64,000 nt of DNA, from NCBI GenBank assembly GCA_017553505.1, contig JAFZLD010000019.1, positions 109,709-173,708 on the forward strand, read 5' to 3'. The notes under the pieces are model-generated. The model did not search any database and was not told the DNA's origin. It saw nothing but the letters and a program-made list of their open reading frames with translations. The translations under genes and the position numbers were made by a program. Origin of the DNA: Lachnospiraceae bacterium (GTDB lineage: Bacteria; Bacillota; Clostridia; Lachnospirales; Lachnospiraceae). The stretch's first letter is position 1. Each line of letters starts with the position of its first letter. Below, in pieces: positions 1-64,000 of the stretch.

Positions 1-544
1 CGGCCTTCGTAAGCCTCTTTAAAGCGTCGTCATACACTTCCGTCGGATATCCGCGCCTGATATACTCTATGCTTTCTTCTTTGATCGTCTGAAGCCCCAA
101 TTCTACCCATACAGGCTTAATCTTATTAAGCTCTGCGAGCACTGCTATCTTCTCGTCTTCCAGACAGTCGGGGCGGGTTGCGATGGATATGCAACATACC
201 TCGGGATCCTCGATAGCCTCATGCCATTTTTCTTTTAGTTTACATAACTCGCCATATGTATTTGTAAACGCCTGAAAATAAGCGATATATTTAACATCTT
301 CGTGCTTGGGATTCTTGGCCTTGATGAATTCTTTGCCTTGCTCCAGTTGTTCTTTGACCGAAAGTGCTCTGTCTCCCGCGAAGTCTCCCGAACCACCCGC
401 TGAACAGAATATGCAGCCGCGGGTATCAAGCGTACCGTCGCGATTCGGGCAGGTGCAGCCGGCATCGAGCGAAACCTTTAAAACCTTGCAGCCGAAGCGT
501 TCTTTCAAATAGTTGTTGAGTGAATAATAGGGTATTTTTTCCAT
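1..544 (-). CDS. Radical SAM protein, YhcC/TIGR01212-like (3' part cut by window edge)
   Basis: Only the N-terminal 181 codons lie in the window; the gene runs off the left end. Reading from the ATG at 544 gives a radical SAM start in which a GCTCPNRDGT segment at about residues 28-37 is followed by RGCIFCS, the spacing typical of the YhcC-like family rather than the compact CxxxCxxC form. Later segments (IATRPDCL, WVELGLQT) also fit that family. These proteins bind a 4Fe-4S cluster and S-adenosylmethionine; the substrate of this family is not settled. The ribosome site is weak, so the exact start is less certain than the identity. It is divergent from the downstream heat-shock gene. Confidence 0.85.
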   Translation of the reverse strand, partial: MEKIPYYSLNNYLKERFGCKVLKVSLDAGCTCPNRDGTLDTRGCIFCSAGGSGDFAGDRALSVKEQLEQGKEFIKAKNPKHEDVKYIAYFQAFTNTYGELCKLKEKWHEAIEDPEVCCISIATRPDCLEDEKIAVLAELNKIKPVWVELGLQTIKEESIEYIRRGYPTEVYDDALKRLTKA

Positions 545-601
545 ACGTACATGGTACCATTTCTTACGCCAAAATTAAATCTGTAAACAATTTATAAATT
601 G

Positions 602-628
602 TCAGCACTCTCTCTTGACGAGTGCTAA
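602..628. promoter_or_regulatory. CIRCE element (HrcA operator)
   Basis: TCAGCACTC, nine bases, then GAGTGCTAA: the CIRCE 9-9-9 inverted repeat with one mismatch in the left arm. HrcA binds this element and represses heat-shock genes in Firmicutes. It overlaps the -35 box of the Hsp20 promoter. Confidence 0.93.
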
Positions 629-643
629 CAATCGAGTTATAAC
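615..643 (+). promoter_or_regulatory. Sigma-A type promoter of the Hsp20 gene
   Basis: TTGACG (615-620), 17-bp spacer, TATAAC (638-643). The -35 box starts inside the CIRCE element, so HrcA binding should block RNA polymerase. An 80-base leader follows, with AAGGAGG at 708-714. Confidence 0.8.
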
Positions 644-722
644 GTAATCATCAAAGGGACAAACCCTTGGAAAAATAAAAAATTACGGCAAAAGCCGCGT
701 ACATATTAAGGAGGTAACTATT

Positions 723-1142
723 ATGTTAATGCCCGGATTATTTGATGAATTTTTTGATGATTTTGCAAGACCTGTTGTTTCAAGAAGAGCTAATGTCACC
801 GCTCCTCAGATGATGAAGACAGACGTTAAGGAACTTGAAAACGGATTTGCACTCGATATCGAGCTTCCCGGTTACAAGAAGGAAGACTTACAGCTTGAGT
901 TAAAGGAAGGCTACTTAACAGTCTCCGCTACTACCAAGAAGAACAACGATGAAGAAAAGAACGGCCACTACATCCGCCGCGAGCGTTTCATCGGCACAAG
1001 CTCCAGAAGCTTCTATGTAGGCGAGGAAGTTACTCAGGAAGACATTAAGGCTAAGTTCGAAGACGGCTTACTTAACATCTTCGTTCCCAAGAAAGAAGCT
1101 CAGCCTAAGATTCCCGAATCCAAATACATCGCAATTGAATAA
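723..1142 (+). CDS. Small heat-shock protein, Hsp20/alpha-crystallin family
   Basis: The protein has 139 residues, the usual size of a bacterial small heat-shock protein. The alpha-crystallin domain covers about residues 35-125: it opens with KTDVKELENGF, contains the ELPGYKKEDL strand segment, and ends in the conserved A-x-x-x-(D/N)-GLL signature, here AKFEDGLLNIFVP. The C-terminal tail carries a KIPES segment resembling the I-x-I oligomerisation motif. It acts as an ATP-independent holdase for unfolding proteins in the cytoplasm. The start is fixed by AAGGAGG eight bases upstream. A CIRCE element over its promoter predicts HrcA control. It is monocistronic, followed at once by a terminator. 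Confidence 0.95.
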   Translation: MLMPGLFDEFFDDFARPVVSRRANVTAPQMMKTDVKELENGFALDIELPGYKKEDLQLELKEGYLTVSATTKKNNDEEKNGHYIRRERFIGTSSRSFYVGEEVTQEDIKAKFEDGLLNIFVPKKEAQPKIPESKYIAIE

Positions 1143-1159
1143 TTTCCCCTCAAATCAGA

Positions 1160-1192
1160 AAGGCCTCACCGCTTAGGTGAGGCCTTCTTATT
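1160..1192 (+). terminator. Rho-independent terminator of the Hsp20 gene
   Basis: Perfect 11-bp stem AAGGCCTCACC / GGTGAGGCCTT (1160-1170 and 1176-1186) with a 5-base loop, followed by a T-rich run. The convergent surface-protein gene ends right beside it, so it may serve both directions. Confidence 0.85.
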
Positions 1193-4100
1193 TATCTTAT
1201 TGTCTGTAAAGCTTCGCTTTGATCGGAATCTTCCTTGAAAATCAGTTGCTTCAAAACTATCATCATAATGATTCCCATAGCGGCAATACCGATGGCTATT
1301 CCGAGTACCAGCCACTTTACAATACTATTGTCGCCCGCAAGCGATTCGGTGTTGATTTCGTAACTTCCGTCGAAGAGTTTTTCTTCCTTAAGGACTTCTT
1401 TCTCAGCTTTCTTACTCTTATCTTTCGACTCTCCGTATGCGCCGGTACCGGGTCCCGGAGTAATTAGAGATTCGGCCTTTTTGGTTTCTTTTTCGGTTTC
1501 TTTTTCGATGGGCTCGACGGTTATAATCGCTTTCTTTTTACCGGAGGCTGCAGGCTTGGATGCTTGCATGGCGGCAGCGGTGGCGTTGGAATTATCTACG
1601 CTGCTTACACCGTACGAAAACTTCTTTCCGGAGCTTTGGCCCGAGGAGGAAGTGGCATTCCAGTGAGCTGTGAGCGATATATTTCCCGTAACATTACTGT
1701 CAAAATCGTAAACTGAGTCGCCATTGTACCAGCCGCCGAAACTGTACCCACTTCTGGTAGGGTCCGAAGGTCTCGACACTTTGCTTCCGCTTTTAACTGC
1801 AAAACTTCCTACAGAGCTTCCGCCTGCGGGATCGAATGTTACCGTGCAGGGAGTTGTATTCGCATATACAAATGAGTACAAAGAAAACCTCTGCGTGTAT
1901 AAATATATAATTCCCTGAGTCTTATCCACGTAGACCGTTCCGTCGCTGTATGAACCTGAAGGTCTGCTTGTCAAAGAAGCGAATACCTTTCTTGTGCCGT
2001 CATGAACTCTTACTACAACAGGATTCTTATTGGTAACATCTGTGCCCACTACCAAAGCAATCTCAAGAACGCTCTGTGTCACGCGGACACCCTCGCCATC
2101 CGTGCTTGTATCGATTGCACCAAGGCTCGTATCCGTAAATTTGGTTACATCGATTTCAAGATAAGCTCCGGTCAGTTCATCAGTTGTATATCCTACGAAA
2201 TACCCTGATGCATCGGAAAGTATACCGGTCACGTCAGCAGCCGAAACATCGCTTGCGCTCTTCTTTGTAACATCAAGCTTCAGTATTACCGCAGTCGAGC
2301 TGTTGCTTAGTGCCTGCGCGCAATCATCGAGGTTGCCGGAGAATACGGAGCTTACCGTATTACCTGCCGCAGAGCCTGTAAGCTCTGTCTCAGCCTTGTA
2401 TTTAATACTATCCGATGACTTAATGGGTACCGTTACCGAATAAGTGTCATAGTTCGGGTCACTTACATTAACGACAATTGAACCGTCAGCTGCATCTTCG
2501 CTTGCGGAAACCGCGAAAATGACCGTGGAACCGTTAACCGAAGGAGCCGGCGAGGTAGCCTTAACAATACCGCTTGCACTTGCGAGTGCATATGTAGTTC
2601 CCGCCGAAGGTGCCGGCGAAATAAAGTTCTTCACATCAACCGTAAGATTCTCGGACGCAATCGTCGGAACCGATACGGCGTTAGCGGCCGGTACGGTTAT
2701 ATCGGCATGAGTTGCCTTTGTAATGGTGAAAGTACCGGGCGTAAATGTCAATTCATAGTTGCTTCCCTGAATTGCAAGGGTACCCTGCGTAATAGCATAA
2801 GTGCCTACATCCTCTCCCGCTTCTCTGGTCAAAGAACCTGTCAATACAGCCGAAAGAGTATCACCGCTTGCCAGACCGCTTACCGCAGAATATGTGAGCG
2901 CGGGATCTGCTTCGTCGCGTGCTTTGGACTTATTGTCTGCAGAAACGGTCAGCATTGCTTTATCAATCTTGAATGTCGTGGTTACAATTGTTGCTTCGTA
3001 GAGGTCACCTCCGCCTATTGTTGCTCTGGCCTGATGGCTTCCGGCTGCAGTGGGCTTAGTGCCGGACCAGCTGCCGCTTCCTGTTCTGTATTCTATCGAA
3101 GTAACTCCTGCAGTGGCAGGATCCGCCGTAGTAGTGGGATCTGCCACGGGATTGCCGTATGAAACGTCGGCAACGGTTATTGTTCCCGTAGCTGCGCCCT
3201 TATTTACGGTAAGTGTAGATATTACCGTACTGCTTGCCACAGTCTCGGTTGCTGCAGTAACTACCTGAACCTTTATAGTTCCTGCTTTGGTAATGGTAAG
3301 AGTACTGCCTTCTATGGTTCCGGCGCCTGTGCTTCCATCAGTAACAATCGAGAAAGTTCTGCCTACCACATCCGCAGCATAAATGAATTCAAATAGCTGA
3401 TTGCAGTTATAGGTGCTTCCGTCATAAGTAATTGTCCTATTTTGCGCGACGGGAGCCGAGCTCTGCATGGTTATCTCGTAGCCTTCGGATGCTTCTCCTG
3501 CGTAATTACCCTTAAACACAGCCACAATATTGTACGTACCCGGAGTTGTGGGAGCTATGGTACTGCGCGCATATGTAGTTGGCGAAACGCCTTCATACTT
3601 AATGTCATAATCGGTACTTGCACTCAGCACTCTGTTGGCACTGGTGATTCTTACCGTAGCGGTAGGCGATATCGGTGTGCTTCCGAATGCAAATGTATTT
3701 TCATCAAGATCGATAGTCACGTCACCGGTCAAATCTCTTGTTCCGATGGCTGTCGTAAGTCCGCCTGTAAGCTCGAAATCTGCGTGGTTCGAATCACCGA
3801 AATACTTGACGGATATTGTATAGCTGCCCACTTCCGTTCCGGTAGGAATGGTGGTACTGTATTCGCTTTCGCCTTCAAGAAGGTACTTAACAGTATAACC
3901 TTCAAGTGCAGTTGCGGGCGCATTTAACAGAGCCTGAGCCGAGCCTGTATATTCAAGGCCTGTCTTGGCAGTAGGCTTTTGGGCATCATCAATGTCAGCC
4001 GGTGCGTCCATCTTACCTATGGTAACAGTCAAAGAAGTCGCGGCGATACCGCTGTGATTTTCATCGCCTTCAACCTTGTACCATACGGTGTATGTGCCGG

Positions 4101-7080
4101 CTTCAGTACCGGTTATGGTTGATATTTCTCCGTAAGTACCGTTTTCGCTTAAGCTATACTTTACTGTACCGCCGGAAGCTGTACCCGGATTAATAAGTAC
4201 TTGAGCTTCCCCTGTGTACTTAAGGTTCGCTTTAGCGGTAGGAGGCGCTGTAATCGTTGCGGCTTCCAAGGTAACGGTAATGGTACCTGTGTCGTATGAA
4301 ATCGTGTAATTCACTGTAACATCGACACCACTTGAGTTTTCAATTGCCGCACCCGAAGGTGTGATGTCACCATCTTCCGTAATTGTTCCTGTGGGCGAAA
4401 GGGTAATTGCTGTAATGCTATCGCCTGCAACAAGACTGCCTACTGAAACAGTTACTTTATCCGTTCCTGTAGCGAGTGTACTGCCGCTTGCTACTGTTTG
4501 GTCAATTGCCTTAATGGTAATGGCTACGGGTGTTAAGGTAAGCGTGCCGTTGTTGTAAGTAATGTTATAGTTATCCGTTACATCAACTTCGCCCTTCTTA
4601 ATTACTGCGTTAGAAGGCGTAATGGTACCGGGCGTGTTAGATGACAAATCAACAGCGGTAAGCGTATCTCCTGTAGCAAGGCCTGAATCTGTTACATATG
4701 AGACGCCTTCAGAAATACTTGTGCCGTAAACCTTTTCCTGAGCGACAGCTGTAATGGTAACCGCCATCTTTTCAACAGTGAATTCTGCCGTGTCTTCAGC
4801 ACCTTCATAATTGGTGGTCTCACCTATGGTTGCTTTAACCCAATATGTTCCTGCATTAGTAGGCACACCGCCTACGGGAGATGTACATGTGCTGTCGGTA
4901 TAATACGCAAACTCCTCTGTTCCGCTTCCTTCATTTCCGGTAACTGAAGGTGTATTGGCAGTTTCTCCGTAAGTCCAGCCTTCAAGCGTAACCGAAGGCG
5001 AAATACCTGCTTTTGCAATAACTACATTTGCGGAGCCTGTTACGGGGTCGCAGTTTTCTTTTTCGACCTTGTAATATACCGTATACGTACCTGCGTCGGT
5101 ATATTCGGGACTAGCGTCAAGATCATAATTTCCGGAAACCGTTCCGTAAGATACCGTAGACCCTTCGGGGCCGGTAACGGTAATTCCATGAGCAGAACCG
5201 TCATAAGTTCCGTTAAAGCCGGTTGCAGATACCTCCATGCTTGCCGCATTTATGGTAAGATTGCCGTTTTCATAGTGAATATCGTAATTACCTGTAACCG
5301 CATTTCCGCCGTTCTTAATGACAGCGTCACTCGGAGTAATAGTTCCGCTTGCTGTAACATTTGTAGTACTTGGTGTAAGCGTAATACTGTCGAGGGTATC
5401 TTCTCCGGCAAGCCCGGTTACGGTAACATCACCCACAAGACTTGAAATACTTCCGCCATGTGTAATTGACTGGTCATTGGCTGTAATGGTGAGCGCCTTC
5501 TGCGTAATGGTTACCGTTTCCGAACCGGTTACAGTCGTATAGTTAGCCTTAGTAACCTCGTAATAAACAGTATATGTTCCGACATTAGAATAAGTGATGT
5601 TTGATTCAGATGTACACGCATCTTCTGCCGTTCCGTATTTAACCGTTGCGCCTTCGGGAGCCGTAACGGTAATTCCGTGAGCGGCACTGTCATATGTTCC
5701 TGTATATCCGGACGCGGTAACTTCCATAGTATCCGCGGTTATAGTAAGATTTCCGGGGTTATATGTAATAGTATAGTTCGCCGTTATATCGGTACTGCTT
5801 CTTTTTATAACAGCATCAGACGGCGTAATAGTGCCTTCTGTGGTAACGTTAGCGGTGCTTGGAGTAAGAATAACGCTGAATATGTCATCGCCTTCTACGA
5901 ATCCGTCAGTTTCAACCTCACTTACGCCGATGGATATAGTGGTACCGTAAGTTATTGTCTGAGCCTTGGCAGTAATTGTTGCTGCTTTGGGAGTGATGGA
6001 AAAGGCTTTGCTTGCTTCCTGTCCGCCCCATGTAATCTTCGCAACATAGTTTCCCACATCCTTAGGCGCAGCATCGAGAGCTTCGCCATCTACAGTAGTA
6101 CTTCCGGCCTCGGTGGCATTATAGTATGTTATTGACGCAGGAGCTGTCGCAAGACCTGTTACGGCCACGCCGGGATAGCCGGTAACCGAAGCGGTTACGG
6201 CCGCGCCGTTATATGTTGAATTACTTGCATTAAGAGTAATTGTTATTCCCGAAGTATGGTAACTCTCCACAGTACAATCTGCCGTACACTTGGCTGTAAT
6301 TGTGTTGCCGTCCGCAGTATAGGCAAAAGAATGCGTGTGGGCAGTGGTTCTTATTGTTGTACCTTCACTTGCAGGTGACGCATTATGATTGTTATCGCCC
6401 TTAAGACGCTGATAAAATGTGTACTCGGTATCGGGTGTAAGTCCACTGAAAACAGTGCTGTCCTGCCAGTCACCCTCGCCGCACTTGTATTCTCCGCCCG
6501 CAAGCGCTTCAAGCGTAATGCTGTTTAAAGTTGCGCCGGCTGAAGTCGGAGCTGCGGGTTGAGCCTGATCGGCTTTGGTGATTGAGAAGGCATCCTTTGC
6601 CACTTCTCCGCCCCAGGTCATTACTGCAACATAATGTCCGACATCTACAGGCGCACTTTCAAGAGGCTCGCCGCTCGTTACCGTACTTGAGGCTTCGGTT
6701 GCAGCATAATATGTTATTGTAGTAGGCTCTTCTGCCAACTCTGCAACCGCTGTTTCAGGATATCCTGTAATAGTCGCAGTCTTTCCCGAACCGCTATATG
6801 CAGAATCTTCGGCATTAACTGTCACGGTGATTCCCACTTCGTTATATGACGCATCACACTCCGCAGTGCAAGTTGCGGTAATGGATGCACCGGAAGCCGC
6901 ATAATTCCAGCTGTGGGTATGTGTCTCTCCCTCTGCTCTTGATACAAGTACCGGCACACCGGAATGAATCATTGTTCCCGTCAGCACCACGCTGAGCGTA
7001 ACAGACAGTGCCCTCTTTAACTGTTTTATTCTTCTGAAAGCTTCGTTATTAACCTCTTTATTTTTCATATTATTCAACAT
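1192..7080 (-). CDS. Giant MBG/YDG-repeat surface protein with C-terminal membrane anchor
   Basis: About 1962 residues. I choose the ATG at 7080, not the longer frame to 7233, because AGAGGAG lies 8 bases before it and the longer frame would run through the terminator of the upstream gene. Residues 1-48 form a signal peptide (basic RRIKQLKR, then a hydrophobic stretch). Two HTHS-starting repeats follow, then many immunoglobulin-like modules of MBG/YDG type: TITYG...SNYTITY alternating with AxGxxGTYDG...GTYTVYY. An InlB-type (Listeria-Bacteroides) repeat lies at about 1742-1807 (TFDPAGG ... GYSFGGWY). A charged Lys/Glu stretch, a transmembrane helix (about 1921-1948) and a short tail end it. 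No LPXTG is visible, so it is probably membrane-anchored. A role in adhesion or carbohydrate contact is inferred. Confidence 0.85.
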   Translation of the reverse strand: MLNNMKNKEVNNEAFRRIKQLKRALSVTLSVVLTGTMIHSGVPVLVSRAEGETHTHSWNYAASGASITATCTAECDASYNEVGITVTVNAEDSAYSGSGKTATITGYPETAVAELAEEPTTITYYAATEASSTVTSGEPLESAPVDVGHYVAVMTWGGEVAKDAFSITKADQAQPAAPTSAGATLNSITLEALAGGEYKCGEGDWQDSTVFSGLTPDTEYTFYQRLKGDNNHNASPASEGTTIRTTAHTHSFAYTADGNTITAKCTADCTVESYHTSGITITLNASNSTYNGAAVTASVTGYPGVAVTGLATAPASITYYNATEAGSTTVDGEALDAAPKDVGNYVAKITWGGQEASKAFSITPKAATITAKAQTITYGTTISIGVSEVETDGFVEGDDIFSVILTPSTANVTTEGTITPSDAVIKRSSTDITANYTITYNPGNLTITADTMEVTASGYTGTYDSAAHGITVTAPEGATVKYGTAEDACTSESNITYSNVGTYTVYYEVTKANYTTVTGSETVTITQKALTITANDQSITHGGSISSLVGDVTVTGLAGEDTLDSITLTPSTTNVTASGTITPSDAVIKNGGNAVTGNYDIHYENGNLTINAASMEVSATGFNGTYDGSAHGITVTGPEGSTVSYGTVSGNYDLDASPEYTDAGTYTVYYKVEKENCDPVTGSANVVIAKAGISPSVTLEGWTYGETANTPSVTGNEGSGTEEFAYYTDSTCTSPVGGVPTNAGTYWVKATIGETTNYEGAEDTAEFTVEKMAVTITAVAQEKVYGTSISEGVSYVTDSGLATGDTLTAVDLSSNTPGTITPSNAVIKKGEVDVTDNYNITYNNGTLTLTPVAITIKAIDQTVASGSTLATGTDKVTVSVGSLVAGDSITAITLSPTGTITEDGDITPSGAAIENSSGVDVTVNYTISYDTGTITVTLEAATITAPPTAKANLKYTGEAQVLINPGTASGGTVKYSLSENGTYGEISTITGTEAGTYTVWYKVEGDENHSGIAATSLTVTIGKMDAPADIDDAQKPTAKTGLEYTGSAQALLNAPATALEGYTVKYLLEGESEYSTTIPTGTEVGSYTISVKYFGDSNHADFELTGGLTTAIGTRDLTGDVTIDLDENTFAFGSTPISPTATVRITSANRVLSASTDYDIKYEGVSPTTYARSTIAPTTPGTYNIVAVFKGNYAGEASEGYEITMQSSAPVAQNRTITYDGSTYNCNQLFEFIYAADVVGRTFSIVTDGSTGAGTIEGSTLTITKAGTIKVQVVTAATETVASSTVISTLTVNKGAATGTITVADVSYGNPVADPTTTADPATAGVTSIEYRTGSGSWSGTKPTAAGSHQARATIGGGDLYEATIVTTTFKIDKAMLTVSADNKSKARDEADPALTYSAVSGLASGDTLSAVLTGSLTREAGEDVGTYAITQGTLAIQGSNYELTFTPGTFTITKATHADITVPAANAVSVPTIASENLTVDVKNFISPAPSAGTTYALASASGIVKATSPAPSVNGSTVIFAVSASEDAADGSIVVNVSDPNYDTYSVTVPIKSSDSIKYKAETELTGSAAGNTVSSVFSGNLDDCAQALSNSSTAVILKLDVTKKSASDVSAADVTGILSDASGYFVGYTTDELTGAYLEIDVTKFTDTSLGAIDTSTDGEGVRVTQSVLEIALVVGTDVTNKNPVVVRVHDGTRKVFASLTSRPSGSYSDGTVYVDKTQGIIYLYTQRFSLYSFVYANTTPCTVTFDPAGGSSVGSFAVKSGSKVSRPSDPTRSGYSFGGWYNGDSVYDFDSNVTGNISLTAHWNATSSSGQSSGKKFSYGVSSVDNSNATAAAMQASKPAASGKKKAIITVEPIEKETEKETKKAESLITPGPGTGAYGESKDKSKKAEKEVLKEEKLFDGSYEINTESLAGDNSIVKWLVLGIAIGIAAMGIIMMIVLKQLIFKEDSDQSEALQTIR

Positions 7081-7180
7081 CTTCCACGCTCCTCTCATGC
7101 CAAAACGGAAAATGTGTATAGTTTCGGATGATACGTATAAGTACAATATCATACGCGAGTTAACATAAAATAAAACATTA

Positions 7181-7217
7181 TTAAAAGAAAAACCCGACGG
7201 GTCTAAACCCATCGGGT
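7181..7217 (-). terminator. Terminator after the cation-efflux gene
   Basis: On the minus strand ACCCGATGGGT and ACCCGTCGGGT form an 11-bp stem with one G-U pair, followed by TTTTTCTTTT. It lies between the efflux gene and the start of the surface-protein gene and supports the shorter start of the latter. Confidence 0.85.
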
Positions 7218-7243
7218 AAATTATGTAAACCAATTCAATATTT

Positions 7244-8389
7244 CTATATATCTATATCCTGCACCACACTAAATGTATACTTGGGAAAGTCTCCCGCAAG
7301 CTTCTCTCTGACTGTCTGCATAACTGCCGCCCTGTCTTCTATATCGTAATCAATAATTACGTCAAGGCTGATAGTCTTTTCTTTGTCATCACAGAAGTAT
7401 CCGTGGGCCTGAATTACGCCCTCGCAAGACTCTGCCGCGCTGATTACATCATCTCGAAGCTTCACGAGTTTCTTGTTCTTGGTAACAACTGCATATATGC
7501 CTATGCCCGTCATAATGATTCCGTGCTTCTCGTATACATGTGCCGCGATGCGACGTTCGAGAGCGTCAATTTCCGCAGCCTTCATATCTTCCGGCACTTC
7601 CACGTGAACGGAACCTGTGTAACGCTCAGGGCCGTAGCTGTGAAGTATCAAATCGTAAGCCTTGCCCACTTGCTCCTCTTCGCAAATGGTTTCTTTGACC
7701 GCGTCCGTAAATTCCTTGGAAGCGCGCTTTCCGAGGATTTCATCGAGCGTATCCATAAGCATCTCAATGCCCGCCTTAATGATGAAGCAAGCGATGAATA
7801 CGCCTACGTAAGCCTCGAGATTTACCTTAAACACCAGATATATAATTGCCGATACAAGCACGGACAAAGAAAGCACTGAGTCAAACACAGCATCCGCGCC
7901 GGATTCCACCAGAGCATCCGAGTGAACCTTCTCGCCCGTCTTCTTAACATATTGACCGAGCACAAACTTAACAACGACGGCCACCGCCACAATCACCAGC
8001 GTAACCGTGGAATAGTCTACGGTTTCCGGCCAAATAATCTTCTTGCACGACTCAACAAGCGACGTTCCGCCTGCATAGAGGACAATACCCGCAATTATCA
8101 TGGCGCTTAAATATTCGATTCTTCCGTATCCCAATGGGTGTTTTTTGTCCGGAGTCTTGCCGGCAAGCTTAGTGCCGATGATGGTGATAACGGATGACAG
8201 TGCATCCGAGAGATTGTTGACGGCATCAAGAATGATTGCCACAGAATTGGAAAGGAAGCCCACAAAGGCTTTAAAACCCGCAAGCAGGCAGTTAATCACT
8301 ATGCCTATTATGCTGGTCCTTACTATGGTCTTGCTTCTGTTAACCCTCTGCTCTGCTATGCTTGGAGTTACGCTGTTTGTCTCGCCCAT
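7244..8389 (-). CDS. Cation diffusion facilitator (CDF) family efflux transporter
   Basis: The 381-residue protein has about six transmembrane helices in its first 220 residues and a cytoplasmic domain after that, the CDF layout. The metal-site motif of helix 2 is seen as LDAVNNLSDA, and that of helix 5 as SDALVESGADAVFDS. The N-x-x-D form rather than H-x-x-x-D may point to Mn2+ or Fe2+ rather than Zn2+; this is inference. The C-terminal part (GSVHVEVPED, then a second ferredoxin-like stretch) is longer than in minimal CDF proteins. AGGAGA precedes the ATG. It exports divalent metal in exchange for protons. It has its own terminator at 7181-7217. Confidence 0.93.
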   Translation of the reverse strand: MGETNSVTPSIAEQRVNRSKTIVRTSIIGIVINCLLAGFKAFVGFLSNSVAIILDAVNNLSDALSSVITIIGTKLAGKTPDKKHPLGYGRIEYLSAMIIAGIVLYAGGTSLVESCKKIIWPETVDYSTVTLVIVAVAVVVKFVLGQYVKKTGEKVHSDALVESGADAVFDSVLSLSVLVSAIIYLVFKVNLEAYVGVFIACFIIKAGIEMLMDTLDEILGKRASKEFTDAVKETICEEEQVGKAYDLILHSYGPERYTGSVHVEVPEDMKAAEIDALERRIAAHVYEKHGIIMTGIGIYAVVTKNKKLVKLRDDVISAAESCEGVIQAHGYFCDDKEKTISLDVIIDYDIEDRAAVMQTVREKLAGDFPKYTFSVVQDIDI

Positions 8390-8430
8390 AATTATTCTCC
8401 TCTAAATCATACACAATCAGAATAACACAC

Positions 8431-8457
8431 AAAAAGAGAGCCTTGCAACAGGCTCTC
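8431..8457 (-). terminator. Terminator after the SulP gene
   Basis: Minus-strand GAGAGCC / GGCTCTC stem (8436-8442 and 8451-8457) with an 8-base loop, followed by TTTTT. Confidence 0.85.
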
Positions 8458-8475
8458 CTTGTATCTTTATAAATA

Positions 8476-10119
8476 TTACTCTTCCGCGTGCTTAAGTGCC
8501 GCATCGATGTGTTCGCAGAAGTTCTCTGCTCCTATCTCATCGTAAAGCCCGCACTTCTTAAGAGCGTTCATAGGCTGTTCGTTAACATGTGAAAGAATAA
8601 GTCTGACCTTGTTCTTACTACAGCTGTCATTGAGGGTCTTAAGAGCGTTGATAGCGGTGGAATCGATTGCATTAACGCTACGCATTCTTAAGATTAGGTT
8701 GTTCATATCTTCATGAACCGTAATGCCGAGAATCTTGTCAGCCGCGCCAAAGAACATGGGACCGGAAATCTCGTATACCATGGTATCCTTGGGTACCTTA
8801 CGCAAGCTGATGGCGTCGGGATCGTTCTCGTCGTCGATAATCTTCCAGCCTTTGACAAGAGTCTCTTCACTCATTCTCTTGATGAAAAGAACGCAGGTGA
8901 TAATCATGCCGACTTCGATAGCAACCACAAGGTCAAATACTACGGTAAGTATAAAGGTTACCAGAAGTACGATTATATCCGAAACAGGCGCTGTCTTACA
9001 TTGCTTAACAAATGTACGCCAGCCCGACATGTTGTAAGCTACCATGAAAAGGATAGCTGCGATTGTGGGCATGGGGATGAGTGCCGCATAAGGCATAAGC
9101 ACTACAAGAATAAGTCCGAGTACAATCGCATGAATCATAGCTGCGATAGGTGTGCGACCGCCGTTCTTAACATTAGCGGCTGTACGAGCGATAGCTCCCG
9201 TAGCGGGAATACCGCCGAAAAGTGCACTGGCGATGTTACCTGCACCCTGAGCAATAAGCTCTGTGTTGGAGTTGTGTCTTGAGTTAACCATTGAGTCAGA
9301 CACTACGCAAGATAAAAGTGATTCAATAGCCGCAAGCACCGCAATGGTAAATGCGTTGGGAATCAAATCCTTAATCATTCCAAATGATACGTTGGGAAGC
9401 GAGAACTTGGGAAGTCCTGCAGAAATCGTATATAAGTCACCGATTGTATTAACGTTCATGTTAAGAAGCTTAACCATGAAAATTCCCACGAATACCGCAA
9501 TAAGCGAAGGGGGAATCTTAGTAAGGAAAGCGGGGCGCTTAATCATGGGCCATACAATAAGAATCGCAAGGCTCACGGCACCTACGATGAGCGCCTCATA
9601 ATTAAAGGTTCCGATGGACTTAACCACCTGAGTGAGCTTCTCCATGGTCTCAACAGCGGGACCGGAAAAAGTAAGACCCAGGAAATCCTTAATCTGACCG
9701 ATAACGATGGTAACCGCAATACCTGCGGTGAAGCCTGTCGTAATGGTATAAGGAATAAACTTAATAAGTGTACCGAGTTTGCAAAGACCCATGATAATAA
9801 GAATGATACCTGCCATAATGGTAGCTACCACAAGGCCTTCCATACCCTTCGTAGCCACAATACCTGCCACAATGGTAGCAAAAGCAGCTGTGGGACCCGA
9901 TACCTGCACTCGGCTTCCGCCCAGGAATGCAATTACAAAGCCTGCCACAATTGCCGTATACAAGCCCTGCTCGGGAGATACGCCCGATGCGATGGCAAGT
10001 GCGATGGACAAAGGAAGCGCGATAATCGCAACAATGATACCTGCGATTACGTCCTTAACAAACTGCTCTTTAGAATAAGTCTTCATTACAGAAAACAATT
10101 TAGGTTTAAACGTACTCAT
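8476..10119 (-). CDS. SulP family anion permease with STAS domain
   Basis: 547 residues. The first 400 form the SulP membrane core of 10-14 helices, with the family signatures ALPLSIALAIASGVSPEQGLYT and, later, GGIPATGAIARTA. The C-terminal 110 residues form a STAS domain (RMRSVNAIDSTAINAL). The family moves sulfate, bicarbonate or other anions by symport or exchange; the substrate cannot be read from the sequence. GGAGGG stands just before the ATG. A sigma-A promoter is seen at 10154-10182 and a terminator at 8431-8457, so it is probably a single-gene unit. Confidence 0.93.
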   Translation of the reverse strand: MSTFKPKLFSVMKTYSKEQFVKDVIAGIIVAIIALPLSIALAIASGVSPEQGLYTAIVAGFVIAFLGGSRVQVSGPTAAFATIVAGIVATKGMEGLVVATIMAGIILIIMGLCKLGTLIKFIPYTITTGFTAGIAVTIVIGQIKDFLGLTFSGPAVETMEKLTQVVKSIGTFNYEALIVGAVSLAILIVWPMIKRPAFLTKIPPSLIAVFVGIFMVKLLNMNVNTIGDLYTISAGLPKFSLPNVSFGMIKDLIPNAFTIAVLAAIESLLSCVVSDSMVNSRHNSNTELIAQGAGNIASALFGGIPATGAIARTAANVKNGGRTPIAAMIHAIVLGLILVVLMPYAALIPMPTIAAILFMVAYNMSGWRTFVKQCKTAPVSDIIVLLVTFILTVVFDLVVAIEVGMIITCVLFIKRMSEETLVKGWKIIDDENDPDAISLRKVPKDTMVYEISGPMFFGAADKILGITVHEDMNNLILRMRSVNAIDSTAINALKTLNDSCSKNKVRLILSHVNEQPMNALKKCGLYDEIGAENFCEHIDAALKHAEE

Positions 10120-10153
10120 ATTCCCTCCGAGATAAATATATCAAAACGCTTGT

Positions 10154-10182
10154 ATTATATACTCACACAATTAATGAAACAA
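10154..10182 (-). promoter_or_regulatory. Sigma-A promoter of the SulP gene
   Basis: Minus strand: TTGTTT, 17-bp spacer, TATAAT. The -10 box is perfect. It lies 35 bases upstream of the start codon. Confidence 0.7.
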
Positions 10183-10253
10183 TTGTATAAATTAACAAAA
10201 ACCTTGCTTTTGCCGCTGCTTTTTATTCAAATTCTTTATATTTATGCCCATAA

Positions 10254-11069
10254 TCAGCCAAGGGCAATATAATCACCGAGTAATTCTTTTAAATAGCGCT
10301 GATCAAAGACATGTTGTGACGATTCGTATGTGATAATTAATTCTTTCCCGGGTCTTAGACCGTTTTTAAGATACAAATCCACTTTTTTAAGAGCTTTATC
10401 CAGATACTCTTCGTCATCCAAAAGTCCAAAGTGTTCCAGGTATCCTTCTTTTCGCGTATTGATATTAAGAATAGTAAAGTCCGGGTATATTATGCCGTAG
10501 GGTTCAAGATGCAATGGGCACTCGTACCTATATGGTATACAAAATTCGTTTAGACAATCCGCTATTATTTTCTCGCTTTTGGATCTGACCCGCTCTCCTT
10601 TCCTGGTATATATTTCATGGGCTCCCGGGGCAAAGCCCTGTCCAACGTATTCTTTTGCCTCCCATTGTTTTATATATTCATCGTCCGGCAGGAATATCGG
10701 ATTAACCAGCTTTTTCCTAGCATCTTCAAGTGATTCATAAATCTTTTCAGGGACTGTTCTTTCATACGTCTTAGTAAGCTTCTCAATTAATTCAAACTCC
10801 TCTTTAGCACATTTAAGCACATTTTTATCGTAAGCCTTCTGCGCCAGTGCTTCCGCCAAATCCATGCTGTTACGCCCAATATATCTACCATGCGCAGGAA
10901 TTGCGGCGTCGTTCGCATCGTAATGGTAATAATCGATTTTTTTACCCTTAATATTAATCCTAAGCGATCCTTGCGGCGCGTAGCTGAGGCTTTTCTCTCT
11001 GCTGTTTATTATCTTTTGCAAATCGTCCATCCTCTCCTTAAGGATTTTCTGTAAATAATTTCCATTCAA
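10254..11069 (-). CDS. PD-(D/E)XK nuclease-like protein of unknown role
   Basis: 271 residues from a TTG at 11069, chosen because AAGGAG lies 10 bases upstream. The same frame continues to an ATG at 11159, which has no ribosome site and would run into the repeat array. The N-terminal third is charged and helical; the middle has PIFLPDDEYIKQWE and GAHEIYTRKGERVRSKSE. The last 85 residues look like a restriction-endonuclease fold: RSKSE (helix Glu), IYPDFTIL (Asp) and YLEHFGLLDD (Glu-His). Similar stand-alone proteins are, to my recollection, common and multicopy in Lachnospiraceae, but no function is known to me. The 62-bp-phased array lies directly upstream. Nuclease activity is inference from the motif order D...E with an upstream E. 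Confidence 0.7.
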   Translation of the reverse strand: MNGNYLQKILKERMDDLQKIINSREKSLSYAPQGSLRINIKGKKIDYYHYDANDAAIPAHGRYIGRNSMDLAEALAQKAYDKNVLKCAKEEFELIEKLTKTYERTVPEKIYESLEDARKKLVNPIFLPDDEYIKQWEAKEYVGQGFAPGAHEIYTRKGERVRSKSEKIIADCLNEFCIPYRYECPLHLEPYGIIYPDFTILNINTRKEGYLEHFGLLDDEEYLDKALKKVDLYLKNGLRPGKELIITYESSQHVFDQRYLKELLGDYIALG

Positions 11070-11112
11070 TATGTCTTTTCTCCTTTGTATCTCATTTGGT
11101 TTACTCCTTTTA

Positions 11113-11457
11113 CCTATAAATATCGTATTATCGCCGTTTCGTAGGTATGAAAACGTCATAATTTCGATAACTTGCCTACTTATAAGTTCAATTTTTCTAT
11201 TTTGTAGGCCGATTTTTTTCTTCCAGATAACGCTTTTCCTACTAATCTTCTCTTATCAGCTTTTTGTAGGCTGTTTTCTGCAATTTTCGGCCGAAATGGA
11301 CCTACTAATATCGCTATTGGGAAATTTTGTAGGTCTTATTACATTTTTTGATCAAAAATTTACCTACATACTATTTACCCTGGAAAATTTGTAGGCTTTT
11401 TCTTCTTAAAAGGCAAAAAAATGACCTACAAAAACACCTTTACGCCAAAAAAGAAGG
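11113..11457. repeat. Phased array of GTAGG/CCTAC pentamers, 62-63 bp period
   Basis: CCTAC occurs at 11175, 11238, 11301, 11363 and 11425 (CCTAT at 11113); GTAGG at 11141, 11204, 11266, 11329 and 11391 (GAAGG at 11453). Each unit is CCTAC, 23-24 bases, GTAGG, 29-30 bases. The pentamers and a few flanking T/A bases are kept; the filler is AT-rich and differs between units. Two of the 29-30 base fillers hold palindromes (TTTCGGCCGAAA, TTTTTGATCAAAAA). The period is close to six helical turns. The array occupies the gap upstream of the nuclease-like gene. Confidence 0.85.
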
Positions 11458-11520
11458 CAATATAGGTACAAACATACAAATATCGCAGCAATTGGTTTAC
11501 ATAAAGCATGCAGTTTAAGT

Positions 11521-11526
11521 TATAAT
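11521..11526 (+). promoter_or_regulatory. Possible promoter (-10 box) of the structured RNA
   Basis: A perfect TATAAT within GTTATAATTGG. The best -35 candidate, TTTACA at 11496-11501, is 19 bp away, which is longer than usual. Confidence 0.4.
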
Positions 11527-11532
11527 TGGATT

Positions 11533-11659
11533 CAAAAGCGAAGAACCGGTTAGCGGTTCTTGAAATCAAAGCGGAATCGGTAAACGATTCCGAGACCACG
11601 CAAGTCTAGCACAAAAAGAATGAATAATCACGTCTGCGGGCCTCGCAAGAGGCCCGCAG
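11533..11659 (+). ncRNA. Candidate structured RNA with three perfect hairpins
   Basis: Stem 1: AAGAACCG / CGGTTCTT with loop GTTAG (11541-11561). Stem 2: CGGAATCG / CGATTCCG with loop GTAAA (11572-11592). Stem 3: CTGCGGGCCTC / GAGGCCCGCAG with loop GCAA, a GNRA tetraloop on the plus strand (11634-11659). Stems 1 and 2 share an 8-5-8 form. A TATAAT box lies seven bases before the proposed start. No U-run follows stem 3, so it may instead belong to the 3' end of the minus-strand glycosylase transcript. I do not recognise a known RNA family. Confidence 0.4.
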
Positions 11660-11662
11660 CAG

Positions 11663-12469
11663 TCAATGAGTCAATTCATAATAAAACAGATATTGCTGTA
11701 TTACTCCGGCCACGCCTTTAAAGTATTCATGATTAAATCCGTTCGGATAATACTTGGCAAGTAACTGCTTAACATGAGTATCTATAGGAAACGCTCCGAT
11801 ATGGTGAAGTCCGAAAAGGCAGATACAATCGGCAACCTTGGGGCCGATGCCCTTGCGCTTTAGCAGTTCTGCACGGGCTTCTTCGTAGTTCATGGCTTTA
11901 AGCAACTCAAGCCATTCCGGATTCTTCTCAGCGAATTCATACATTTCCTTAAGGTAAGGTACTCGATAACCAAGGCCAAGATTGACCTTTTCAAACATCT
12001 CGGGATTAATATCTCCGGGCCCGGGAAAAGAAAACTCCTCTCCTGCCCCCGCGGCCTTAATACCTCCCTCGCGACACAACGCTTCCACGCTGTTCTTAAT
12101 CCTCGAAATATTATTATTCTGGGATATTAAGAAGCTAATGATAATCTCCCACAAATCTTGCTTAAGGATTCGAATTCCGCGGCCTTCCTCAAAAGCCTCA
12201 AGAAGATGCGCATCGCCGGACTTTCTGATAAGAGCTTCGATACGCTCATAGTCCGTATCCAGGTCAAAATAATGCGACCACACATCCTTCCACTCTTCCT
12301 CCGAACAATCAAGTTCAAAGAAACCGGGCTCACCGGCACACGCGCGCATATTAAGAACGCGCCCAAATGCTGTCACACGGACGCATCCGGACGCTGTTTC
12401 CTTCCACCGGAAGCACTGACCGCTTCCGGCAATCTCCTGTACATCAAAATGATCGATATATTTCTTCAC
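11663..12469 (-). CDS. 8-oxoguanine DNA glycosylase / AP lyase (OGG1-type)
   Basis: 268 residues. The N-terminal OGG domain includes GQCFRW (about residues 17-22). The helix-hairpin-helix-GPD domain follows: SFLISQNNNISRIKNSV near residue 112 and RKGIGPKVADCI near 205, where the Lys after GP is the Schiff-base residue, then FPIDTHV with the catalytic Asp. It removes 8-oxoguanine opposite cytosine and nicks the strand. The upstream AAA gene ends 8 bases before its ATG, so the two are co-transcribed. The GC-rich 11-bp hairpin four bases after the stop lacks a clear T-run. Confidence 0.93.
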   Translation of the reverse strand: MKKYIDHFDVQEIAGSGQCFRWKETASGCVRVTAFGRVLNMRACAGEPGFFELDCSEEEWKDVWSHYFDLDTDYERIEALIRKSGDAHLLEAFEEGRGIRILKQDLWEIIISFLISQNNNISRIKNSVEALCREGGIKAAGAGEEFSFPGPGDINPEMFEKVNLGLGYRVPYLKEMYEFAEKNPEWLELLKAMNYEEARAELLKRKGIGPKVADCICLFGLHHIGAFPIDTHVKQLLAKYYPNGFNHEYFKGVAGVIQQYLFYYELTH

Positions 12470-12477
12470 GGTTAACC

Positions 12478-14502
12478 TCAGCCGTTAACATCACTTAAAT
12501 CAAAGTCTTCGCTCATAAGCATGGACATGTCTGCCTCGGGCTCCTTAACAAGGCGCTTAGACTGACTGAGGATTGCTTCCTCAATCTTGTTACGTACCAG
12601 ACGACCGTTGCCTGCGTCCTTGGCACGAACTGCCTGAACAGCGTTGTAGTATGTAAGCAGATTCTCCTGTGCACCTTCGTCGATAGCGTAACCCTTGGAC
12701 TTGGCAGTAATCTTGGAAATGTCCAAAAGCTCCTGACCTGTGTAATCGGGGAAGTTGATTACGTTCGGGAAACGGCTCTTAAGACCGGAGTTCGATGTTA
12801 AGAACTCTTCCATTTCATCCGAGTAACCCGCAAGAATTACGATGAGGTTGTCTCTGTTATCTTCAATACCCTTTACAAGAGTGTCGATTGCTTCAAGTCC
12901 GAAGGAATCGTCCTTGCCTCTGTACAAAGAATATGCTTCGTCGATAAATAACACACCGCCGATAGCCGACTGCAATACCTGATTGGTAAGGGGAGCCGTA
13001 TGACCTACGTACTTACCTACCAAATCGGCTCTGGATACCTCTACAAGCTGACCGCCGGAGAGAATACCGATTGCCTTAAGGTAACGGCTTATGATACGAG
13101 CGATAGTAGTCTTACCTGTACCGGGATTACCGGTGAATATCATGTGCTTGCTGACTTCGGAAGCTTTTAACCCTGCTTCGCGACGCTTCTTCTGAACTGC
13201 GTAGTACTCTTCAAGACTGAGAATGTATTCCTTAATCTTCTGAAGGCCGACAATGTTCTCCATTTCCTTCTTAACGCTCTCAAGCTCGCCGGTATAAACG
13301 CCCGGAAGTGCATCAAGAAGCTTGCGCTCATCTCCGCTGAAGGAAGCGACAACACTGCCATCCTTAACGGTAAGCAACACTTCCGCATCATTGGGGAAGT
13401 CTTCCTCAAGCTTAAGCTGGGCAAGTGCCTTCACGCAGTCGTCGTAGAAATCAAGAATTCCCTGGAGTCCCGCGTTCTTGCCGGCAAGGGTAACGCTGTA
13501 ATTGATAAATGCGTCGTCTTCTTTGATATTGAATTTAAACTGCTTGGAGGAAACTCTCTTGAGAGTATCCATTTCTTTAAGCGAAATTTTCTTAAGAGCC
13601 TCATCATCAAGCTCTGCTGTCTCGCACACATCACCGAGAGCATTGATGAAAGGTGCACCGAACTTGTCCGCAAGCTTCTCAAGGGACTTATCGCTTACGA
13701 ATACAAGGTACTTGTCCTTGGCATATAAAGCACCTACCGTCTCGCTTGCAAGAGCGTTGGGAACGTTCACAAGCTGACCGTTCTGGCTTACGTATCTTTC
13801 ATTGAGCGCACACTTGCCCTTGATTACAAGGTCGCAAAGTCTGGTTGCAAGTGAAGTGTGGCACTCTTTAAAGTTCTCAAATACTATAACCTCGGCCTTT
13901 GAATTAAGTGCCGAATACAGATCCTGTAAGAAAAGCTTCTCTTCCGTCGCACCGGGATACAAAGCAAGGTCGATGGTACGAATCTGGTCGGTACGAAGCA
14001 CGCGACGATTGCTTAACTCCTTAACGATTGTGTTAAGTGCAAGGTGCTTACCCGTGCAGGTCTTACCGGTTATATAAATACAGTTCTTGGGCGCATCGCC
14101 TTCGGGGCGAAGTACCAAGGGACGCTTAAACGCGATGATAAGCTTCTTAACGAACTCATCCTGTCCGAACACGGTACCGGTTACAACATCCTTCAAGTCG
14201 GCAAAAGCATTGACCGCTTCTTCCTCTGTTACTGTCTCGTGAGTGGATGTCTCAACCTTCTTCTGATTCTCGTCGGTAAAGCCTTCAAGCTCCTTGGAAA
14301 AAGCATCAAGCTCGCTTCCGAAATTGATGGATTCCATGTCAAAAGTAGGTGCGAGCCCTCTTCCGGTAACCTTCTCAAGATTGTCGAGAAGTGTGCCTCC
14401 GTAGCGCTTCTTACGCGCCTGAGCTCTGTTTATTTCTTCTTCCGTATAGTTATTTCTGGGGCCGAGTATTGAATTTAAAGCCTCATCAACCGGATCTCTC
14501 AT
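12478..14502 (-). CDS. Two-module AAA+ ATPase, CbbX/SpoVK type
   Basis: 674 residues. The C-terminal module (about 395-660) is a standard CbbX/SpoVK-type AAA+ domain: Walker A GNPGTGKTT, Walker B GGVLFIDEAYSL, then a sensor/arginine region around LKSRFPNVI and GNGRLVRN. The N-terminal module (about 95-330) resembles a ClpB-type AAA domain but is degenerate: its Walker A reads GKTCTGKH, with His where Ser/Thr binds magnesium, and Walker B reads VIVFENF. The first 60 residues (DPVDEALNSILG, EEINRAQARKKRYGG) are charged. Such ATPases form hexameric rings that remodel partner proteins. The partner here is unknown. It is the first gene of a pair with the glycosylase. Confidence 0.87.
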   Translation of the reverse strand: MRDPVDEALNSILGPRNNYTEEEINRAQARKKRYGGTLLDNLEKVTGRGLAPTFDMESINFGSELDAFSKELEGFTDENQKKVETSTHETVTEEEAVNAFADLKDVVTGTVFGQDEFVKKLIIAFKRPLVLRPEGDAPKNCIYITGKTCTGKHLALNTIVKELSNRRVLRTDQIRTIDLALYPGATEEKLFLQDLYSALNSKAEVIVFENFKECHTSLATRLCDLVIKGKCALNERYVSQNGQLVNVPNALASETVGALYAKDKYLVFVSDKSLEKLADKFGAPFINALGDVCETAELDDEALKKISLKEMDTLKRVSSKQFKFNIKEDDAFINYSVTLAGKNAGLQGILDFYDDCVKALAQLKLEEDFPNDAEVLLTVKDGSVVASFSGDERKLLDALPGVYTGELESVKKEMENIVGLQKIKEYILSLEEYYAVQKKRREAGLKASEVSKHMIFTGNPGTGKTTIARIISRYLKAIGILSGGQLVEVSRADLVGKYVGHTAPLTNQVLQSAIGGVLFIDEAYSLYRGKDDSFGLEAIDTLVKGIEDNRDNLIVILAGYSDEMEEFLTSNSGLKSRFPNVINFPDYTGQELLDISKITAKSKGYAIDEGAQENLLTYYNAVQAVRAKDAGNGRLVRNKIEEAILSQSKRLVKEPEADMSMLMSEDFDLSDVNG

Positions 14503-14610
14503 TTTTATTCTCCTGATGTCTTTTATTTTTATACTTATTCTAATATAATCTAAAAGAACAAAGATGTGAAGTAAAAGTATTTACATTTCTATAAAAAGGG
14601 GTTCAATCGT

Positions 14611-15714
14611 ATGAAAGTCATTCTTAAGAATCTAACCAAGAAATTTCCCAACAGAAACAAGAAAATAAAGGAAGACGTTGTGGCTGTCGACAACTTTGAT
14701 TTCGAGATTCCCGACGGTAAGTTAATAGGCCTTCTCGGCCCTTCCGGCTGTGGTAAGAGCACCACTCTTAACATGATAAGCGGTCTTGAAAAGCCCACAA
14801 GCGGACGCATTTTCTTTGGCGAAGATGATGTTACGGATCTTCCCGCCGAGCACAGAGGCGTGGGTCTTGTGTTCCAGAATTACGCGCTTTATCCGCACCT
14901 TACCGTGCGCCAGAATATTATTTTCCCGCTTCAGAACCTTAAGGGTGATAAGAAAATGACCATGGATGCCATGAATCAAAAGGCCGATGAAGTGGCTAAG
15001 CTTGTGCAGATTGGCGAGTACATGGACAGACGTCCTTCCGAACTTTCAGGCGGTCAGCAACAGCGTGTTGCCATCGCGAGAGCTTTGGTTAAGACGCCCC
15101 GTGTTCTTTTGCTGGACGAGCCTCTTTCTAACCTTGATGCGAGACTTCGCTTGCAGACCCGTGAAGAGATTAAGAGAATTCAGCGCGAAACCGGCGTTAC
15201 CACTATATTCGTAACTCACGACCAGGAAGAAGCCATGAGCATCTCCGACATGATTGTGGTTATGAAGGACGGTCGTCTTATGCAGATGGACAAGCCCCAG
15301 ACGGTATACGACGACCCCAAGAACTTTTTCGTAGCCAAGTTTCTCGGCACTCCCGCCATCAATACTTTCGACGGCGAAGTTAAGGGTGAGAAGCTTTATC
15401 TTGGCGATTCCGCAGTTCTTAACGTGCCCGGTGTGAAGGACGGTCCCGTGTATGTGGGCATTCGTCCCGAGGGCTTTATTCCCGACGAGAACGGTCCCAT
15501 GGAATGCGACCTCTCCGCTGTAGAGGTTATGGGTCGCGACACCAGTATCGTGTCCACGCATCCCGCCATGACAGTTGTGGCTATTCGTTCGATTATCCTG
15601 TCCGAGAACAGACCCGATGCCACCGGCAACAAAGTACGCTTCTCTTTGAAGCCTTACAAAGTTCTTCTTTTTGACAAGACTACCGAAGAAAGAATTTATT
15701 TCGACATTAAGTGA
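14611..15714 (+). CDS. Sugar ABC importer ATP-binding protein, MsmK/UgpC type
   Basis: 367 residues. The nucleotide-binding domain covers residues 1-240: Walker A GPSGCGKST, Q-loop FQNYALYPHLTV, signature LSGGQQQR, Walker B VLLLDEPLSNLD, switch His in FVTHDQEE. The C-terminal 120 residues form the OB-like regulatory domain of the MalK/UgpC class (IRPEGF). It powers uptake of a carbohydrate or glycerol phosphate. It leads a four-gene operon: two permeases and a binding protein follow with spacings of 8, 10 and -4 bases. AAAGGGG precedes the ATG. Confidence 0.93.
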   Translation: MKVILKNLTKKFPNRNKKIKEDVVAVDNFDFEIPDGKLIGLLGPSGCGKSTTLNMISGLEKPTSGRIFFGEDDVTDLPAEHRGVGLVFQNYALYPHLTVRQNIIFPLQNLKGDKKMTMDAMNQKADEVAKLVQIGEYMDRRPSELSGGQQQRVAIARALVKTPRVLLLDEPLSNLDARLRLQTREEIKRIQRETGVTTIFVTHDQEEAMSISDMIVVMKDGRLMQMDKPQTVYDDPKNFFVAKFLGTPAINTFDGEVKGEKLYLGDSAVLNVPGVKDGPVYVGIRPEGFIPDENGPMECDLSAVEVMGRDTSIVSTHPAMTVVAIRSIILSENRPDATGNKVRFSLKPYKVLLFDKTTEERIYFDIK

Positions 15715-15722
15715 GGTACCCC

Positions 15723-16616
15723 ATGAAAAAACTATCGTCTTTAAAAGGGTGGCTTTACTTACTGCCCGCAATACTGTTCTTAGGCTTCTTTATGGTCTAT
15801 CCGTTAATCGACGTGGTTATGTATTCTTTTGAAGAAGGCTACAACTTCGCGTCGCAGTCGCACTTCGGATACGGCTTATATAACTTTAAGTACGTGCTCC
15901 ACGACCCCTATTTCCTGCAGGCGGTTAAAAACACGTTTATCATCGTTATCATCACGGTTCCGTTATCAACCGGTATCGCGCTTCTTATTTCCCTCGGTCT
16001 TAACTCCATTAAGCCGCTTAAGGAGCTTTATCAGACCGTGTATTTCCTTCCCTACGTTACTAATACTCTTGCCGTAGGTCTTGTTTTCATGATTTTGTTC
16101 AAAAAAACAGCTTACTCCGAGGGTCTGGTCAACTTACTTCTTAACTCTCTCGGCATGTCTTCCGTTGACTTTATCGACGGACCTTACTGGGCCAAGATTT
16201 TTGTAATGTGCTTTTACACAATCTGGGTGGTAATGCCCTTTAAGATACTTATTCTTACAAGTGCTCTTGCGGGAGTTAAGAAGGATTATTACAATGCCGC
16301 CCGCGTGGACGGAACTTCCAAGTTCAGAATCTTTTATAAGATTACGCTTCCCATGATAAGCCCCATGATTTTCTACCTTGTAATCACGGGCTTTATCGGC
16401 GCGTTCAAGGCTTATGCCGATGAAGTCGCAATATTTGGAACCAATCTTAATGCGGCAGGCATGAATACGATTGTCGGCTATGTATACGATATGCTCTACG
16501 GTAACTCCGGCGGCTATCCTTCGTATGCTTCGGCGGCGTCGCTCATTCTTTTTGCAATAGTGTTTACAATAACCGTTATTAACTTACTTATCAGTAAGAA
16601 GAACGTACAATATTAA
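15723..16616 (+). CDS. Sugar ABC transporter permease, MalF/UgpA type
   Basis: 297 residues from the ATG at 15723; GAGG is placed just before it. A GTG at 15711 overlaps the previous stop and is less likely. Six transmembrane helices are predicted, with the first at residues 10-32. The EAA loop of CUT1 permeases is seen as NAARVDGTSKFRIFYKITLP near residue 190, which contacts the ATPase. It pairs with the next gene to form the membrane channel. Confidence 0.93.
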   Translation: MKKLSSLKGWLYLLPAILFLGFFMVYPLIDVVMYSFEEGYNFASQSHFGYGLYNFKYVLHDPYFLQAVKNTFIIVIITVPLSTGIALLISLGLNSIKPLKELYQTVYFLPYVTNTLAVGLVFMILFKKTAYSEGLVNLLLNSLGMSSVDFIDGPYWAKIFVMCFYTIWVVMPFKILILTSALAGVKKDYYNAARVDGTSKFRIFYKITLPMISPMIFYLVITGFIGAFKAYADEVAIFGTNLNAAGMNTIVGYVYDMLYGNSGGYPSYASAASLILFAIVFTITVINLLISKKNVQY

Positions 16617-16626
16617 GGAGGGAGCC

Positions 16627-17508
16627 ATGGCAGATCTGACATATACAGAACTTCAAAAAATCGAAAAACGCGCCAAGGTTTCCGGTACAGTCGGCAAGAC
16701 CGTTACGTACTTTCTCCTGACGCTTTGGGGACTTATCGTGCTGTTTCCTTTTTACTGGATGTTACTTACGTCCATTAAGAGTTACAGCTCGTACAACTCC
16801 GAATATGTGCCCAAGTTCATTGCAACGCATCCCACGACTCAGAACTACGTGGATGCATTTACCACCGTTAATCTCGGCAAATATTTCTTTAACACGGTAG
16901 TGTTCACCGTTCTTACCACCGCTGTTATGATGGTGGTTACGGTGCTTGCGGCGTTTGCTTTTTCCCGCCTTAAGTTCAAGGGCAAAAGCATTACTTTCGC
17001 CATATTTCTTTCACTTATGATGATTCCCAACGAACTTGTGGTCATCACCAATTACGTTACGATTACCAACTGGAACATGCGTAACACCTTCCAGGGTCTT
17101 ATACTTCCGAGCGTGGCTTCGGTCTTCTATATCTACCTGCTCAAAGAAAACTTCGAGCAGATTCCCGAAGAACTCTACAAAGCCGCCAAGGTCGACGGAA
17201 CTTCAGACCTTAAATACCTGCTTAAAGTTATGATTCCCATCAGTAAGCCTACCATCATAACCATTCTGATTCTTAAGGTTATCGAATGTTGGAACTCTTA
17301 CGTATGGCCGCGACTTGTTACCGACAATGAAGCCTACTATCTTGTAAGTAACGGTATTCAGGAGATTCGCGAGAACGGTTTCGGTCGTGAGAATATCCCT
17401 GCCATGATGGCGGCGGTTGTGGTAATCTCCGTGCCGCTTGTTGTGCTGTTCCTTATCTTCCACAAGAAAATCATGGAAGGCGTTTCGAGGGGAGGTACCA
17501 AGGGATGA
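16627..17508 (+). CDS. Sugar ABC transporter permease, MalG/UgpE type
   Basis: 293 residues, AAGGAGGG seven bases upstream of the ATG. Six helices are predicted. The EAA loop reads YKAAKVDGTSDLKYLLKVMIP near residue 185. It forms the second half of the importer channel. Its TGA overlaps the ATG of the binding-protein gene (ATGATG junction at 17505-17510), which suggests translational coupling. Confidence 0.93.
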   Translation: MADLTYTELQKIEKRAKVSGTVGKTVTYFLLTLWGLIVLFPFYWMLLTSIKSYSSYNSEYVPKFIATHPTTQNYVDAFTTVNLGKYFFNTVVFTVLTTAVMMVVTVLAAFAFSRLKFKGKSITFAIFLSLMMIPNELVVITNYVTITNWNMRNTFQGLILPSVASVFYIYLLKENFEQIPEELYKAAKVDGTSDLKYLLKVMIPISKPTIITILILKVIECWNSYVWPRLVTDNEAYYLVSNGIQEIRENGFGRENIPAMMAAVVVISVPLVVLFLIFHKKIMEGVSRGGTKG

Positions 17509-19118
17509 TGAAGAAGTTTTTAAGCGGGGCGCTGCGCGTTCTTTTGCCGGCTGCGCTTCTGTCACTTACAGCTTGCCACGGTTCCAAGGGGCTCGATCCT
17601 TTCAGCGTGCCCGAGAGCTTTGATGAGAGCAAACATTACGAAATCACATTCTGGGCCAAGAACGATACGAATATGACCCAGGCCAATATTTACAGACAGG
17701 CTATAGAGGACTTCGAGAAGCTCTACCCCAATATCACCGTCAACATGCGTATTTACACGGATTACGGGCGCATCTACAACGATGTTATTACCAACATTTC
17801 CACCCGCACTACGCCCAACGTTTGTATCACGTATCCCGACCATATAGCTACTTATCTTACGGGTGCCAATACCGTAGTGCCGCTTGACGAACTGATGGCG
17901 GACTCCCGCTTCGGTCTTAACGGAGCCGAGCTTAAATACGAGCCCGTAGGCACCATTGTGCCCAAATTCATCGATGAATGTCGCCTCGGTGATACCGCTT
18001 ACGCAATTCCTTACATGCGCTCTACCGAAGCATGCTATGTCAATAAAACTTTAGTCGAGAAGCTCGGCTACACTCTTCCCGACAAGCTCACCTGGGACTT
18101 TGTCTACGAAGTGTCCGAGAAAGCCATGGAGAAGGACGCGGACGGCAACTTCAAGGTAAACGGGCAGAAAGTCATGATACCCTTTATCTACAAGTCCACC
18201 GACAACATGATGATTCAGATGCTTAAGCAAAAGAACGCGGGTTACTCAGATACCGACGGCAACATCCTTCTTTTTAACGACGATACAAGGTCCATACTTG
18301 AGACTACGTATGATGCCGCGAAGATTGGTGCTTTCTCGACCTTTAAGATTTCAAGTTACCCCGGTAACTTCTTGAACGCAGGTCAGTGTATCTTTGCTAT
18401 CGACTCCACTGCCGGCGCTACATGGATGGGGCCTCACGCCACCAATCATGATATTGCCGAGGACAAGATTATCGACTTTGAAATGGTGGTTACCACGATT
18501 CCGCAGTTTGATACCGAGCACCCGGTAATGATTTCGCAGGGTCCTTCGATTTGTGTGTTCAATAAAGCCGACCCCGACGAAGTTCTGGCATCGTGGCTCT
18601 TTGCCCAGTACCTGATAACACCTGAGATTCAGACCGCCTACGCTTCTACCGAAGGCTACGTGCCCGTTACGGAGAAGGCGTTGAACCTTCCTTCATATAT
18701 TGACTACCTGTCCAAAGAAGGCATCGACGAAGACCTTCACTACGCACCCAAGCTTCAGGCTTCGAAGTTACTGACCGCCAACATTAATAACACCTTCATC
18801 ACCCCCGTATTTAACGGCTCCGCTTCTCTTCGCGATGCTGCGGGACAGCTTATTGAAAGTGTTACCAAATCAGCCCGTCGTAACGAGAAAGTTGATGACG
18901 CATACTACGAAAAGCTTTACAAAGATACCGCAAGCCTCTACCACCTCGATTCAGGCATGAAAGTAAGTACCGGGGAGATGAGAAAACAGGAATTCGGACC
19001 GCTTCCCACTACCTCGAAAGTGCTTCTCCTTCTGATAGTTCTTACGTGGGTGGCTATCGGCGGAACTTACCTGTACGGCTTTGTAAAAAAGCGCTATGGT
19101 AAAAATAACAATAAATAG
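17505..19118 (+). CDS. Extracellular solute-binding lipoprotein with an extra C-terminal membrane helix
   Basis: 537 residues. The N-terminal signal ends in the lipobox LTAC, so the mature protein is lipid-anchored. The family-1 solute-binding fold follows, with IYNDVITNISTRTTPNVCI and YAIPYMRSTEACYVN as typical segments and FAQYLITPEIQTAYAS near the end. Unusually, residues about 505-527 form a strong transmembrane helix (VLLLLIVLTWVAIGGTYLYG) followed by a basic tail KKRYGKNNNK. It delivers substrate, probably a carbohydrate or glycerol-phosphate compound, to the permease pair upstream. GGGAGG precedes the start; the ATG at 17508 is an equal alternative. Confidence 0.9.
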   Translation: MMKKFLSGALRVLLPAALLSLTACHGSKGLDPFSVPESFDESKHYEITFWAKNDTNMTQANIYRQAIEDFEKLYPNITVNMRIYTDYGRIYNDVITNISTRTTPNVCITYPDHIATYLTGANTVVPLDELMADSRFGLNGAELKYEPVGTIVPKFIDECRLGDTAYAIPYMRSTEACYVNKTLVEKLGYTLPDKLTWDFVYEVSEKAMEKDADGNFKVNGQKVMIPFIYKSTDNMMIQMLKQKNAGYSDTDGNILLFNDDTRSILETTYDAAKIGAFSTFKISSYPGNFLNAGQCIFAIDSTAGATWMGPHATNHDIAEDKIIDFEMVVTTIPQFDTEHPVMISQGPSICVFNKADPDEVLASWLFAQYLITPEIQTAYASTEGYVPVTEKALNLPSYIDYLSKEGIDEDLHYAPKLQASKLLTANINNTFITPVFNGSASLRDAAGQLIESVTKSARRNEKVDDAYYEKLYKDTASLYHLDSGMKVSTGEMRKQEFGPLPTTSKVLLLLIVLTWVAIGGTYLYGFVKKRYGKNNNK

Positions 19119-19151
19119 ATAAATAATTAACAAACTTTAGTAATATAAGCA

Positions 19152-19179
19152 TTGATTTGTTTCGTGTTTTCGTTATAAT
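19152..19179 (+). promoter_or_regulatory. Sigma-A promoter of the OB-fold-like lipoprotein gene
   Basis: TTGATT (19152-19157), 16-bp spacer, TATAAT (19174-19179). It separates the small lipoprotein gene from the importer operon. Confidence 0.7.
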
Positions 19180-19249
19180 CGAATTTGTAAGCCAAATAAT
19201 TGTATACGCTTATACATACCCCACGCGGGTACACCTAAGGAGGATTATC

Positions 19250-19933
19250 ATGAAAAAATTAACAGCACTTTTGATGGCGCTTGTTTGTGTTCTTGCTTTT
19301 GCAGGATGCGGCGCCGAGAAGAAGACTGCAGGCGCTATGAGCTACGCAGAGTACACTGCTGCAGCAGTTGACGCCGAAGTTACCGTTGAATGTTACGTTC
19401 AGGCTCATCAGTCATGGTGGGACAACAAAGTTACCGTTTACGCAGCTGACAAGGACGGCGCTTACTTCATCTACAATGCAGAATGTTCTGAAGAAGATGC
19501 CAAGAAACTTACCCCCGGTACCAAGATTTTGGTTAAGGGCCACAAGGGCGAATGGGCAGGCGAAGTTGAAGTTGTTGACGGTACCATCGAGTTCCTTTCC
19601 GGCAAGACTTATGTAGCAGCAGCCAAGGACGTTACCGACAAGCTTGGCAAGGACGAAATCGCTAACTTCCAGAACCAGCTCGTATCTTTCAAGGACATGA
19701 CCGTTGAAAGCGTTACTTACAAGAACGATCAGCCCGGCGATGACATCTACGTTACCCTTTCCAAGGACGGCGCTAACTACGACTTCTGCCTTGAGTACTA
19801 CTTAAACGGCAGCGACGAAGCTTTCTACAATCTTGTAGGCGGTCTTCAGGCAGGTCAGACCGTTGATGTTGAAGGTTACCTCTACTGGTACGAGGGACTT
19901 AACCCCCACATCACCAAGGTTACTGTTAAATAA
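19250..19933 (+). CDS. Small lipoprotein with two OB-fold-like repeats
   Basis: 227 residues from the ATG at 19250, with AAGGAGG eight bases upstream. Residues 1-20 are a signal peptide ending in the lipobox FAGC. The mature part appears to hold two related beta-rich stretches: VTVECYVQAHQSW...GTKILVKGHKGEW (about 45-110) and LVSFKDMTVESV...GQTVDVEGYLYWYEG (about 145-220). This strand pattern fits an OB-fold, but I do not recognise the family. The gene is very rich in strong codons, which suggests high expression. It has its own promoter and a row of three hairpins downstream. Confidence 0.8.
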   Translation: MKKLTALLMALVCVLAFAGCGAEKKTAGAMSYAEYTAAAVDAEVTVECYVQAHQSWWDNKVTVYAADKDGAYFIYNAECSEEDAKKLTPGTKILVKGHKGEWAGEVEVVDGTIEFLSGKTYVAAAKDVTDKLGKDEIANFQNQLVSFKDMTVESVTYKNDQPGDDIYVTLSKDGANYDFCLEYYLNGSDEAFYNLVGGLQAGQTVDVEGYLYWYEGLNPHITKVTVK

Positions 19934-19941
19934 TTAAGCCG

Positions 19942-20002
19942 GAATAAATCCAATAGATTTATTCAAAGGCGCCCGATAATAAATCGTGTGGCGATTTATT
20001 AT
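19942..20002 (+). other. Twin hairpins sharing the AATAAATC word
   Basis: Hairpin 1: GAATAAATC / GATTTATTC (19942-19964, loop CAATA). Hairpin 2: ATAATAAATCG / CGATTTATTAT (19976-20002, loop TGTGG). The two stems share AATAAATC, so they could also pair with each other. Neither is followed by a T-run; the real terminator lies further on at 20026-20054. Confidence 0.6.
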
Positions 20003-20025
20003 ATACGCTTTAAATGCAATATAAG

Positions 20026-20054
20026 ACCCGAGGTCATATGGCCTCGGGTTTTTC
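20026..20054 (+). terminator. Terminator after the lipoprotein gene
   Basis: ACCCGAGGTC / GGCCTCGGGT stem with an ATAT loop (one T-G pair), followed by TTTTTCTTTT. The convergent FRG gene ends about 10 bases beyond. Confidence 0.9.
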
Positions 20055-20065
20055 TTTTGCATATA

Positions 20066-20881
20066 TTACTTCTCTTCTTTCTTATTCACGTAGTAATGTC
20101 TTCCGAGCCACTTTGACAATCCGTCGAGGCCGGAGTAAATGATACGTTCGGAAATGTTCTGCTGATCGAGCATGTCTCTGATACGCCAGCGAAGGTCTTT
20201 GTTGATGACGTAGCGAACGGTGTTGTTCGTATACTTGTCAAAGAACTCTTCTATGTTGTTAACCGCATCGGGCACGATTGCAAAGAACGAATACTGATTA
20301 ACGATTCGGGGATCGATTGACGGAGGCTCTACCACTACCATTGCGCTGTCCTGCATGTCCTCATCGTACTGGTCGAGGTCGGTTGCCACTTCGCTTAACA
20401 TGTTCACGGTAAATACGGAAGTCTGATTGTCCGCAAGCACCTTTTTATAACGTCCGGGAAGCATCGCATGGAGCTCCTTGATGTCGATACGCCAGATAAC
20501 ACAGTCGTGAGCGGTCATGTCGTCAAGATTATGTTCGGTGGTGGAAAAATGAAGCGCAATGAGCGGCGACTGGGACCAGTCAAGAAGTCTCGTCGGAAGT
20601 CCGTGGTGCTGGCCGAGAATCATCTGTCTCCATACGCTCTTCTCGATAAGCGGGTCCTCTAAGCATCCGTACTTGGTAAAATTGTTAAGGATACAGGGCT
20701 CAAGCGTCTTCTTGGCGCTCTTACAGTTACGGGACAAGCTTGTGGTAAGCTTAAAGTCCACGTCCGTCATCCCGCGGTACAGATAAAGGCTTCTGTTACG
20801 CTGAAGGTCGGGTCTGTATTCCTGCTCGGTAATAAGCGGAAGCACATCCTCTATTGTATTAATCTCTACAGTCTTAATCAT
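20066..20881 (-). CDS. FRG-domain protein
   Basis: 271 residues. The FRG domain covers about residues 25-125: it opens with YLYRGMTDVDFKL (the F/Y-x-R-G motif) and continues with LGQHHGLPTRLLDWSQSPLIAL and LHFSTTEH. The C-terminal half (SIDPRIVNQYSFFAIV) fits the same family. FRG proteins are widespread; their biochemical function is not established, and some occur in phage-defence contexts. It starts 16 bases after the NUDIX gene and is co-transcribed with it. Confidence 0.85.
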   Translation of the reverse strand: MIKTVEINTIEDVLPLITEQEYRPDLQRNRSLYLYRGMTDVDFKLTTSLSRNCKSAKKTLEPCILNNFTKYGCLEDPLIEKSVWRQMILGQHHGLPTRLLDWSQSPLIALHFSTTEHNLDDMTAHDCVIWRIDIKELHAMLPGRYKKVLADNQTSVFTVNMLSEVATDLDQYDEDMQDSAMVVVEPPSIDPRIVNQYSFFAIVPDAVNNIEEFFDKYTNNTVRYVINKDLRWRIRDMLDQQNISERIIYSGLDGLSKWLGRHYYVNKKEEK

Positions 20882-20897
20882 GTTATGTTAACCTCTC

Positions 20898-21542
20898 CTA
20901 TTTATTCCATAAATCACATGCGAACCACATGAGCGCTCCGAGTGTGAACATCGGATAGAATATTCCGCGGTCGTCGGTGCCCTTCTTTATAAGTTCCAAA
21001 GCTTTTTCTTTGTCTACTAAGCAGAAGCCGTCGAAAGCCTCTCCGCCTACCGCTCCGGTCTGGTCAAGAGAGCTTAAATCATCAAGCTCGATTACCGCTC
21101 CCACGAGACCGTTACTCTCATCCGTAAGTCCGGGAGTCGAGAACACGCAAGGATTAATCACGAATACCTTGTCCGTATCCTTAACGGTAATACCGGTCTC
21201 TTCTTTAATCTCTCTGACCGCCGTTATAAGAAGCGCATCCGGCTTACCTTTATCACAGTCGTCTACAAGCCCCGCAGGCACGCTTAAAAGGTATTGGCCT
21301 ACAGGATATCTGTATTCATAGTTAAGCAGGAGTCTGGGCGCCTCTCCGGGCGTTTTAAGCACCACATAGCATGTCGCCGCATCAGCCTGCATATGTTTAA
21401 ACTCTTCTTCCGTCAATGTAGCCGTCAAATGCTCGGCATCATGGCGCGTCGCATCGAAGTAATGCTTGCCCTCCTCGTATTGCAAATCGTATACCTTTAC
21501 GAACTTGGTCTCCAGTAAAGGCTTAACGCATTTTTTGTCCAT
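20898..21542 (-). CDS. NUDIX hydrolase, ADP-ribose pyrophosphatase-like
   Basis: 214 residues. The NUDIX box is centred at about residues 90-112: GLVDD, then AVREIKEETGI, which provides the R-E-x-x-E-E metal ligands. The preceding YRYPVGQYLLSVPAG and following FSTPGLTDE are typical of ADP-ribose or nucleoside-diphosphate-sugar hydrolases. The N-terminal half holds an LKTPG...LLNYEYRYP beta segment. Substrate is inferred only. It is first in a two-gene unit with the FRG protein; the pairing may be functional. Confidence 0.87.
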   Translation of the reverse strand: MDKKCVKPLLETKFVKVYDLQYEEGKHYFDATRHDAEHLTATLTEEEFKHMQADAATCYVVLKTPGEAPRLLLNYEYRYPVGQYLLSVPAGLVDDCDKGKPDALLITAVREIKEETGITVKDTDKVFVINPCVFSTPGLTDESNGLVGAVIELDDLSSLDQTGAVGGEAFDGFCLVDKEKALELIKKGTDDRGIFYPMFTLGALMWFACDLWNK

Positions 21543-21575
21543 AGTCTGTCATTCTCCGTTTCAACATCACGGCTC

Positions 21576-21627
21576 TCAAAGAAAGGGACACCCAATCAAC
21601 CTCTAAAGGTCAATGCCCGGTGTCCCT
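21576..21627 (-). terminator. Terminator after the HD-GYP/GGDEF gene
   Basis: Minus strand AGGGACACC / GGTGTCCCT stem with a 26-base loop that holds a second small hairpin (ACCT/AGGT), followed by TTTCTTT. Confidence 0.7.
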
Positions 21628-21632
21628 GCACT

Positions 21633-23915
21633 TTAATCCGAAACCGTCATGTGCATGATCTTTTTATTATTATACATTGCCTGGTCGGCACGTTTCAAGA
21701 CATCGCCCACAGTTTTATCAAGCTTGGGATCGTATACCGCAATGCCTGCCGCAAGCGATACTCTTCCGTGAATTGCATCACCCTTCGCAGCACTGTCTTC
21801 CACTGCTTTTTTGAGTTCCTCCATAAGTTCTTCTCTGTGCTCATAGTCGGAGCCTTCAAGAATCGCCACAAACTCATCTCCGCCGATTCTGAATACCGGA
21901 CTGTGTTTGAATACGCTGCACATCAGTCGACAGCCGTTTACGATGTAGATATCGCCTATATCGTGACCGAAGTTATCGTTAACTCCCTTAAGGCCATTCA
22001 AATCGCACTCTACAAGAGCAAAAGAAGCATCCTCGCCATCACCGCTTATCTTACTTTTAAGCATCTCAACCTTGTCCATGTAAGCCGCGACGCTTCGTAC
22101 GCCTGTAAGCGGGTCTCTGTTGACGATACGATTGCTCTTGGAAAGTTTAGCCTGCAAAGCGTTCGCCTGATCTCTCATGCAGTACATAAGCGCCTTGGAA
22201 ACCTGACCTACAGATAAAGGCTTGTACAGATAAGCATTCATTCCGCTCTCTGTCGCTCTCTCCACATCTGCATAAGAATGACTCACGGAAACGGCTATAA
22301 TCGGGATTGTATCCATTCCGCTTATCTTTAATTCTCTTATCTTCTTGGTTGTTTCAAATCCGTCAAGTCCCGGCATGAAAAGATCCATAAGAATAGCATC
22401 AAAAGCATCATCATCAACGTTCTTAATGATATCGAGTGCTTCGTCTCCGCTTCCGGCCTCGGTAATCCATGCTCCCGCCTCTCTTAGTATATCTGCGCCG
22501 ACAGTTCTCGAAACTTCATCGTCTTCCACAAGAAGAATATTGATGCCGCTTAAGTCACTGTCTTCATTACGCATTACGAAAGGCTCGTCGTATTCGAGTT
22601 CTTTGTTTTCTATGTGATTTCTGAGTTTTTCTTTGGACTTTTTAAAACAGTCAAGGATCTTAGGCGAGAAAACTCCGCACTCACCGCGCATAATCATATC
22701 GAAAGCTTCTTCAAAGTCAAAAGCATCTTTATAGCAACGCTTATTGATAAGCGCATCAAAGCAATCCACAACAGACACAATCTGCGCGCTTATCGGTATC
22801 TCGTCACCCTTAAGACCTTCGGGATAACCCTTGCCGTCATATTTTTCATGATGATACTTACAGATATCAAGACTTGTCTGCAAGTATTCCGCACTCCAGT
22901 CAAGTGGCGCAAGCTTAAGTATCTCGCAGCCTCTGTTACTGTGAGACTTCATGGTTTCAAATTCTTCCGGAGTAAGTCGTCCCGGCTTAAGGAGTATCGC
23001 ATCGGGAATCGAAATTTTGCCAAGGTCGTGAAGAGCGCTCGCCGATGTAATAAGGTCTACCTTATTGGGTGTAAGCCCGTATTCGGGATAACTTCTCATC
23101 ACTTCTTCCGCGATGATATGGGTGAAGCCTTTAACTCTTCTTACGTGTTCACCGCTTTCTATGTCTCTTGCTTCTACGATATTACCAAGGAAAGCAATAA
23201 TGTCTTCATTTAATCTATTTAATCTCTTGTTCTTTTCCTGCAGTGCCTCAGTTCTGATTGAAACCGCATCCTCAAGGTGCTGTCTGAAAGCGGCTTCGCC
23301 CTTATCCTGTCTCTCAATGCTTCTTGATGCGAAGATAAGTCTGTGTTCTTTGGTGAAGTTGCCCATTCGCATGAGCTTGGCCTCACAATGTCTCTTGGTG
23401 TTACCTGACTGAAGATTATATGTGATGTAGTAGGATTTCTTTTCCTCAAGTTGCTTAATGATGGTTTCCGATTCAAGCTGCGGAGCCGCAAATTCCTTAC
23501 TGTCGTCGCTCAAAAGATTGTTGAAAAACAGCTCTCTTGTGGCTACGGCACCCTTTCCTTTGGCTTTCGAATAAGCCTCCATCATTTCCTTGGGAGCCTT
23601 CAATAATTCAGCGGTGTCTTCGTCTATGTCTATAAGAAAAATAATGTCATACTCATCTGTCAGTCCGTCGACAATCGAATAATAGTCTGACATTGATTTT
23701 CTTACTTTTCTGGCTCTTAACTGAGAATAAATATAAAGAAACAGCAGTACAAAGAAAAAGATTGCAATCGGAATAAAGGCTATAACGTCAACACCTCTGT
23801 CAAGCCCAAGCTTGTAAGACATGTAACATACTGCCTGAAAAAGAATGACTGCGATTATCGCCACTACGATGTTGGCAATTGTATTGCGTATCATTTTACT
23901 TTTGTATTTTCCCAT
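21633..23915 (-). CDS. Membrane HD-GYP / response-regulator / GGDEF protein
   Basis: 760 residues from the ATG at 23915, preceded by GGGAG; a TTG at 23954 in the same frame has no ribosome site. Two membrane helices (about 10-35 and 43-63) are followed by a sensor-like region, then HD-GYP (about 240-455; HDLGK, HHEKYDGKGYP), a receiver domain (about 457-580; LLVEDDE, phospho-Asp in AILMDLFMPG, KP in LYKPLS), and GGDEF (about 600-755; RDPLTGVRS, RIGGDEFVA). HD-GYP would degrade and GGDEF make c-di-GMP; both active sites look intact. The receiver sits between the two enzymes. It is divergent from another GGDEF gene. Confidence 0.9.
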   Translation of the reverse strand: MGKYKSKMIRNTIANIVVAIIAVILFQAVCYMSYKLGLDRGVDVIAFIPIAIFFFVLLFLYIYSQLRARKVRKSMSDYYSIVDGLTDEYDIIFLIDIDEDTAELLKAPKEMMEAYSKAKGKGAVATRELFFNNLLSDDSKEFAAPQLESETIIKQLEEKKSYYITYNLQSGNTKRHCEAKLMRMGNFTKEHRLIFASRSIERQDKGEAAFRQHLEDAVSIRTEALQEKNKRLNRLNEDIIAFLGNIVEARDIESGEHVRRVKGFTHIIAEEVMRSYPEYGLTPNKVDLITSASALHDLGKISIPDAILLKPGRLTPEEFETMKSHSNRGCEILKLAPLDWSAEYLQTSLDICKYHHEKYDGKGYPEGLKGDEIPISAQIVSVVDCFDALINKRCYKDAFDFEEAFDMIMRGECGVFSPKILDCFKKSKEKLRNHIENKELEYDEPFVMRNEDSDLSGINILLVEDDEVSRTVGADILREAGAWITEAGSGDEALDIIKNVDDDAFDAILMDLFMPGLDGFETTKKIRELKISGMDTIPIIAVSVSHSYADVERATESGMNAYLYKPLSVGQVSKALMYCMRDQANALQAKLSKSNRIVNRDPLTGVRSVAAYMDKVEMLKSKISGDGEDASFALVECDLNGLKGVNDNFGHDIGDIYIVNGCRLMCSVFKHSPVFRIGGDEFVAILEGSDYEHREELMEELKKAVEDSAAKGDAIHGRVSLAAGIAVYDPKLDKTVGDVLKRADQAMYNNKKIMHMTVSD

Positions 23916-24084
23916 AAAACGCTCCCATTTACGGACAATCCCGGTTATCCGCAAGTAAAATCATAAAAATCCATAGAACATTTTACCAGCAATAAATTAA
24001 CAAATTGTAATTGATTTTAATGCAATTTAAAGTGTTTCGTGGTAGTATGGAGTAGGGAGAGTTACATTAAGAGGAGGCATTTTT

Positions 24085-25992
24085 TTGAAGAAGAAGATTG
24101 CGATTTATGCAAACGGTTGGGGTGCCGACAATGTAGCCTTGTTCATCAGAGGCATTGAGTACTATCTTTCCGATAAGGACTCAGATCTTTTCACATTCTT
24201 ATCCTATGGCTTCTATTCCATGTCTAAGGGCGATGAAGCCGCCGAGAATAAAGTATTCGACATCGTTGATGCCGATCGTTTCGACGGAGCCATAGTATTT
24301 TCCAACGGACTTAACAGTACTTCAGAAGCAGAAAGAATCGTATCGCGTGCGGTCAAAGCAGGCGTTCCTGTTGTGAGCCTTGGTATTCATTTTCCGGGAG
24401 CTTCTTTTGTAAATGTCAACAGCTATATAGGTATGCGCGAATTGAGTCAGCATCTCGTATATGAGCACAAGGTTCGCGACGTCGTATATCTTGCGGGCAA
24501 TGAAGGCAATCCCGACTCCGAATCCAGACTCGACGCACTCTCCGAGGTTCTTGAAGAGGTCGGCGGCAAGGTTCGTAACATTCACTATACCAACTGGGCA
24601 ACGGATCTTACCGTTGAGACAATAGATAATTTCTACAACACCAAGGACAAGCTTCCCGACGCATTTGTATGTGCCAATGACTATATCGCTCTTGCCGCAT
24701 GTTCAGAGCTTGAAAATATCGGTATCAATGTACCCGACGATGTTCTGGTAACCGGTTTTGACGGTATTAAAGACGGCAAGACTTTTTATCCTTCGATTTC
24801 TACGGTTGTACAGGATTATTTTGCCCAGGGCGAAGCCTGCGCCGAGATTATACTTAAGAAAATTGAAGAGCACTCTACCGCTCCTACCGAAAGGCTTATC
24901 GCTTCAAGATTCCTTCCCGGCGAGAGTTGCGGATGCATGGATTCCCGTAACAGCAGACTTGAGCGTGACAATGCCTGTCGTAAGAACTATTTCGCCCGCA
25001 CGGAGAAAGTTTTCTTTGACAGCCATCTTACCAATATGGAGAACGCTCTCTTCTCCTGCGCTCATGCTACCGCAATCGCACGTACCATGACAGGTTTTTA
25101 CCGGGCAGACCACTTTGTGGAGGGTAATACCTTCGCGGTTCTCGGCGAGAGCAGTTATGCGGCTTCTATCTACAATGATGAAGTGTCTCTTACCAGAGGC
25201 GGTTTCAGTGACCATTTAAAGCCCGTTGTAGCCCTTTACGACGGTGTCGCCCTTGATATTGATACTTTCCACCGCAACGACCTGGTACCCGGATACAAGG
25301 AATCCGACAAGCTTCGCAATTTCTTTTACGTAGCTATCCACAGTGATGAGGTTCTTTACGGCTATTTCATAATCGAGAATGTCATTGCCCGTATCGAGGA
25401 CTTTACACTTGAAGTATACAGACGTTCTTTCAGGGATTCACTTGATAAGTTCCGACAGAACATGCGCCTTGAGTATCTTAACCAGAAGCTCATGGAACTT
25501 TATACCAGAGACTCTCTTACCGGGCTTTACAATCGATTCGGCTACGAGACTCTTGCCATTCCCATGTTCAAGGAAGCGCATGCCAAGAACAAGTCTCTTG
25601 CGGTTGTATTCGTGGACATTAACCGCATGAAGCTTATCAACGATAATTTCGGCCACTTGCAGGGCGACCTTGCGATTCGTACCATTGCCAATGCAATACT
25701 TCAGCAGGCTCCCGAGTCCTGGATTGCCATCCGTTACGGCGGCGACGAGTACTTAATTATCGGTGAATGTGATAATGAGGATGAGGTTAAAGACCTTGTG
25801 GCTCACATGGAAGAAGGCATTAAGAAGCAGGTCAGACGTATGAGCCTTCCTTTCGAGCTAAGCGCCAGCTGCGGTTACATCATGACAGATCCTACATCTA
25901 CTCTCACGCTTGCCGAGTACATCAAGCAAGCCGACGATGTCATGTATGAGCATAAGAAGCAGTCTTACGAGGCTGAAGGCTACAAGAGATAA
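24085..25992 (+). CDS. Periplasmic-binding-protein-like sensor fused to GGDEF diguanylate cyclase
   Basis: 635 residues from a TTG start preceded by GAGGAGG. Residues 1-270 resemble the ligand-binding core of LacI-type regulators (DAFVCANDYIALAACSELE, VTGFDGIKDGK) but without any DNA-binding helix-turn-helix and without a signal peptide, so the sensor is cytoplasmic. A middle region of about 180 residues has Cys-Gly-Cys in GESCGCMD. The C-terminal GGDEF domain (about 468-630) has RDSLTGLYNR and an active-site GGDEY. It probably makes c-di-GMP in response to an internal small molecule. The HD-GYP/GGDEF gene lies divergently upstream. Confidence 0.9.
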   Translation: MKKKIAIYANGWGADNVALFIRGIEYYLSDKDSDLFTFLSYGFYSMSKGDEAAENKVFDIVDADRFDGAIVFSNGLNSTSEAERIVSRAVKAGVPVVSLGIHFPGASFVNVNSYIGMRELSQHLVYEHKVRDVVYLAGNEGNPDSESRLDALSEVLEEVGGKVRNIHYTNWATDLTVETIDNFYNTKDKLPDAFVCANDYIALAACSELENIGINVPDDVLVTGFDGIKDGKTFYPSISTVVQDYFAQGEACAEIILKKIEEHSTAPTERLIASRFLPGESCGCMDSRNSRLERDNACRKNYFARTEKVFFDSHLTNMENALFSCAHATAIARTMTGFYRADHFVEGNTFAVLGESSYAASIYNDEVSLTRGGFSDHLKPVVALYDGVALDIDTFHRNDLVPGYKESDKLRNFFYVAIHSDEVLYGYFIIENVIARIEDFTLEVYRRSFRDSLDKFRQNMRLEYLNQKLMELYTRDSLTGLYNRFGYETLAIPMFKEAHAKNKSLAVVFVDINRMKLINDNFGHLQGDLAIRTIANAILQQAPESWIAIRYGGDEYLIIGECDNEDEVKDLVAHMEEGIKKQVRRMSLPFELSASCGYIMTDPTSTLTLAEYIKQADDVMYEHKKQSYEAEGYKR

Positions 25993-26007
25993 TATTTAAG
26001 CATAATT

Positions 26008-26043
26008 AATGCCGGGTGCGATTGATGCATCCGGCATTTTTAT
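26008..26043. terminator. Shared terminator between convergent genes
   Basis: AATGCCGG / CCGGCATT stem (26008-26015, 26031-26038) with a partly paired loop, followed by TTTTTATT on the plus strand. It lies between two convergent genes. Confidence 0.75.
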
Positions 26044-26609
26044 TACTGTCTGTTAAAGTAATCTATTCCGTCTCGGGGATTAAAGTAAGTTCTTATGTAT
26101 CCGTCGGGAGAGACTATCACGAATTCATTGGTGGCTTTAAGATAGTAGACGTCGTCCCCGTCTTCTTTCTCAGTTTTATGAAGTGCGTCGGGGTTATTGA
26201 CTACCGCGGAGGCTGCCTTCTCATAATCGGCGGCACTTTCAAAGCCCATATCTACGCCATGTTTCTCGTAGTGCTCGTTAAGGAGTTTCTTGGAGCGGAA
26301 GCGGTACTCGATTTGCTCTTCATCGGGCTCTGCGGATATCTCTGTCGATATTTCCGTCGATGTCTCAATAGAGGCTTCTGCCTCGCTTTCCGTTGATGTT
26401 TCGACAGAGGCCTCCGCCTCGCTTTCCGTTGATGTCAAAAGAACAAGCTCCGACTCTTCTTCCGCAGCCGCTGAAGTAGTCACTACAGGATTGTCTACTC
26501 CCGCATAGCCGTTACCGTTCATAAGTCTTGGAAATACGTAGAAACCTATGAACAATGCAGCTATTACTAACAATATGCATATTAGAGTCTTGCGGTTACC
26601 GGATTTCAT
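26043..26609 (-). CDS. Membrane-anchored protein with repeat stalk and BECR-toxin-like C-terminal domain
   Basis: 188 residues. One membrane helix at about 8-30 leaves the rest outside. Residues about 50-95 form a Ser/Thr/Glu/Ala stalk with a repeated 12-residue unit STESEAEASVET (36-bp direct repeat in the DNA, copies starting at 26371 and 26407). The C-terminal 90 residues (FRSKKLLNEHYEKHG, FESAADYEKAA, TNEFVIVSPDGYIRTYF) resemble small RNase-like domains found at the ends of polymorphic toxins and phage proteins (BECR/RelE-like fold). Toxicity is inference; no immunity gene is adjacent. Confidence 0.65.
   Translation of the reverse strand: MKSGNRKTLICILLVIAALFIGFYVFPRLMNGNGYAGVDNPVVTTSAAAEEESELVLLTSTESEAEASVETSTESEAEASIETSTEISTEISAEPDEEQIEYRFRSKKLLNEHYEKHGVDMGFESAADYEKAASAVVNNPDALHKTEKEDGDDVYYLKATNEFVIVSPDGYIRTYFNPRDGIDYFNRQ
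26371..26436. repeat. 36-bp tandem duplication in the stalk gene
   Basis: GAGGCTTCTGCCTCGCTTTC at 26371 recurs with two changes at 26407 as GAGGCCTCCGCCTCGCTTTC. The copies encode the repeated 12-residue stalk unit. Confidence 0.85.
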
Positions 26610-26643
26610 AGAAACACTCTCCTTCTTTGACGATTATATCACA

Positions 26644-26675
26644 AAAGCCCGGAAGCTTATACGCCTCCGGGCTTT
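26644..26675 (-). terminator. Terminator after the PPi-PFK gene
   Basis: AAAGCCCGGA / TCCGGGCTTT perfect 10-bp stem, followed on the minus strand by TTTTG. Confidence 0.85.
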
Positions 26676-26695
26676 AAATTCATATAAACCGATGA

Positions 26696-28363
26696 TTATT
26701 TCATCATGCCTTTTTCAAGAGCAAGAGTTCTTGTGGTAAGGTCGCATACTTCTGAAGGTCCGAAGTACTGGATTGCTCCGGGATAAGTGAAGGAAGTCTT
26801 AACTGCCCACTCATCTCTGTGAGCTGCGAAGTACTTGAAGGGAGCGCCGTCAAGCTCTACAAGAGCCTTTCTGATAACGGGCTTGTCTTCACCGTTTCTT
26901 CTTTCCATGTTCATCATCTTGGTGATGGGCATACCGCCTGCAACCCACTCTTCAGCGGGCTTGGAAAGGTTAGAAACCTTTGAAAGGTATCCGGTGTAAC
27001 CATACTGGATGAGCATGAATGCGTTGTAACCAAGTGAGTAGCAGTAGTCAGCATCGAAGTTGGAAGGGAATGCGCAACGTCCTTCGTAACCGAAGAAGTG
27101 ATGTAATGCGCCGAATTTGCCCTTGTAGGTGCCTGCTGCTTTTCTCTTGGCAAGTTCTGCCTTAACCATTTCGGAGAAGAGCTTCTCGGACTCGATAAGA
27201 GAAACCTGTACGTTACCGTGAGGATCTCTCTCAAGGAAGAGCTGCTGCTGAACGAACTGAGGAAGGATATCAAATACCTTGAAGGATTCAGCGGAAAGAC
27301 CCTTCTTGATGAACTCGTACTTAGCGTTCCAGTCGGGAAGTGCGTTGAACTCTTCGGTCTTCTTGCCTGCAAGGAGCTCGTTAATCTCTGCGATGAGCTT
27401 GGAGAACTCGGGAACGAACTCTACGATACCTTCGGGGATAATAGCTACACCGAAGTTCTCTCCATTGTTGCCTCTCTTCTCTACTGCATCAGCGATGTAG
27501 TTAGTGATGGATGCAAGAGACATTTTCTTGGCAGCTACTTCTTCACCGATAAGGCAGATGTTGGGCTGTGTCTCAAGTGCGCACTCAAGTGCTACGTGAG
27601 AAGCGGAACGACCCATAACCTTGATGAAGTGCCAGTACTTCTTGGCAGAGTTAGCGTCTCTCTCAATGTTACCGATTAACTCGGAATATGTCTTGGTAGC
27701 TGTATCGAAACCGAAAGATGCTTCGATATCTTCGTTCTTTAAGTCACCGTCGATGGTCTTGGGGCAACCGATTACCTGAACGCCTGTGTTGTGAGCAGCC
27801 ATGTACTCTGCAAGAACTGCTGCGTTGGTGTTGGAATCGTCACCGCCGATGATTACGATAGCGGTAAGGCCGTGCTTCTTGGCAACTTCTGTAACAATCT
27901 TGAACTGATCTTCAGTCTCAAGCTTGGTACGGCCGGAACCGATGATATCGAAACCGCCGGTGTTTCTGTATTCATTGATATATGCGTCGGTGAACTCGAT
28001 GAAATCATCATCAATAAGTCCGCTGGGGCCGCCCTTGAAACCTAACAATACGTTGTTCTTGTCGGTAGCCTTAAGTGCATCGTAAAGACCGCATACAACG
28101 TTGTGTCCGCCGGGTGCCTGTCCGCCGGAAAGGATAACACCTACAACCTGCTTCTTGGCTGCGGAGTTGTTCTTACCCTTTGTAAAAGTGATTTCGTTCT
28201 TACCATAAGTGTTGGGGAACAAAGCCTTAATCTTAGCCTGATCTGCTACGCTTTCGGTAGCTGCGCCGTCTTTAACGGTAATCTCTGAGATACCGCCTCT
28301 AAGCATTCCGGGAAGCTTGGGAGCGTACTCGTATCTCGCCTTCTGAAGTGGTGAAAGATTCAT
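26696..28363 (-). CDS. pfp: Pyrophosphate-dependent phosphofructokinase (long type)
   Basis: 555 residues, the length of the plant-like/long PPi-PFK class. Key motifs: [11 protein letters not shown] (phosphate loop), [10 protein letters not shown], where Asp after GGD in place of Gly marks PPi over ATP use, and [11 protein letters not shown] with the catalytic TIDGD. It interconverts fructose 6-phosphate and fructose 1,6-bisphosphate with PPi as donor, in the cytoplasm. GGAGT lies before the ATG. A promoter at 28408-28437 and a terminator at 26644-26675 make it monocistronic. Confidence 0.95.
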
Positions 28364-28407
28364 AATGGTACTCCTTTATGTTAATTTCAAAAATTTTTCC
28401 ATTAGGG

Positions 28408-28437
28408 ATTATAGCACAATATTAACCGTTGTGTCAC
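28408..28437 (-). promoter_or_regulatory. Sigma-A promoter of the PPi-PFK gene
   Basis: Minus strand: GTGACA, 18-bp spacer, TATAAT. Confidence 0.65.
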
Positions 28438-28474
28438 CTAATTTAAAACTTTAATAATTTAAAGGAGCCGAATG

Positions 28475-29050
28475 CTATTTTTCACCGTTAAAAACCGTCG
28501 GAAGCCATCCCTTGAGATACTCAATTCTCTCGTTTTGACGCTTGCCGTCCTCAGCCATTTCCTCAAGTTCTTCCACAGTGCCGAAGCATCCGTATACAGC
28601 CTCCGTCACAATTACAAGATTGCCGCTTCTGTAATAATACTCATAAATCTCGGCATCACACACGCCGTATACATATCCTTCCACAGTATTGTCGGTAGTC
28701 ACAACCGAATCCTTGTAGAAGTACTCTCCCTTCGCGAGCTTCCGAAGCGCCTTCTCCGCGCTCGTCACGTTCGGAAAAAGAAAGTACTTAAGCCCCGCGA
28801 AGTCTGTGTCGGTTTTGGCCGTGTTATACAATTCGGTGCAAGACACTCCCGCAATTTCGTCAGACCTTTCATCAAATCGCAGGCCTGTAATTCTTTCTAC
28901 TTCCCTAACGTCATATATGTTGTTCTTGTAAGCCGCCTTGAAAAACGACGGAAAATAGGTAAATAGCCCAAGGATTATCAACACGATGCCGAGTATAATC
29001 CATAAATGCTTCGTAAATTTGGTAAGTTTCTTATCTGCGGATTCTTTCAT
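28475..29050 (-). CDS. Hypothetical single-pass membrane protein
   Basis: 191 residues. A short basic N-terminus (KKLTKFTKHLW) precedes one hydrophobic helix at about 16-38 (IILGIVLIILGLFTYFP). The rest is a soluble, probably extracytoplasmic domain rich in Tyr, Asp and Glu, with three Cys. I do not recognise a family. GGAGG is placed 7 bases before the ATG. It lies alone between the PPi-PFK and MnmA genes. Confidence 0.7.
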   Translation of the reverse strand: MKESADKKLTKFTKHLWIILGIVLIILGLFTYFPSFFKAAYKNNIYDVREVERITGLRFDERSDEIAGVSCTELYNTAKTDTDFAGLKYFLFPNVTSAEKALRKLAKGEYFYKDSVVTTDNTVEGYVYGVCDAEIYEYYYRSGNLVIVTEAVYGCFGTVEELEEMAEDGKRQNERIEYLKGWLPTVFNGEK

Positions 29051-29121
29051 AATTACCTCCCATGGAGCTTAACTTAGTTTGATTCTACCATATGTCATCT
29101 TTAAGCTCATGGTATATATAC

Positions 29122-29168
29122 GAAAAATGAGCCGCCTATTTATTGTATATCACACAAATAAACGGCTC
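29122..29168 (-). terminator. Terminator of the Fe-S/MnmA operon
   Basis: Minus strand GAGCCG ... CGGCTC stem, extended by TTTATTTGT / ATAAATA pairing, followed by ATTTTTC. Confidence 0.75.
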
Positions 29169-29177
29169 CTGTTTACT

Positions 29178-30248
29178 CTATAAAGTTTTCTCTATGATTC
29201 CTCCGCCTATTACGTAGTCCTCATCACTATAGAACACCGCGGATTGACCTGGCGTTGCGGCTCTTACGGGAATATCGAAAGAAACTCTCAGGCGCTTTTC
29301 ATCTGTCATTTCTATCGTTGCCGGCGTACCTTGATGATGATAGCGAATCTTAACTATGCATCTAAGCTTCTCGCCGGGCTCTAATTCTTCAATGCTTAAG
29401 AAGTTCAAATTGTCGCAGATTATCTCGCTGCTGTACAAAGAATCCTCGGTGGAAATCACAACTTCATTGGTGTCCGGTCGAATTTCCTTGACGTACGCCG
29501 GGTAACCGAGAGGTAAGCCGAGGCCTTTTCTTTGGCCTACTGTGTAGTGAATGATGCCTTTGTGAGTACCGAGAATTTCACCGTCTTCGCTTACAAAGTT
29601 GCCCTGCCCCGGAATCGGAGACTTGGCATTGTCCTTAATAAAGTCGGCGTAGTTACCGTCTGTTACGAAGCATATCTCCTGCGAGTCTGCTTTCTCCGCT
29701 ACCGAAAGTCCCGCTTCTCTTGCTATCTCACGAACCTGTTCCTTGGTGTAGTCGCCTAAGGGCATGAGCGTCGCCGCGAGCTGCTCCTGAGACAATCTGT
29801 ACAGCATATATGTCTGGTCTTTCGCGGAGTGGTGAGCCTTTTTGACCGTGTAGCGTCCGTTTGGAAGTTTTAAAATCGATGCGTAGTGTCCTGTCGCAAT
29901 ATAATCGGCACCCATTACTCCCGCAAAATAAAGCATTTTCTCCCACTTTACATGCCTGTTACAGAATACGCAGGGATTGGGCGTTCTGCCTGCGATATAG
30001 CAGCTCATAAATGGTTCCGTTACGTTTTTCTCAAAGTCAGAAATGGAATTCAGCGCATAATACTGAATTCCAAGTTTCCAGGCTGTGTGCCTGGCGTCGT
30101 CTATTTCACAGCATCGGCTTTCCTGACCATCCGCCGATTCCCAGATGCGCAAGGTGGTACCGATTACGTCATAACCTGCGCGCTTTAAAAGGTAAGCCGT
30201 TACCGCGCTGTCTACGCCGCCGGACATACCCACTATAACTCTTGCCAT
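29178..30248 (-). CDS. mnmA: tRNA-specific 2-thiouridylase MnmA
   Basis: 356 residues from the ATG at 30248, preceded by GAGGA; the longer frame to 30296 lacks a ribosome site. PP-loop SGGVDSA near the N-terminus binds ATP. Catalytic Cys pair: NPCVFCNRHVKW (about residue 100) and QEICFV (about 198). The C-terminal beta domains end in DEDYVIGGGII. It makes 2-thiouridine at the wobble position of Lys, Glu and Gln tRNAs, with sulfur relayed from a cysteine desulfurase. It closes an operon behind nifS, iscU and an Rrf2 gene, which supplies the desulfurase link. Confidence 0.96.
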   Translation of the reverse strand: MARVIVGMSGGVDSAVTAYLLKRAGYDVIGTTLRIWESADGQESRCCEIDDARHTAWKLGIQYYALNSISDFEKNVTEPFMSCYIAGRTPNPCVFCNRHVKWEKMLYFAGVMGADYIATGHYASILKLPNGRYTVKKAHHSAKDQTYMLYRLSQEQLAATLMPLGDYTKEQVREIAREAGLSVAEKADSQEICFVTDGNYADFIKDNAKSPIPGQGNFVSEDGEILGTHKGIIHYTVGQRKGLGLPLGYPAYVKEIRPDTNEVVISTEDSLYSSEIICDNLNFLSIEELEPGEKLRCIVKIRYHHQGTPATIEMTDEKRLRVSFDIPVRAATPGQSAVFYSDEDYVIGGGIIEKTL

Positions 30249-30264
30249 CAATAAATCCTCAAAC

Positions 30265-30660
30265 TTACAAAAAATCCGCCAGGGTGTAGGACTCAAGATA
30301 GTCCTTAATCACCTTGTCCATGCCTTCCCAGAATGCGATGGTCTTACATAAGCCCTTTCTTTCGCAGGCGGGGGCGCCTTCTTTAAGGCAGCCTACGGGA
30401 GCAAGGTCCTTCTCTGTAAGGTTTAAAACCTCGCTCATGTGGTAGTCTTTGGGCTCCCTTGTGAGGCGATATCCTCCGCCTTTGCCCTGAATGCCTACCA
30501 AAAGGCCGTTCTTAGTAAGCGGTGGCAGAATCTGCTCAAGGTACTTAAGTGAAAGCCCCTGCCTTAATGCCACGTCTTTCATGGGAACGTAGCCATCCTT
30601 TTGATTGGTTGCGATGTCTATCATTACGCGTAATGCGTAACGGCCTCTTGTCGATATCAT
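30265..30660 (-). CDS. Rrf2 family Fe-S-type transcription regulator (IscR-like)
   Basis: 131 residues. The winged helix-turn-helix at about 20-65 reads KDVALRQGLSLKYLEQIL and ends in the Rrf2 signature GKGGGYRL. Three cysteines in GCLKEGAPACERKGLCKT (about 92-109) match the Fe-S binding set of IscR-like members, so it probably senses Fe-S status. It sits within the nifS-iscU operon, and the operon promoter carries two inverted repeats that are its likely operators. Confidence 0.92.
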   Translation of the reverse strand: MISTRGRYALRVMIDIATNQKDGYVPMKDVALRQGLSLKYLEQILPPLTKNGLLVGIQGKGGGYRLTREPKDYHMSEVLNLTEKDLAPVGCLKEGAPACERKGLCKTIAFWEGMDKVIKDYLESYTLADFL

Positions 30661-30673
30661 CAGTAACCTCCAA

Positions 30674-31135
30674 TTATTCTCCCTGCATCTGATAGAACTC
30701 TTCCGTCTCGTCTATGTCGTTAACGGGCTTTTTAAGACCTTCTATCGTAATTGCGTGTTTCTCAGCGTAATCCCAAAGGGCTGAGTGTATTGCCTGCTCT
30801 GCAAGAAGTGAACAGTGCACCTTAACCGGCGGAAGTCCGTCGAGCGCTTCCATAACCGCTTTGTTGGTAACCTTCAGGGCTTCTTCGACAGTCTTTCCTT
30901 TGACAAGTTCTGTTGCCATGGAGCTGGTGGCGATTGCGGCGCCACAGCCGAATGTCTTAAACTTTGCGTCCTTAACAATTCCGTCATCGCTGATATCAAG
31001 GTACATGCGCATGATATCGCCGCATTTAGCGTTACCGACGGTACCTACGCCTGATGCATTCTCTATTTCACCCACGTTTCTCGGATTTGAAAAGTGGTCC
31101 ATTACTTTGCTGCTGTATTCTGTTACCTGACTCAT
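30674..31135 (-). CDS. iscU: Fe-S cluster scaffold protein, IscU/NifU N-terminal type
   Basis: 153 residues. The three scaffold cysteines are in NAKCGDIM (about 37), FGCGAAIATSSM (about 63) and KVHCSLLAEQA (about 106). It receives sulfur from the NifS-type desulfurase and assembles 2Fe-2S/4Fe-4S clusters. Its ATG directly abuts the stop of the desulfurase gene. The C-terminal tail is longer than in E. coli IscU and lacks the LPPVK motif at the Hsc site; it keeps LPPVKVHC. Confidence 0.94.
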   Translation of the reverse strand: MSQVTEYSSKVMDHFSNPRNVGEIENASGVGTVGNAKCGDIMRMYLDISDDGIVKDAKFKTFGCGAAIATSSMATELVKGKTVEEALKVTNKAVMEALDGLPPVKVHCSLLAEQAIHSALWDYAEKHAITIEGLKKPVNDIDETEEFYQMQGE

Positions 31136-32323
31136 TTAGGCCTCCTTATTTTTCTTAACAAAATCTTCGTATAAGGGAGACATGCTGCGAAGTCTCTCGA
31201 TAATTTTCTTTATGCTTTCAACCGCGTAATCAATGTCTTCCTCCGTGGTCTCCTCGGAAATTGTAAGTCTTACGGAGCCGTGAGCTATCTCGTGAGGAAG
31301 GCCTATAGCAAGAAGCACATGTGAGGGGTCTAAGCTGCCGGATGTGCATGCTGAACCCGATGAAGCGCATATTCCCGCCTGATCGAGCAGAATAAGGAGC
31401 GATTCGCCCTCCACAAATCTGAAGCAGAAGTTCGCATTGTTGGAAAGACGGTTGGTGAGGTGTCCGTTGACTCTTGAATAGGGAATCTCCTCAAGCACTC
31501 TCTTTATAAGCTTGTCTCTGAGAACTGTCTGATAAGCATTGGCCTTGGCAATTCTCGCTGTAGCAAGCTCTGTGGCCTTGGCAAAACCGATGATGCCTGC
31601 CGCATTGGTGGTACCCGCTCTCTTGCCGCTCTCCTGCGCACCGCCGTGAATAAGGTTAGAAAGCTTCGTGCCCTTACGGATGTACATAAGGCCTACGCCC
31701 TTGGGACCGTTAATCTTGTGAGCGCTTGCCGAAAGAAGGTCTATGTTCATCTCGTCCACATTGATATGCTCATGTGCAAAAGCCTGGACTGCGTCGGTGT
31801 GGAAGTATATGCCATGTTCATGCGCAATCTTGCCTATCTCTGCTATGGGCTCAATGGTACCGATTTCGTTGTTGGCAAACATTATGCTGATAAGGATTGT
31901 AGTGGGTCTGATGGCCTTTTTAAGCTCCTCAAGACTCACAAGTCCGTACTCGTCCACAGGAAGATATGTCACCTCATAGCCGTGCTTCTCAAGGAATTCG
32001 CAAGTATGAAGCACCGCATGATGCTCAATCTTCGTGGTAATTATGTGATTGCCTTTATCTTTAAGCGCGTCTGCAACGCCTTTTATTGCCCAGTTGTCGG
32101 ACTCGCTGCCGCCGCCGGTAAAGAAGATTTCTTTCTCCGAGGCGCCGATAGACTCAGCTATGCTCGCTCTCGCCTCCGCCACTTTCTGTGCTATCTTTCC
32201 GGAAAAAGCATACGCGCTGGAAGGATTGCCGTATTCTTCGCAAAAAAAGGGAAGCATCGCTTCAAATACTTCCGGTGCTATCTTAGTGGTGGCTGCGTTG
32301 TCCATATATATCATCTTACTCAT
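31136..32323 (-). CDS. nifS: Cysteine desulfurase, NifS/IscS family
   Basis: 395 residues. PLP lysine in SASAHKINGPKG (about residue 200); active-site Cys in SSGSACTSG (about 325). N-terminal YMDNAATTK is the family start. It converts cysteine to alanine and supplies persulfide sulfur for IscU and, by context, MnmA. It is the first gene of the operon; the ATG at 32323 lies about 24 bases after the predicted transcription start. Confidence 0.96.
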   Translation of the reverse strand: MSKMIYMDNAATTKIAPEVFEAMLPFFCEEYGNPSSAYAFSGKIAQKVAEARASIAESIGASEKEIFFTGGGSESDNWAIKGVADALKDKGNHIITTKIEHHAVLHTCEFLEKHGYEVTYLPVDEYGLVSLEELKKAIRPTTILISIMFANNEIGTIEPIAEIGKIAHEHGIYFHTDAVQAFAHEHINVDEMNIDLLSASAHKINGPKGVGLMYIRKGTKLSNLIHGGAQESGKRAGTTNAAGIIGFAKATELATARIAKANAYQTVLRDKLIKRVLEEIPYSRVNGHLTNRLSNNANFCFRFVEGESLLILLDQAGICASSGSACTSGSLDPSHVLLAIGLPHEIAHGSVRLTISEETTEEDIDYAVESIKKIIERLRSMSPLYEDFVKKNKEA

Positions 32324-32333
32324 TAATTTGTAT

Positions 32334-32354
32334 TACCTACCTTTCCGCTAGGTA
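32334..32354. promoter_or_regulatory. Rrf2 operator 1 (downstream site)
   Basis: TACCTA, nine bases, TAGGTA: a perfect 6-9-6 inverted repeat over the -10 region and start point of the nifS promoter. Confidence 0.7.
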
Positions 32355-32383
32355 TTATCACACATATATACCTACTATGTCAA
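32354..32383 (-). promoter_or_regulatory. Sigma-A promoter of the nifS operon
   Basis: Minus strand: TTGACA (32378-32383), 18-bp spacer, GATAAT (32354-32359). Both boxes are touched by the ACCTA/TAGGT inverted repeats. Confidence 0.8.
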
Positions 32384-32390
32384 TAGGTAT
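32368..32390. promoter_or_regulatory. Rrf2 operator 2 (over the -35 box)
   Basis: ATACCTA, nine bases, TAGGTAT: a perfect 7-9-7 inverted repeat covering the -35 box. Its centre is 35 bp from that of operator 1. Confidence 0.75.
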
Positions 32391-32438
32391 TTATAAAAGA
32401 AAAATAAACCGCGCATCTATGCTGTCAGATACACGGTT
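32391..32438 (-). terminator. Terminator after the methyltransferase gene
   Basis: Minus strand AACCGTGTATCT / AGATGCGCGGTT stem with G-U pairs, followed by TATTTTTCTTTT. Confidence 0.8.
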
Positions 32439-32451
32439 CTGTGTGGTATTT

Positions 32452-33231
32452 CTATTTAATTCCTATGGCTGCGAACTCTCCCGGAAGGTCCGCGTTATTC
32501 CATGAAGGTTGCTCGTCAAACCTTTGTAATGTAAAGCCTGCACCGATTATAGCATTGATAATCTCGCTGACAGTATACTTACGATACTTGCACTTCGGAA
32601 CTTTCTTACGCTCCTCTTCGTCAAAGAATCTTGCGTGCGCCATCTCGCCTTCGAATATGTCTGTGGAGAAATAGCTCATGGTAGGCTGCTCAAGTCCAAG
32701 GCTGTCCACTATCTTCGTAAACGGATGGAAGTCACTGCATATAATCTTGCCGCCTTTACGTAAAAGCGCGTACATCATACTCATGAACTCGTCAATATCG
32801 TGGAAGTAATGTAGGATGCCACCTTCCATGAAAACTATGTCGAAGCACCCGCCGTACTTGGCAGTATCTATTTCCAGCACATCGCAGACTTCGTAGTTAA
32901 TGTGTGTTCCCGCTGCTTCAGCCGTCTCCAGCGCGTATCGCTTATTGTCTTCCGAAATATCAAACACCGTAACATCTGCACCCAGTAATGCAAGCGGAAC
33001 CGCTTTCTTACCGCAGGAGCCGCAGATATTGGCTATCTTGACCCCTTCAAAGCTGTCGAAGTACCGCGCGTGCCACTTAAGCATCTTAAGCGGATTCTCC
33101 TTATCCTTGGCAGCACGTTCCGCAGAAGTCCCGGATGTTGCCACCCAGAAGTCGTAGGCGTTGTATTCCCAGGCTTTCTTATGCTGTAAACTGTAATCTC
33201 TCAATCTGATAACCTCTAATTCAAGTGTCAT
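32452..33231 (-). CDS. Class I SAM-dependent methyltransferase
   Basis: 259 residues. The SAM-binding motif is NICGSCGKKAVPLALLGADV (about 68-87), where Cys replaces one Gly of the usual GxGxG; VTVFDISEDN supplies the acidic residue for ribose. FDIVFMEGGILHYFHD and LLRKGGKIICSDFHP follow. The substrate is unknown. It is a single gene between the nifS promoter and the GNAT-phosphatase cluster. Confidence 0.87.
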   Translation of the reverse strand: MTLELEVIRLRDYSLQHKKAWEYNAYDFWVATSGTSAERAAKDKENPLKMLKWHARYFDSFEGVKIANICGSCGKKAVPLALLGADVTVFDISEDNKRYALETAEAAGTHINYEVCDVLEIDTAKYGGCFDIVFMEGGILHYFHDIDEFMSMMYALLRKGGKIICSDFHPFTKIVDSLGLEQPTMSYFSTDIFEGEMAHARFFDEEERKKVPKCKYRKYTVSEIINAIIGAGFTLQRFDEQPSWNNADLPGEFAAIGIK

Positions 33232-33286
33232 GTATTACTCTAACACTCTGAGCGTTTTCATAACATAAACCGTAAGTTTAATACTT

Positions 33287-34552
33287 CTATGCATCAAGGA
33301 GCTTGCTGCGCAGTTTCTTTTGCACAGAGGCGTCAATTCCTATTGACTCAAAGAACGCTTCGATTGTCCCGTGTGCTTTCTCCATAAGGTCAATAAATCC
33401 ATACATATATTCCTCATGAGGAATCACTATGTTAATGTCGATATCGGGGAAGTTCTCCCTGATCCTGCCGAATCTGGAAGCATTGTTCTCTTTGGTATAC
33501 ATGTAGTCTCTGACTATATCATCCTTGCTTACGCCGCACAGCCAAAGAATGAGCGCCGAATTGACACCGGTTCTGTCCTTACCCGCAGAGCAGTTATACA
33601 TTACTGCGCCGTCTGCCTCAGCGATGGTCCTAAAAATCTTTGCAATGCTGGGGTCATGCGCGCAGGCAAAATAGCTATCCGGTACTTTTTCGACACTTTC
33701 GGGCAGTCCGCTGCCTTCGGATATCGGAAAGTTATAGTAATCAAAGCCTTCAACCTTTGAAAGCCCGTGAGCCTTACGCTCGATTTCTTCATCGATTCTC
33801 GTATCGATTATTGTGGTTATGCCGTTTCTACTTAGGAAATCAATGTCTCGCTCCGAAGGCATTGTCGGCGCATCACTCCTAATGAATCGGTTAAACTTGG
33901 TGAAGTTTTCGGTTCCTTCGACTCTGTATCCGCCAAGGTCTCTCGTATTAAGCGTCGTTTCAAGCAAAGATTTACGCTTATCATTACGCTCCGCATAGTC
34001 TTCCGACTCGCCCTGACGCTTTTTATCATTTAGTTTCTTGGACATAAACAGCAACAAATCATCGTCGTTAACGCACGGTGCATACTGATCGAGCTGCTTG
34101 TTCTGATACCATACGCCCGAGCCGTCGAAGTTATAGCCGCGCTTAACATAGATACGCTGTGCGGGGCCGTAACCCGAATGAACGCCTACTGCAAGAAATA
34201 CCGTATCGCAGATTTTGGCAGCCTCAGCCTCGGCCACATCCAAAAGCTTATTTCCGATACCCTTGCCATGAATGTCAAAGAACACGCACAAGTCCACAAT
34301 CTCGGGAATCTTCTGCCCGCCCCACGGTCCTTCGGACGGGTTAAGCACCAATGTGCAAAGTCCCTTCACCGCGCCCTCGTACTCGGCCATAAAAACAAGC
34401 CTTTCGCCGGCTTCCTGCTCCTTTAAATACGTCTCATATGTTTCAATTGACGGGTGCCAACCGTATGACAAATAGGTATCATATATCGTCTTAGCATCGG
34501 TCGCCACCATGCTTCGGACCTTAACGGTTCCGTCATTATAGTATGTCGTCAT
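33287..34552 (-). CDS. GNAT acetyltransferase fused to a tyrosine-type phosphatase
   Basis: 421 residues from the ATG at 34552, preceded by GGAGGG; an ATG 12 bases upstream is possible. Residues about 8-165 are a GNAT domain: the acetyl-CoA loop is FFDIHGKGIGNKLLDVAE. Residues about 190-420 are a bacterial tyrosine/phosphoinositide phosphatase of the tyr_phosphatase_3 type: TRDLGGYR near the start and the C-x5-R loop as YNCSAGKDRTGVN. Each half looks complete. The fusion is unusual and links acetylation to dephosphorylation in one protein; targets are unknown. It lies with a P-loop kinase and a second GNAT gene, all in the same direction. Confidence 0.88.
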   Translation of the reverse strand: MTTYYNDGTVKVRSMVATDAKTIYDTYLSYGWHPSIETYETYLKEQEAGERLVFMAEYEGAVKGLCTLVLNPSEGPWGGQKIPEIVDLCVFFDIHGKGIGNKLLDVAEAEAAKICDTVFLAVGVHSGYGPAQRIYVKRGYNFDGSGVWYQNKQLDQYAPCVNDDDLLLFMSKKLNDKKRQGESEDYAERNDKRKSLLETTLNTRDLGGYRVEGTENFTKFNRFIRSDAPTMPSERDIDFLSRNGITTIIDTRIDEEIERKAHGLSKVEGFDYYNFPISEGSGLPESVEKVPDSYFACAHDPSIAKIFRTIAEADGAVMYNCSAGKDRTGVNSALILWLCGVSKDDIVRDYMYTKENNASRFGRIRENFPDIDINIVIPHEEYMYGFIDLMEKAHGTIEAFFESIGIDASVQKKLRSKLLDA

Positions 34553-34576
34553 GTATCCCTCCATAACCCTGAATAC

Positions 34577-35128
34577 CTATATCAAATAATCGTTCACATC
34601 GATCTCTAGAATAGATTCTTCAACGCTCTTACATGTATTGTCATATATGTGTCCCGCATTCTCAGGCATTGCCTCAAGTTTTCTTTTTAAAAACTTGGCA
34701 CGCTCAATCAAATCGAAATCGCCGCGGGCGCGAATACGCCTCTCAATTTCATCTTCGGAAGCTGTAAGTACAATGTAGACAAAATCCGCATTATTGGCCG
34801 CTGCGAGTGCTTTAACTCTGGGCATTTCATCTTCGATAATGTAATCAATTACAACATCGATTCCCTTCTTAAGAACTCTGTCGGCAGTATCCATCATGCA
34901 GTCCCAGTTGAATTTAAGAATGTCCTCCCACAGCACCTTGTCGGAAGCCTCTCCGTTTACAAAGAAATCTCCCTTGTTCTCAGGCTCCACAAAGCCCTCA
35001 TGGAAATCATCTCCGTGGATGACATACATAGTCTTGCCGGTTTTATTGACCATATATCTTGCATAAGCATCAGCAAATGTTGACTTGCCGGTTCCGCACG
35101 GACCCGACACAAAAATAACCTTAGCCAT
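34577..35128 (-). CDS. P-loop small-molecule kinase-like protein
   Basis: 183 residues. Walker A is GPCGTGKST at residues 9-17; the second acidic motif is VVIDYIIEDEMPR; an RIRARGDFD/ERAKFLKRK segment resembles the lid of AAA_33 or chloramphenicol/gluconate-kinase-like enzymes. HGDDFHEGFVEPEN could bind substrate. The exact substrate is not known. It lies 24 bases from the phosphatase fusion gene and the YoaP-like gene, forming a possible small-molecule modification cluster. Confidence 0.8.
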   Translation of the reverse strand: MAKVIFVSGPCGTGKSTFADAYARYMVNKTGKTMYVIHGDDFHEGFVEPENKGDFFVNGEASDKVLWEDILKFNWDCMMDTADRVLKKGIDVVIDYIIEDEMPRVKALAAANNADFVYIVLTASEDEIERRIRARGDFDLIERAKFLKRKLEAMPENAGHIYDNTCKSVEESILEIDVNDYLI

Positions 35129-35153
35129 AACCCTCTCCCATTTCCTGACCCGG

Positions 35154-35900
35154 CTAACCCAGAGCCAGTTTCAGGAATCTTTTATCATTCATTTGTTCAT
35201 TGGTAACGTATGCTCCGTCATGGAACAAAGCGTAATTGGTAACAGGTGTGGGCGCATTCTGAGCTGCCTCCCTGCTTTCTAAATGTATTGCTTTAAAAGG
35301 AATGCCGCTCTCCGCCGCAGTCTTCTCCACTATCGGCACATACTTGGCATTAAAGGGACACTGGCTCGTATAGTAGAGCACATATCCCTTCTCATCAATG
35401 CGAGGGTGCCTTGCGCATTCTTTGAACCTAGGTACCTCCGCGGAAGCGGTGAAAGAAAGATACCAAAGCCCTATACCGTTATCCGAAGCATCGCACTTTT
35501 CAAAGCCTTTGTACTTCAAAAACTTAGGATCCGCAAGAAAGGGCATCTTCTTGTCCGCACATAAAATGCACAAACCCTTCTTACCCTTCGCCTTGCTGTC
35601 CTCTATACAGGCATTAAGTAAGTCCGTAGAGTATCCATGCCCCTTAAAAGAACCCGACACCCACAGACAATCAATGTACATGTAACCTTCTGCCTCAATC
35701 GGAACCCACGCGTACTCCGCCGGAATGTACTCCACAAAGCACTTTCCTCTCTCCGCGCTTTTAAGGAACACAAGTCCCTCATCGAATCTGTCTGCAAGCC
35801 ACGCTTTCTTGGACGATACTTGGACGTCCTTGTTATTGGCGATAGCGCAGCATATGTGTTCCCGGTCCAGATTATCCTTGGTAACTCTTATATACTCCAT
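35154..35900 (-). CDS. GNAT N-acetyltransferase, YoaP type
   Basis: 248 residues. The GNAT part (about 1-130) includes CLWVSGSFKGHGYSTDLL, which holds the acetyl-CoA loop. The C-terminal 100 residues (YVLYYTSQCPFNAKYVP, NYALFHDGAYVTNEQ) match the YoaP-like domain, which looks thioredoxin-like with a single Cys in QCPF. The function of YoaP proteins is not established. Confidence 0.85.
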   Translation of the reverse strand: MEYIRVTKDNLDREHICCAIANNKDVQVSSKKAWLADRFDEGLVFLKSAERGKCFVEYIPAEYAWVPIEAEGYMYIDCLWVSGSFKGHGYSTDLLNACIEDSKAKGKKGLCILCADKKMPFLADPKFLKYKGFEKCDASDNGIGLWYLSFTASAEVPRFKECARHPRIDEKGYVLYYTSQCPFNAKYVPIVEKTAAESGIPFKAIHLESREAAQNAPTPVTNYALFHDGAYVTNEQMNDKRFLKLALG

Positions 35901-35979
35901 TAAACAGTCTCCTCCTATTGTGTAATATGATTTGACTTAATCGTACCAAAGCTAACATGACATCAGTATGACGTGTCTC

Positions 35980-36345
35980 TTAAAGCTCGCTGTTATCCTT
36001 GCCCTTTCTGTCTTCAAAAGAACATCTGATAAGGAGTGCCGTTCCCACAATCGTAGGAATCAAAACAAGCAAAATATCAACAAGTGTTACGTACATGAAA
36101 TGTAACTCTGTTCCGAGAATAAGGGACAAAACCAGCAACACAAGTGACATTATCAGGCATCCGAAAGTAATCTTATTCTTCTTGACAATTACAGCGATTG
36201 CCGACAATACAAGAAGTACCAGAATGATAGCCGATGTGCTCATTCTTCCGATTCGATAGAAGCCAAAAGAAGTTACCCTAACCATTTTGAACAGCATAAA
36301 CAATCCGATTACTACAAGTACCCATCCAATTATTTTCTTTGTCAT
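35980..36345 (-). CDS. Small four-helix membrane protein, unknown
   Basis: 121 residues with four predicted transmembrane helices (about 5-22, 38-55, 62-80 and 88-108) and a short charged tail RKGKDNSEL. No family recognised. It is placed alone between the YoaP-like gene and a DinB-like gene. Confidence 0.65.
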   Translation of the reverse strand: MTKKIIGWVLVVIGLFMLFKMVRVTSFGFYRIGRMSTSAIILVLLVLSAIAVIVKKNKITFGCLIMSLVLLVLSLILGTELHFMYVTLVDILLVLIPTIVGTALLIRCSFEDRKGKDNSEL

Positions 36346-36433
36346 ACACCATTTCCTCCAAATCTGTTTATTATTACCTCTCCAAAGTTACAATAGTTTC
36401 GACGTTCTGCCCGGTGGGCAAGAAAACTATTTA

Positions 36434-37084
36434 TCATAGTTTACTCTTGATCCGGCACATGGCCTCAATATGCATGATCCAGTGTCTTGAGAACGGCATT
36501 TTGATCAATCCGGCGATATCTTTATTGCACCAGTAATCGATCAGCCAGACGGCATCTTCATCCGTACTCACAGAATGAGAGTCCGCAACTCTTTTCTTAT
36601 CCTCATCGGTAAACTTGCTCCTAAGATCCCTGTATACGAGGTTTTTAAGCATCTCGTCGGTCGAATTCTTTACTGCCGTACAATATTCATAGACGGCTTT
36701 TATATCCAACTTTTTAGAGAAAGAAGCTATATCCTCGCCTTTCAGTTCGTTTCCCGTGGTGATAATCGGACTGCCTGTTCTATCAAGTAAGTCCTCGGCA
36801 AAAAGAACCTGTCTGTCCTGCATGATAACGGTATGTGCCACAATATCCTCAATCCGGAAAATGTGCCACATGGAATAGGCAAGCGTCTTACTGTGGTATC
36901 CTTCTGCTTTGGCAAACGGCATTTGATAGAACGCTTCCTGCGGATAAGTATTCACAATCGAAGTTATCTGCCCAAACAGATCATCTCTCAGTTCAATAAG
37001 AACGCCGATACCTTCACGGAAGGTCGCTTCTTTCCCTATCAGGGATTGCATTTTCTTATTCTTTTCCGACCACTCTTTATTCAT
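36434..37084 (-). CDS. DinB-superfamily-like protein
   Basis: 216 residues, mainly helical. Histidines in AYSMWHIFRIEDIVAH (about 68-83) and SRHWIMHIEA (about 197-206) sit where DinB four-helix proteins bind metal. The DinB/YfiT superfamily includes thiol-dependent transferases; the reaction here is unknown. Confidence 0.65.
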   Translation of the reverse strand: MNKEWSEKNKKMQSLIGKEATFREGIGVLIELRDDLFGQITSIVNTYPQEAFYQMPFAKAEGYHSKTLAYSMWHIFRIEDIVAHTVIMQDRQVLFAEDLLDRTGSPIITTGNELKGEDIASFSKKLDIKAVYEYCTAVKNSTDEMLKNLVYRDLRSKFTDEDKKRVADSHSVSTDEDAVWLIDYWCNKDIAGLIKMPFSRHWIMHIEAMCRIKSKL

Positions 37085-37106
37085 AAGATTCTTTTATCCT
37101 GTAGTA

Positions 37107-38522
37107 TTACTCTGCATCTATTCCTATCTGAACATAATCTTTCGGCTTCTCAAAATTCTTGCTCAAAGAAACTACCGTTTCTATATTGGCAGTCCAAGGG
37201 AACTGATCTACGCATACAGCCCTTGTAACCTTGTATCCTGCGGCATGAATGGCTTCCAGGTCTCTCGTAAGAGATGTCGCCTTGCATGATATATAAAGAA
37301 TACGGTCTACGCCGTAATTAAGTATCTTCTCAAGAGCCTTGGGATGTACGCCGTCACGCGGAGGGTCGAGAATGATGAAATCCGGCTTCTCCGTAATATC
37401 ATCAAGCACTTTCAGCACATCGCCGCAGATAAAGTCTGCGTTCTCAATGCTGTTAAGCTTGGCATTCTTAATCGCCGCTTCAACCGCCTCATCCACAATC
37501 TCAACACCGATAATCTTCTTACACACGGGCGCCATAAGCTGTGTGATGGTGCCGGTGCCGGAATAAAGGTCAAATACCGTCTTATCGGGCGCTTTACCTT
37601 CCGACAAATCGCCTATAAACTCACGCGCGGTAGAATAAAGCACTTCAGCACTGTGGGAATTGGTCTGGAAGAAAGAAAACTCGCTTATCTTAAAGTTAAG
37701 TCCCAGAAGTGACTCGTTAATGTAGTCTCTTCCGTACAGAATCTCCGTGTAATCGCTCTTAACCACATCAGACAAAGCATCATTGACCGTATGAAGAATA
37801 CTTACAAGCTCACCCCTTAACTTAAGTGACAAAAGAAGCTCCTTGTAAGGCTCCAAATCCACCTTCTGCTCGCTAGTGGTAACAAGTGCCACCATAATCT
37901 CCCCCGTATGGGAAGCCTTGCGCAAAAGAAGGTGTCTCAAATACCCCGTATGATTCATACGATGATAGAACTTAAGCCCAAGTCCCGCGAAATACTCACG
38001 GGTAGCCTTCAAAATCGCCTTGTAGTCCTCATCCACAATATAGCACTCATCCGTATATATTACGTCAAACATACTGCCGCGCTTGTGCATGCCGAGGCTT
38101 AAGGGACCGTCCTTATATTCATCACCAAAAGAAAACTCCATCTTGTTACGATATCCTGCATAAACAGGGCTAGCCTTAATACCGTCCCATCTGTATTCAT
38201 AAGGAATAGCACGGTCTAAGAGTTCCTTAGTCTGTGATTCTTTGAGCTTAAGCTGGTCTTCGTAGCTCATGGTAAGGAAGGTACAGCCGCCACAGATTCC
38301 AAAGTGCGGGCACTGAGCAGGCACAGCCGTGGGTGCTTTCTCAATTGTTTCAAGGAGCATACCCTCGGGATTGCCCTTTCTCATCTTAAGCACTCTTACC
38401 TTAACCTTATCGCCGGGAAGTGCATTCTTAACCTTAACGGGACCTTCCTCGGTCTCCACTATTGCTTTGTTGGGGAAGTTAACCTTGGTAACGATTCCCA
38501 CAAGTTCAGATCCTTTTTTCAT
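37107..38522 (-). CDS. rlmD: 23S rRNA (uracil-5-)-methyltransferase, RlmD/TrmA family
   Basis: About 471 residues from the ATG at 38522. A longer frame to 38552 would start inside the terminator of the upstream gene. N-terminal TRAM domain, then a 4Fe-4S motif CPHFGICGGC (about 72-81). The methyltransferase domain has YSGTGTITQLMAP, ILDPPRDGVHPK and the catalytic Cys in LYISCKATSLTRDL. It makes 5-methyluridine in 23S rRNA. Which uridine, and so rlmD against rlmCD, is not decided by sequence. The ribosome site is weak; a GTG a few codons on is possible. Confidence 0.88.
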   Translation of the reverse strand: MKKGSELVGIVTKVNFPNKAIVETEEGPVKVKNALPGDKVKVRVLKMRKGNPEGMLLETIEKAPTAVPAQCPHFGICGGCTFLTMSYEDQLKLKESQTKELLDRAIPYEYRWDGIKASPVYAGYRNKMEFSFGDEYKDGPLSLGMHKRGSMFDVIYTDECYIVDEDYKAILKATREYFAGLGLKFYHRMNHTGYLRHLLLRKASHTGEIMVALVTTSEQKVDLEPYKELLLSLKLRGELVSILHTVNDALSDVVKSDYTEILYGRDYINESLLGLNFKISEFSFFQTNSHSAEVLYSTAREFIGDLSEGKAPDKTVFDLYSGTGTITQLMAPVCKKIIGVEIVDEAVEAAIKNAKLNSIENADFICGDVLKVLDDITEKPDFIILDPPRDGVHPKALEKILNYGVDRILYISCKATSLTRDLEAIHAAGYKVTRAVCVDQFPWTANIETVVSLSKNFEKPKDYVQIGIDAE

Positions 38523-38555
38523 AAAAAATAGGGATGTCGTATAACGCGACATCCC
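38521..38555 (-). terminator. Terminator of the small acidic-tail membrane protein gene
   Basis: Minus strand GGGATGTCG / CGACATCCC 9-bp stem, loop CGTTATA, then TATTTTTTAT. Confidence 0.85.
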
Positions 38556-38570
38556 ACTCCTGTCTATAAG

Positions 38571-38876
38571 TTAGTCGTCTTCCCAGTCATCATCCTCTTC
38601 GTCGAAGAACTCATCGTCATCATCGAAGTCCTCAAAATATTCGGAATCCTCGGGAATAAAGAAGTAGTATACTGCATAAGCAATCGCCGCTATAAAAGCT
38701 ATCGCACCTACAACCGCAAGAATAATAACCAACGGATTGGTCTTCTTCTCTTCTTTCTTAGGATATAAACCCTTGTCTGCAAGCATTTCCTTAAGATCGT
38801 CGAGTTTCTCTTCAAGTTCAAGCTGCTTAGCTCTCTTACTGATACCTGATACAACTTTGCTTAATAAATTACTCAT
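38571..38876 (-). CDS. Small membrane protein with acidic C-terminal tail
   Basis: 101 residues: an N-terminal amphipathic, charged region (KRAKQLELEEKLDDLKEML), one transmembrane helix at about 48-70, and a tail that is almost all Asp, Glu and Phe. No family recognised. Its ATG overlaps the end of the upstream membrane protein gene by 8 bases, so the two are coupled. Confidence 0.7.
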   Translation of the reverse strand: MSNLLSKVVSGISKRAKQLELEEKLDDLKEMLADKGLYPKKEEKKTNPLVIILAVVGAIAFIAAIAYAVYYFFIPEDSEYFEDFDDDDEFFDEEDDDWEDD

Positions 38877-40593
38877 GTGTCTTGCTCCCCCTCATTAGGA
38901 TAATTTCGTGATACAAAGAATATAATGCAAATACATTCGCCAAAAATAAAATACCCGGCAACGCTATGTTATAGAAGTTAAGAATCGTCATATTGATGCT
39001 TTCGGTAAAGATAAAGGTTGAAAACCAGCTTATCGAGAAAGCATAGCAAACTGCAATTCCCACAAACATAAGCGCCGTCACAGCCGAGAAGAAAATCTTA
39101 TAATTCTTCTCCATATAAGACTTCAAAGATTTGAGACCGGCAAAGAACTTCACAGCCTCAAACAATATAATACCACAACTTAATAAACAAAATGCAATAT
39201 TTATGCATTTATATATAAAAAATAATATTTTAATGACCGGAACAAGCTTCTCGGACTTCTTAATCTGCCCCGAATAGTCATCGAGATAATCGGCATGGGC
39301 GTAAGTCTTGGCCTCGTCAATCGATGTCCAATTGTCAAAAATCTCTTCATCGGTCACCTCGCCAAGCCCCGGAACATATCCGTCCAAGAATATGGCTCCC
39401 TTAAAGCTTGCACCTGTGACACCTATTATTTCCTTAACCTCTTCACCCGTAAACGCGCCGGTATTCTTAAATAACTGAACAGTACCGCTCTGTTTCTTAA
39501 GCGTACCGTTCTTAAATGCAGCATCGAGCTCATCATTGACCTTGCCAAAGAAATCCCTGACATCAGCCTCCGATGTATACATACCCTCAGCCTTAAGGCA
39601 GTTTCGAAGTATCCACGCAAAGTGGTCGCCCTGAATAGGGTTAGCCACAATATCATTGTCGCACCATGAAGTCGTCATGATGGCATTCAAAAGATTCTTA
39701 TGCTCAGAAAGTGTCGGAGAAGCATCAAAAACCTTCTCTATCGCATCGTAGGGCGCCCATACATGAATATCCCTGTTGGGAGACTCTACTGAATATACCT
39801 TGGCGCAGAAATCGCCGAACTCACTCTCTAGTCTGGTATTGACCTCGAATACTCCGAAGAACTTATCATTAAGACCCTTATAGCCCAAGTCCGCCGCAAC
39901 AAATATTACCAACGGCAAAAGCACAAGCAATGCATTCTTAACAACTACCGCCGCACTGTCCTTAAGCTTTCTGCCATAAATCGCATGACCGACACCGATT
40001 AGCGTCGCAACCAGTAAGCACGCCAAAATCCACTTGCCGTCTTCCTTAAGAAAGTAAGTTAGCGAAAAGAAAACTCCGGCAAATACAAGCGACAGGACCT
40101 TAAATACACCCTTGTCACGTGCACGTAATACAGCCTGAATCACAAATGCAAAAGTTATAATCACAAAAGGCGCAATCGCAGAGTTCCTGTAAAATCTCGT
40201 GCCGCTCCATGCATCAAAAGCCTGAGGCATGAACAGCACATAGACATAACCGACTACAGCCACCCATAATTTACCTCCAAACAGCCTCTTAAGCAGGAAG
40301 AAAACACTCACTGCGGCACCAATCCATAAAAGTGCCGTAAGCACCGTATACGGGAGCCCTGTGCGCGAAAATACGCTTACCAGAGCAGGCCAGCCCATAT
40401 TCTTAACCAAAGCGTAGTATACGGGTTCCTTGTAATGAGCTGAAATGTTCATGTACGAAACCATCAGCTGATCGTCCCATACCTGACCCGCAGGATACCA
40501 TATTCCCAGCATCACGCTTATGAATAACCTGATAACGGCAAGGATACACAGCGGTACCGCCTGTATAAAACCGAATTCCTTGGACTCTCTCAT
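38869..40593 (-). CDS. Large polytopic membrane protein, possible GT-C-type glycosyltransferase
   Basis: 574 residues. Helices cluster in the first 230 and last 130 residues, with a soluble loop of about 200 between (about 235-430). The N-terminal region has WDDQLMVSYM soon after the first helix, an acidic first-loop motif like that of GT-C glycosyltransferases that use polyprenyl-phosphate sugars. This is inference from layout; no clear family signature was found. It is coupled to the small acidic-tail protein. Confidence 0.65.
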   Translation of the reverse strand: MRESKEFGFIQAVPLCILAVIRLFISVMLGIWYPAGQVWDDQLMVSYMNISAHYKEPVYYALVKNMGWPALVSVFSRTGLPYTVLTALLWIGAAVSVFFLLKRLFGGKLWVAVVGYVYVLFMPQAFDAWSGTRFYRNSAIAPFVIITFAFVIQAVLRARDKGVFKVLSLVFAGVFFSLTYFLKEDGKWILACLLVATLIGVGHAIYGRKLKDSAAVVVKNALLVLLPLVIFVAADLGYKGLNDKFFGVFEVNTRLESEFGDFCAKVYSVESPNRDIHVWAPYDAIEKVFDASPTLSEHKNLLNAIMTTSWCDNDIVANPIQGDHFAWILRNCLKAEGMYTSEADVRDFFGKVNDELDAAFKNGTLKKQSGTVQLFKNTGAFTGEEVKEIIGVTGASFKGAIFLDGYVPGLGEVTDEEIFDNWTSIDEAKTYAHADYLDDYSGQIKKSEKLVPVIKILFFIYKCINIAFCLLSCGIILFEAVKFFAGLKSLKSYMEKNYKIFFSAVTALMFVGIAVCYAFSISWFSTFIFTESINMTILNFYNIALPGILFLANVFALYSLYHEIILMRGSKTHE

Positions 40594-40618
40594 ATCTCAC
40601 CCTCTTAAAGCTGCCTGC

Positions 40619-42991
40619 TTACAGTTTCGTAAGCTTGGCAAAAGCCTGATACATTATCTTCTGACCGTAATTATCAAAAATAACGGTAATCTTATTATCC
40701 TTGGTCTCTTTAACAATATTGGTAATGGTACCGTCACCAAACTTAATGTGACGTACTCTGTCACCTACGGCAAGCGCACCGCCACTCTTGGCGGCAATTA
40801 TATCCGAGCCTTTGGTAAGAAGCCCCAGATTCTCCTTGCGAGCCACAAAAGGCTTGTCCTCCTCAGGTGTGGCCTTAGGCTGATAAAATGCCCTCGGTCT
40901 TGCATAAGGACTGATGCCCGAAGAAGGCTTAACCGGCTCGTCAGGTGTTCTCTTAAAGCCTGAAAAACTTACCGGTTCATCATCTCTGTAGCTGTCATAT
41001 CTTCTGTATCCGCCGCGATCCGATGTATCGCTGTCGTAATAACCGTCGTAAGTCTGTCTCTTTACAGGCGCTATATCAAACAATGACTTCGGTATCTCAT
41101 TAACAAAACGGCTTAACGGATTCATCTGAGTCTCGCCATGCACCATACGAGCCTTGGCCGCTGATATAGTGAGCTTCTCCTTGGCACGGGTAATACCTAC
41201 GTAAGCAAGGCGACGCTCCTCTTCAATCTCAGCATCTCCGCTTGAAATAGACATGTAACTCGGGAACAATCCGTCTTCCATGCCGATAAGATAAACATTC
41301 TTAAACTCAAGACCCTTCGCCGAGTGAATGGTCATAAGAAGTGTACGGTCTTCACCCTCGGTCACGGAATCGATATCCGCCACAAGAGCAATCTCCTCCA
41401 ACAATTCCGAAAGATTGGGCTCATCGTGCTCTTCCTCGTAAGAAGCCACCTTGGAAATCAATTCCTCGATGTTCTCAATACGGTCTTCAGCCTCTTCCTC
41501 GGTATCGACTTCCATCTGATTGATGTAGTCGGTAATATCAAGAATCTCTTTAAGCAATTTAAGCGGTCCCTGCTCCTCACTGATAACACGCATTCTCAGA
41601 ATCATATTGCCAAAAGAAGACAGCTTCTCAGCCGCAGCTCCCTTAATATCAGCCCACTCGGGATGTAACACAGCATCAAAGAACGATACTCCTCGCTCAT
41701 CCGCCGCAAGCTGTAACTTATTAATCGATGTGGCACCGATGCCCCGCTTCGGAACATTTATAATACGCTTGCAAGCCAAATCATCACGACCGTTGTCCAC
41801 AGTTTTCAAATAAGCAAGCAAATCTTTAATCTCGCGTCTTGCATAGAAGCTTACGCCACCCACAATACGATAAGGGAGATTCTCTCTTACCATCTGATCT
41901 TCTATCATACGGGACTGGGCGTTGGTACGGTATAATACCGCATTCTCTCCGTAACCACTCTCTCCGTGGGTAACGCTCTTAATGATATCGCGGCACACAT
42001 ATTCCGCTTCTTCCTTGGCAGTGTCGAAGTGTCTGAAGTGGATGCGCTCTCCCTCTTCCTTCTTACTCCAGAGGCTCTTGTCCTTACGGGCAGAGTTGTT
42101 ACGGATAACGGCATTGGCCGCGTTAAGAATATTCTGAACCGAGCGGTAGTTCTGTTCGAGCTTGACTACCTTGGCCTCGGGATAGAAATGTTCAAAATCA
42201 AGAATGTTACGGATATTGGCTCCGCGGAATTTGTAAATCGACTGGTCGTCATCACCCACCACGCAAAGATTGTGACGGGAACCCGCAAGAAGTCTTATAA
42301 GTTCAAACTGGGCGGTGTTGGTATCCTGATACTCATCCACCATGATATACTGCCAGCGGTCCTGATAATTGCGAAGAACATCGGGCTCGGCCTTAAACAG
42401 CTCAACCGTCTTCATAAGCAAGTCATCAAAGTCCAGAGCATTGTTCTTCTTAAGCGCAGCCTGATACTCTCTGTAACAGTCTGCTATCTTACGAAGCTGA
42501 ACATCACCGAGCGACTGAAGATAGAAATCCTCCGGCGTCACAAGTTCGTCCTTGCAGGAAGAAATCTTATTCTGAATGGTACGCTCTTTAATAATCTTGG
42601 TATCTATCTGGAGCTTCTTACATACTTCCTTAATCAGCTGTTTCTGATCGTCGGTGTCGTAAATCGTAAAGCTCGTATCATAATCCAAAAGATTGATGTA
42701 ACGTCTCAAAATGCGTACACACATAGAGTGGAACGTCGACACAAAAATCTGCTCCGATCCAAATCCCACAATCTTGTCCACACGCTCTCTCATCTCACCC
42801 GCAGCCTTATTGGTAAAGGTGATGGCAAGAATATTGTAAGGGTTAACCCCCACTTCATCTATAAGATAAGCCACTCTGTGAGTCAGAACTGAAGTCTTGC
42901 CCGAGCCCGCACCCGCAAGAATCAAAAGGGGGCCTTCGGTACAAAAAACCGCTTCCTTCTGCTGTTCGTTAAGCTTGTCATACATACTCAT
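40619..42991 (-). CDS. pcrA: ATP-dependent DNA helicase PcrA/UvrD
   Basis: 790 residues. Superfamily 1 motifs in order: Q-motif LNEQQKEAV, Walker A AGAGSGKT, motif II DEYQDTN, motif III VGDDDQSIYKFRGA, motif IV LEQNYRS, motif V TIHSAKGLEFKNV, motif VI YVGITRAKE. The C-terminal 50 residues form the PcrA Tudor-like domain (VRHIKFGDGTI) that binds RNA polymerase. It unwinds DNA 3'-5' in repair and conflict resolution. It starts 18 bases after the DMT transporter gene. Confidence 0.96.
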   Translation of the reverse strand: MSMYDKLNEQQKEAVFCTEGPLLILAGAGSGKTSVLTHRVAYLIDEVGVNPYNILAITFTNKAAGEMRERVDKIVGFGSEQIFVSTFHSMCVRILRRYINLLDYDTSFTIYDTDDQKQLIKEVCKKLQIDTKIIKERTIQNKISSCKDELVTPEDFYLQSLGDVQLRKIADCYREYQAALKKNNALDFDDLLMKTVELFKAEPDVLRNYQDRWQYIMVDEYQDTNTAQFELIRLLAGSRHNLCVVGDDDQSIYKFRGANIRNILDFEHFYPEAKVVKLEQNYRSVQNILNAANAVIRNNSARKDKSLWSKKEEGERIHFRHFDTAKEEAEYVCRDIIKSVTHGESGYGENAVLYRTNAQSRMIEDQMVRENLPYRIVGGVSFYARREIKDLLAYLKTVDNGRDDLACKRIINVPKRGIGATSINKLQLAADERGVSFFDAVLHPEWADIKGAAAEKLSSFGNMILRMRVISEEQGPLKLLKEILDITDYINQMEVDTEEEAEDRIENIEELISKVASYEEEHDEPNLSELLEEIALVADIDSVTEGEDRTLLMTIHSAKGLEFKNVYLIGMEDGLFPSYMSISSGDAEIEEERRLAYVGITRAKEKLTISAAKARMVHGETQMNPLSRFVNEIPKSLFDIAPVKRQTYDGYYDSDTSDRGGYRRYDSYRDDEPVSFSGFKRTPDEPVKPSSGISPYARPRAFYQPKATPEEDKPFVARKENLGLLTKGSDIIAAKSGGALAVGDRVRHIKFGDGTITNIVKETKDNKITVIFDNYGQKIMYQAFAKLTKL

Positions 42992-43009
42992 ACTAAATCC
43001 ACAACTCCC

Positions 43010-43894
43010 TTAAAGTACCGAAATAACAATTCCGGCTATAATAACCGCCGCGCAGATAAAACGCTGCAAAGTATTCTTTTCTTTGAATATAAGTCTGCCG
43101 CCCACAATCGTCACGATGCAGCACACCTGCTTAAGAAGGGTCATAACGGTAACCCTCGAAGCCCCGTAACCGTTGGCAATAAACAGGCATCTGTCCGCAA
43201 TCACAAAAAGCACGGAAATCAGCCACACATAGGGATTGGAAAGAACGCCCTTCCAGTTGATACGGGTCTTGGTCACAATCACGTAAATACCGTAATAAAT
43301 GACCATAAATAACATATACCAAAACTGCAACTGTCCCGACGTCACATTACCGGTACGCATCAAAATCTTATCAAGCATACCCGACAGCGCATTAAGAAAT
43401 GTCGACACAAAAGCCAAGATATAAATCACCGTGGAAATCTTCTCTTCGCGCACGGTGCCGTTTCTTACAGCCTTGGGCTTGTACTTAAGCATAAGTAAAC
43501 CGCCTGCCACCAGAATGAGCGCCACTATCTGTGTTCCCTTAAGCACTTCCTTAAGCACAAAAACTCCGAGAATCATCGCAAAAAGCATACGCGACAAATC
43601 GATAACGCCGTAGAGTGACACCGGCATCTTCTCAATCGCATAGAAACTGCACAGAAACGCTATAAATATAATAAAAGACTTAAAGGCAATCAGCCCCATC
43701 TCCTTACCGGGAACGCTAAGCGACGCACCATTAAAAATTCCCACAGTCGGAATCGTAAAAAGAAAGGCCAACAGCGTATATACAAAAAGCACTTCCGTAA
43801 CACCGCTCTTAGTCAGTGCTTTCTTCTTGGCAATATCACGAATGCCCTTTAAAATACCGTAAATAAGTACAAGAATAATCCACATTGCAAACAC
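43010..43894 (-). CDS. DMT/EamA family transporter
   Basis: 294 residues with ten predicted helices in two EamA repeats of about 140 residues, separated by the loop KPKAVRNGTVREEK. Substrate unknown. It sits directly upstream of pcrA in the same direction. Confidence 0.85.
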   Translation of the reverse strand: MFAMWIILVLIYGILKGIRDIAKKKALTKSGVTEVLFVYTLLAFLFTIPTVGIFNGASLSVPGKEMGLIAFKSFIIFIAFLCSFYAIEKMPVSLYGVIDLSRMLFAMILGVFVLKEVLKGTQIVALILVAGGLLMLKYKPKAVRNGTVREEKISTVIYILAFVSTFLNALSGMLDKILMRTGNVTSGQLQFWYMLFMVIYYGIYVIVTKTRINWKGVLSNPYVWLISVLFVIADRCLFIANGYGASRVTVMTLLKQVCCIVTIVGGRLIFKEKNTLQRFICAAVIIAGIVISVL

Positions 43895-43961
43895 CTGTTC
43901 TATTGTACATCATATAAACTATCCCGTCAAGGATACACCAAAAGAGATTCTTTCGCAATCG

Positions 43962-43988
43962 GAAAAAGCCCCCAAACGGAGGCCTTTT
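43962..43988 (-). terminator. Terminator of the KDG kinase operon
   Basis: Minus strand AAGGCCTCCGTTTGGGGGCTT: a GC-rich stem with a GTTT loop, followed by TTTTTCC. Confidence 0.7.
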
Positions 43989-44014
43989 CAAACGCTTAAT
44001 ATGTGTAAAAGAAC

Positions 44015-45046
44015 TTATCTCTGAACTCTTCCCGAAGCATCGCCGCCCGCAAGAGTATCGACTTCCTTGCGTGATGCGAAGTTAAAGTCGCCGGGGATGG
44101 TGTGCTTAAGTGCAGATGCCGCAACACCGAACTCAAGCGCTTCTTTAAAGTTCTTACCGTCAAGCAATCCGCAGATTACGCCGCCGGCAAAAGAATCTCC
44201 GCCGCCCACACGGTCCACAATCGGATGAAGGTTATATTTCTTGGAGTGATAGAACTCCTTGGTCTCGGAATTATAGATGCAAGCGCTCCAACCGTTATCG
44301 GAAGCGGAATGGCTCTCACGAAGAGATGATACGCAATACTTAAATCCGTAATCCGCAACCATCTGCTCAAAGATTGACTTATATCCCGCAAGCTCAAGCT
44401 CACCGCTTGTAACATCGGTCTTACCGGGCTTGTAGCCGAGTACGAGCTCAGCATCTTCTTCGTTACCGATACATACGTCTACGTACTGCATAAGGCCCTT
44501 CATAACCTTCTGAGCCTTCTCGGATGACCAAAGCTTCTTACGGAAGTTTAAGTCAACGGATACGGTTACACCGTGCTTTTTGGCCGCAATTAATGCCTGC
44601 TTGGTAAGCTCTGCCGCAGAATCGGATAACGCGGGAGTAATACCCGTGAAGTGGAACCAGTCTGCGCCTTCAAAAATCTTATCAAAGTCAAAATCCTTTT
44701 CGGTAGCGGTGGAAATTGAAGAATGCGCTCTGTCGTACACAACCTTGGAAGGACGTACGGAAGAACCGCTCTCAAGGTAGTAAATACCGAGTCTCTCACC
44801 GCAACGGGCGATGTTCTTGGTGCCGACATTGTACTTTCTTAATGCGGCAACGGCGCACTCACCGATTTCATTGTCCGGAACTGCGGTAACAAATTCGGCG
44901 TCGTGTCCGTAATTGGCAAGAGAAACGGCTACATTGGCTTCACCGCCGCCGTAATTGATGTCGAACTCGTCTGCCTGAATAAACTTCTCGAAATTAGGGG
45001 TGGAGAGTCTTAACATGATCTCACCCATTGTAATAACTTTACTCAT
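44015..45046 (-). CDS. kdgK: 2-dehydro-3-deoxygluconokinase (PfkB family)
   Basis: 343 residues. PfkB signatures: GGGEANVAVSLANYG at about 33-47 and DRVGGGDSFAGGVICGLL near 290, with the catalytic Asp of GGGDSFAG. It phosphorylates 2-keto-3-deoxygluconate to KDPG. The KDPG aldolase gene lies 13 bases upstream in the same unit, which supports this substrate. Together they complete uronate (pectin-type sugar acid) breakdown to pyruvate and glyceraldehyde 3-phosphate. Confidence 0.92.
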   Translation of the reverse strand: MSKVITMGEIMLRLSTPNFEKFIQADEFDINYGGGEANVAVSLANYGHDAEFVTAVPDNEIGECAVAALRKYNVGTKNIARCGERLGIYYLESGSSVRPSKVVYDRAHSSISTATEKDFDFDKIFEGADWFHFTGITPALSDSAAELTKQALIAAKKHGVTVSVDLNFRKKLWSSEKAQKVMKGLMQYVDVCIGNEEDAELVLGYKPGKTDVTSGELELAGYKSIFEQMVADYGFKYCVSSLRESHSASDNGWSACIYNSETKEFYHSKKYNLHPIVDRVGGGDSFAGGVICGLLDGKNFKEALEFGVAASALKHTIPGDFNFASRKEVDTLAGGDASGRVQR

Positions 45047-45059
45047 ACTCTTAACCTCT

Positions 45060-46025
45060 TTATTTGTTATTTACAAGGTGAACGGCGAATCCTCCGACCT
45101 CACCTTCAAGATAAATCGCATTTAACTTATCGCCCTTATAGGAAGCGGATTCTTCAATGAACTTGGCTCCCTTAACGGTCTCAAGGTAGTGTCTTGCACG
45201 AGCTACGGAATTGGTACCGATAGCGATGTGACCGTGTACTCCTCTGCCCTTAGACTTCATAGCCTCTACAAAAGAACCTGCAAATACGGAAGAATTGCCA
45301 ATCTTAGTAGTGAATCCGAAGAGCTCATCGAAGTGATTGGTAATACCTACAGCCTCATCCTCTCCGTCGCAATTGATGCCGATGTGCTTAAGGTTGAATC
45401 CGAGCATAAGTCTTACGGCTTCCTCGGTAAGCTTCTGAATCTCATCGAACTTACCCGCAGCCACAAGGTCCTTCTTAACCATCCATGAACCACCGCAGGC
45501 AATAATCTTGTCAAAAGCAAGGTAATCGCAAATATTCTTAGCGTTAATTCCGCCTGTAGGCATGAACTTAACAGCGGTGTAAGGTGCTGCCATAGCCTTA
45601 ATCATCTCAATACCGCCCGAAGCTTCTGCAGGGAAGAATTTAACAGTATCAAGACCAAGCCCAAGCGCTGCCTCAATTCCTGTAGGATTGTTGATACCGG
45701 GTACCATGGGAACACCCTTATCAAGGCAATGCTTAACAATCTTCTCGTTGAATCCGGGAGAAACAATGAACTTGGCTCCCGCAGCAATGGCTCTGTCAGC
45801 CTGCTCAATCGTCAAAACGGTACCTGCGCCCACGAGCATCTCGGGAAAGGCTTCCGCCATAATCTTAATAGATTCTTCAGCCGCAGCTGTTCTGAATGTA
45901 ACTTCCGCACAGGGAAGACCGCCTGCAATAAGCGCCTCTGCAAGGGGCTTGGCATCCTTGGCATCGTCAAGTACCACAACGGGTACGATGCCTATATCCG
46001 ATATTTTCTTAAGTATCTCGTTCAT
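45060..46025 (-). CDS. eda: KDPG/KHG aldolase fused to a VOC-like domain
   Basis: 321 residues from the ATG at 46025, preceded by AAAGGAG; a frame to 46043 adds six codons. Residues 1-205 are the aldolase barrel: the Glu is in EVTFRTAAAEE, the Schiff-base Lys in TVKFFPAEASGG, and PTGGINAKN binds phosphate. Residues about 215-321 form a glyoxalase/VOC-like domain (LKHIGINCDGEDEA ... GHIAIGTNSVARARHYLE ... GGFAVHLV). E. coli Eda has only the first part. The added domain may bind metal or a sugar acid; its role is unknown. It is first in the unit with kdgK. Confidence 0.9.
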   Translation of the reverse strand: MNEILKKISDIGIVPVVVLDDAKDAKPLAEALIAGGLPCAEVTFRTAAAEESIKIMAEAFPEMLVGAGTVLTIEQADRAIAAGAKFIVSPGFNEKIVKHCLDKGVPMVPGINNPTGIEAALGLGLDTVKFFPAEASGGIEMIKAMAAPYTAVKFMPTGGINAKNICDYLAFDKIIACGGSWMVKKDLVAAGKFDEIQKLTEEAVRLMLGFNLKHIGINCDGEDEAVGITNHFDELFGFTTKIGNSSVFAGSFVEAMKSKGRGVHGHIAIGTNSVARARHYLETVKGAKFIEESASYKGDKLNAIYLEGEVGGFAVHLVNNK

Positions 46026-46118
46026 ACTTACTCCTTTAATCAAAGCTTTTTTTCAGTATATCAACATCTGCCGACATTTTCTTTAATCAGAGTTGTTGTA
46101 AACATTGCAAAAATTGCC

Positions 46119-47225
46119 CTAGGCTTCTTTTTTCTTTTTGCCCGCGCGCTCTTTGACTTCTTCTTTAATCATTCCCTTGGCGATTTCAACGTACGAGCGT
46201 AAGAACGCCGAAAGAAATTCCTTGGTATCCTCATCAAGTCCTTTCGCGGCTTTAATCACCTGCTTGGAGTTTCTGATTAACTCCTTGGAGAAATCGATGG
46301 TGTTGTCAGCGTCGGAGGACTCAAGAAGCTTGTTTAGGTAAAAAACAAAGCGTTCAAGCTGCTCCTCATCCTTACTGAGTATCCACTCGTTAACCGTGGC
46401 AATCAGACGCTTGTGACCGTTTGACAGTTTGGTCTTTACAAGCTTTCCCTTCTTAACGGTCCACATGTACGGATTGTGCTGGATAACGCCGACGGACTTG
46501 GCATCCACAACTATGCTGTCGCCGCCGTCATCAAATAGCATTCCGACAAAAGAAGACTTGGGGATTACCTTTACCACACGTTCCTTAATCTCATCATATC
46601 CGCTTTTCCTAAGGAACTTAGCCCTGAATCCCGGGCTGTCGAAGCAATAAATTTTCTTAATACGTTTCTGAATCTCGGGGCTTGCAAACATCGCGGAGAA
46701 AATAGCCAGATTACCGCCCTTGGAGTGCCCCGCCACCATAAACTTGCCTGAAATACTGCCGGCCGCATCGTTAAGATATTTGACGCTTAAGTCCTGCCCC
46801 TTAATGTTCTTTTTAAGAGCAAGACCCATATCCTCCTGCCAGCCCACTATCGTCTCGTCGGTACCTCTGAACACGATAAGAGTATGCCCCGGCAAAAGAA
46901 AGGTAAGCGCAGCAAATTGCGTATCCTCTTCGATACGGTTAATGTACATCGCTATTTTCAAACCGGCGAAGCGAACCGAGGATAACATTGCTTCATAAAG
47001 CGCACGATTATCCTTCTCATATCTGTAATCTGAAAACAGAGAATCCCTTATCTTAGAGGAATCAATATCCTCAAGAGCGACGGGTTCCCGGCTCATGACA
47101 TCCAGAATTCCCTCGAATTTAAGATATGCGAACTGACTTAATACAAGCGCATCTTCCTTGCAAAAGCGGCGCTTGTTAAAATCATCTCCACCGTATTCTT
47201 TTATATAATCAACAATATTGCCCAT
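46119..47225 (-). CDS. Mbeg1-like (DUF2974) alpha/beta hydrolase
   Basis: 368 residues. The nucleophile elbow is GHSKGGN (about residue 160); the N-terminal NIVDYIKEYGGDDF and RFCKEDALVLSQFAYLKFEG are typical of DUF2974, as is FDSPGF later on. It is probably a lipase-like or esterase-like hydrolase; the substrate is unknown. The tail is rich in Lys/Glu (KERAGKKKKEA). It is the last gene of the long operon from 55325. Confidence 0.85.
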   Translation of the reverse strand: MGNIVDYIKEYGGDDFNKRRFCKEDALVLSQFAYLKFEGILDVMSREPVALEDIDSSKIRDSLFSDYRYEKDNRALYEAMLSSVRFAGLKIAMYINRIEEDTQFAALTFLLPGHTLIVFRGTDETIVGWQEDMGLALKKNIKGQDLSVKYLNDAAGSISGKFMVAGHSKGGNLAIFSAMFASPEIQKRIKKIYCFDSPGFRAKFLRKSGYDEIKERVVKVIPKSSFVGMLFDDGGDSIVVDAKSVGVIQHNPYMWTVKKGKLVKTKLSNGHKRLIATVNEWILSKDEEQLERFVFYLNKLLESSDADNTIDFSKELIRNSKQVIKAAKGLDEDTKEFLSAFLRSYVEIAKGMIKEEVKERAGKKKKEA

Positions 47226-47234
47226 AGGCTTTCC

Positions 47235-48251
47235 TTAGAACTTGGCGTCCAGCTTACCGATGTTTTTGATTACAAGTGACATGGAGCCGTCGCTGTTGGT
47301 GATAAATTCAACGTTACCGTTCTCATACTGATCCATGGGGATCTTAATCTCTATACCCGTGTCGGTCATAAGGCTCTGACGCTCGAAGCGCTTGGTGGTG
47401 CGCTCGCTCTGAGGCAGAATTTCTTCTTTGACCAGGTCGTACTTCTCAATCTTGTCCTGATATGCGGTGCGAAGCTCTTCTCTGTCCTTAAAAATAAGGT
47501 CTCCGAGCTCTTCCACCACAAAACCGCCGTTCTTGTTAATCTCTTCGTGAATAATGGCCTTGGCCTTCATATTAGGCTCATAGCGGTCGAGTTCATCGTA
47601 AGCTTCCGAATTAACGCTCTCGATTGCTTTCTCCACGATTTTAAGCTTCTTCTTGTCGCTGAGACGGGTCTTGCACTTTAAGAAAAGTTCGCTGAAGTAA
47701 TCTTCTTTCTTGCCGTTAATCTCGGCTTTTTTCTCTACAAGCCAAATTGCAAGGTCGTTAAGTCTGATAACGCAGGCCTCCGCAAGCTTCTGGCTCTCTG
47801 CGGGCAAAAGTTCTTTGTATCTGTATATCTCGTTACGCACGAAGTTGTTCTCGGGGATGGAACGATGGGTATACATTGCCTTGTAATTCATCTTAAGAAT
47901 GGCAAGATACTCAAGCGAATCGCTTGTAAAGCGCACCACGAAAAGGTCCGCCGAAGGTATATCGATATTGGCATTCATGATGCCGTAGAGATAAGTTGCA
48001 ATATCCTTACTGATGGGCACGAAGTTCTCGTCATCATATGCATTAAGAAGCGAGTACACTTCCGATTCCGACTTGTGAAACTCGCATTTTTTGGAGTCAT
48101 CGCCCGCAAAAATCTTGGCAATATGCTCCTTTATAAATTCCTGAAGCTCCGCTCCCGTCTCGAGGCAATCATCCGAAAGCACCGGCTCGCCTGTTGTCGA
48201 GTCAAGGATGTGGAGTATCATCTGTCTTATTCTTATTTCTTCTTTAACCAT
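47235..48251 (-). CDS. 37-kDa nucleoid-associated protein (NdpA/YejK family)
   Basis: 338 residues, the family's usual length. N-terminal IRIRQMILHILDSTTGEPVLSD and the central LFVVRFTSDSLEYLAILKMNYK are typical, as is the C-terminal ERFERQSLMTDTGIEIKIP-like stretch. These proteins bind the nucleoid; the precise role is unclear. Its ATG overlaps the stop of the DUF3810 gene by one base. Confidence 0.87.
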   Translation of the reverse strand: MVKEEIRIRQMILHILDSTTGEPVLSDDCLETGAELQEFIKEHIAKIFAGDDSKKCEFHKSESEVYSLLNAYDDENFVPISKDIATYLYGIMNANIDIPSADLFVVRFTSDSLEYLAILKMNYKAMYTHRSIPENNFVRNEIYRYKELLPAESQKLAEACVIRLNDLAIWLVEKKAEINGKKEDYFSELFLKCKTRLSDKKKLKIVEKAIESVNSEAYDELDRYEPNMKAKAIIHEEINKNGGFVVEELGDLIFKDREELRTAYQDKIEKYDLVKEEILPQSERTTKRFERQSLMTDTGIEIKIPMDQYENGNVEFITNSDGSMSLVIKNIGKLDAKF

Positions 48252-49417
48252 TAATCAGTACCGCCAAAGTAATATTTTAGTAATAAATCCACCATTCTGG
48301 AGTAAGACTGTATTCCGTCCTCCACTCCGTTAAGTGTAAGGTTCGTATCGATAAATTCGTCCGATAAACGCTTCACATCTTCCGTCTTAAACCACGCATC
48401 TTCTTCCACCGCTTTACGCGTCTCTTCCGTGATAAACATCGAGTCAAAGACAACCTTGTCCGAGATGGGCGTCAACGCGTTTCTGGCCTCGGGCTCCACC
48501 GCAAGTTCACGTCTTACCTCGATATTCACGTACGCAATAGCATCAAGTGTAGCCGAGTATTCAAAGATTGTATTACCCGAATTGATGCAGGCAAGATACG
48601 ATATAAAATTGGCCTCGTCTTCAAAGATAAAGCCTTTGAGATGTGCAAGCTCATGGCACATGGTTCCCGGAAAGTTCGTCACATACATAAGCTTGTTGTA
48701 ATTGGCTTCAAGCGAGAACGGGAAGAAATATCCGCATATCGATTGTTGGCAAAAGAAATCGGACTTGATAAGCGGTTTGGGTGTCGAATAATATCCCGCA
48801 AGCAGCTGTAACCTGTCATCCAGTATCTCAGCCTCACCCGACTCTACGCGCACCTTGGCCGCCTCACCGAGATTGGCCATGGCAATCATGGAAATGCTGC
48901 GATAATCAATGTTGTAGATTATCTCGCCCTTTTTATTTCGCTCAAACTTCTCGGCCATTTCATTGGCACGCTTTACGAGCATCTCGCGAAGCTCTATCAG
49001 GTCTTCGCGGTTCTCCACATACTCCGCCGCGGGCGTATCTTCAAAAAGAGGCGTCACGCGATACAGCATGAAGCAGTTCTGAACCTGAAGCAATATAACT
49101 ATCGCAATTATGTTAAAAAACAGATTTGTATTAAAAGCGCAAAGTTTCTTAAAGGTGTCTGTTCTCTTGATAAAATTGATTAGCCTTACTGTCCATACCA
49201 CAACCGTAAAAAGAACATATACGACCGACAAATAGATAAACAACTCACCGAGAGAAAACTTAAAGAGGCCCGTTACACGCCCATAGGTAGCATTCCATAT
49301 GGGGAATATGTGCCTCTGATAAAAGTCCGCAAAACCCTTGACCGTTATGGCAAGTACCAGTTCTATAACGGCCAGAGCTACGATTATTAACTTAAAGAAA
49401 ACCTTTCTGCGTATCAA
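48251..49417 (-). CDS. DUF3810 membrane protein with HExxH motif
   Basis: 388 residues. Three helices in the first 115 residues, then a soluble domain with CHELAHLKGFIFEDEANFISYLAC (about 243-266). HELAH followed by an E-x-x-x-N/E segment is a zincin-like metallopeptidase site, so DUF3810 is probably a membrane protease; the substrate is unknown. It overlaps the trkH end by 4 bases, which indicates coupling. Confidence 0.87.
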   Translation of the reverse strand: MIRRKVFFKLIIVALAVIELVLAITVKGFADFYQRHIFPIWNATYGRVTGLFKFSLGELFIYLSVVYVLFTVVVWTVRLINFIKRTDTFKKLCAFNTNLFFNIIAIVILLQVQNCFMLYRVTPLFEDTPAAEYVENREDLIELREMLVKRANEMAEKFERNKKGEIIYNIDYRSISMIAMANLGEAAKVRVESGEAEILDDRLQLLAGYYSTPKPLIKSDFFCQQSICGYFFPFSLEANYNKLMYVTNFPGTMCHELAHLKGFIFEDEANFISYLACINSGNTIFEYSATLDAIAYVNIEVRRELAVEPEARNALTPISDKVVFDSMFITEETRKAVEEDAWFKTEDVKRLSDEFIDTNLTLNGVEDGIQSYSRMVDLLLKYYFGGTD

Positions 49418-50853
49418 GACTTCCTCCAGGTTCCCATGTAGAAAAGAACAAGCATGGGATATACTTCAAGTCTTCCTGCAAGCATGTCAAAAATCAAAGT
49501 GATTTTGGACAGGTCGGAAAGCGTCGAATAGTTACCGGTAGGGCCTACAATACCAAGACCCGGTCCGATATTACCTACATTGGCAAGTACCGCCGAAAAG
49601 CTTGACGTAAAGTCCATGTTGTCGGCAGCAACTATAAATGTGGATACCATAACCACAAGTACATACGCAATCATAAAGGAAATTACACTTGAAACAGTCT
49701 CCTCGGAAACCGTCTGACCGTTTAACTTAACTTTCTTAACGCTTCTCGGATGAGTAAGGTGTGAAAGCTCACGGCCGAGGCTTCGAAGCAGAATAAGGAA
49801 TCTCGGCACCTTAATACCGCCGCAAGTGGAGCCCGCACATCCTCCGACTACCATAAGGAACAAAAGAATAACCTTGGACAGCATGGGCCATGCGTTAAAG
49901 TCAACCGTCGAGAAACCTGTCGTGCTGACAATGGAGCCTACCTGGAACAATGCATGATGGAAAGCATCTCCGAGGCTGTCGAATCCGCCGCGAATCTGTA
50001 TTGTAATCGCAGCCGCACTAAGGAATACGATAAAGAGGTATACTCTTACTTCTTCAAGTTTCCAGAAATCCTTAAATTTTCTTCTTAAAATCAGGAAATA
50101 CGCGTTAAAATTAACACCGCACAGAATCATGAAAATCATGGAAATGGTCTGTGCCGATCTCGAATATCCGCCGAGACTCTTGTTTAAATCCGCAAATCCT
50201 CCTGTACCCATTGTAGAGAAAGAAAGTATCAAAGAATTATAAAGCGGAAGTCCCGAAAGTAAAAAGCATGTAATCAGAATGAGTGACATTCCGAAATAAA
50301 TACCGTAAAGAATGGTCGCGGTGGTCTTAACACGAGGCACAAGCTTACCTACCTCGGGGCCTGTACTCTCCGCTCTCATAAGATGCATGTTACGACTGCC
50401 CGATAAGGGTAACACGGCCATAATAAATACAAGCACACCCATACCGCCTATCCAGTTCGTAAAGCATCGCCAGAACATGGTGGTCTTGGTAAGAGCCTCT
50501 ACATCATTTAAGATACTTGCTCCTGTGGTGGTGAAACCCGAAACGGTCTCAAATACCGCATCCACATACGAAGGAATCTCTCCGGTAGCAACAAAAGGAA
50601 TCGCGCCCACCAGAGATAGCAAAATCCATGACATGGCAACCACTACGAAACCTTCTCTTGCGTAGAACACTTTACTCTTAGGCTTAAAGTGTGCTCCCAA
50701 GGTTCCGAGTGCCAGACATCCCGCGCTGATGGCCACAAAAATCAAACCTGTATTTTCTTTGTAAAAAATTGAAACTATAACGGGAAGCAGTAAAAAGAGG
50801 CCTTCAAACTGCAAAACCCTGCAAAGGATAAATCTTATTATGGATTTATTCAT
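49414..50853 (-). CDS. trkH: Potassium uptake protein TrkH/KtrB
   Basis: 479 residues with the fourfold M1-P-M2 layout. Pore loops with selectivity glycines: TTGASILNDV, STMGTGGFADLNKS, STTGFSTVDFN and ANVGNIGPGLGIVG. It conducts K+ (with Na+ or H+) across the membrane, gated by the TrkA-type protein encoded just upstream. AGGCTGGG precedes the ATG; 16 bases separate it from trkA. Confidence 0.94.
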   Translation of the reverse strand: MNKSIIRFILCRVLQFEGLFLLLPVIVSIFYKENTGLIFVAISAGCLALGTLGAHFKPKSKVFYAREGFVVVAMSWILLSLVGAIPFVATGEIPSYVDAVFETVSGFTTTGASILNDVEALTKTTMFWRCFTNWIGGMGVLVFIMAVLPLSGSRNMHLMRAESTGPEVGKLVPRVKTTATILYGIYFGMSLILITCFLLSGLPLYNSLILSFSTMGTGGFADLNKSLGGYSRSAQTISMIFMILCGVNFNAYFLILRRKFKDFWKLEEVRVYLFIVFLSAAAITIQIRGGFDSLGDAFHHALFQVGSIVSTTGFSTVDFNAWPMLSKVILLFLMVVGGCAGSTCGGIKVPRFLILLRSLGRELSHLTHPRSVKKVKLNGQTVSEETVSSVISFMIAYVLVVMVSTFIVAADNMDFTSSFSAVLANVGNIGPGLGIVGPTGNYSTLSDLSKITLIFDMLAGRLEVYPMLVLFYMGTWRKS

Positions 50854-50869
50854 AAGCCCAGCCTTCTTT

Positions 50870-52228
50870 CTACGCTAGTATATCCTTAATGTCGACGAAG
50901 CCTCGCTCGGTGGTAACCACTACAACGTTGTCACCGATCTGAATACGGCTCTGACCGCCGGGAGTCTCTACCTGACCCTTGTGAATAATGCTGGCAATCA
51001 TAACGTTCTTTTTAAGTTTCAGGTCCGCAAGGGGTACATCAACAAGCCCGGAAGCTTCTTTGACCGTGAATTCGAGGGCCTCGGCCTTGCCTGCGTTAAG
51101 GGTGTAAAGAGTCTCGATGTTGGAGTCCAGGGTATTGTTCATGGCTCTTACGTACTTAACAACGTTCTCCGCAGCAAGGAGCTTGGGGTTAATAATACTG
51201 CCTATATTCAAATCGCTGATGATATCGTCGTAAACGTTTCTGTGAACCTTTGTGATGAGCTTGGCCTTGGGGTTAACTTTCTTAACGTATACGGACATCA
51301 TAACGTTCTCTTCGTCGTGATTGGTAAGGGATACGAAGCCTTCGGTGTTGAGGATGCCTTCCTCTTCCATCAAAGTCTTGTCGGCGCCGTCACCGTTAAT
51401 GATGATGGCTTCGGGAAGTCTCTCGGCGAGAGCTTCGCAGATGCGCTTGTCTTTCTCGATAATCTTAACTTCCACACCGCTTGACAAAAGAATGTTGGCA
51501 AGATAAACGCATATCATACCGCCGCCCACAATCATAACGTTGTGCACGCGGTTTAAATTCATCTTGGCAGCCTTGAAGAACTGCATGGCTTTCTTACCGG
51601 AGGCGATGATGGAAAGTTTGTCGCCTTCCCACACGGTAAAATCACCGTTGGGGATGAAAATCTCGTTGCCACGCTCAACCGTACAGATAAGTACGCTGCT
51701 GTCGAGCTTCTTGGGCACGTATTTAAGCTGCATGCCGCAAAGGGGGCTTTCCTTGGTCACTTCGAATTTAAGAAGTTCCACGCGGCCCTTGGCAAAAGTA
51801 TCTATCTCTAAGGCCGTGGGGAATTTAAGAAGTCTCGCGATTTCCTCGGCGGCCGCAAGTTCCGGGTTAACTACAAGGGAAAGACCGAGGTCTTCCTTGA
51901 TGAATTCTATTTCTTTCTTGTATTCGGGGTTACGTACACGCGCGATGGTGTAAGCGGTTCCCGCTTTCTTGGCAATAAAGCAGCACAAAAGATTACGCTC
52001 GTCGGAATCGGTAGCCGCAATAAGCAGATCCGCATTCTTAACGCCCGCATCCTCCAATACTTCTATGGTGGTACCGTTGCCGGCATAACCCATTAAATCA
52101 AGTTCGTCGGACAAATCCTTAACGAGTCTTTCATTAACGTCGACTACGGTTATATTATGACCTTCTCGGCTTAATGATTTGGCAATGTCTGCGCCGACGT
52201 TACCGCATCCTACAAGTACTATCTGCAT
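50870..52228 (-). CDS. trkA: Trk potassium uptake regulator TrkA
   Basis: 452 residues: two RCK_N/RCK_C pairs in tandem, as in TrkA. First NAD-binding motif VGCGNVGADIAKSL at residue 5, second MIVGGGMICVYLANIL near 233. The RCK_C parts end each half (DFTVWEGDKLSIIASG, QIGDNVVVVTTERG). It binds nucleotides and gates TrkH. The double-length form distinguishes it from KtrA. Confidence 0.94.
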   Translation of the reverse strand: MQIVLVGCGNVGADIAKSLSREGHNITVVDVNERLVKDLSDELDLMGYAGNGTTIEVLEDAGVKNADLLIAATDSDERNLLCCFIAKKAGTAYTIARVRNPEYKKEIEFIKEDLGLSLVVNPELAAAEEIARLLKFPTALEIDTFAKGRVELLKFEVTKESPLCGMQLKYVPKKLDSSVLICTVERGNEIFIPNGDFTVWEGDKLSIIASGKKAMQFFKAAKMNLNRVHNVMIVGGGMICVYLANILLSSGVEVKIIEKDKRICEALAERLPEAIIINGDGADKTLMEEEGILNTEGFVSLTNHDEENVMMSVYVKKVNPKAKLITKVHRNVYDDIISDLNIGSIINPKLLAAENVVKYVRAMNNTLDSNIETLYTLNAGKAEALEFTVKEASGLVDVPLADLKLKKNVMIASIIHKGQVETPGGQSRIQIGDNVVVVTTERGFVDIKDILA

Positions 52229-52252
52229 ATCTATACTCCTCTTTGTAACTGT

Positions 52253-52984
52253 CTATACGGGTTCTTCCTCGATGAGGATTCCCTCTTCTTTAGCCCTTAA
52301 TTTACAGCCTTCCTTGGCGTTGCCGATTTCACAAATCGTAGCCTGGTCCTCTGAAATACAGCCCTCGCACGCGGGACAGGGCATTGATGTTCCGCATATG
52401 TCACGCGGTACGCCCTCGTTACGTGAATTGTGCTTGCAGTCAAAGCACCAGCATTTCTTACATTGCTTAAAAAGAATCTCCTTGGGGCCGCCTTTGTCTG
52501 CCTTGGGTTCGGGTTCCGCGGGCCTCACGGGCTCAATAGCGGGTTCGGGCTTAGGCTCTTCCTCAACGGGCTTCGCCTTCTCTTTAACCGATTTGGCCTT
52601 GGGCTTATCCTTAGCCTTCGCAGGCTTAGAAGCTTCTTCGACAGGCTTTAACTCTTCCACTTCGGGCTCGGGCTTCTCAGCCGTCTTCTTAGGCTCAGCC
52701 ACGATAGGTTTAAACTCTTCTCTGATGGGCTCCGCATCCAGAGCGACGGGTGAGGTCTCGACCTTCACTTCCGTAACAGGCGCCGCCTCGGTCATATCGC
52801 CTAAATCAAGCGTCAACTGCTCGGGCTCAGCCTCGGAAACCTTAAACTTGGAACCGCTTTTATCCACGGGCTTAAGACGCGAATTACCGGGTTCCCTTAC
52901 CCTTACGGTCGCGCCTTGAGAGTCTGTATATTCATTTAATAATCCAAGAAAGTCTAACTGACCTTCGTAAACTTTTTTAGACAT
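52253..52984 (-). CDS. Cys-rich zinc-finger-like protein with Lys/Pro/Glu linker
   Basis: 243 residues. The N-terminus has GQLDFLGLLNEYTD and, about 40 residues on, QLTLDLGD; both resemble bacterial beta-clamp-binding motifs (Qx[ILM]x...). A long linker rich in Pro, Lys, Glu and Ala follows (about 75-165). The C-terminal 75 residues hold eleven cysteines in pairs (CKKCWCFDCKHN, MPCPACEGC, ICEIGNAKEGC), likely a metal-binding module. No family recognised. It overlaps the glycosyltransferase gene by 8 bases and lies 24 bases before trkA. Confidence 0.7.
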   Translation of the reverse strand: MSKKVYEGQLDFLGLLNEYTDSQGATVRVREPGNSRLKPVDKSGSKFKVSEAEPEQLTLDLGDMTEAAPVTEVKVETSPVALDAEPIREEFKPIVAEPKKTAEKPEPEVEELKPVEEASKPAKAKDKPKAKSVKEKAKPVEEEPKPEPAIEPVRPAEPEPKADKGGPKEILFKQCKKCWCFDCKHNSRNEGVPRDICGTSMPCPACEGCISEDQATICEIGNAKEGCKLRAKEEGILIEEEPV

Positions 52985-53912
52985 TCTGCTTCCAATACGC
53001 CTTATTACCCGTAATCTTACGCACCAGCTTATAAGGCAATTTCATATAGTTCTTTCCGAGCTTATATCCCAAAAGCTTAAATACGCATTGCATTCCGAAA
53101 GGAAAAATAAGCAATGGTCTTCTTAATCTATTAAACCGCTTTAAGGCATATTTTACAAGTCGCTTTCCTTCGGATTCGCTCTTAACTGACTCAAAAACCT
53201 CCGAATGATCGGCCTGGGATACGCCTAAATCAAAGTTTCTTCTAAGCTGTGTCATCAGCGAATAATTGTGTGAATGATACACCTCTGCGTCCGCCGCATA
53301 AGCTACCTTTAAGCCCTTAACAAGCGCGTCATGGGCAAAGACCATATCCTCATTGAAAATGGCAGGCGCCTTAAAGCCTCCCACCTCCGCATATAAGCTA
53401 CGCCTGTAAGCCGCGCACACATCCGAGCAAAAGAAAGCCTTAATACCTAACCTCTCAATGTCCGAAGCACTCTTCACGGAAGGCTCGCCGGGATAATTGA
53501 ACTCTCTGGTAACGTGCTCGATTACACCCGCGTTCTTTCGCGGAAGTTGCCTTGCGAATGCCACCGCAATGTCACTATCCTTCTCAAGATAAGCCACGAG
53601 CCGCTCCACCAGCGTATCGTCCTTGGGGATAGCGTCCTGCGTCATCATTATCACTACATCCGCATCGCTTTTCTCCATTGCCATATGCCTCGTACCGGCG
53701 TGGTCGAAGTCCTTAGGGTCAATATGATACACTTCCGCATCATACTCCGATGCATCAAAAGAAACCCGTTCCACAAACTGCTCATACCACTCTCTTCCCG
53801 AGTTAACAAGTATGATGCGATTTATTGAAAGGGTCTGCTTTCTGAGCATTTTTATAAGTGTTACAAATTCCCCCGGTGGTTTATAAAGGGGAATTACCAC
53901 ATCTATTGTCAT
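52977..53912 (-). CDS. Family 2 glycosyltransferase
   Basis: 311 residues. The GT2 fold starts at VVIPLYKPPGEFVTLIKMLR; the nucleotide-sugar acidic motif is VIMMTQDAIP (about 90-99), the acceptor-side motif is AIFNEDMVFAHDALVKG (about 190). The pattern resembles rhamnosyltransferases. A membrane-proximal basic C-terminus (RRPLLIFPFGM) follows. It acts after the priming transferase encoded upstream in the same operon. Confidence 0.88.
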   Translation of the reverse strand: MTIDVVIPLYKPPGEFVTLIKMLRKQTLSINRIILVNSGREWYEQFVERVSFDASEYDAEVYHIDPKDFDHAGTRHMAMEKSDADVVIMMTQDAIPKDDTLVERLVAYLEKDSDIAVAFARQLPRKNAGVIEHVTREFNYPGEPSVKSASDIERLGIKAFFCSDVCAAYRRSLYAEVGGFKAPAIFNEDMVFAHDALVKGLKVAYAADAEVYHSHNYSLMTQLRRNFDLGVSQADHSEVFESVKSESEGKRLVKYALKRFNRLRRPLLIFPFGMQCVFKLLGYKLGKNYMKLPYKLVRKITGNKAYWKQNV

Positions 53913-53921
53913 AGACGCTCC

Positions 53922-55325
53922 TTAATACGCGTTTTTATTGATAAATCCGGTGAAGAACGTCATAAAGAAAATCTTGATATCAAGGCCGATGGTCCAATTC
54001 TCTATGTAGAAAATATCGTGATTGATGCGCTCTTCTATGGAGGTGTCGCCTCTTAAGCCGTTAACCTGCGCCCATCCGGTAAGACCGGGACGAACCTGGT
54101 GCTTAATCATGTAGCGGGGAATCTCCTCCTGGAACTTCTCCACGAACTGGGGCCTCTCGGGACGGGGGCCGATAATGCTCATGTCACCGACAAGGATATT
54201 AAATAACTGCGGAAGCTCATCAAGACTCGTACGACGTAAGAACTTACCGACCTTGGTAACTCGTGGATCGTCCTTGACCGTCCAACCTTTCTTCTCCTCC
54301 GAATCGTCCTGCATACGCATGGAGCGGAACTTAAACATATTGAAAGGCTTGTTATGTAAACCAACTCGTTCCTGTTTGAAAATAATGGGACCGGGACTTG
54401 AAAGTCTTACAAGAATTGCAAGAACAATCATGATAGGCGATGTAATGATAATACCGAACAACGCTCCCACGAAGTCAGCTGCACGCTTAAGAGCTGCATA
54501 ACCGCTGTTGGCAAGCGGCACATATCTGATATTGATAAGCGGAAGTCCGAACAAATCCTCCGTATATGCACGGCTCGGAATGAACTTGTTATAGTCGGGT
54601 ACGAACTGGGTGTGAACACCCTGCTTCTCGCATTCTTTGACCGCTTGTTCCAGAAAATCATAGTCCTCAAGGGAAAGGGTAATTGCCACTTCCTCGAGGT
54701 CATTGTCCTGCAAGATAGGGGTAAGCATATCAAGAGTTCCGATAACCTTCACTCCTCTGTACTCAAAGCCCTCTTCACGGTGGTCGTCAAGTATTCCGAA
54801 AATCTTAAATCCCCACTGAGGATTGCCCACAAGTCTGTCAATAAAAGCCTTAGCAGCATCGGAATAGCCTACAAGCAGGATATGCTTCTGATTATATCCG
54901 TGCTTTCTTGCATACCTTAATGACTTTCTAAGCACTACTCTGAAAGCCATTGTCACAAATACGTTGATGAAGAAGAACAAACCGAGTACCGAACGGGCAT
55001 AGTCGATGTCCTTGATAATAACGTAAATGCCTATAATTAAAGTTCCCATACCAAATACATTGGCCTTGAGAATGCTGAAACACTCGTGCTTAATACGTGA
55101 AGTGCGCTTCGGATCGTATACCGAGCACAAAAAATAAATAATAACGTATACCGGTACCACCATAGCCATAAGTCTTAAATAGCTTCCGATTGGAAGTCGA
55201 CCGACTGCGGTAGGTGATAAAATCTTAAACTTAGCCACATATGCCGCCGGCATGGAAAAGAAAATAATAACCATGTCGATAAGCACTAACAATCTATTGA
55301 ATATACGTTGATTTTCTTTAATCAA
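53922..55325 (-). CDS. Polyprenyl-phosphate sugar-1-phosphate transferase (priming glycosyltransferase)
   Basis: 467 residues from a TTG at 55325 with AAGGAG 10 bases upstream; a longer frame to 55373 lacks a ribosome site. Four to five N-terminal helices, a Rossmann-like CoA-binding region (LLVGYSDAAKAFIDRL), then a fifth helix and the bacterial sugar transferase domain (about 280-467): RMSSP-like LSSPGPIIFKQERVG, FNMFKFRSMR, RRTSLDELPQLFNIL, IGPRPERP, RPGLTGWAQVNG. It starts exopolysaccharide or capsule repeat units on undecaprenyl phosphate (WcaJ/CpsE-like). It leads a long operon through to 46119. Confidence 0.92.
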   Translation of the reverse strand: MIKENQRIFNRLLVLIDMVIIFFSMPAAYVAKFKILSPTAVGRLPIGSYLRLMAMVVPVYVIIYFLCSVYDPKRTSRIKHECFSILKANVFGMGTLIIGIYVIIKDIDYARSVLGLFFFINVFVTMAFRVVLRKSLRYARKHGYNQKHILLVGYSDAAKAFIDRLVGNPQWGFKIFGILDDHREEGFEYRGVKVIGTLDMLTPILQDNDLEEVAITLSLEDYDFLEQAVKECEKQGVHTQFVPDYNKFIPSRAYTEDLFGLPLINIRYVPLANSGYAALKRAADFVGALFGIIITSPIMIVLAILVRLSSPGPIIFKQERVGLHNKPFNMFKFRSMRMQDDSEEKKGWTVKDDPRVTKVGKFLRRTSLDELPQLFNILVGDMSIIGPRPERPQFVEKFQEEIPRYMIKHQVRPGLTGWAQVNGLRGDTSIEERINHDIFYIENWTIGLDIKIFFMTFFTGFINKNAY

Positions 55326-55478
55326 TTCGCATTCACTCCTTGTGCCAAAATGTCTGCCGCGCAGACTACCCACTTTTTTATCATATTACAAAAATAAAAC
55401 GCTATTCCAAAGTCAAAATGTCTTAAATATTTCTTAATATGACGGGCTTAAACACACTGAGTTATTATAGCACAAAAA

Positions 55479-55506
55479 AGGACTGCCGCATAGTAACGGC
55501 AGTCCT
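55479..55506 (-). terminator. Terminator of the symporter gene
   Basis: AGGACTGCCG / CGGCAGTCCT perfect 10-bp stem, 8-base loop, followed on the minus strand by TTTTTT. Confidence 0.9.
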
Positions 55507-55525
55507 CAATTTACTTGTATTTCTG

Positions 55526-57064
55526 TTAATCCTGTACCACGTCTTCGGGAAGCGCAATCTTCTCTTCCACGACTTTCTTTTTCTCGTAGCAGGTAAAAGA
55601 AAAATCAATCTCGCCCTTATCAAGCTTAGGCGTAATGAGGGATACAAGCGGTACAACCACAAGGCCTGCAATCATGGCGATTGCGCCGGCGTTGATGGGT
55701 GAAGTCCACTTGCCGTACATGTTGGCGATAGTAAAGCCTACGGCGCTGATAAAGCCGGCCCATACACCCGCTCTTGTGACGCCCTTCCAGTACAAGCCGT
55801 AAAGGAGGGGAGCCAAGAACGCGCCTGCAAGAGCACCCCATGAGATACCCATGAGCTGTGCAATGAAAGTGGGAGGATCCATTGCAATGATAACCGAAAT
55901 AACTATAAATACTACGATAAATATACGCATGATAAGAAGCTGTCTCTTCTCGTCCATCTTCTTAACGAAATTGTCTTTGATAAGGTCAAGTGTAAGTGTG
56001 GAGCTTGATGTAAGTACCAGGCTTGAAAGTGTGGACATTGATGCCGAAAGAACAAGCACTACCACGATACCGATTAACAAATCGGGAAGCTTGCTTAACA
56101 TCGTAGGAATGATTGCATCGTATACCACGCCACCGTCTGCATTGGTAATTGCCGATACGTCGGCGAGACGACCAAAACCGCCGAGGAAGTAGCATCCGCC
56201 TGCCACAATTACTGCGAAGAATGTGGAAATGATGGTGCCGCGTCTGATAGCCTTCTCATCCTTGATGGCATAGAACTTCTGAACCATCTGAGGAAGTCCC
56301 CAGGTACCGAGAGATGTAAGGATTACAACTCCGAGAAGGTTAACCGGGTCGGGACCGAAGAAGGATACGTATGCACCATTAAGTCCCTCTACAACCGAGC
56401 CTTCGCAAGGAATCTGTGAGAGGTTCTTGTAGGCTTCAAAGAAACCGCCGTTACCGTTAATTACAGCTACAACAACAGCCACGATACCGAATAACATGAT
56501 GATACCCTGAATAAAGTCGTTAACGGCCGTAGCCATGTAACCACCGAGGATAACGTATACACCTGTAAGAACCGCCATAACGATTACGCATACACTGTAA
56601 GGAACGTTGAAAGCCATTCCGAAAAGTCTTGATAATCCGTTGTAAACCGATGCGGTGTAAGGAATCAGGAAAATAAAGGAAATAAGCGCAGCCACGATTC
56701 TGATGGCCTTGGAGTGATAGCGCTTACCGAGGAAATCGGGCATTGTAGCCGAGTCAAGATGTTTACTCATAACTCTGGTACGACGACCGAGGATAACCCA
56801 TGCAAGAAGCGAACCGATGAGTGCGTTACCGATACCGATCCATGTGGATGAAAGACCGTATTTGTAACCGAACTGTCCGGCATATCCTACGAATACAACC
56901 GCGGAGAAATAAGAAGTTCCGTAAGCAAAAGCCGTAAGCCAGGGACCTACGCTTCTTCCTCCGAGTACGAAACCGTTAACGTCGGTAGCGGCCTTACGTG
57001 TGTACACGCCCACACCGATCATTACGGCAAAGAAAATCACGAGCATTATAATTTTGCTGACCAT
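55526..57064 (-). CDS. Sodium/solute symporter, SSS family (PutP-like)
   Basis: 512 residues from the ATG at 57064, with GGGGAGGAA 9 bases upstream. About 13 helices. SSS signatures: YGTSYFSAVVFVGYAGQFGYKYG and, near residue 340, LSASMSTLSSLVLTSSSTLT, the conserved Na+ site region. It resembles proline symporters (PutP), but panthothenate and other substrates are possible. A strong promoter at 57150-57178 drives it, and the leader carries an inverted repeat CATAAC/GTTATG at 57080-57097 next to the ribosome site. Confidence 0.9.
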   Translation of the reverse strand: MVSKIIMLVIFFAVMIGVGVYTRKAATDVNGFVLGGRSVGPWLTAFAYGTSYFSAVVFVGYAGQFGYKYGLSSTWIGIGNALIGSLLAWVILGRRTRVMSKHLDSATMPDFLGKRYHSKAIRIVAALISFIFLIPYTASVYNGLSRLFGMAFNVPYSVCVIVMAVLTGVYVILGGYMATAVNDFIQGIIMLFGIVAVVVAVINGNGGFFEAYKNLSQIPCEGSVVEGLNGAYVSFFGPDPVNLLGVVILTSLGTWGLPQMVQKFYAIKDEKAIRRGTIISTFFAVIVAGGCYFLGGFGRLADVSAITNADGGVVYDAIIPTMLSKLPDLLIGIVVVLVLSASMSTLSSLVLTSSSTLTLDLIKDNFVKKMDEKRQLLIMRIFIVVFIVISVIIAMDPPTFIAQLMGISWGALAGAFLAPLLYGLYWKGVTRAGVWAGFISAVGFTIANMYGKWTSPINAGAIAMIAGLVVVPLVSLITPKLDKGEIDFSFTCYEKKKVVEEKIALPEDVVQD

Positions 57065-57079
57065 TTGAGTGTTCCTCCC

Positions 57080-57128
57080 CATAACATTATTGTTATGTAA
57101 ACTTTAGTGATTAAAAGCGTTACGCTTT
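57080..57128. promoter_or_regulatory. Two inverted repeats in the symporter leader
   Basis: CATAAC / GTTATG around 6 bases (57080-57097), just upstream of the ribosome site, and AAAGCG-TTA-CGCTTT (57114-57128) between the promoter and it. They could be operators or RNA hairpins that affect translation. Confidence 0.5.
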
Positions 57129-57149
57129 ACCGCTTTAAAGCACATTAGT

Positions 57150-57178
57150 ATCATAAACGTTACACTAAAAATTGTCAA
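57150..57178 (-). promoter_or_regulatory. Sigma-A promoter of the symporter gene
   Basis: Minus strand: TTGACA, 17-bp spacer, TATGAT. Near consensus. Confidence 0.82.
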
Positions 57179-57261
57179 CAGTGTCAGTCAAAAAAGGTCT
57201 TTCTTTTTAATTCAAATATGTTAATATCTTCTGTGGAGTTTAGATTAAGAGGGTATTCCTT

Positions 57262-58122
57262 ATGACAAAAAGTGAAAGAAACGTCGAAATCGTCGATTAC
57301 ATCTGGCTGACAGTCGGCACGATTATTCTTGATATCGGCGTATATGTATTTAAGTTTCCGAACAACTTTACCTTCGGCGGAGTTACGGGCATTGCCATGA
57401 TTTTAGCCAAGATCGGAAGCTTAACCCCCGCTACCTATAACCTTATTATCAACGTAGCGTTATTGGTGTTGGGATTTATATTCTTAGGCAAAAGTTTCGG
57501 TGTTAAGACCGTATATGTAAGTATGCTTAACTCGCTCTTACTTGAGCTTATGGAGCATGTTTTTCCAATGGACGGGCCGCTTACAAATCAGCCGGTACTT
57601 GAGCTTATCTTCGCGATTATCTTACCTTCTGTAGGCGCAGCGATTTTCTTTAACCGCGGTGCAAGCGGCGGCGGAACGGATATCGTGGCGATGATAGTTA
57701 AAAAGTACACAAGTTTCAACATCGGTACAGCGCTCTTCTTCGTAGATTTAAGTATCACGATTTGTGCTTGCTTCGTATTCGATGTTACTACCGGTCTCTT
57801 CGCATTTACCGGACTGATGGCCAAGTCCCTTGTAATCGACCAGGTAATTGAAAATATCAACCTTTGCAAATATTTTACGATTATCTGCGACGACCCCGAG
57901 CCGATATGCAAGTACATCACCGACGTACTCAAGAAAAGCGCTACCGTATTTAAGGCCGAAGGCGCCTACGCTCACAGCGAGAAGACCGTTATTCTCTCCG
58001 TCATGAGACGCAGCCAGGCAGTCATGCTTCGTAACTACGTGCGCCACAACCACCCGAATTCTTTTATCATGATTACAAACAGCAGCGAAATAATCGGTAA
58101 GGGATTCCGGGGATTCAACTAA
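57262..58122 (+). CDS. YitT family membrane protein
   Basis: 286 residues. Five to six helices in the first 200 residues (DUF161-type repeat, with FGGVTGIAMI and NRGASGGGTDIVAMIVKKY), followed by the DUF2179 soluble domain (YFTIICDDPEPICKYI ... GFNxx end). The family is widespread and of uncertain transport role. AGAGGG precedes the ATG. It is divergent from the symporter gene. Confidence 0.9.
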   Translation: MTKSERNVEIVDYIWLTVGTIILDIGVYVFKFPNNFTFGGVTGIAMILAKIGSLTPATYNLIINVALLVLGFIFLGKSFGVKTVYVSMLNSLLLELMEHVFPMDGPLTNQPVLELIFAIILPSVGAAIFFNRGASGGGTDIVAMIVKKYTSFNIGTALFFVDLSITICACFVFDVTTGLFAFTGLMAKSLVIDQVIENINLCKYFTIICDDPEPICKYITDVLKKSATVFKAEGAYAHSEKTVILSVMRRSQAVMLRNYVRHNHPNSFIMITNSSEIIGKGFRGFN

Positions 58123-58128
58123 ATTATT

Positions 58129-58158
58129 AAAGTCCGTGGTTTATTCCACGGACTTTTT
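58129..58158. terminator. Bidirectional terminator between yitT-like gene and RiPP cluster
   Basis: AAAGTCCGTGG / CCACGGACTTT 11-bp stem. Five T follow on the plus strand; the minus strand has TTTAATAATTTA. It ends both the YitT gene and the RiPP operon. Confidence 0.85.
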
Positions 58159-59922
58159 CTATGCATATCTCTTCGTATTAACCTCAACCATACTTCTATA
58201 GTTACCGTTTTCGATTTTAATCAGCTCATTATGAGTTCCTTCTTCTACCTTGCAGCCGTTTTGCATACATATAATCTTATCCATTTTGTATGTAAACGCC
58301 AAACGATGTGATATTATTATCACCGTTTTATCCTTCGAGTCATCGAGTATGGTATCGTATAGTTCATTCTCGATTATAGGATCAAGACTGCTTGTGGGCT
58401 CATCCAGGATAATAGTCGGGCATGCACATGTATACATTCTTGCTATAGCTATCCTTTGAGCTTCTCCTCCTGAAAGTTCAACTCCCTCATCCTCCATCTG
58501 ATTGGTAATGGCAGTATCCAGACCGTTTTTAAGGCTTAGCACCTTATTGAGCATACGAACTTTTCTGAGCGCATCCTCTATTTTTTCTGTAGAGACCGTT
58601 TTTCCTACCTGCACATTATCCCTTATGCTGAAAGGATATATAGAATAATCCTGAAACAGTACCCCAATCGTTGCCCGCAAAGAAACAACCTGAAAATCCT
58701 TGATATTTCTGTTATTAATCAGTATCTCACCGCGACTTGGCTCGTACAGTCTTAACAGTAATTTGACTATAGTCGTTTTGCCGGCTCCGTTGCACCCCAC
58801 TATCGCAACCTTCTGATTCTTTTCAATCACAAAAGAAAGATCGGATATGGATTCCGACACTCCGTTTGGATAAGTAAATGAAACATTTCTAAACTCAATC
58901 CTATCAATACGATCAAGCCTTACGGCATCCGAGTTGTCACTGAGTTCAGGCTCATTCATAAAGTTCTCATAATGAGTAATATATAAATCATTTTCGTATA
59001 TCGAATTGCAGGAAGACAATATAGAGGCAATTGCCGATTTAATTGTCGAATATGAATTAAGAGCCACAAAAAAATCACCGAGCGCCACTGTTCCCCTTAC
59101 AGTTTCGAAAATAAAATAAAGTGATGTAAGAAATGTTTCGACATGCGAAAGTATTGCCACTTTAAGCGATACATTTCCAATCTTTTTGCTCATTTTACCG
59201 GCTTTTTCCACAATTCCGTCCGTCGCTTCTTTTTTCTTTTTATAAACGAAATCTTTTAGCGAATTAACTCTTATGTCTCTCATGAATTGAGGAACATAGA
59301 ATAATCTGTACAGGTAATTAAGCTGTCTGTTGTCCCTGTTTACCTCCAGTTGGTAATCAAACATAATCTTCTTTCTTTTTCTGTCAATCAACAACTGAAC
59401 TACGACGATAAAAAGCATAAATACCAATACGCCCTTATTCATCCAGGCCAAAATAGAAAAAGCCATGACAAGATTAATCACAGCAGAAAATGTTCCAAAA
59501 AATATATCTACCGCAGAATGAACCACTCCCGAACAATTGTCAAAAGCAACCGAGTAGTTGTTGTAAGCTTCCGCATTTTCAAAGTAGGAAATCTTTAATG
59601 AAAAGCTTTTATCCAAAAACGCTTCGGTAATCTTAACATTCATTTTTTCCACAGCAACCGATGAGTACGGCGAATACAATCTGTCTATTATGCTTCCTAT
59701 CATGCTGATTGCAAAAGAAATTCCCAGAACGATTATTGCTCTCTTTATCGACCGGTTCTCTATTGCACTAAGCATATACTTAGGAATCACAATACCGATA
59801 AACGTTATAATACTGCTGTAAAAAGTCATCAGTATTTTAGAAACAAAGAATGCTTTGTCAAGTCTGTACCCCTTGACAAGCATTCTTTTATATCTTTTTA
59901 ACACTTCGAAGATCTTATCCAT
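58159..59922 (-). CDS. ABC exporter (fused membrane and ATPase domains) of the RiPP cluster
   Basis: 587 residues. Six-helix exporter membrane domain (about 25-320), then the ATPase: Walker A GCNGAGKTT, Q-loop FQDYSIYPFS, signature LSGGEAQR, Walker B TIILDEPTSSLD, switch His in IIISHRLAF. No N-terminal C39 peptidase domain is present, so it does not cleave a double-glycine leader. Its start overlaps the radical SAM gene by 8 bases, and it is the last gene of the unit, so it probably exports the matured Cys-rich peptides. Confidence 0.9.
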   Translation of the reverse strand: MDKIFEVLKRYKRMLVKGYRLDKAFFVSKILMTFYSSIITFIGIVIPKYMLSAIENRSIKRAIIVLGISFAISMIGSIIDRLYSPYSSVAVEKMNVKITEAFLDKSFSLKISYFENAEAYNNYSVAFDNCSGVVHSAVDIFFGTFSAVINLVMAFSILAWMNKGVLVFMLFIVVVQLLIDRKRKKIMFDYQLEVNRDNRQLNYLYRLFYVPQFMRDIRVNSLKDFVYKKKKEATDGIVEKAGKMSKKIGNVSLKVAILSHVETFLTSLYFIFETVRGTVALGDFFVALNSYSTIKSAIASILSSCNSIYENDLYITHYENFMNEPELSDNSDAVRLDRIDRIEFRNVSFTYPNGVSESISDLSFVIEKNQKVAIVGCNGAGKTTIVKLLLRLYEPSRGEILINNRNIKDFQVVSLRATIGVLFQDYSIYPFSIRDNVQVGKTVSTEKIEDALRKVRMLNKVLSLKNGLDTAITNQMEDEGVELSGGEAQRIAIARMYTCACPTIILDEPTSSLDPIIENELYDTILDDSKDKTVIIISHRLAFTYKMDKIICMQNGCKVEEGTHNELIKIENGNYRSMVEVNTKRYA

Positions 59923-61240
59923 GGATAGCCTTTCTGAATCTCTCCATTATTTGCTTCTCTATAACGCCCTTTATCTTATAGCATCCTGCCGCATGATACT
60001 GTTTAGTCTCAGCAAAACTGGTACCTACGCAGCCTCCTCCGCAGGCAGGAAGATATACGCATTCTTTACAATCTTCAATTTCATATGGATTTCTGGTCAT
60101 CCAGTCAAAGTAAGCAAAGGTTGTATCTATCACCTTACCGCCTTCGCCGATTCTGGCAACGCGGTGCTTCTCTTCATTAACGAAATCCCAGCATTTATAT
60201 ACATCTCCGGTAGGCGCAATCGTAAACGCCGAATCGGAGTACAATCCGCAATGTAAGTATTTTTTACTCGGATTTATGTTGATTTCAAATCCGAGTTCTT
60301 TGGTCTTGCGCCAAAGCGGTAATAATATATCCCCCAATTCTTCTTCACAAAAGCAATTGCCCTGATATGAGGCACATGACGCTGTAGTTCCTTTGACAAT
60401 ACCAAAGTCGATATAGCACCCGTTCATGCCCTCATCTTTAAGCATCTGAAGTAAATCGTATGTGCGCTCCAGATTGGTTTTGTCGATATTTATACGAATA
60501 ATCGGATTGCATAAAGGATATGTGTTAACCACATTTCTGATTCCTTGCATTACTTCGTCAAAAGAACCTCTGCCGTCTGCGTAGATTCTTCTCGTATTAT
60601 GAATCTCTGCGACACCGTCAAGGGTAATCTGAATAGATTGGCAGTTGAATCTTTCAAGTATCTTTAAGTTCTCTTCGTTGCACAGAATACCGTTAGTTAC
60701 AGTATGTGTTTCGAATACTTTACCGGTTTCTTCGCAGTACTTTTGCACTTTTTCAAGGAAAGCCACATTGTCTTTTAAATATAAAAGGGGTTCGCCGCCA
60801 AACAGCCACAAAACAATTGTATCACTTCTTCTGACTTCAGCCTGCTCTTTAATGAAGTCAAACAGGTTATCCCTTATTTCATCGGTCAAGGTAGCATTTG
60901 ATACCACTCCCGCTCCTTCGTAGCAATAAACGCAACGAAGATTACAGGCCATAGTAAGCAAGATGGTTAATGACAGTACATGATTATCGAATTTTTCTTT
61001 TTCGTAAAAGTAACTGTGTATTCTTGCCTCGTCCACTGAGTCATTTTCAATAATGATACCTTCGTTCATGAAAGTTGCAATATCATCGTCACTGAGTTCC
61101 GACATGGACTGTGACTCTATTGCCGTCCTTATATCATTATCTACAAGAAAAGTTGCTCCCGAAAAAGTATTGCAGAGGACTGCCTTTCCCTTCGGAATAG
61201 ATTCATCTTCAACAAATAAATTATATTTCGAAAATTTCAT
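59915..61240 (-). CDS. Radical SAM/SPASM peptide maturase
   Basis: 441 residues. The N-terminal 85 residues look like a peptide-recognition region (KAVLCNTFSGATFLVDND). The radical SAM cluster is C99-x3-C103-x2-C106 in ACNLRCVYC; the LFGGEPLL segment follows. The C-terminal SPASM domain has CGLY...GDVYKC, then CKECVYLPACGGGC (Cx2Cx5Cx3C) and a further Cys 16 residues on, enough for two extra 4Fe-4S clusters. The family makes thioether or C-C links in ribosomal peptides. It lies 32 bases after two Cys-rich peptide genes and resembles, from memory, maturases paired with CLI_3235-type Cys-rich peptides; this was not checked. Confidence 0.9.
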   Translation of the reverse strand: MKFSKYNLFVEDESIPKGKAVLCNTFSGATFLVDNDIRTAIESQSMSELSDDDIATFMNEGIIIENDSVDEARIHSYFYEKEKFDNHVLSLTILLTMACNLRCVYCYEGAGVVSNATLTDEIRDNLFDFIKEQAEVRRSDTIVLWLFGGEPLLYLKDNVAFLEKVQKYCEETGKVFETHTVTNGILCNEENLKILERFNCQSIQITLDGVAEIHNTRRIYADGRGSFDEVMQGIRNVVNTYPLCNPIIRINIDKTNLERTYDLLQMLKDEGMNGCYIDFGIVKGTTASCASYQGNCFCEEELGDILLPLWRKTKELGFEININPSKKYLHCGLYSDSAFTIAPTGDVYKCWDFVNEEKHRVARIGEGGKVIDTTFAYFDWMTRNPYEIEDCKECVYLPACGGGCVGTSFAETKQYHAAGCYKIKGVIEKQIMERFRKAIHG

Positions 61241-61272
61241 TGTACCTCATTAACCACCTTTTTTAGTTATTT

Positions 61273-61662
61273 TTATCTTTTGCTCTTACAAGAGCCCACA
61301 TTTGATGAGCATGTCAGTTTACCGCAAGCTCCGGCATTTCCGCCACAGCCTTCGGCTCCGCAGGCAGATCCGTTTCCACCGCAGGCCTGAGCGCCGCAAG
61401 CACTTCCGTTTCCGCCGCACGCTTTGGCAACACATGCACCACCGTTGGCAGCACATCCGTCAGCTCCACACATTCCGCCTTTGGCTCCGCAACCGTTAAT
61501 GCCACATATGCTTGCATTTGCGGCACATGCGTTAACGCCGCAGGCTCCGGCATTGGCTCCGCATGCGTTGGGGATACATGCTCCCACATTTGCAGGGCAG
61601 AGTACGTTTGTACCGATTTCATCGCCCTCATAGATATTGCCTAAATATGCATTTTTTACCAT
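61273..61662 (-). CDS. Cys-rich RiPP precursor peptide 2 (12-residue C-x6-C-x4 repeats)
   Basis: 129 residues, AAAGGAG before the ATG. A leader of about 20 residues contains AYLGNIYEG. From about residue 21 the core alternates C-x6-C and C-x4-C, giving a 12-residue unit with two cysteines repeated about eight times (18 Cys in all). Most Cys are followed at +3 by Asn, Asp, Glu, Gln or Lys (CGAN, CGIN, CGAD, CGGN, CGAQ, CGAE). The other residues are Gly, Ala and Ser. It ends in CKSKR. In DNA the repeat is 36 bp. It is presumably the substrate of the radical SAM protein; the modified product is unknown. Confidence 0.85.
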   Translation of the reverse strand: MVKNAYLGNIYEGDEIGTNVLCPANVGACIPNACGANAGACGVNACAANASICGINGCGAKGGMCGADGCAANGGACVAKACGGNGSACGAQACGGNGSACGAEGCGGNAGACGKLTCSSNVGSCKSKR

Positions 61663-61685
61663 AATTTACTCCTTTTCCTGCATCA

Positions 61686-62054
61686 TCAGCAGTTGCTTCC
61701 GCAGGCTTTGGCTCCGCATTTGCCCGAATTACCGCCGCAGGCATTTGCACCGCAACCGCCTGAAACTTTTCCGCCGCAGGCTTCTGCGCCACAACCGCTG
61801 ATAACGTTGGCAGCACAAGCTTTTGCACCACAGCCGCCTACATTGGCACCGCAGCCATCAGCGCCGCATGCGCCCGCTTTGGTTTTACAACCATTAACGC
61901 CGCAGGCTCCGGCATTGGCAAGGCATCCGTTAATCGCACAAGCACCGGCATTGGCACCGCAACCATTTGCAGCGCATGCGCCTAAGTGAGCTCCGCAAAC
62001 GAGCGGTTCTGCCTGATTATATGCATTTCCTAAATAATCAATCTTGCTATTCAT
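61686..62054 (-). CDS. Cys-rich RiPP precursor peptide 1 (12-residue C-x6-C-x4 repeats)
   Basis: 122 residues, TAGGAGGGG before the ATG. Leader: MNSKIDYLGNAYNQAEPLV, sharing YLGN(A/I)Y with precursor 2. The core has the same two-Cys, 12-residue unit (CAANG, CGANAGA, CAING and so on), also with 18 Cys, and ends directly in Cys (GSNC). Two units have an extra residue (CAANVISGC, CGGKVSGGC). The gene is first behind the cluster promoter, 23 bases before precursor 2; the two probably arose by duplication. Confidence 0.85.
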   Translation of the reverse strand: MNSKIDYLGNAYNQAEPLVCGAHLGACAANGCGANAGACAINGCLANAGACGVNGCKTKAGACGADGCGANVGGCGAKACAANVISGCGAEACGGKVSGGCGANACGGNSGKCGAKACGSNC

Positions 62055-62128
62055 TGCCCCTCCTAAATAATCTTGGTTTAGTTACAATTCACAAATATGT
62101 GTACACTTATATGTTCTTTGTAATCGCA

Positions 62129-62158
62129 AATATATCATATTATCAGTTGTAAAGTCAA
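62129..62158 (-). promoter_or_regulatory. Promoter of the RiPP cluster
   Basis: Minus strand: TTGACT, 18-bp spacer, TATATT. It leaves a leader of about 70 bases before the first precursor gene. Confidence 0.6.
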
Positions 62159-62173
62159 GCCAGCGTCTGTTAT

Positions 62174-62192
62174 TGGGATTATTAATAACCCA
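62174..62192. promoter_or_regulatory. Interrupted palindrome upstream of the RiPP promoter
   Basis: TGGG-A-TTATTAATAA-CCCA, a palindrome with one extra base, 16 bp upstream of the -35 box. It is a candidate operator; no regulator gene is seen nearby. Confidence 0.45.
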
Positions 62193-62238
62193 TTAGGCAA
62201 CACATTTAACCATTGTGTATATTATATGTCATTCATAC

Positions 62239-62268
62239 AAAAAAGAAGCAAGGATGTTTCCTCGCTTC
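62239..62268 (-). terminator. Terminator of the NatAB-type ABC pair
   Basis: Minus strand GAAGCGAGG / CCTTGCTTC stem, loop AAACAT, then TTTTTT. It separates the ABC pair from the RiPP promoter. Confidence 0.85.
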
Positions 62269-62334
62269 TCTACCTGCAAATGTTATATTATTCCATACAG
62301 CATACGTACTCTTTCTGCTGCGCATATAGCAAAA

Positions 62335-63003
62335 TCATTTAGACACAAAGTCTCTTATCTTCAAAAAACGCACTCCCATTTCAAGGCAGATAGCTCCATA
62401 GACCAGAAGTCCCGCCCAGATAGCCAATGCCTTAAATCCGCTTACAAGACTTATCTCAAAGAACGAACCCAGCATTGCCAGTACAGCCAATATCGCCACT
62501 ATCAAAAGAAAGGCGGCAATAATCAGCTTATGATATATCTTATGTACTTTTATTATCAACGCAAAACATGCATAAAAGACAGATAACACAATGCTTGCCA
62601 AAACCGGGAAAAGAATGTGTTGAAATCTTACTACCCCTGAGAACATTTTACCCGCGCAGGCAACATACAATATTTCAAATATCAGCACGCCTATTATGGT
62701 TTGTATGATGCTGTCAACAACCTTTGAATATATATACTCTCTTATGCTTATTCCGGTAGTAAGCACCATTTCACCCGTTCGAGCCTGTTTGTCTGCACTT
62801 ATTCCCATAAGCACGGCAGAAGTCCCAATTGCAGCAAGCAATATCGGCATAAACGACAGCATATATTCAAACAACAAATCGCTCATTCGCGACATTATGC
62901 CAAAACCGATTCCATAGCCAAGTGCAAACCCAAGATTCAAGAATTTTGATACAACCGGACCATGCTTCAATTCCTTCTCAAGCAATACCCAAAATCGTCT
63001 CAT
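62335..63003 (-). CDS. ABC-2 type permease
   Basis: 222 residues with six predicted helices, the size of a minimal ABC-2 permease. KTGEMVLTTGISIREYIYSK-like segment (about 74-93, here RTGEMVLTTGISIREYIYSK) is typical of the family. Its start overlaps the stop of the ATPase gene by 4 bases. It may export peptide or provide self-protection for the adjacent RiPP system, but it has its own terminator, so the link is only positional. Confidence 0.85.
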   Translation of the reverse strand: MRRFWVLLEKELKHGPVVSKFLNLGFALGYGIGFGIMSRMSDLLFEYMLSFMPILLAAIGTSAVLMGISADKQARTGEMVLTTGISIREYIYSKVVDSIIQTIIGVLIFEILYVACAGKMFSGVVRFQHILFPVLASIVLSVFYACFALIIKVHKIYHKLIIAAFLLIVAILAVLAMLGSFFEISLVSGFKALAIWAGLLVYGAICLEMGVRFLKIRDFVSK

Positions 63004-63731
63004 TTCTTTTTCCCCCTTTTATCATATATAGCCTGATATGCAGAAGAAACGGTACCATCGCCGAGTTTCAAAAACTCTTCCTTACTTCCTTCAAAAAGCT
63101 TGGTGCCTTTATCAATGAAAAGAATGTCTGTACATACCCTGTCAATCACATCCGGTAAATGTGAGCAAATAATCACCGTTAATCCGTCTTCCACAAAACC
63201 GTTAATGTATTCAACAAAGGTATTGGTGGTAGAAATATCCAGCCCGTCGGTAGGCTCATCAAGAATCAGCAGCTTCGGATTATGAACAATCACCGATGCT
63301 ATTTTGGCTTTCTGAATCATTCCCTTTGAAAACTTTTTTAGCTTTGTGTTTTTCTCTTCCGTAAGCTCTATCATTTCAATAACTGAGTCTACGGCTTCGC
63401 CCGGATTGTCCACCTCTCGGAGTTTGGCATAAAACAGCAGATACTCATACAGTGTCATGTTCATGAATACAGAGGATCCCTCCGGCAAATAGCCCGAAAG
63501 TCGTCCTATTTCAACAAACGAATCCGATGCATCAAGCCCCAATGTGTAAACAACGCCCTTATTCGGAGGAATAACCCCCATAATATTGCGTATAAGCGTT
63601 GTCTTCCCTGCCCCGTTAGGACCCAGAATTCCGAGGCACTTCCCCTGTTCTATTTCAAAAGAAAAACTGTCTAAGGCTTTCTTTTTCCCATAATAGCAAT
63701 CAAGGTTGCAGATTTTAATACATATCTCCAC
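63000..63731 (-). CDS. ABC transporter ATP-binding protein (NatA/BcrA-like)
   Basis: 243 residues from a GTG start with GGAGGAG seven bases upstream. Walker A GPNGAGKTT, Q-loop YLPEGSSVFMNMT (Glu in place of the usual Gln region), signature FSKGMIQK, Walker B LLILDEPTDGLD, switch His in IICSHLPD. The signature starts FSKGM rather than LSGGQ, as is common in bacitracin-type exporters. It drives the permease gene that overlaps it. Confidence 0.9.
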   Translation of the reverse strand: MEICIKICNLDCYYGKKKALDSFSFEIEQGKCLGILGPNGAGKTTLIRNIMGVIPPNKGVVYTLGLDASDSFVEIGRLSGYLPEGSSVFMNMTLYEYLLFYAKLREVDNPGEAVDSVIEMIELTEEKNTKLKKFSKGMIQKAKIASVIVHNPKLLILDEPTDGLDISTTNTFVEYINGFVEDGLTVIICSHLPDVIDRVCTDILFIDKGTKLFEGSKEEFLKLGDGTVSSAYQAIYDKRGKKK

Positions 63732-63860
63732 TATTGCTCTCCTCCAAGCACAACATTGTTAGTATTGCGCACTAATTCAATATCATATCGTTCCATTGCG
63801 CGATATTGATATGCTTTTACACAATGATAATCCATTCTTGAAAATAATACAAGAACAATT

Positions 63861-64000
63861 GGCTGAGTTGTAATCCGAGGTGCCAGTTTGTAAGGCGAAA
63901 TGCTTGTTTGTAAATTGAAAACTGCATATTTGTAAACGAAACGCCAGTTTTGTACGCCAGATGCCATTTTTGTAAACGAGATGCATCGTTTGTATACGAA
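63861..64000. repeat. Degenerate 20-bp tandem array at the right edge
   Basis: Seven units start at 63861, 63881, 63901, 63923, 63943, 63962 and 63982, with consensus TGCcagTTTGTAAACGAaa. TTTGTA is kept in nearly all. The array runs off the window, so its length is unknown. The spacing is close to two helical turns. It lies upstream of the ABC pair; small reading frames through it have no ribosome site and are not called. Confidence 0.75.

Follow-up and report, generated by a model that had tools for sequence, protein, structure and literature searches.

Between two genes of a Lachnospiraceae genome lies a run of five-base words, repeated in alternating orientation at a nearly constant interval, and beside it a gene for a nuclease-like protein. 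We asked what this array is, and whether it belongs to its neighbor. The array occupies positions 11113..11457 of the window (the whole stretch of 64,000 nucleotides that was analyzed) and was delimited, without assignment to a strand, from word positions, shuffles and a whole-genome pattern search. It consists of six dyads built from ten exact GTAGG/CCTAC words and two one-base variants: CCTAT (11113) with GTAGG (11141), CCTAC (11175) with GTAGG (11204), CCTAC (11238) with GTAGG (11266), CCTAC (11301) with GTAGG (11329), CCTAC (11363) with GTAGG (11391), and CCTAC (11425) with the variant GAAGG (11453). Successive CCT-words are spaced by 62, 63, 63, 62 and 62 bp and successive G-words by 63, 62, 63, 62 and 62 bp, with steps of 28-29 bp inside a dyad and 34-35 bp from dyad to dyad, for a period of 62.5 bp, close to six helical turns. 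The first-pass annotation, made from the sequence alone, had reported ten exact pentamers and two one-base variants at 62- and 63-bp spacings, and its count is correct to the base.

The periodicity also stands far above that of shuffled intergenic DNA, which that annotation had named as the relevant comparison. The window contains 88 GTAGG/CCTAC pentamers, 10 of them in the array; the longest chain with correct orientation and spacing had 10 members, against 2 at most in 20,000 mononucleotide shuffles of positions 11070-11662. The pattern GTAGG-N28..31-CCTAC-N22..25-GTAGG was matched 23 times genome-wide, at three loci, whereas the reversed control gave 0 matches. Across these three arrays the fillers between words resemble each other about as much as shuffled sequence, with a mean best identity of 0.405 (0.397 shuffled) for the short class and 0.373 (0.369 shuffled) for the long class, and with 3 of 91 short and 4 of 78 long pairs at the shuffled 99th percentile. 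Most of the 27 fillers of this genome fold no better than shuffled sequence. Searches of the window for Rfam families at gathering score and for tRNAs found nothing. A perfect 11-bp inverted repeat that resembles a terminator (11634..11659, no strand assigned) lies in the interval between the array and the DNA glycosylase gene on its far side.

The array-associated gene (10254..11069, minus strand) begins with TTG at 11069 and encodes 271 amino acids; an alternative in-frame ATG at 11159 would extend the product to 301 amino acids. We infer that the product is a PD-(D/E)XK-type protein and a putative nuclease, with a variable N-terminal part (about residues 1-150) and a C-terminal nuclease domain (about residues 154-264). 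All 125 homologues keep K164, E166, D197 and H213, and all but one (124 of 125) keep E212; a 28-sequence alignment of the family has 15 invariant columns, every one in the C-terminal domain. No fitting family was present in Pfam, NCBIfam or PDB, and the only two matches among solved structures (E 0.16 and 0.21) were to unrelated enzymes. The PADLOC models PDC-S68 and PDC-S69 and one PD-(D/E)XK model match the C-terminal domain only, the last of these over residues 152-262. Like PDC-S68, the protein carries a nuclease domain (154-264) that matches the C-terminal end of the PDC-S68 models (best E 2e-23); those models are about 1200 amino acids long, whereas in the present family the domain is preceded by a short, variable N-terminal part, in a gene that sits beside an array. 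The group of closest systems also covers PDC-S69 and helicase-linked PD-(D/E)XK domains.

When 14 genomes were searched with the window protein, nine copies turned up in the window genome (the window's own included), five or six in each of G006, G007 and G015, one or two in each of G005, G011, G012, G409 and G413, and no homologue in G003, G004, G069, G113 and G291. A profile of the family matched 63 of 200 Lachnospiraceae genomes (one per genus), about 56 of them at full length once seven partial or domain-only matches are subtracted. In a phylum-wide set of 398 genomes six matched, five of these in Lachnospiraceae and the sixth in the nuclease domain only; full-length members were found almost only in Lachnospiraceae. 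On plasmids there were four partial matches, in every case to the nuclease domain, and three loci on viral contigs likewise match the nuclease domain alone. Viral contigs also gave four matches to the long GTAGG pattern, at which we saw no longer regular chain by eye and found no nuclease profile match. An unannotated 4.2-kb phage record (MT839528.1) encodes a full-length distant relative at 374-1159, with 29.8% identity. Because the homologues at L105, L115, L140 and L170 contain in-frame stops, some of these genes evidently decay.

To a large extent, genes of the family come with an array. An array of alternating inverted words adjoins the gene at 98 of 125 homologue loci, mostly upstream, compared with 0 of 62 control flanks (two housekeeping genes, all from the window genome's genus), and so the link between array and adjacent nuclease made by the first-pass annotation extends to the family. 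The 125 loci include 65 further loci fetched after the genome survey; L103, L107, L110, L111, L117 and L146 were excluded as duplicates and L104 because its upstream DNA was missing, and L241-L254, one stop-bearing homologue in G034 and the partial or domain-only matches fall outside the array analysis. By a single criterion the array was upstream at 85 of 119 assessable loci and downstream at 30 of 124. The 27 loci called without an array include six with less than 200 bp of upstream sequence and a few with weak arrays. Seventeen loci were positive on both sides, which is an upper estimate because they include the window locus, whose downstream flank cleared the criterion (10 vs 5) probably as a false positive in coding DNA. 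No neighboring gene family occurs at more than 7 of the 125 loci, and thus there is no recurrent partner gene.

The window locus itself can be compared with that of two sister species. In the window, the array and nuclease gene lie between the DNA glycosylase gene (OGG_N; 11663..12469, minus strand) and a SulP sulfate permease gene (8476..10119, minus strand). In G015 and G007, whose glycosylases are 87% and 85% identical to the window's, the sulfate permease gene comes immediately after the glycosylase gene, and neither array nor nuclease gene lies between them; at this locus, therefore, array and gene are present or absent together. The junctions, as judged against the two sister species, are not precise. 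A 98% relative (a 1.3-Mb genome) gave no match, and its contig begins inside the nuclease gene.

Arrays also occur by themselves. The window genome has two solo GTAGG arrays, both intergenic, on contig 5 near 173 kb and on contig 11 near 59 kb, and the 11-kb stretches around them contain no nuclease profile match. From their translations we take the neighbors to be amylase-like and esterase genes on contig 5 and nucleosidase and amidohydrolase genes on contig 11. In the sister species, there was no array in the 1.1 kb after the nucleosidase gene of the contig 11 locus. Among 397 genomes of the family, the GTAGG pattern was found in 10: the window genome, G409 (63 matches), G291 (three), and seven with single matches, which is the level of the reversed control. 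G409, which belongs to another genus, has nine solo array loci, two of them (contigs 42 and 83) at contig ends of a genome that is 75% complete. Its arrays are mostly 63-bp tandem units with fillers conserved within arrays, and one of its nuclease homologues sits between two GTAGG arrays (L065). The module thus takes three forms: gene with array, gene between two arrays, and solo array. G291, a 77%-complete genome in which no nuclease homologue was found, has comparable elements at L032, L037 and L039, made up of several GTAGG-type dyads with fillers that are related. In two genera GTAGG arrays follow a gene that, from its translation, is presumably rplL (L037 in G291 and L061 in G409). G007 has a GTAGG-like solo array with a 64-bp unit (L010:1180-1580; words AAGGTAGGAA and AAGGTGGGAA), and AAGGTGGGAA differs by a single base from AAGGTGTGAA, the word assembled from overlapping 6-mers for the G007 nuclease at L105.

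From these comparisons we describe a Lachnospiraceae family of small, predicted PD-(D/E)XK-type proteins whose genes lie mostly beside arrays of alternating words, and we read the window array as the probable cognate site array of the neighboring nuclease, at a probability of roughly 0.6. A protein dimer, probably formed through the variable N-terminal part, would recognize one dyad, that is, a pair of inverted words at a distance of about 29 bp. The repeats would keep successive dimers on one face of the DNA and so permit cooperative assembly, and the conserved nuclease domain would act from the assembled platform.

We consider it unlikely that the array is merely an unusually long autoregulatory operator, at which the gene's own product or a separate regulator binds cooperatively and restrains a dangerous enzyme. 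In-phase dyads are typical of cooperative repressors, and the upstream position of most arrays, with a median distance of 70 bp between last word and start codon in 70 upstream arrays, is what such an operator predicts. It covers this upstream majority, but the arrays are not always in the promoter region: one subfamily (L130, L131, L133 and L136) has downstream-only arrays, some genes (e.g. L116 and L120) are flanked on both sides, and the solo arrays of the window genome (G000) and G409 stand beside other genes.

The first-pass annotation had expected GTAGG/CCTAC to be enriched upstream of homologues. Taken literally this expectation fails, because groups of homologues have their own words, and what is conserved instead is the layout; its interpretation as a whole is borne out in part, in the tie to the nuclease family and in the helical phase described below, and not in the GTAGG enrichment as worded. 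Other words of the family are ACACCT, TGACTA, TGACCC, TTATGC, GGCGAA, ACATGC, TATCGC, TATCCC, ATAGGA and others; ACACCT and TGACTA belong to two paralogues of the window protein. In 73 array sides with at least three dyads there were 59 distinct 6-mers, a count that takes shifted forms of one word separately, and 34 clusters sharing a 5-mer, which do not.

Among loci in which at least two dyads were found, a word is shared by 7 of 9 protein pairs at 75% identity or more, 4 of 16 at 60-75%, 1 of 54 at 50-60%, 3 of 124 at 40-50%, and 22 of 3200 below 40%. By this measure the word is common to close relatives and usually different in distant ones, yet GTAGG is present in both G409 and the window genome, whose nucleases are 38% identical. 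The fast replacement of words at 40-60% identity is a difficulty for a simple view of protein and site. Within G409 some dyads have changed from CCTAC/GTAGG to CCGCC/GGCGG, with both arms switching together, as expected if the dyad is the unit. The switch is seen at the ends of three arrays (L043, L061 and L065); in L061 further units with the new word continue the array, and one inner unit has only one arm changed.

The number of helical turns per period is more durable. Two genes fall in the same turn class in 20 of 23 pairs at 60% identity or more, 49 of 72 at 50-60%, 101 of 177 at 40-50%, and about a quarter of pairs below 40% (91 loci), and 0 of 1000 permutations reached the value observed at 40-60%. 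Turn class follows protein similarity, and on these sequences turn number outlasts the word as proteins diverge. As one example, we point to seven loci downstream of a comEC-like gene. Four of them have nucleases that are 45-59% identical, a period of 73, and four different words; at the remaining three the nucleases are 25-34% identical to the first four, with one period of 51 bp and two loci without a dyad array.

Modal periods, taken once per gene with at least three dyads, fall at 52-54, 62-64, 70-75, 85-86 and 94-95 bp. Modulo 10.5 bp the periods of 62 genes give R=0.79 at a phase of 3 degrees, and the idea of the first-pass annotation that the sites face one side of the helix thus holds across the family, with periods near whole turns of about 10.5 bp. 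The peak in modulus is broad and not sharply fixed (R 0.79 at 10.25 and 0.78 at 10.75). For all 105 array sides R=0.68 with a nominal p of about 1e-21, a value that overstates independence because sides are not independent and many periods come from near-identical tandem units. Steps that depart from the period inside one array are more telling than pooled array periods; with multiples removed there are 28 of these, and they give R=0.54 at 10.5 (nominal p 3e-4) and fit 10.0 slightly better (R=0.58, p 7e-5). The TGACCC array (L119), for instance, has dyads of 27-28 bp joined by linkers of 36, 46 and 67 bp; the linkers of TGACTA arrays are 36 and 46 bp and those of ACATGC arrays 34, 44 and 77 bp, so that linkers within an array shift by about 10 bp. 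The 10.5-bp phase does not hold for six genes whose periods are 70-71 bp; four of these belong to one subfamily. Overall, the dyad-to-dyad spacing is in most cases near an integral number of B-DNA turns.

A less supported extension of the cognate-site reading is that nuclease and array form a self-spreading genetic unit, with a logic comparable to that of RAYT transposases and REPINs. Tentatively, and with slightly more doubt than belief, we propose that each of these nucleases maintains and propagates a helically phased dyad array of its own, and that enzyme and word change together fast, such that relatives at 40-60% identity differ in word even at the same genomic position and turn number tends to stay. 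If this is true, the module would be a double-stranded DNA counterpart of RAYT/REPIN with a PD-(D/E)XK enzyme and would offer a natural series of matched protein-DNA specificities. Our results suggest that the enzyme and its own DNA array are an undescribed partnership. The first-pass annotation knew of no element of this form, and we likewise found no description of one in the open-access literature, most subscription papers lying outside the search. Should the reading be right, it would add an unreported kind of genetic element to a major gut and rumen family, with helix phase written into its spacing, and would account for a class of intergenic repeats in Lachnospiraceae. The dozens of enzyme-word pairs would then be a natural data set on the joint change of DNA-binding proteins and their sites, and could also provide tools for sequence-specific binding.

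It is improbable that the array acts as transcribed RNA, with the words as stems of a hairpin string, possibly together with the protein. The first-pass annotation had listed weak RNA hairpins as one option. In G409 this finds some favor, in that the dyad arms change together while the inward pair at the boundary mismatches, and on either strand the folding of seven entire arrays is better than that of shuffled sequence (z -2.3 to -8.5). Inverted words alone, however, raise folding scores, and there is no consistent match between the strand that folds better and the one that is transcribed. The window genome lacks extended stems, and there the sequences flanking the words show no more pairing than permuted partners do (less, for the short fillers). 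Quantization by about 10.5 bp, moreover, is a property of B-form DNA.

We considered RAYT transposases and REP elements first, because the GTAG and the alternating orientation fit. The likenesses are several: a DNA-processing gene that stands as an orphan and has short inverted words of its own kind on its flanks, further copies of these words scattered elsewhere, and classes of word that match lineages of the enzyme (PMC2817692, PMC3116915), as well as the regular spacing and alternating orientation of BIMEs (PMC2817692). In favor of a REP/BIME-type element moved by a Y1 (HUH) transposase, with GTAG-footed palindromes read as single-stranded hairpins, are features reported for REPs and BIMEs (PMC3733652, PMC2817692): the GTAG foot, and intergenic words that are regularly spaced and alternate in orientation. 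The arrays also have dispersed copies. We nevertheless regard such an element as very improbable. The enzyme is predicted to be of PD-(D/E)XK type and not a Y1/HUH tyrosine transposase, the family's words need neither GTAG (missing from most of the others) nor a hairpin, and the spacing is mostly tied to whole turns of double-stranded DNA. No 20-40 bp palindrome beside an unpaired GTAG foot was found; fillers mostly form no hairpins, and pairing beyond the pentamers is at the permuted level in the window genome. Nor was there a repeat-flanked Y1_Tnp gene: PF01797 was matched 13 times, in five of nine genomes, and the five matches whose flanks were scanned (the other eight are all in G015) had no phased GTAGG words, while G007 has an array and no Y1_Tnp match. 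On these last two grounds we rejected a RAYT/REP assignment. The array-nuclease module fits no known family, failing on both features that define RAYT/REPIN, the Y1 enzyme and the GTAG-footed hairpin. At G291 L052 there is a Y1 transposase gene (a 265-aa open frame) with a flanking inverted repeat containing GGGACGGTTCTTTTGCCA, which is unrelated to GTAGG.

Two further kinds of repeat bear a likeness to the arrays. The window array, like CRISPR, has conserved words and unrelated fillers of nearly fixed length, but words of the family are 5-9 bp long and occur in both orientations, where CRISPR has cas genes and direct repeats of about 24-48 bp separated by spacers. Four window proteins were scanned and gave no cas-like match, and a CRISPR-like spacer role was rejected on the conservation of fillers within G409 arrays; the first-pass annotation likewise judged the array not to be CRISPR. 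Intergenic VNTR/MIRU-type repeats are tandem units of 50-100 bp between genes, a likeness to the arrays, which differ in being tied to one gene family, dyad-built and helically phased. That the arrays are neutral intergenic tandem repeats lying near these genes by chance is scarcely credible: many are indeed near-identical tandem units, but the control flanks (of one genus) are empty, the window array keeps its words while its fillers are unrelated, helical steps occur inside arrays, and words correspond to proteins.

Finally, nuclease genes adjoin the same housekeeping genes across genera, with differing words. We take the recurrent neighbors to be comEC (L205, L208, L209 and L210), rplM-rpsI (L160, L171 and L174) and lysS (L115, L151, L159 and L179). 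The period is constant beside the comEC and rplM-rpsI sets, and not beside lysS.
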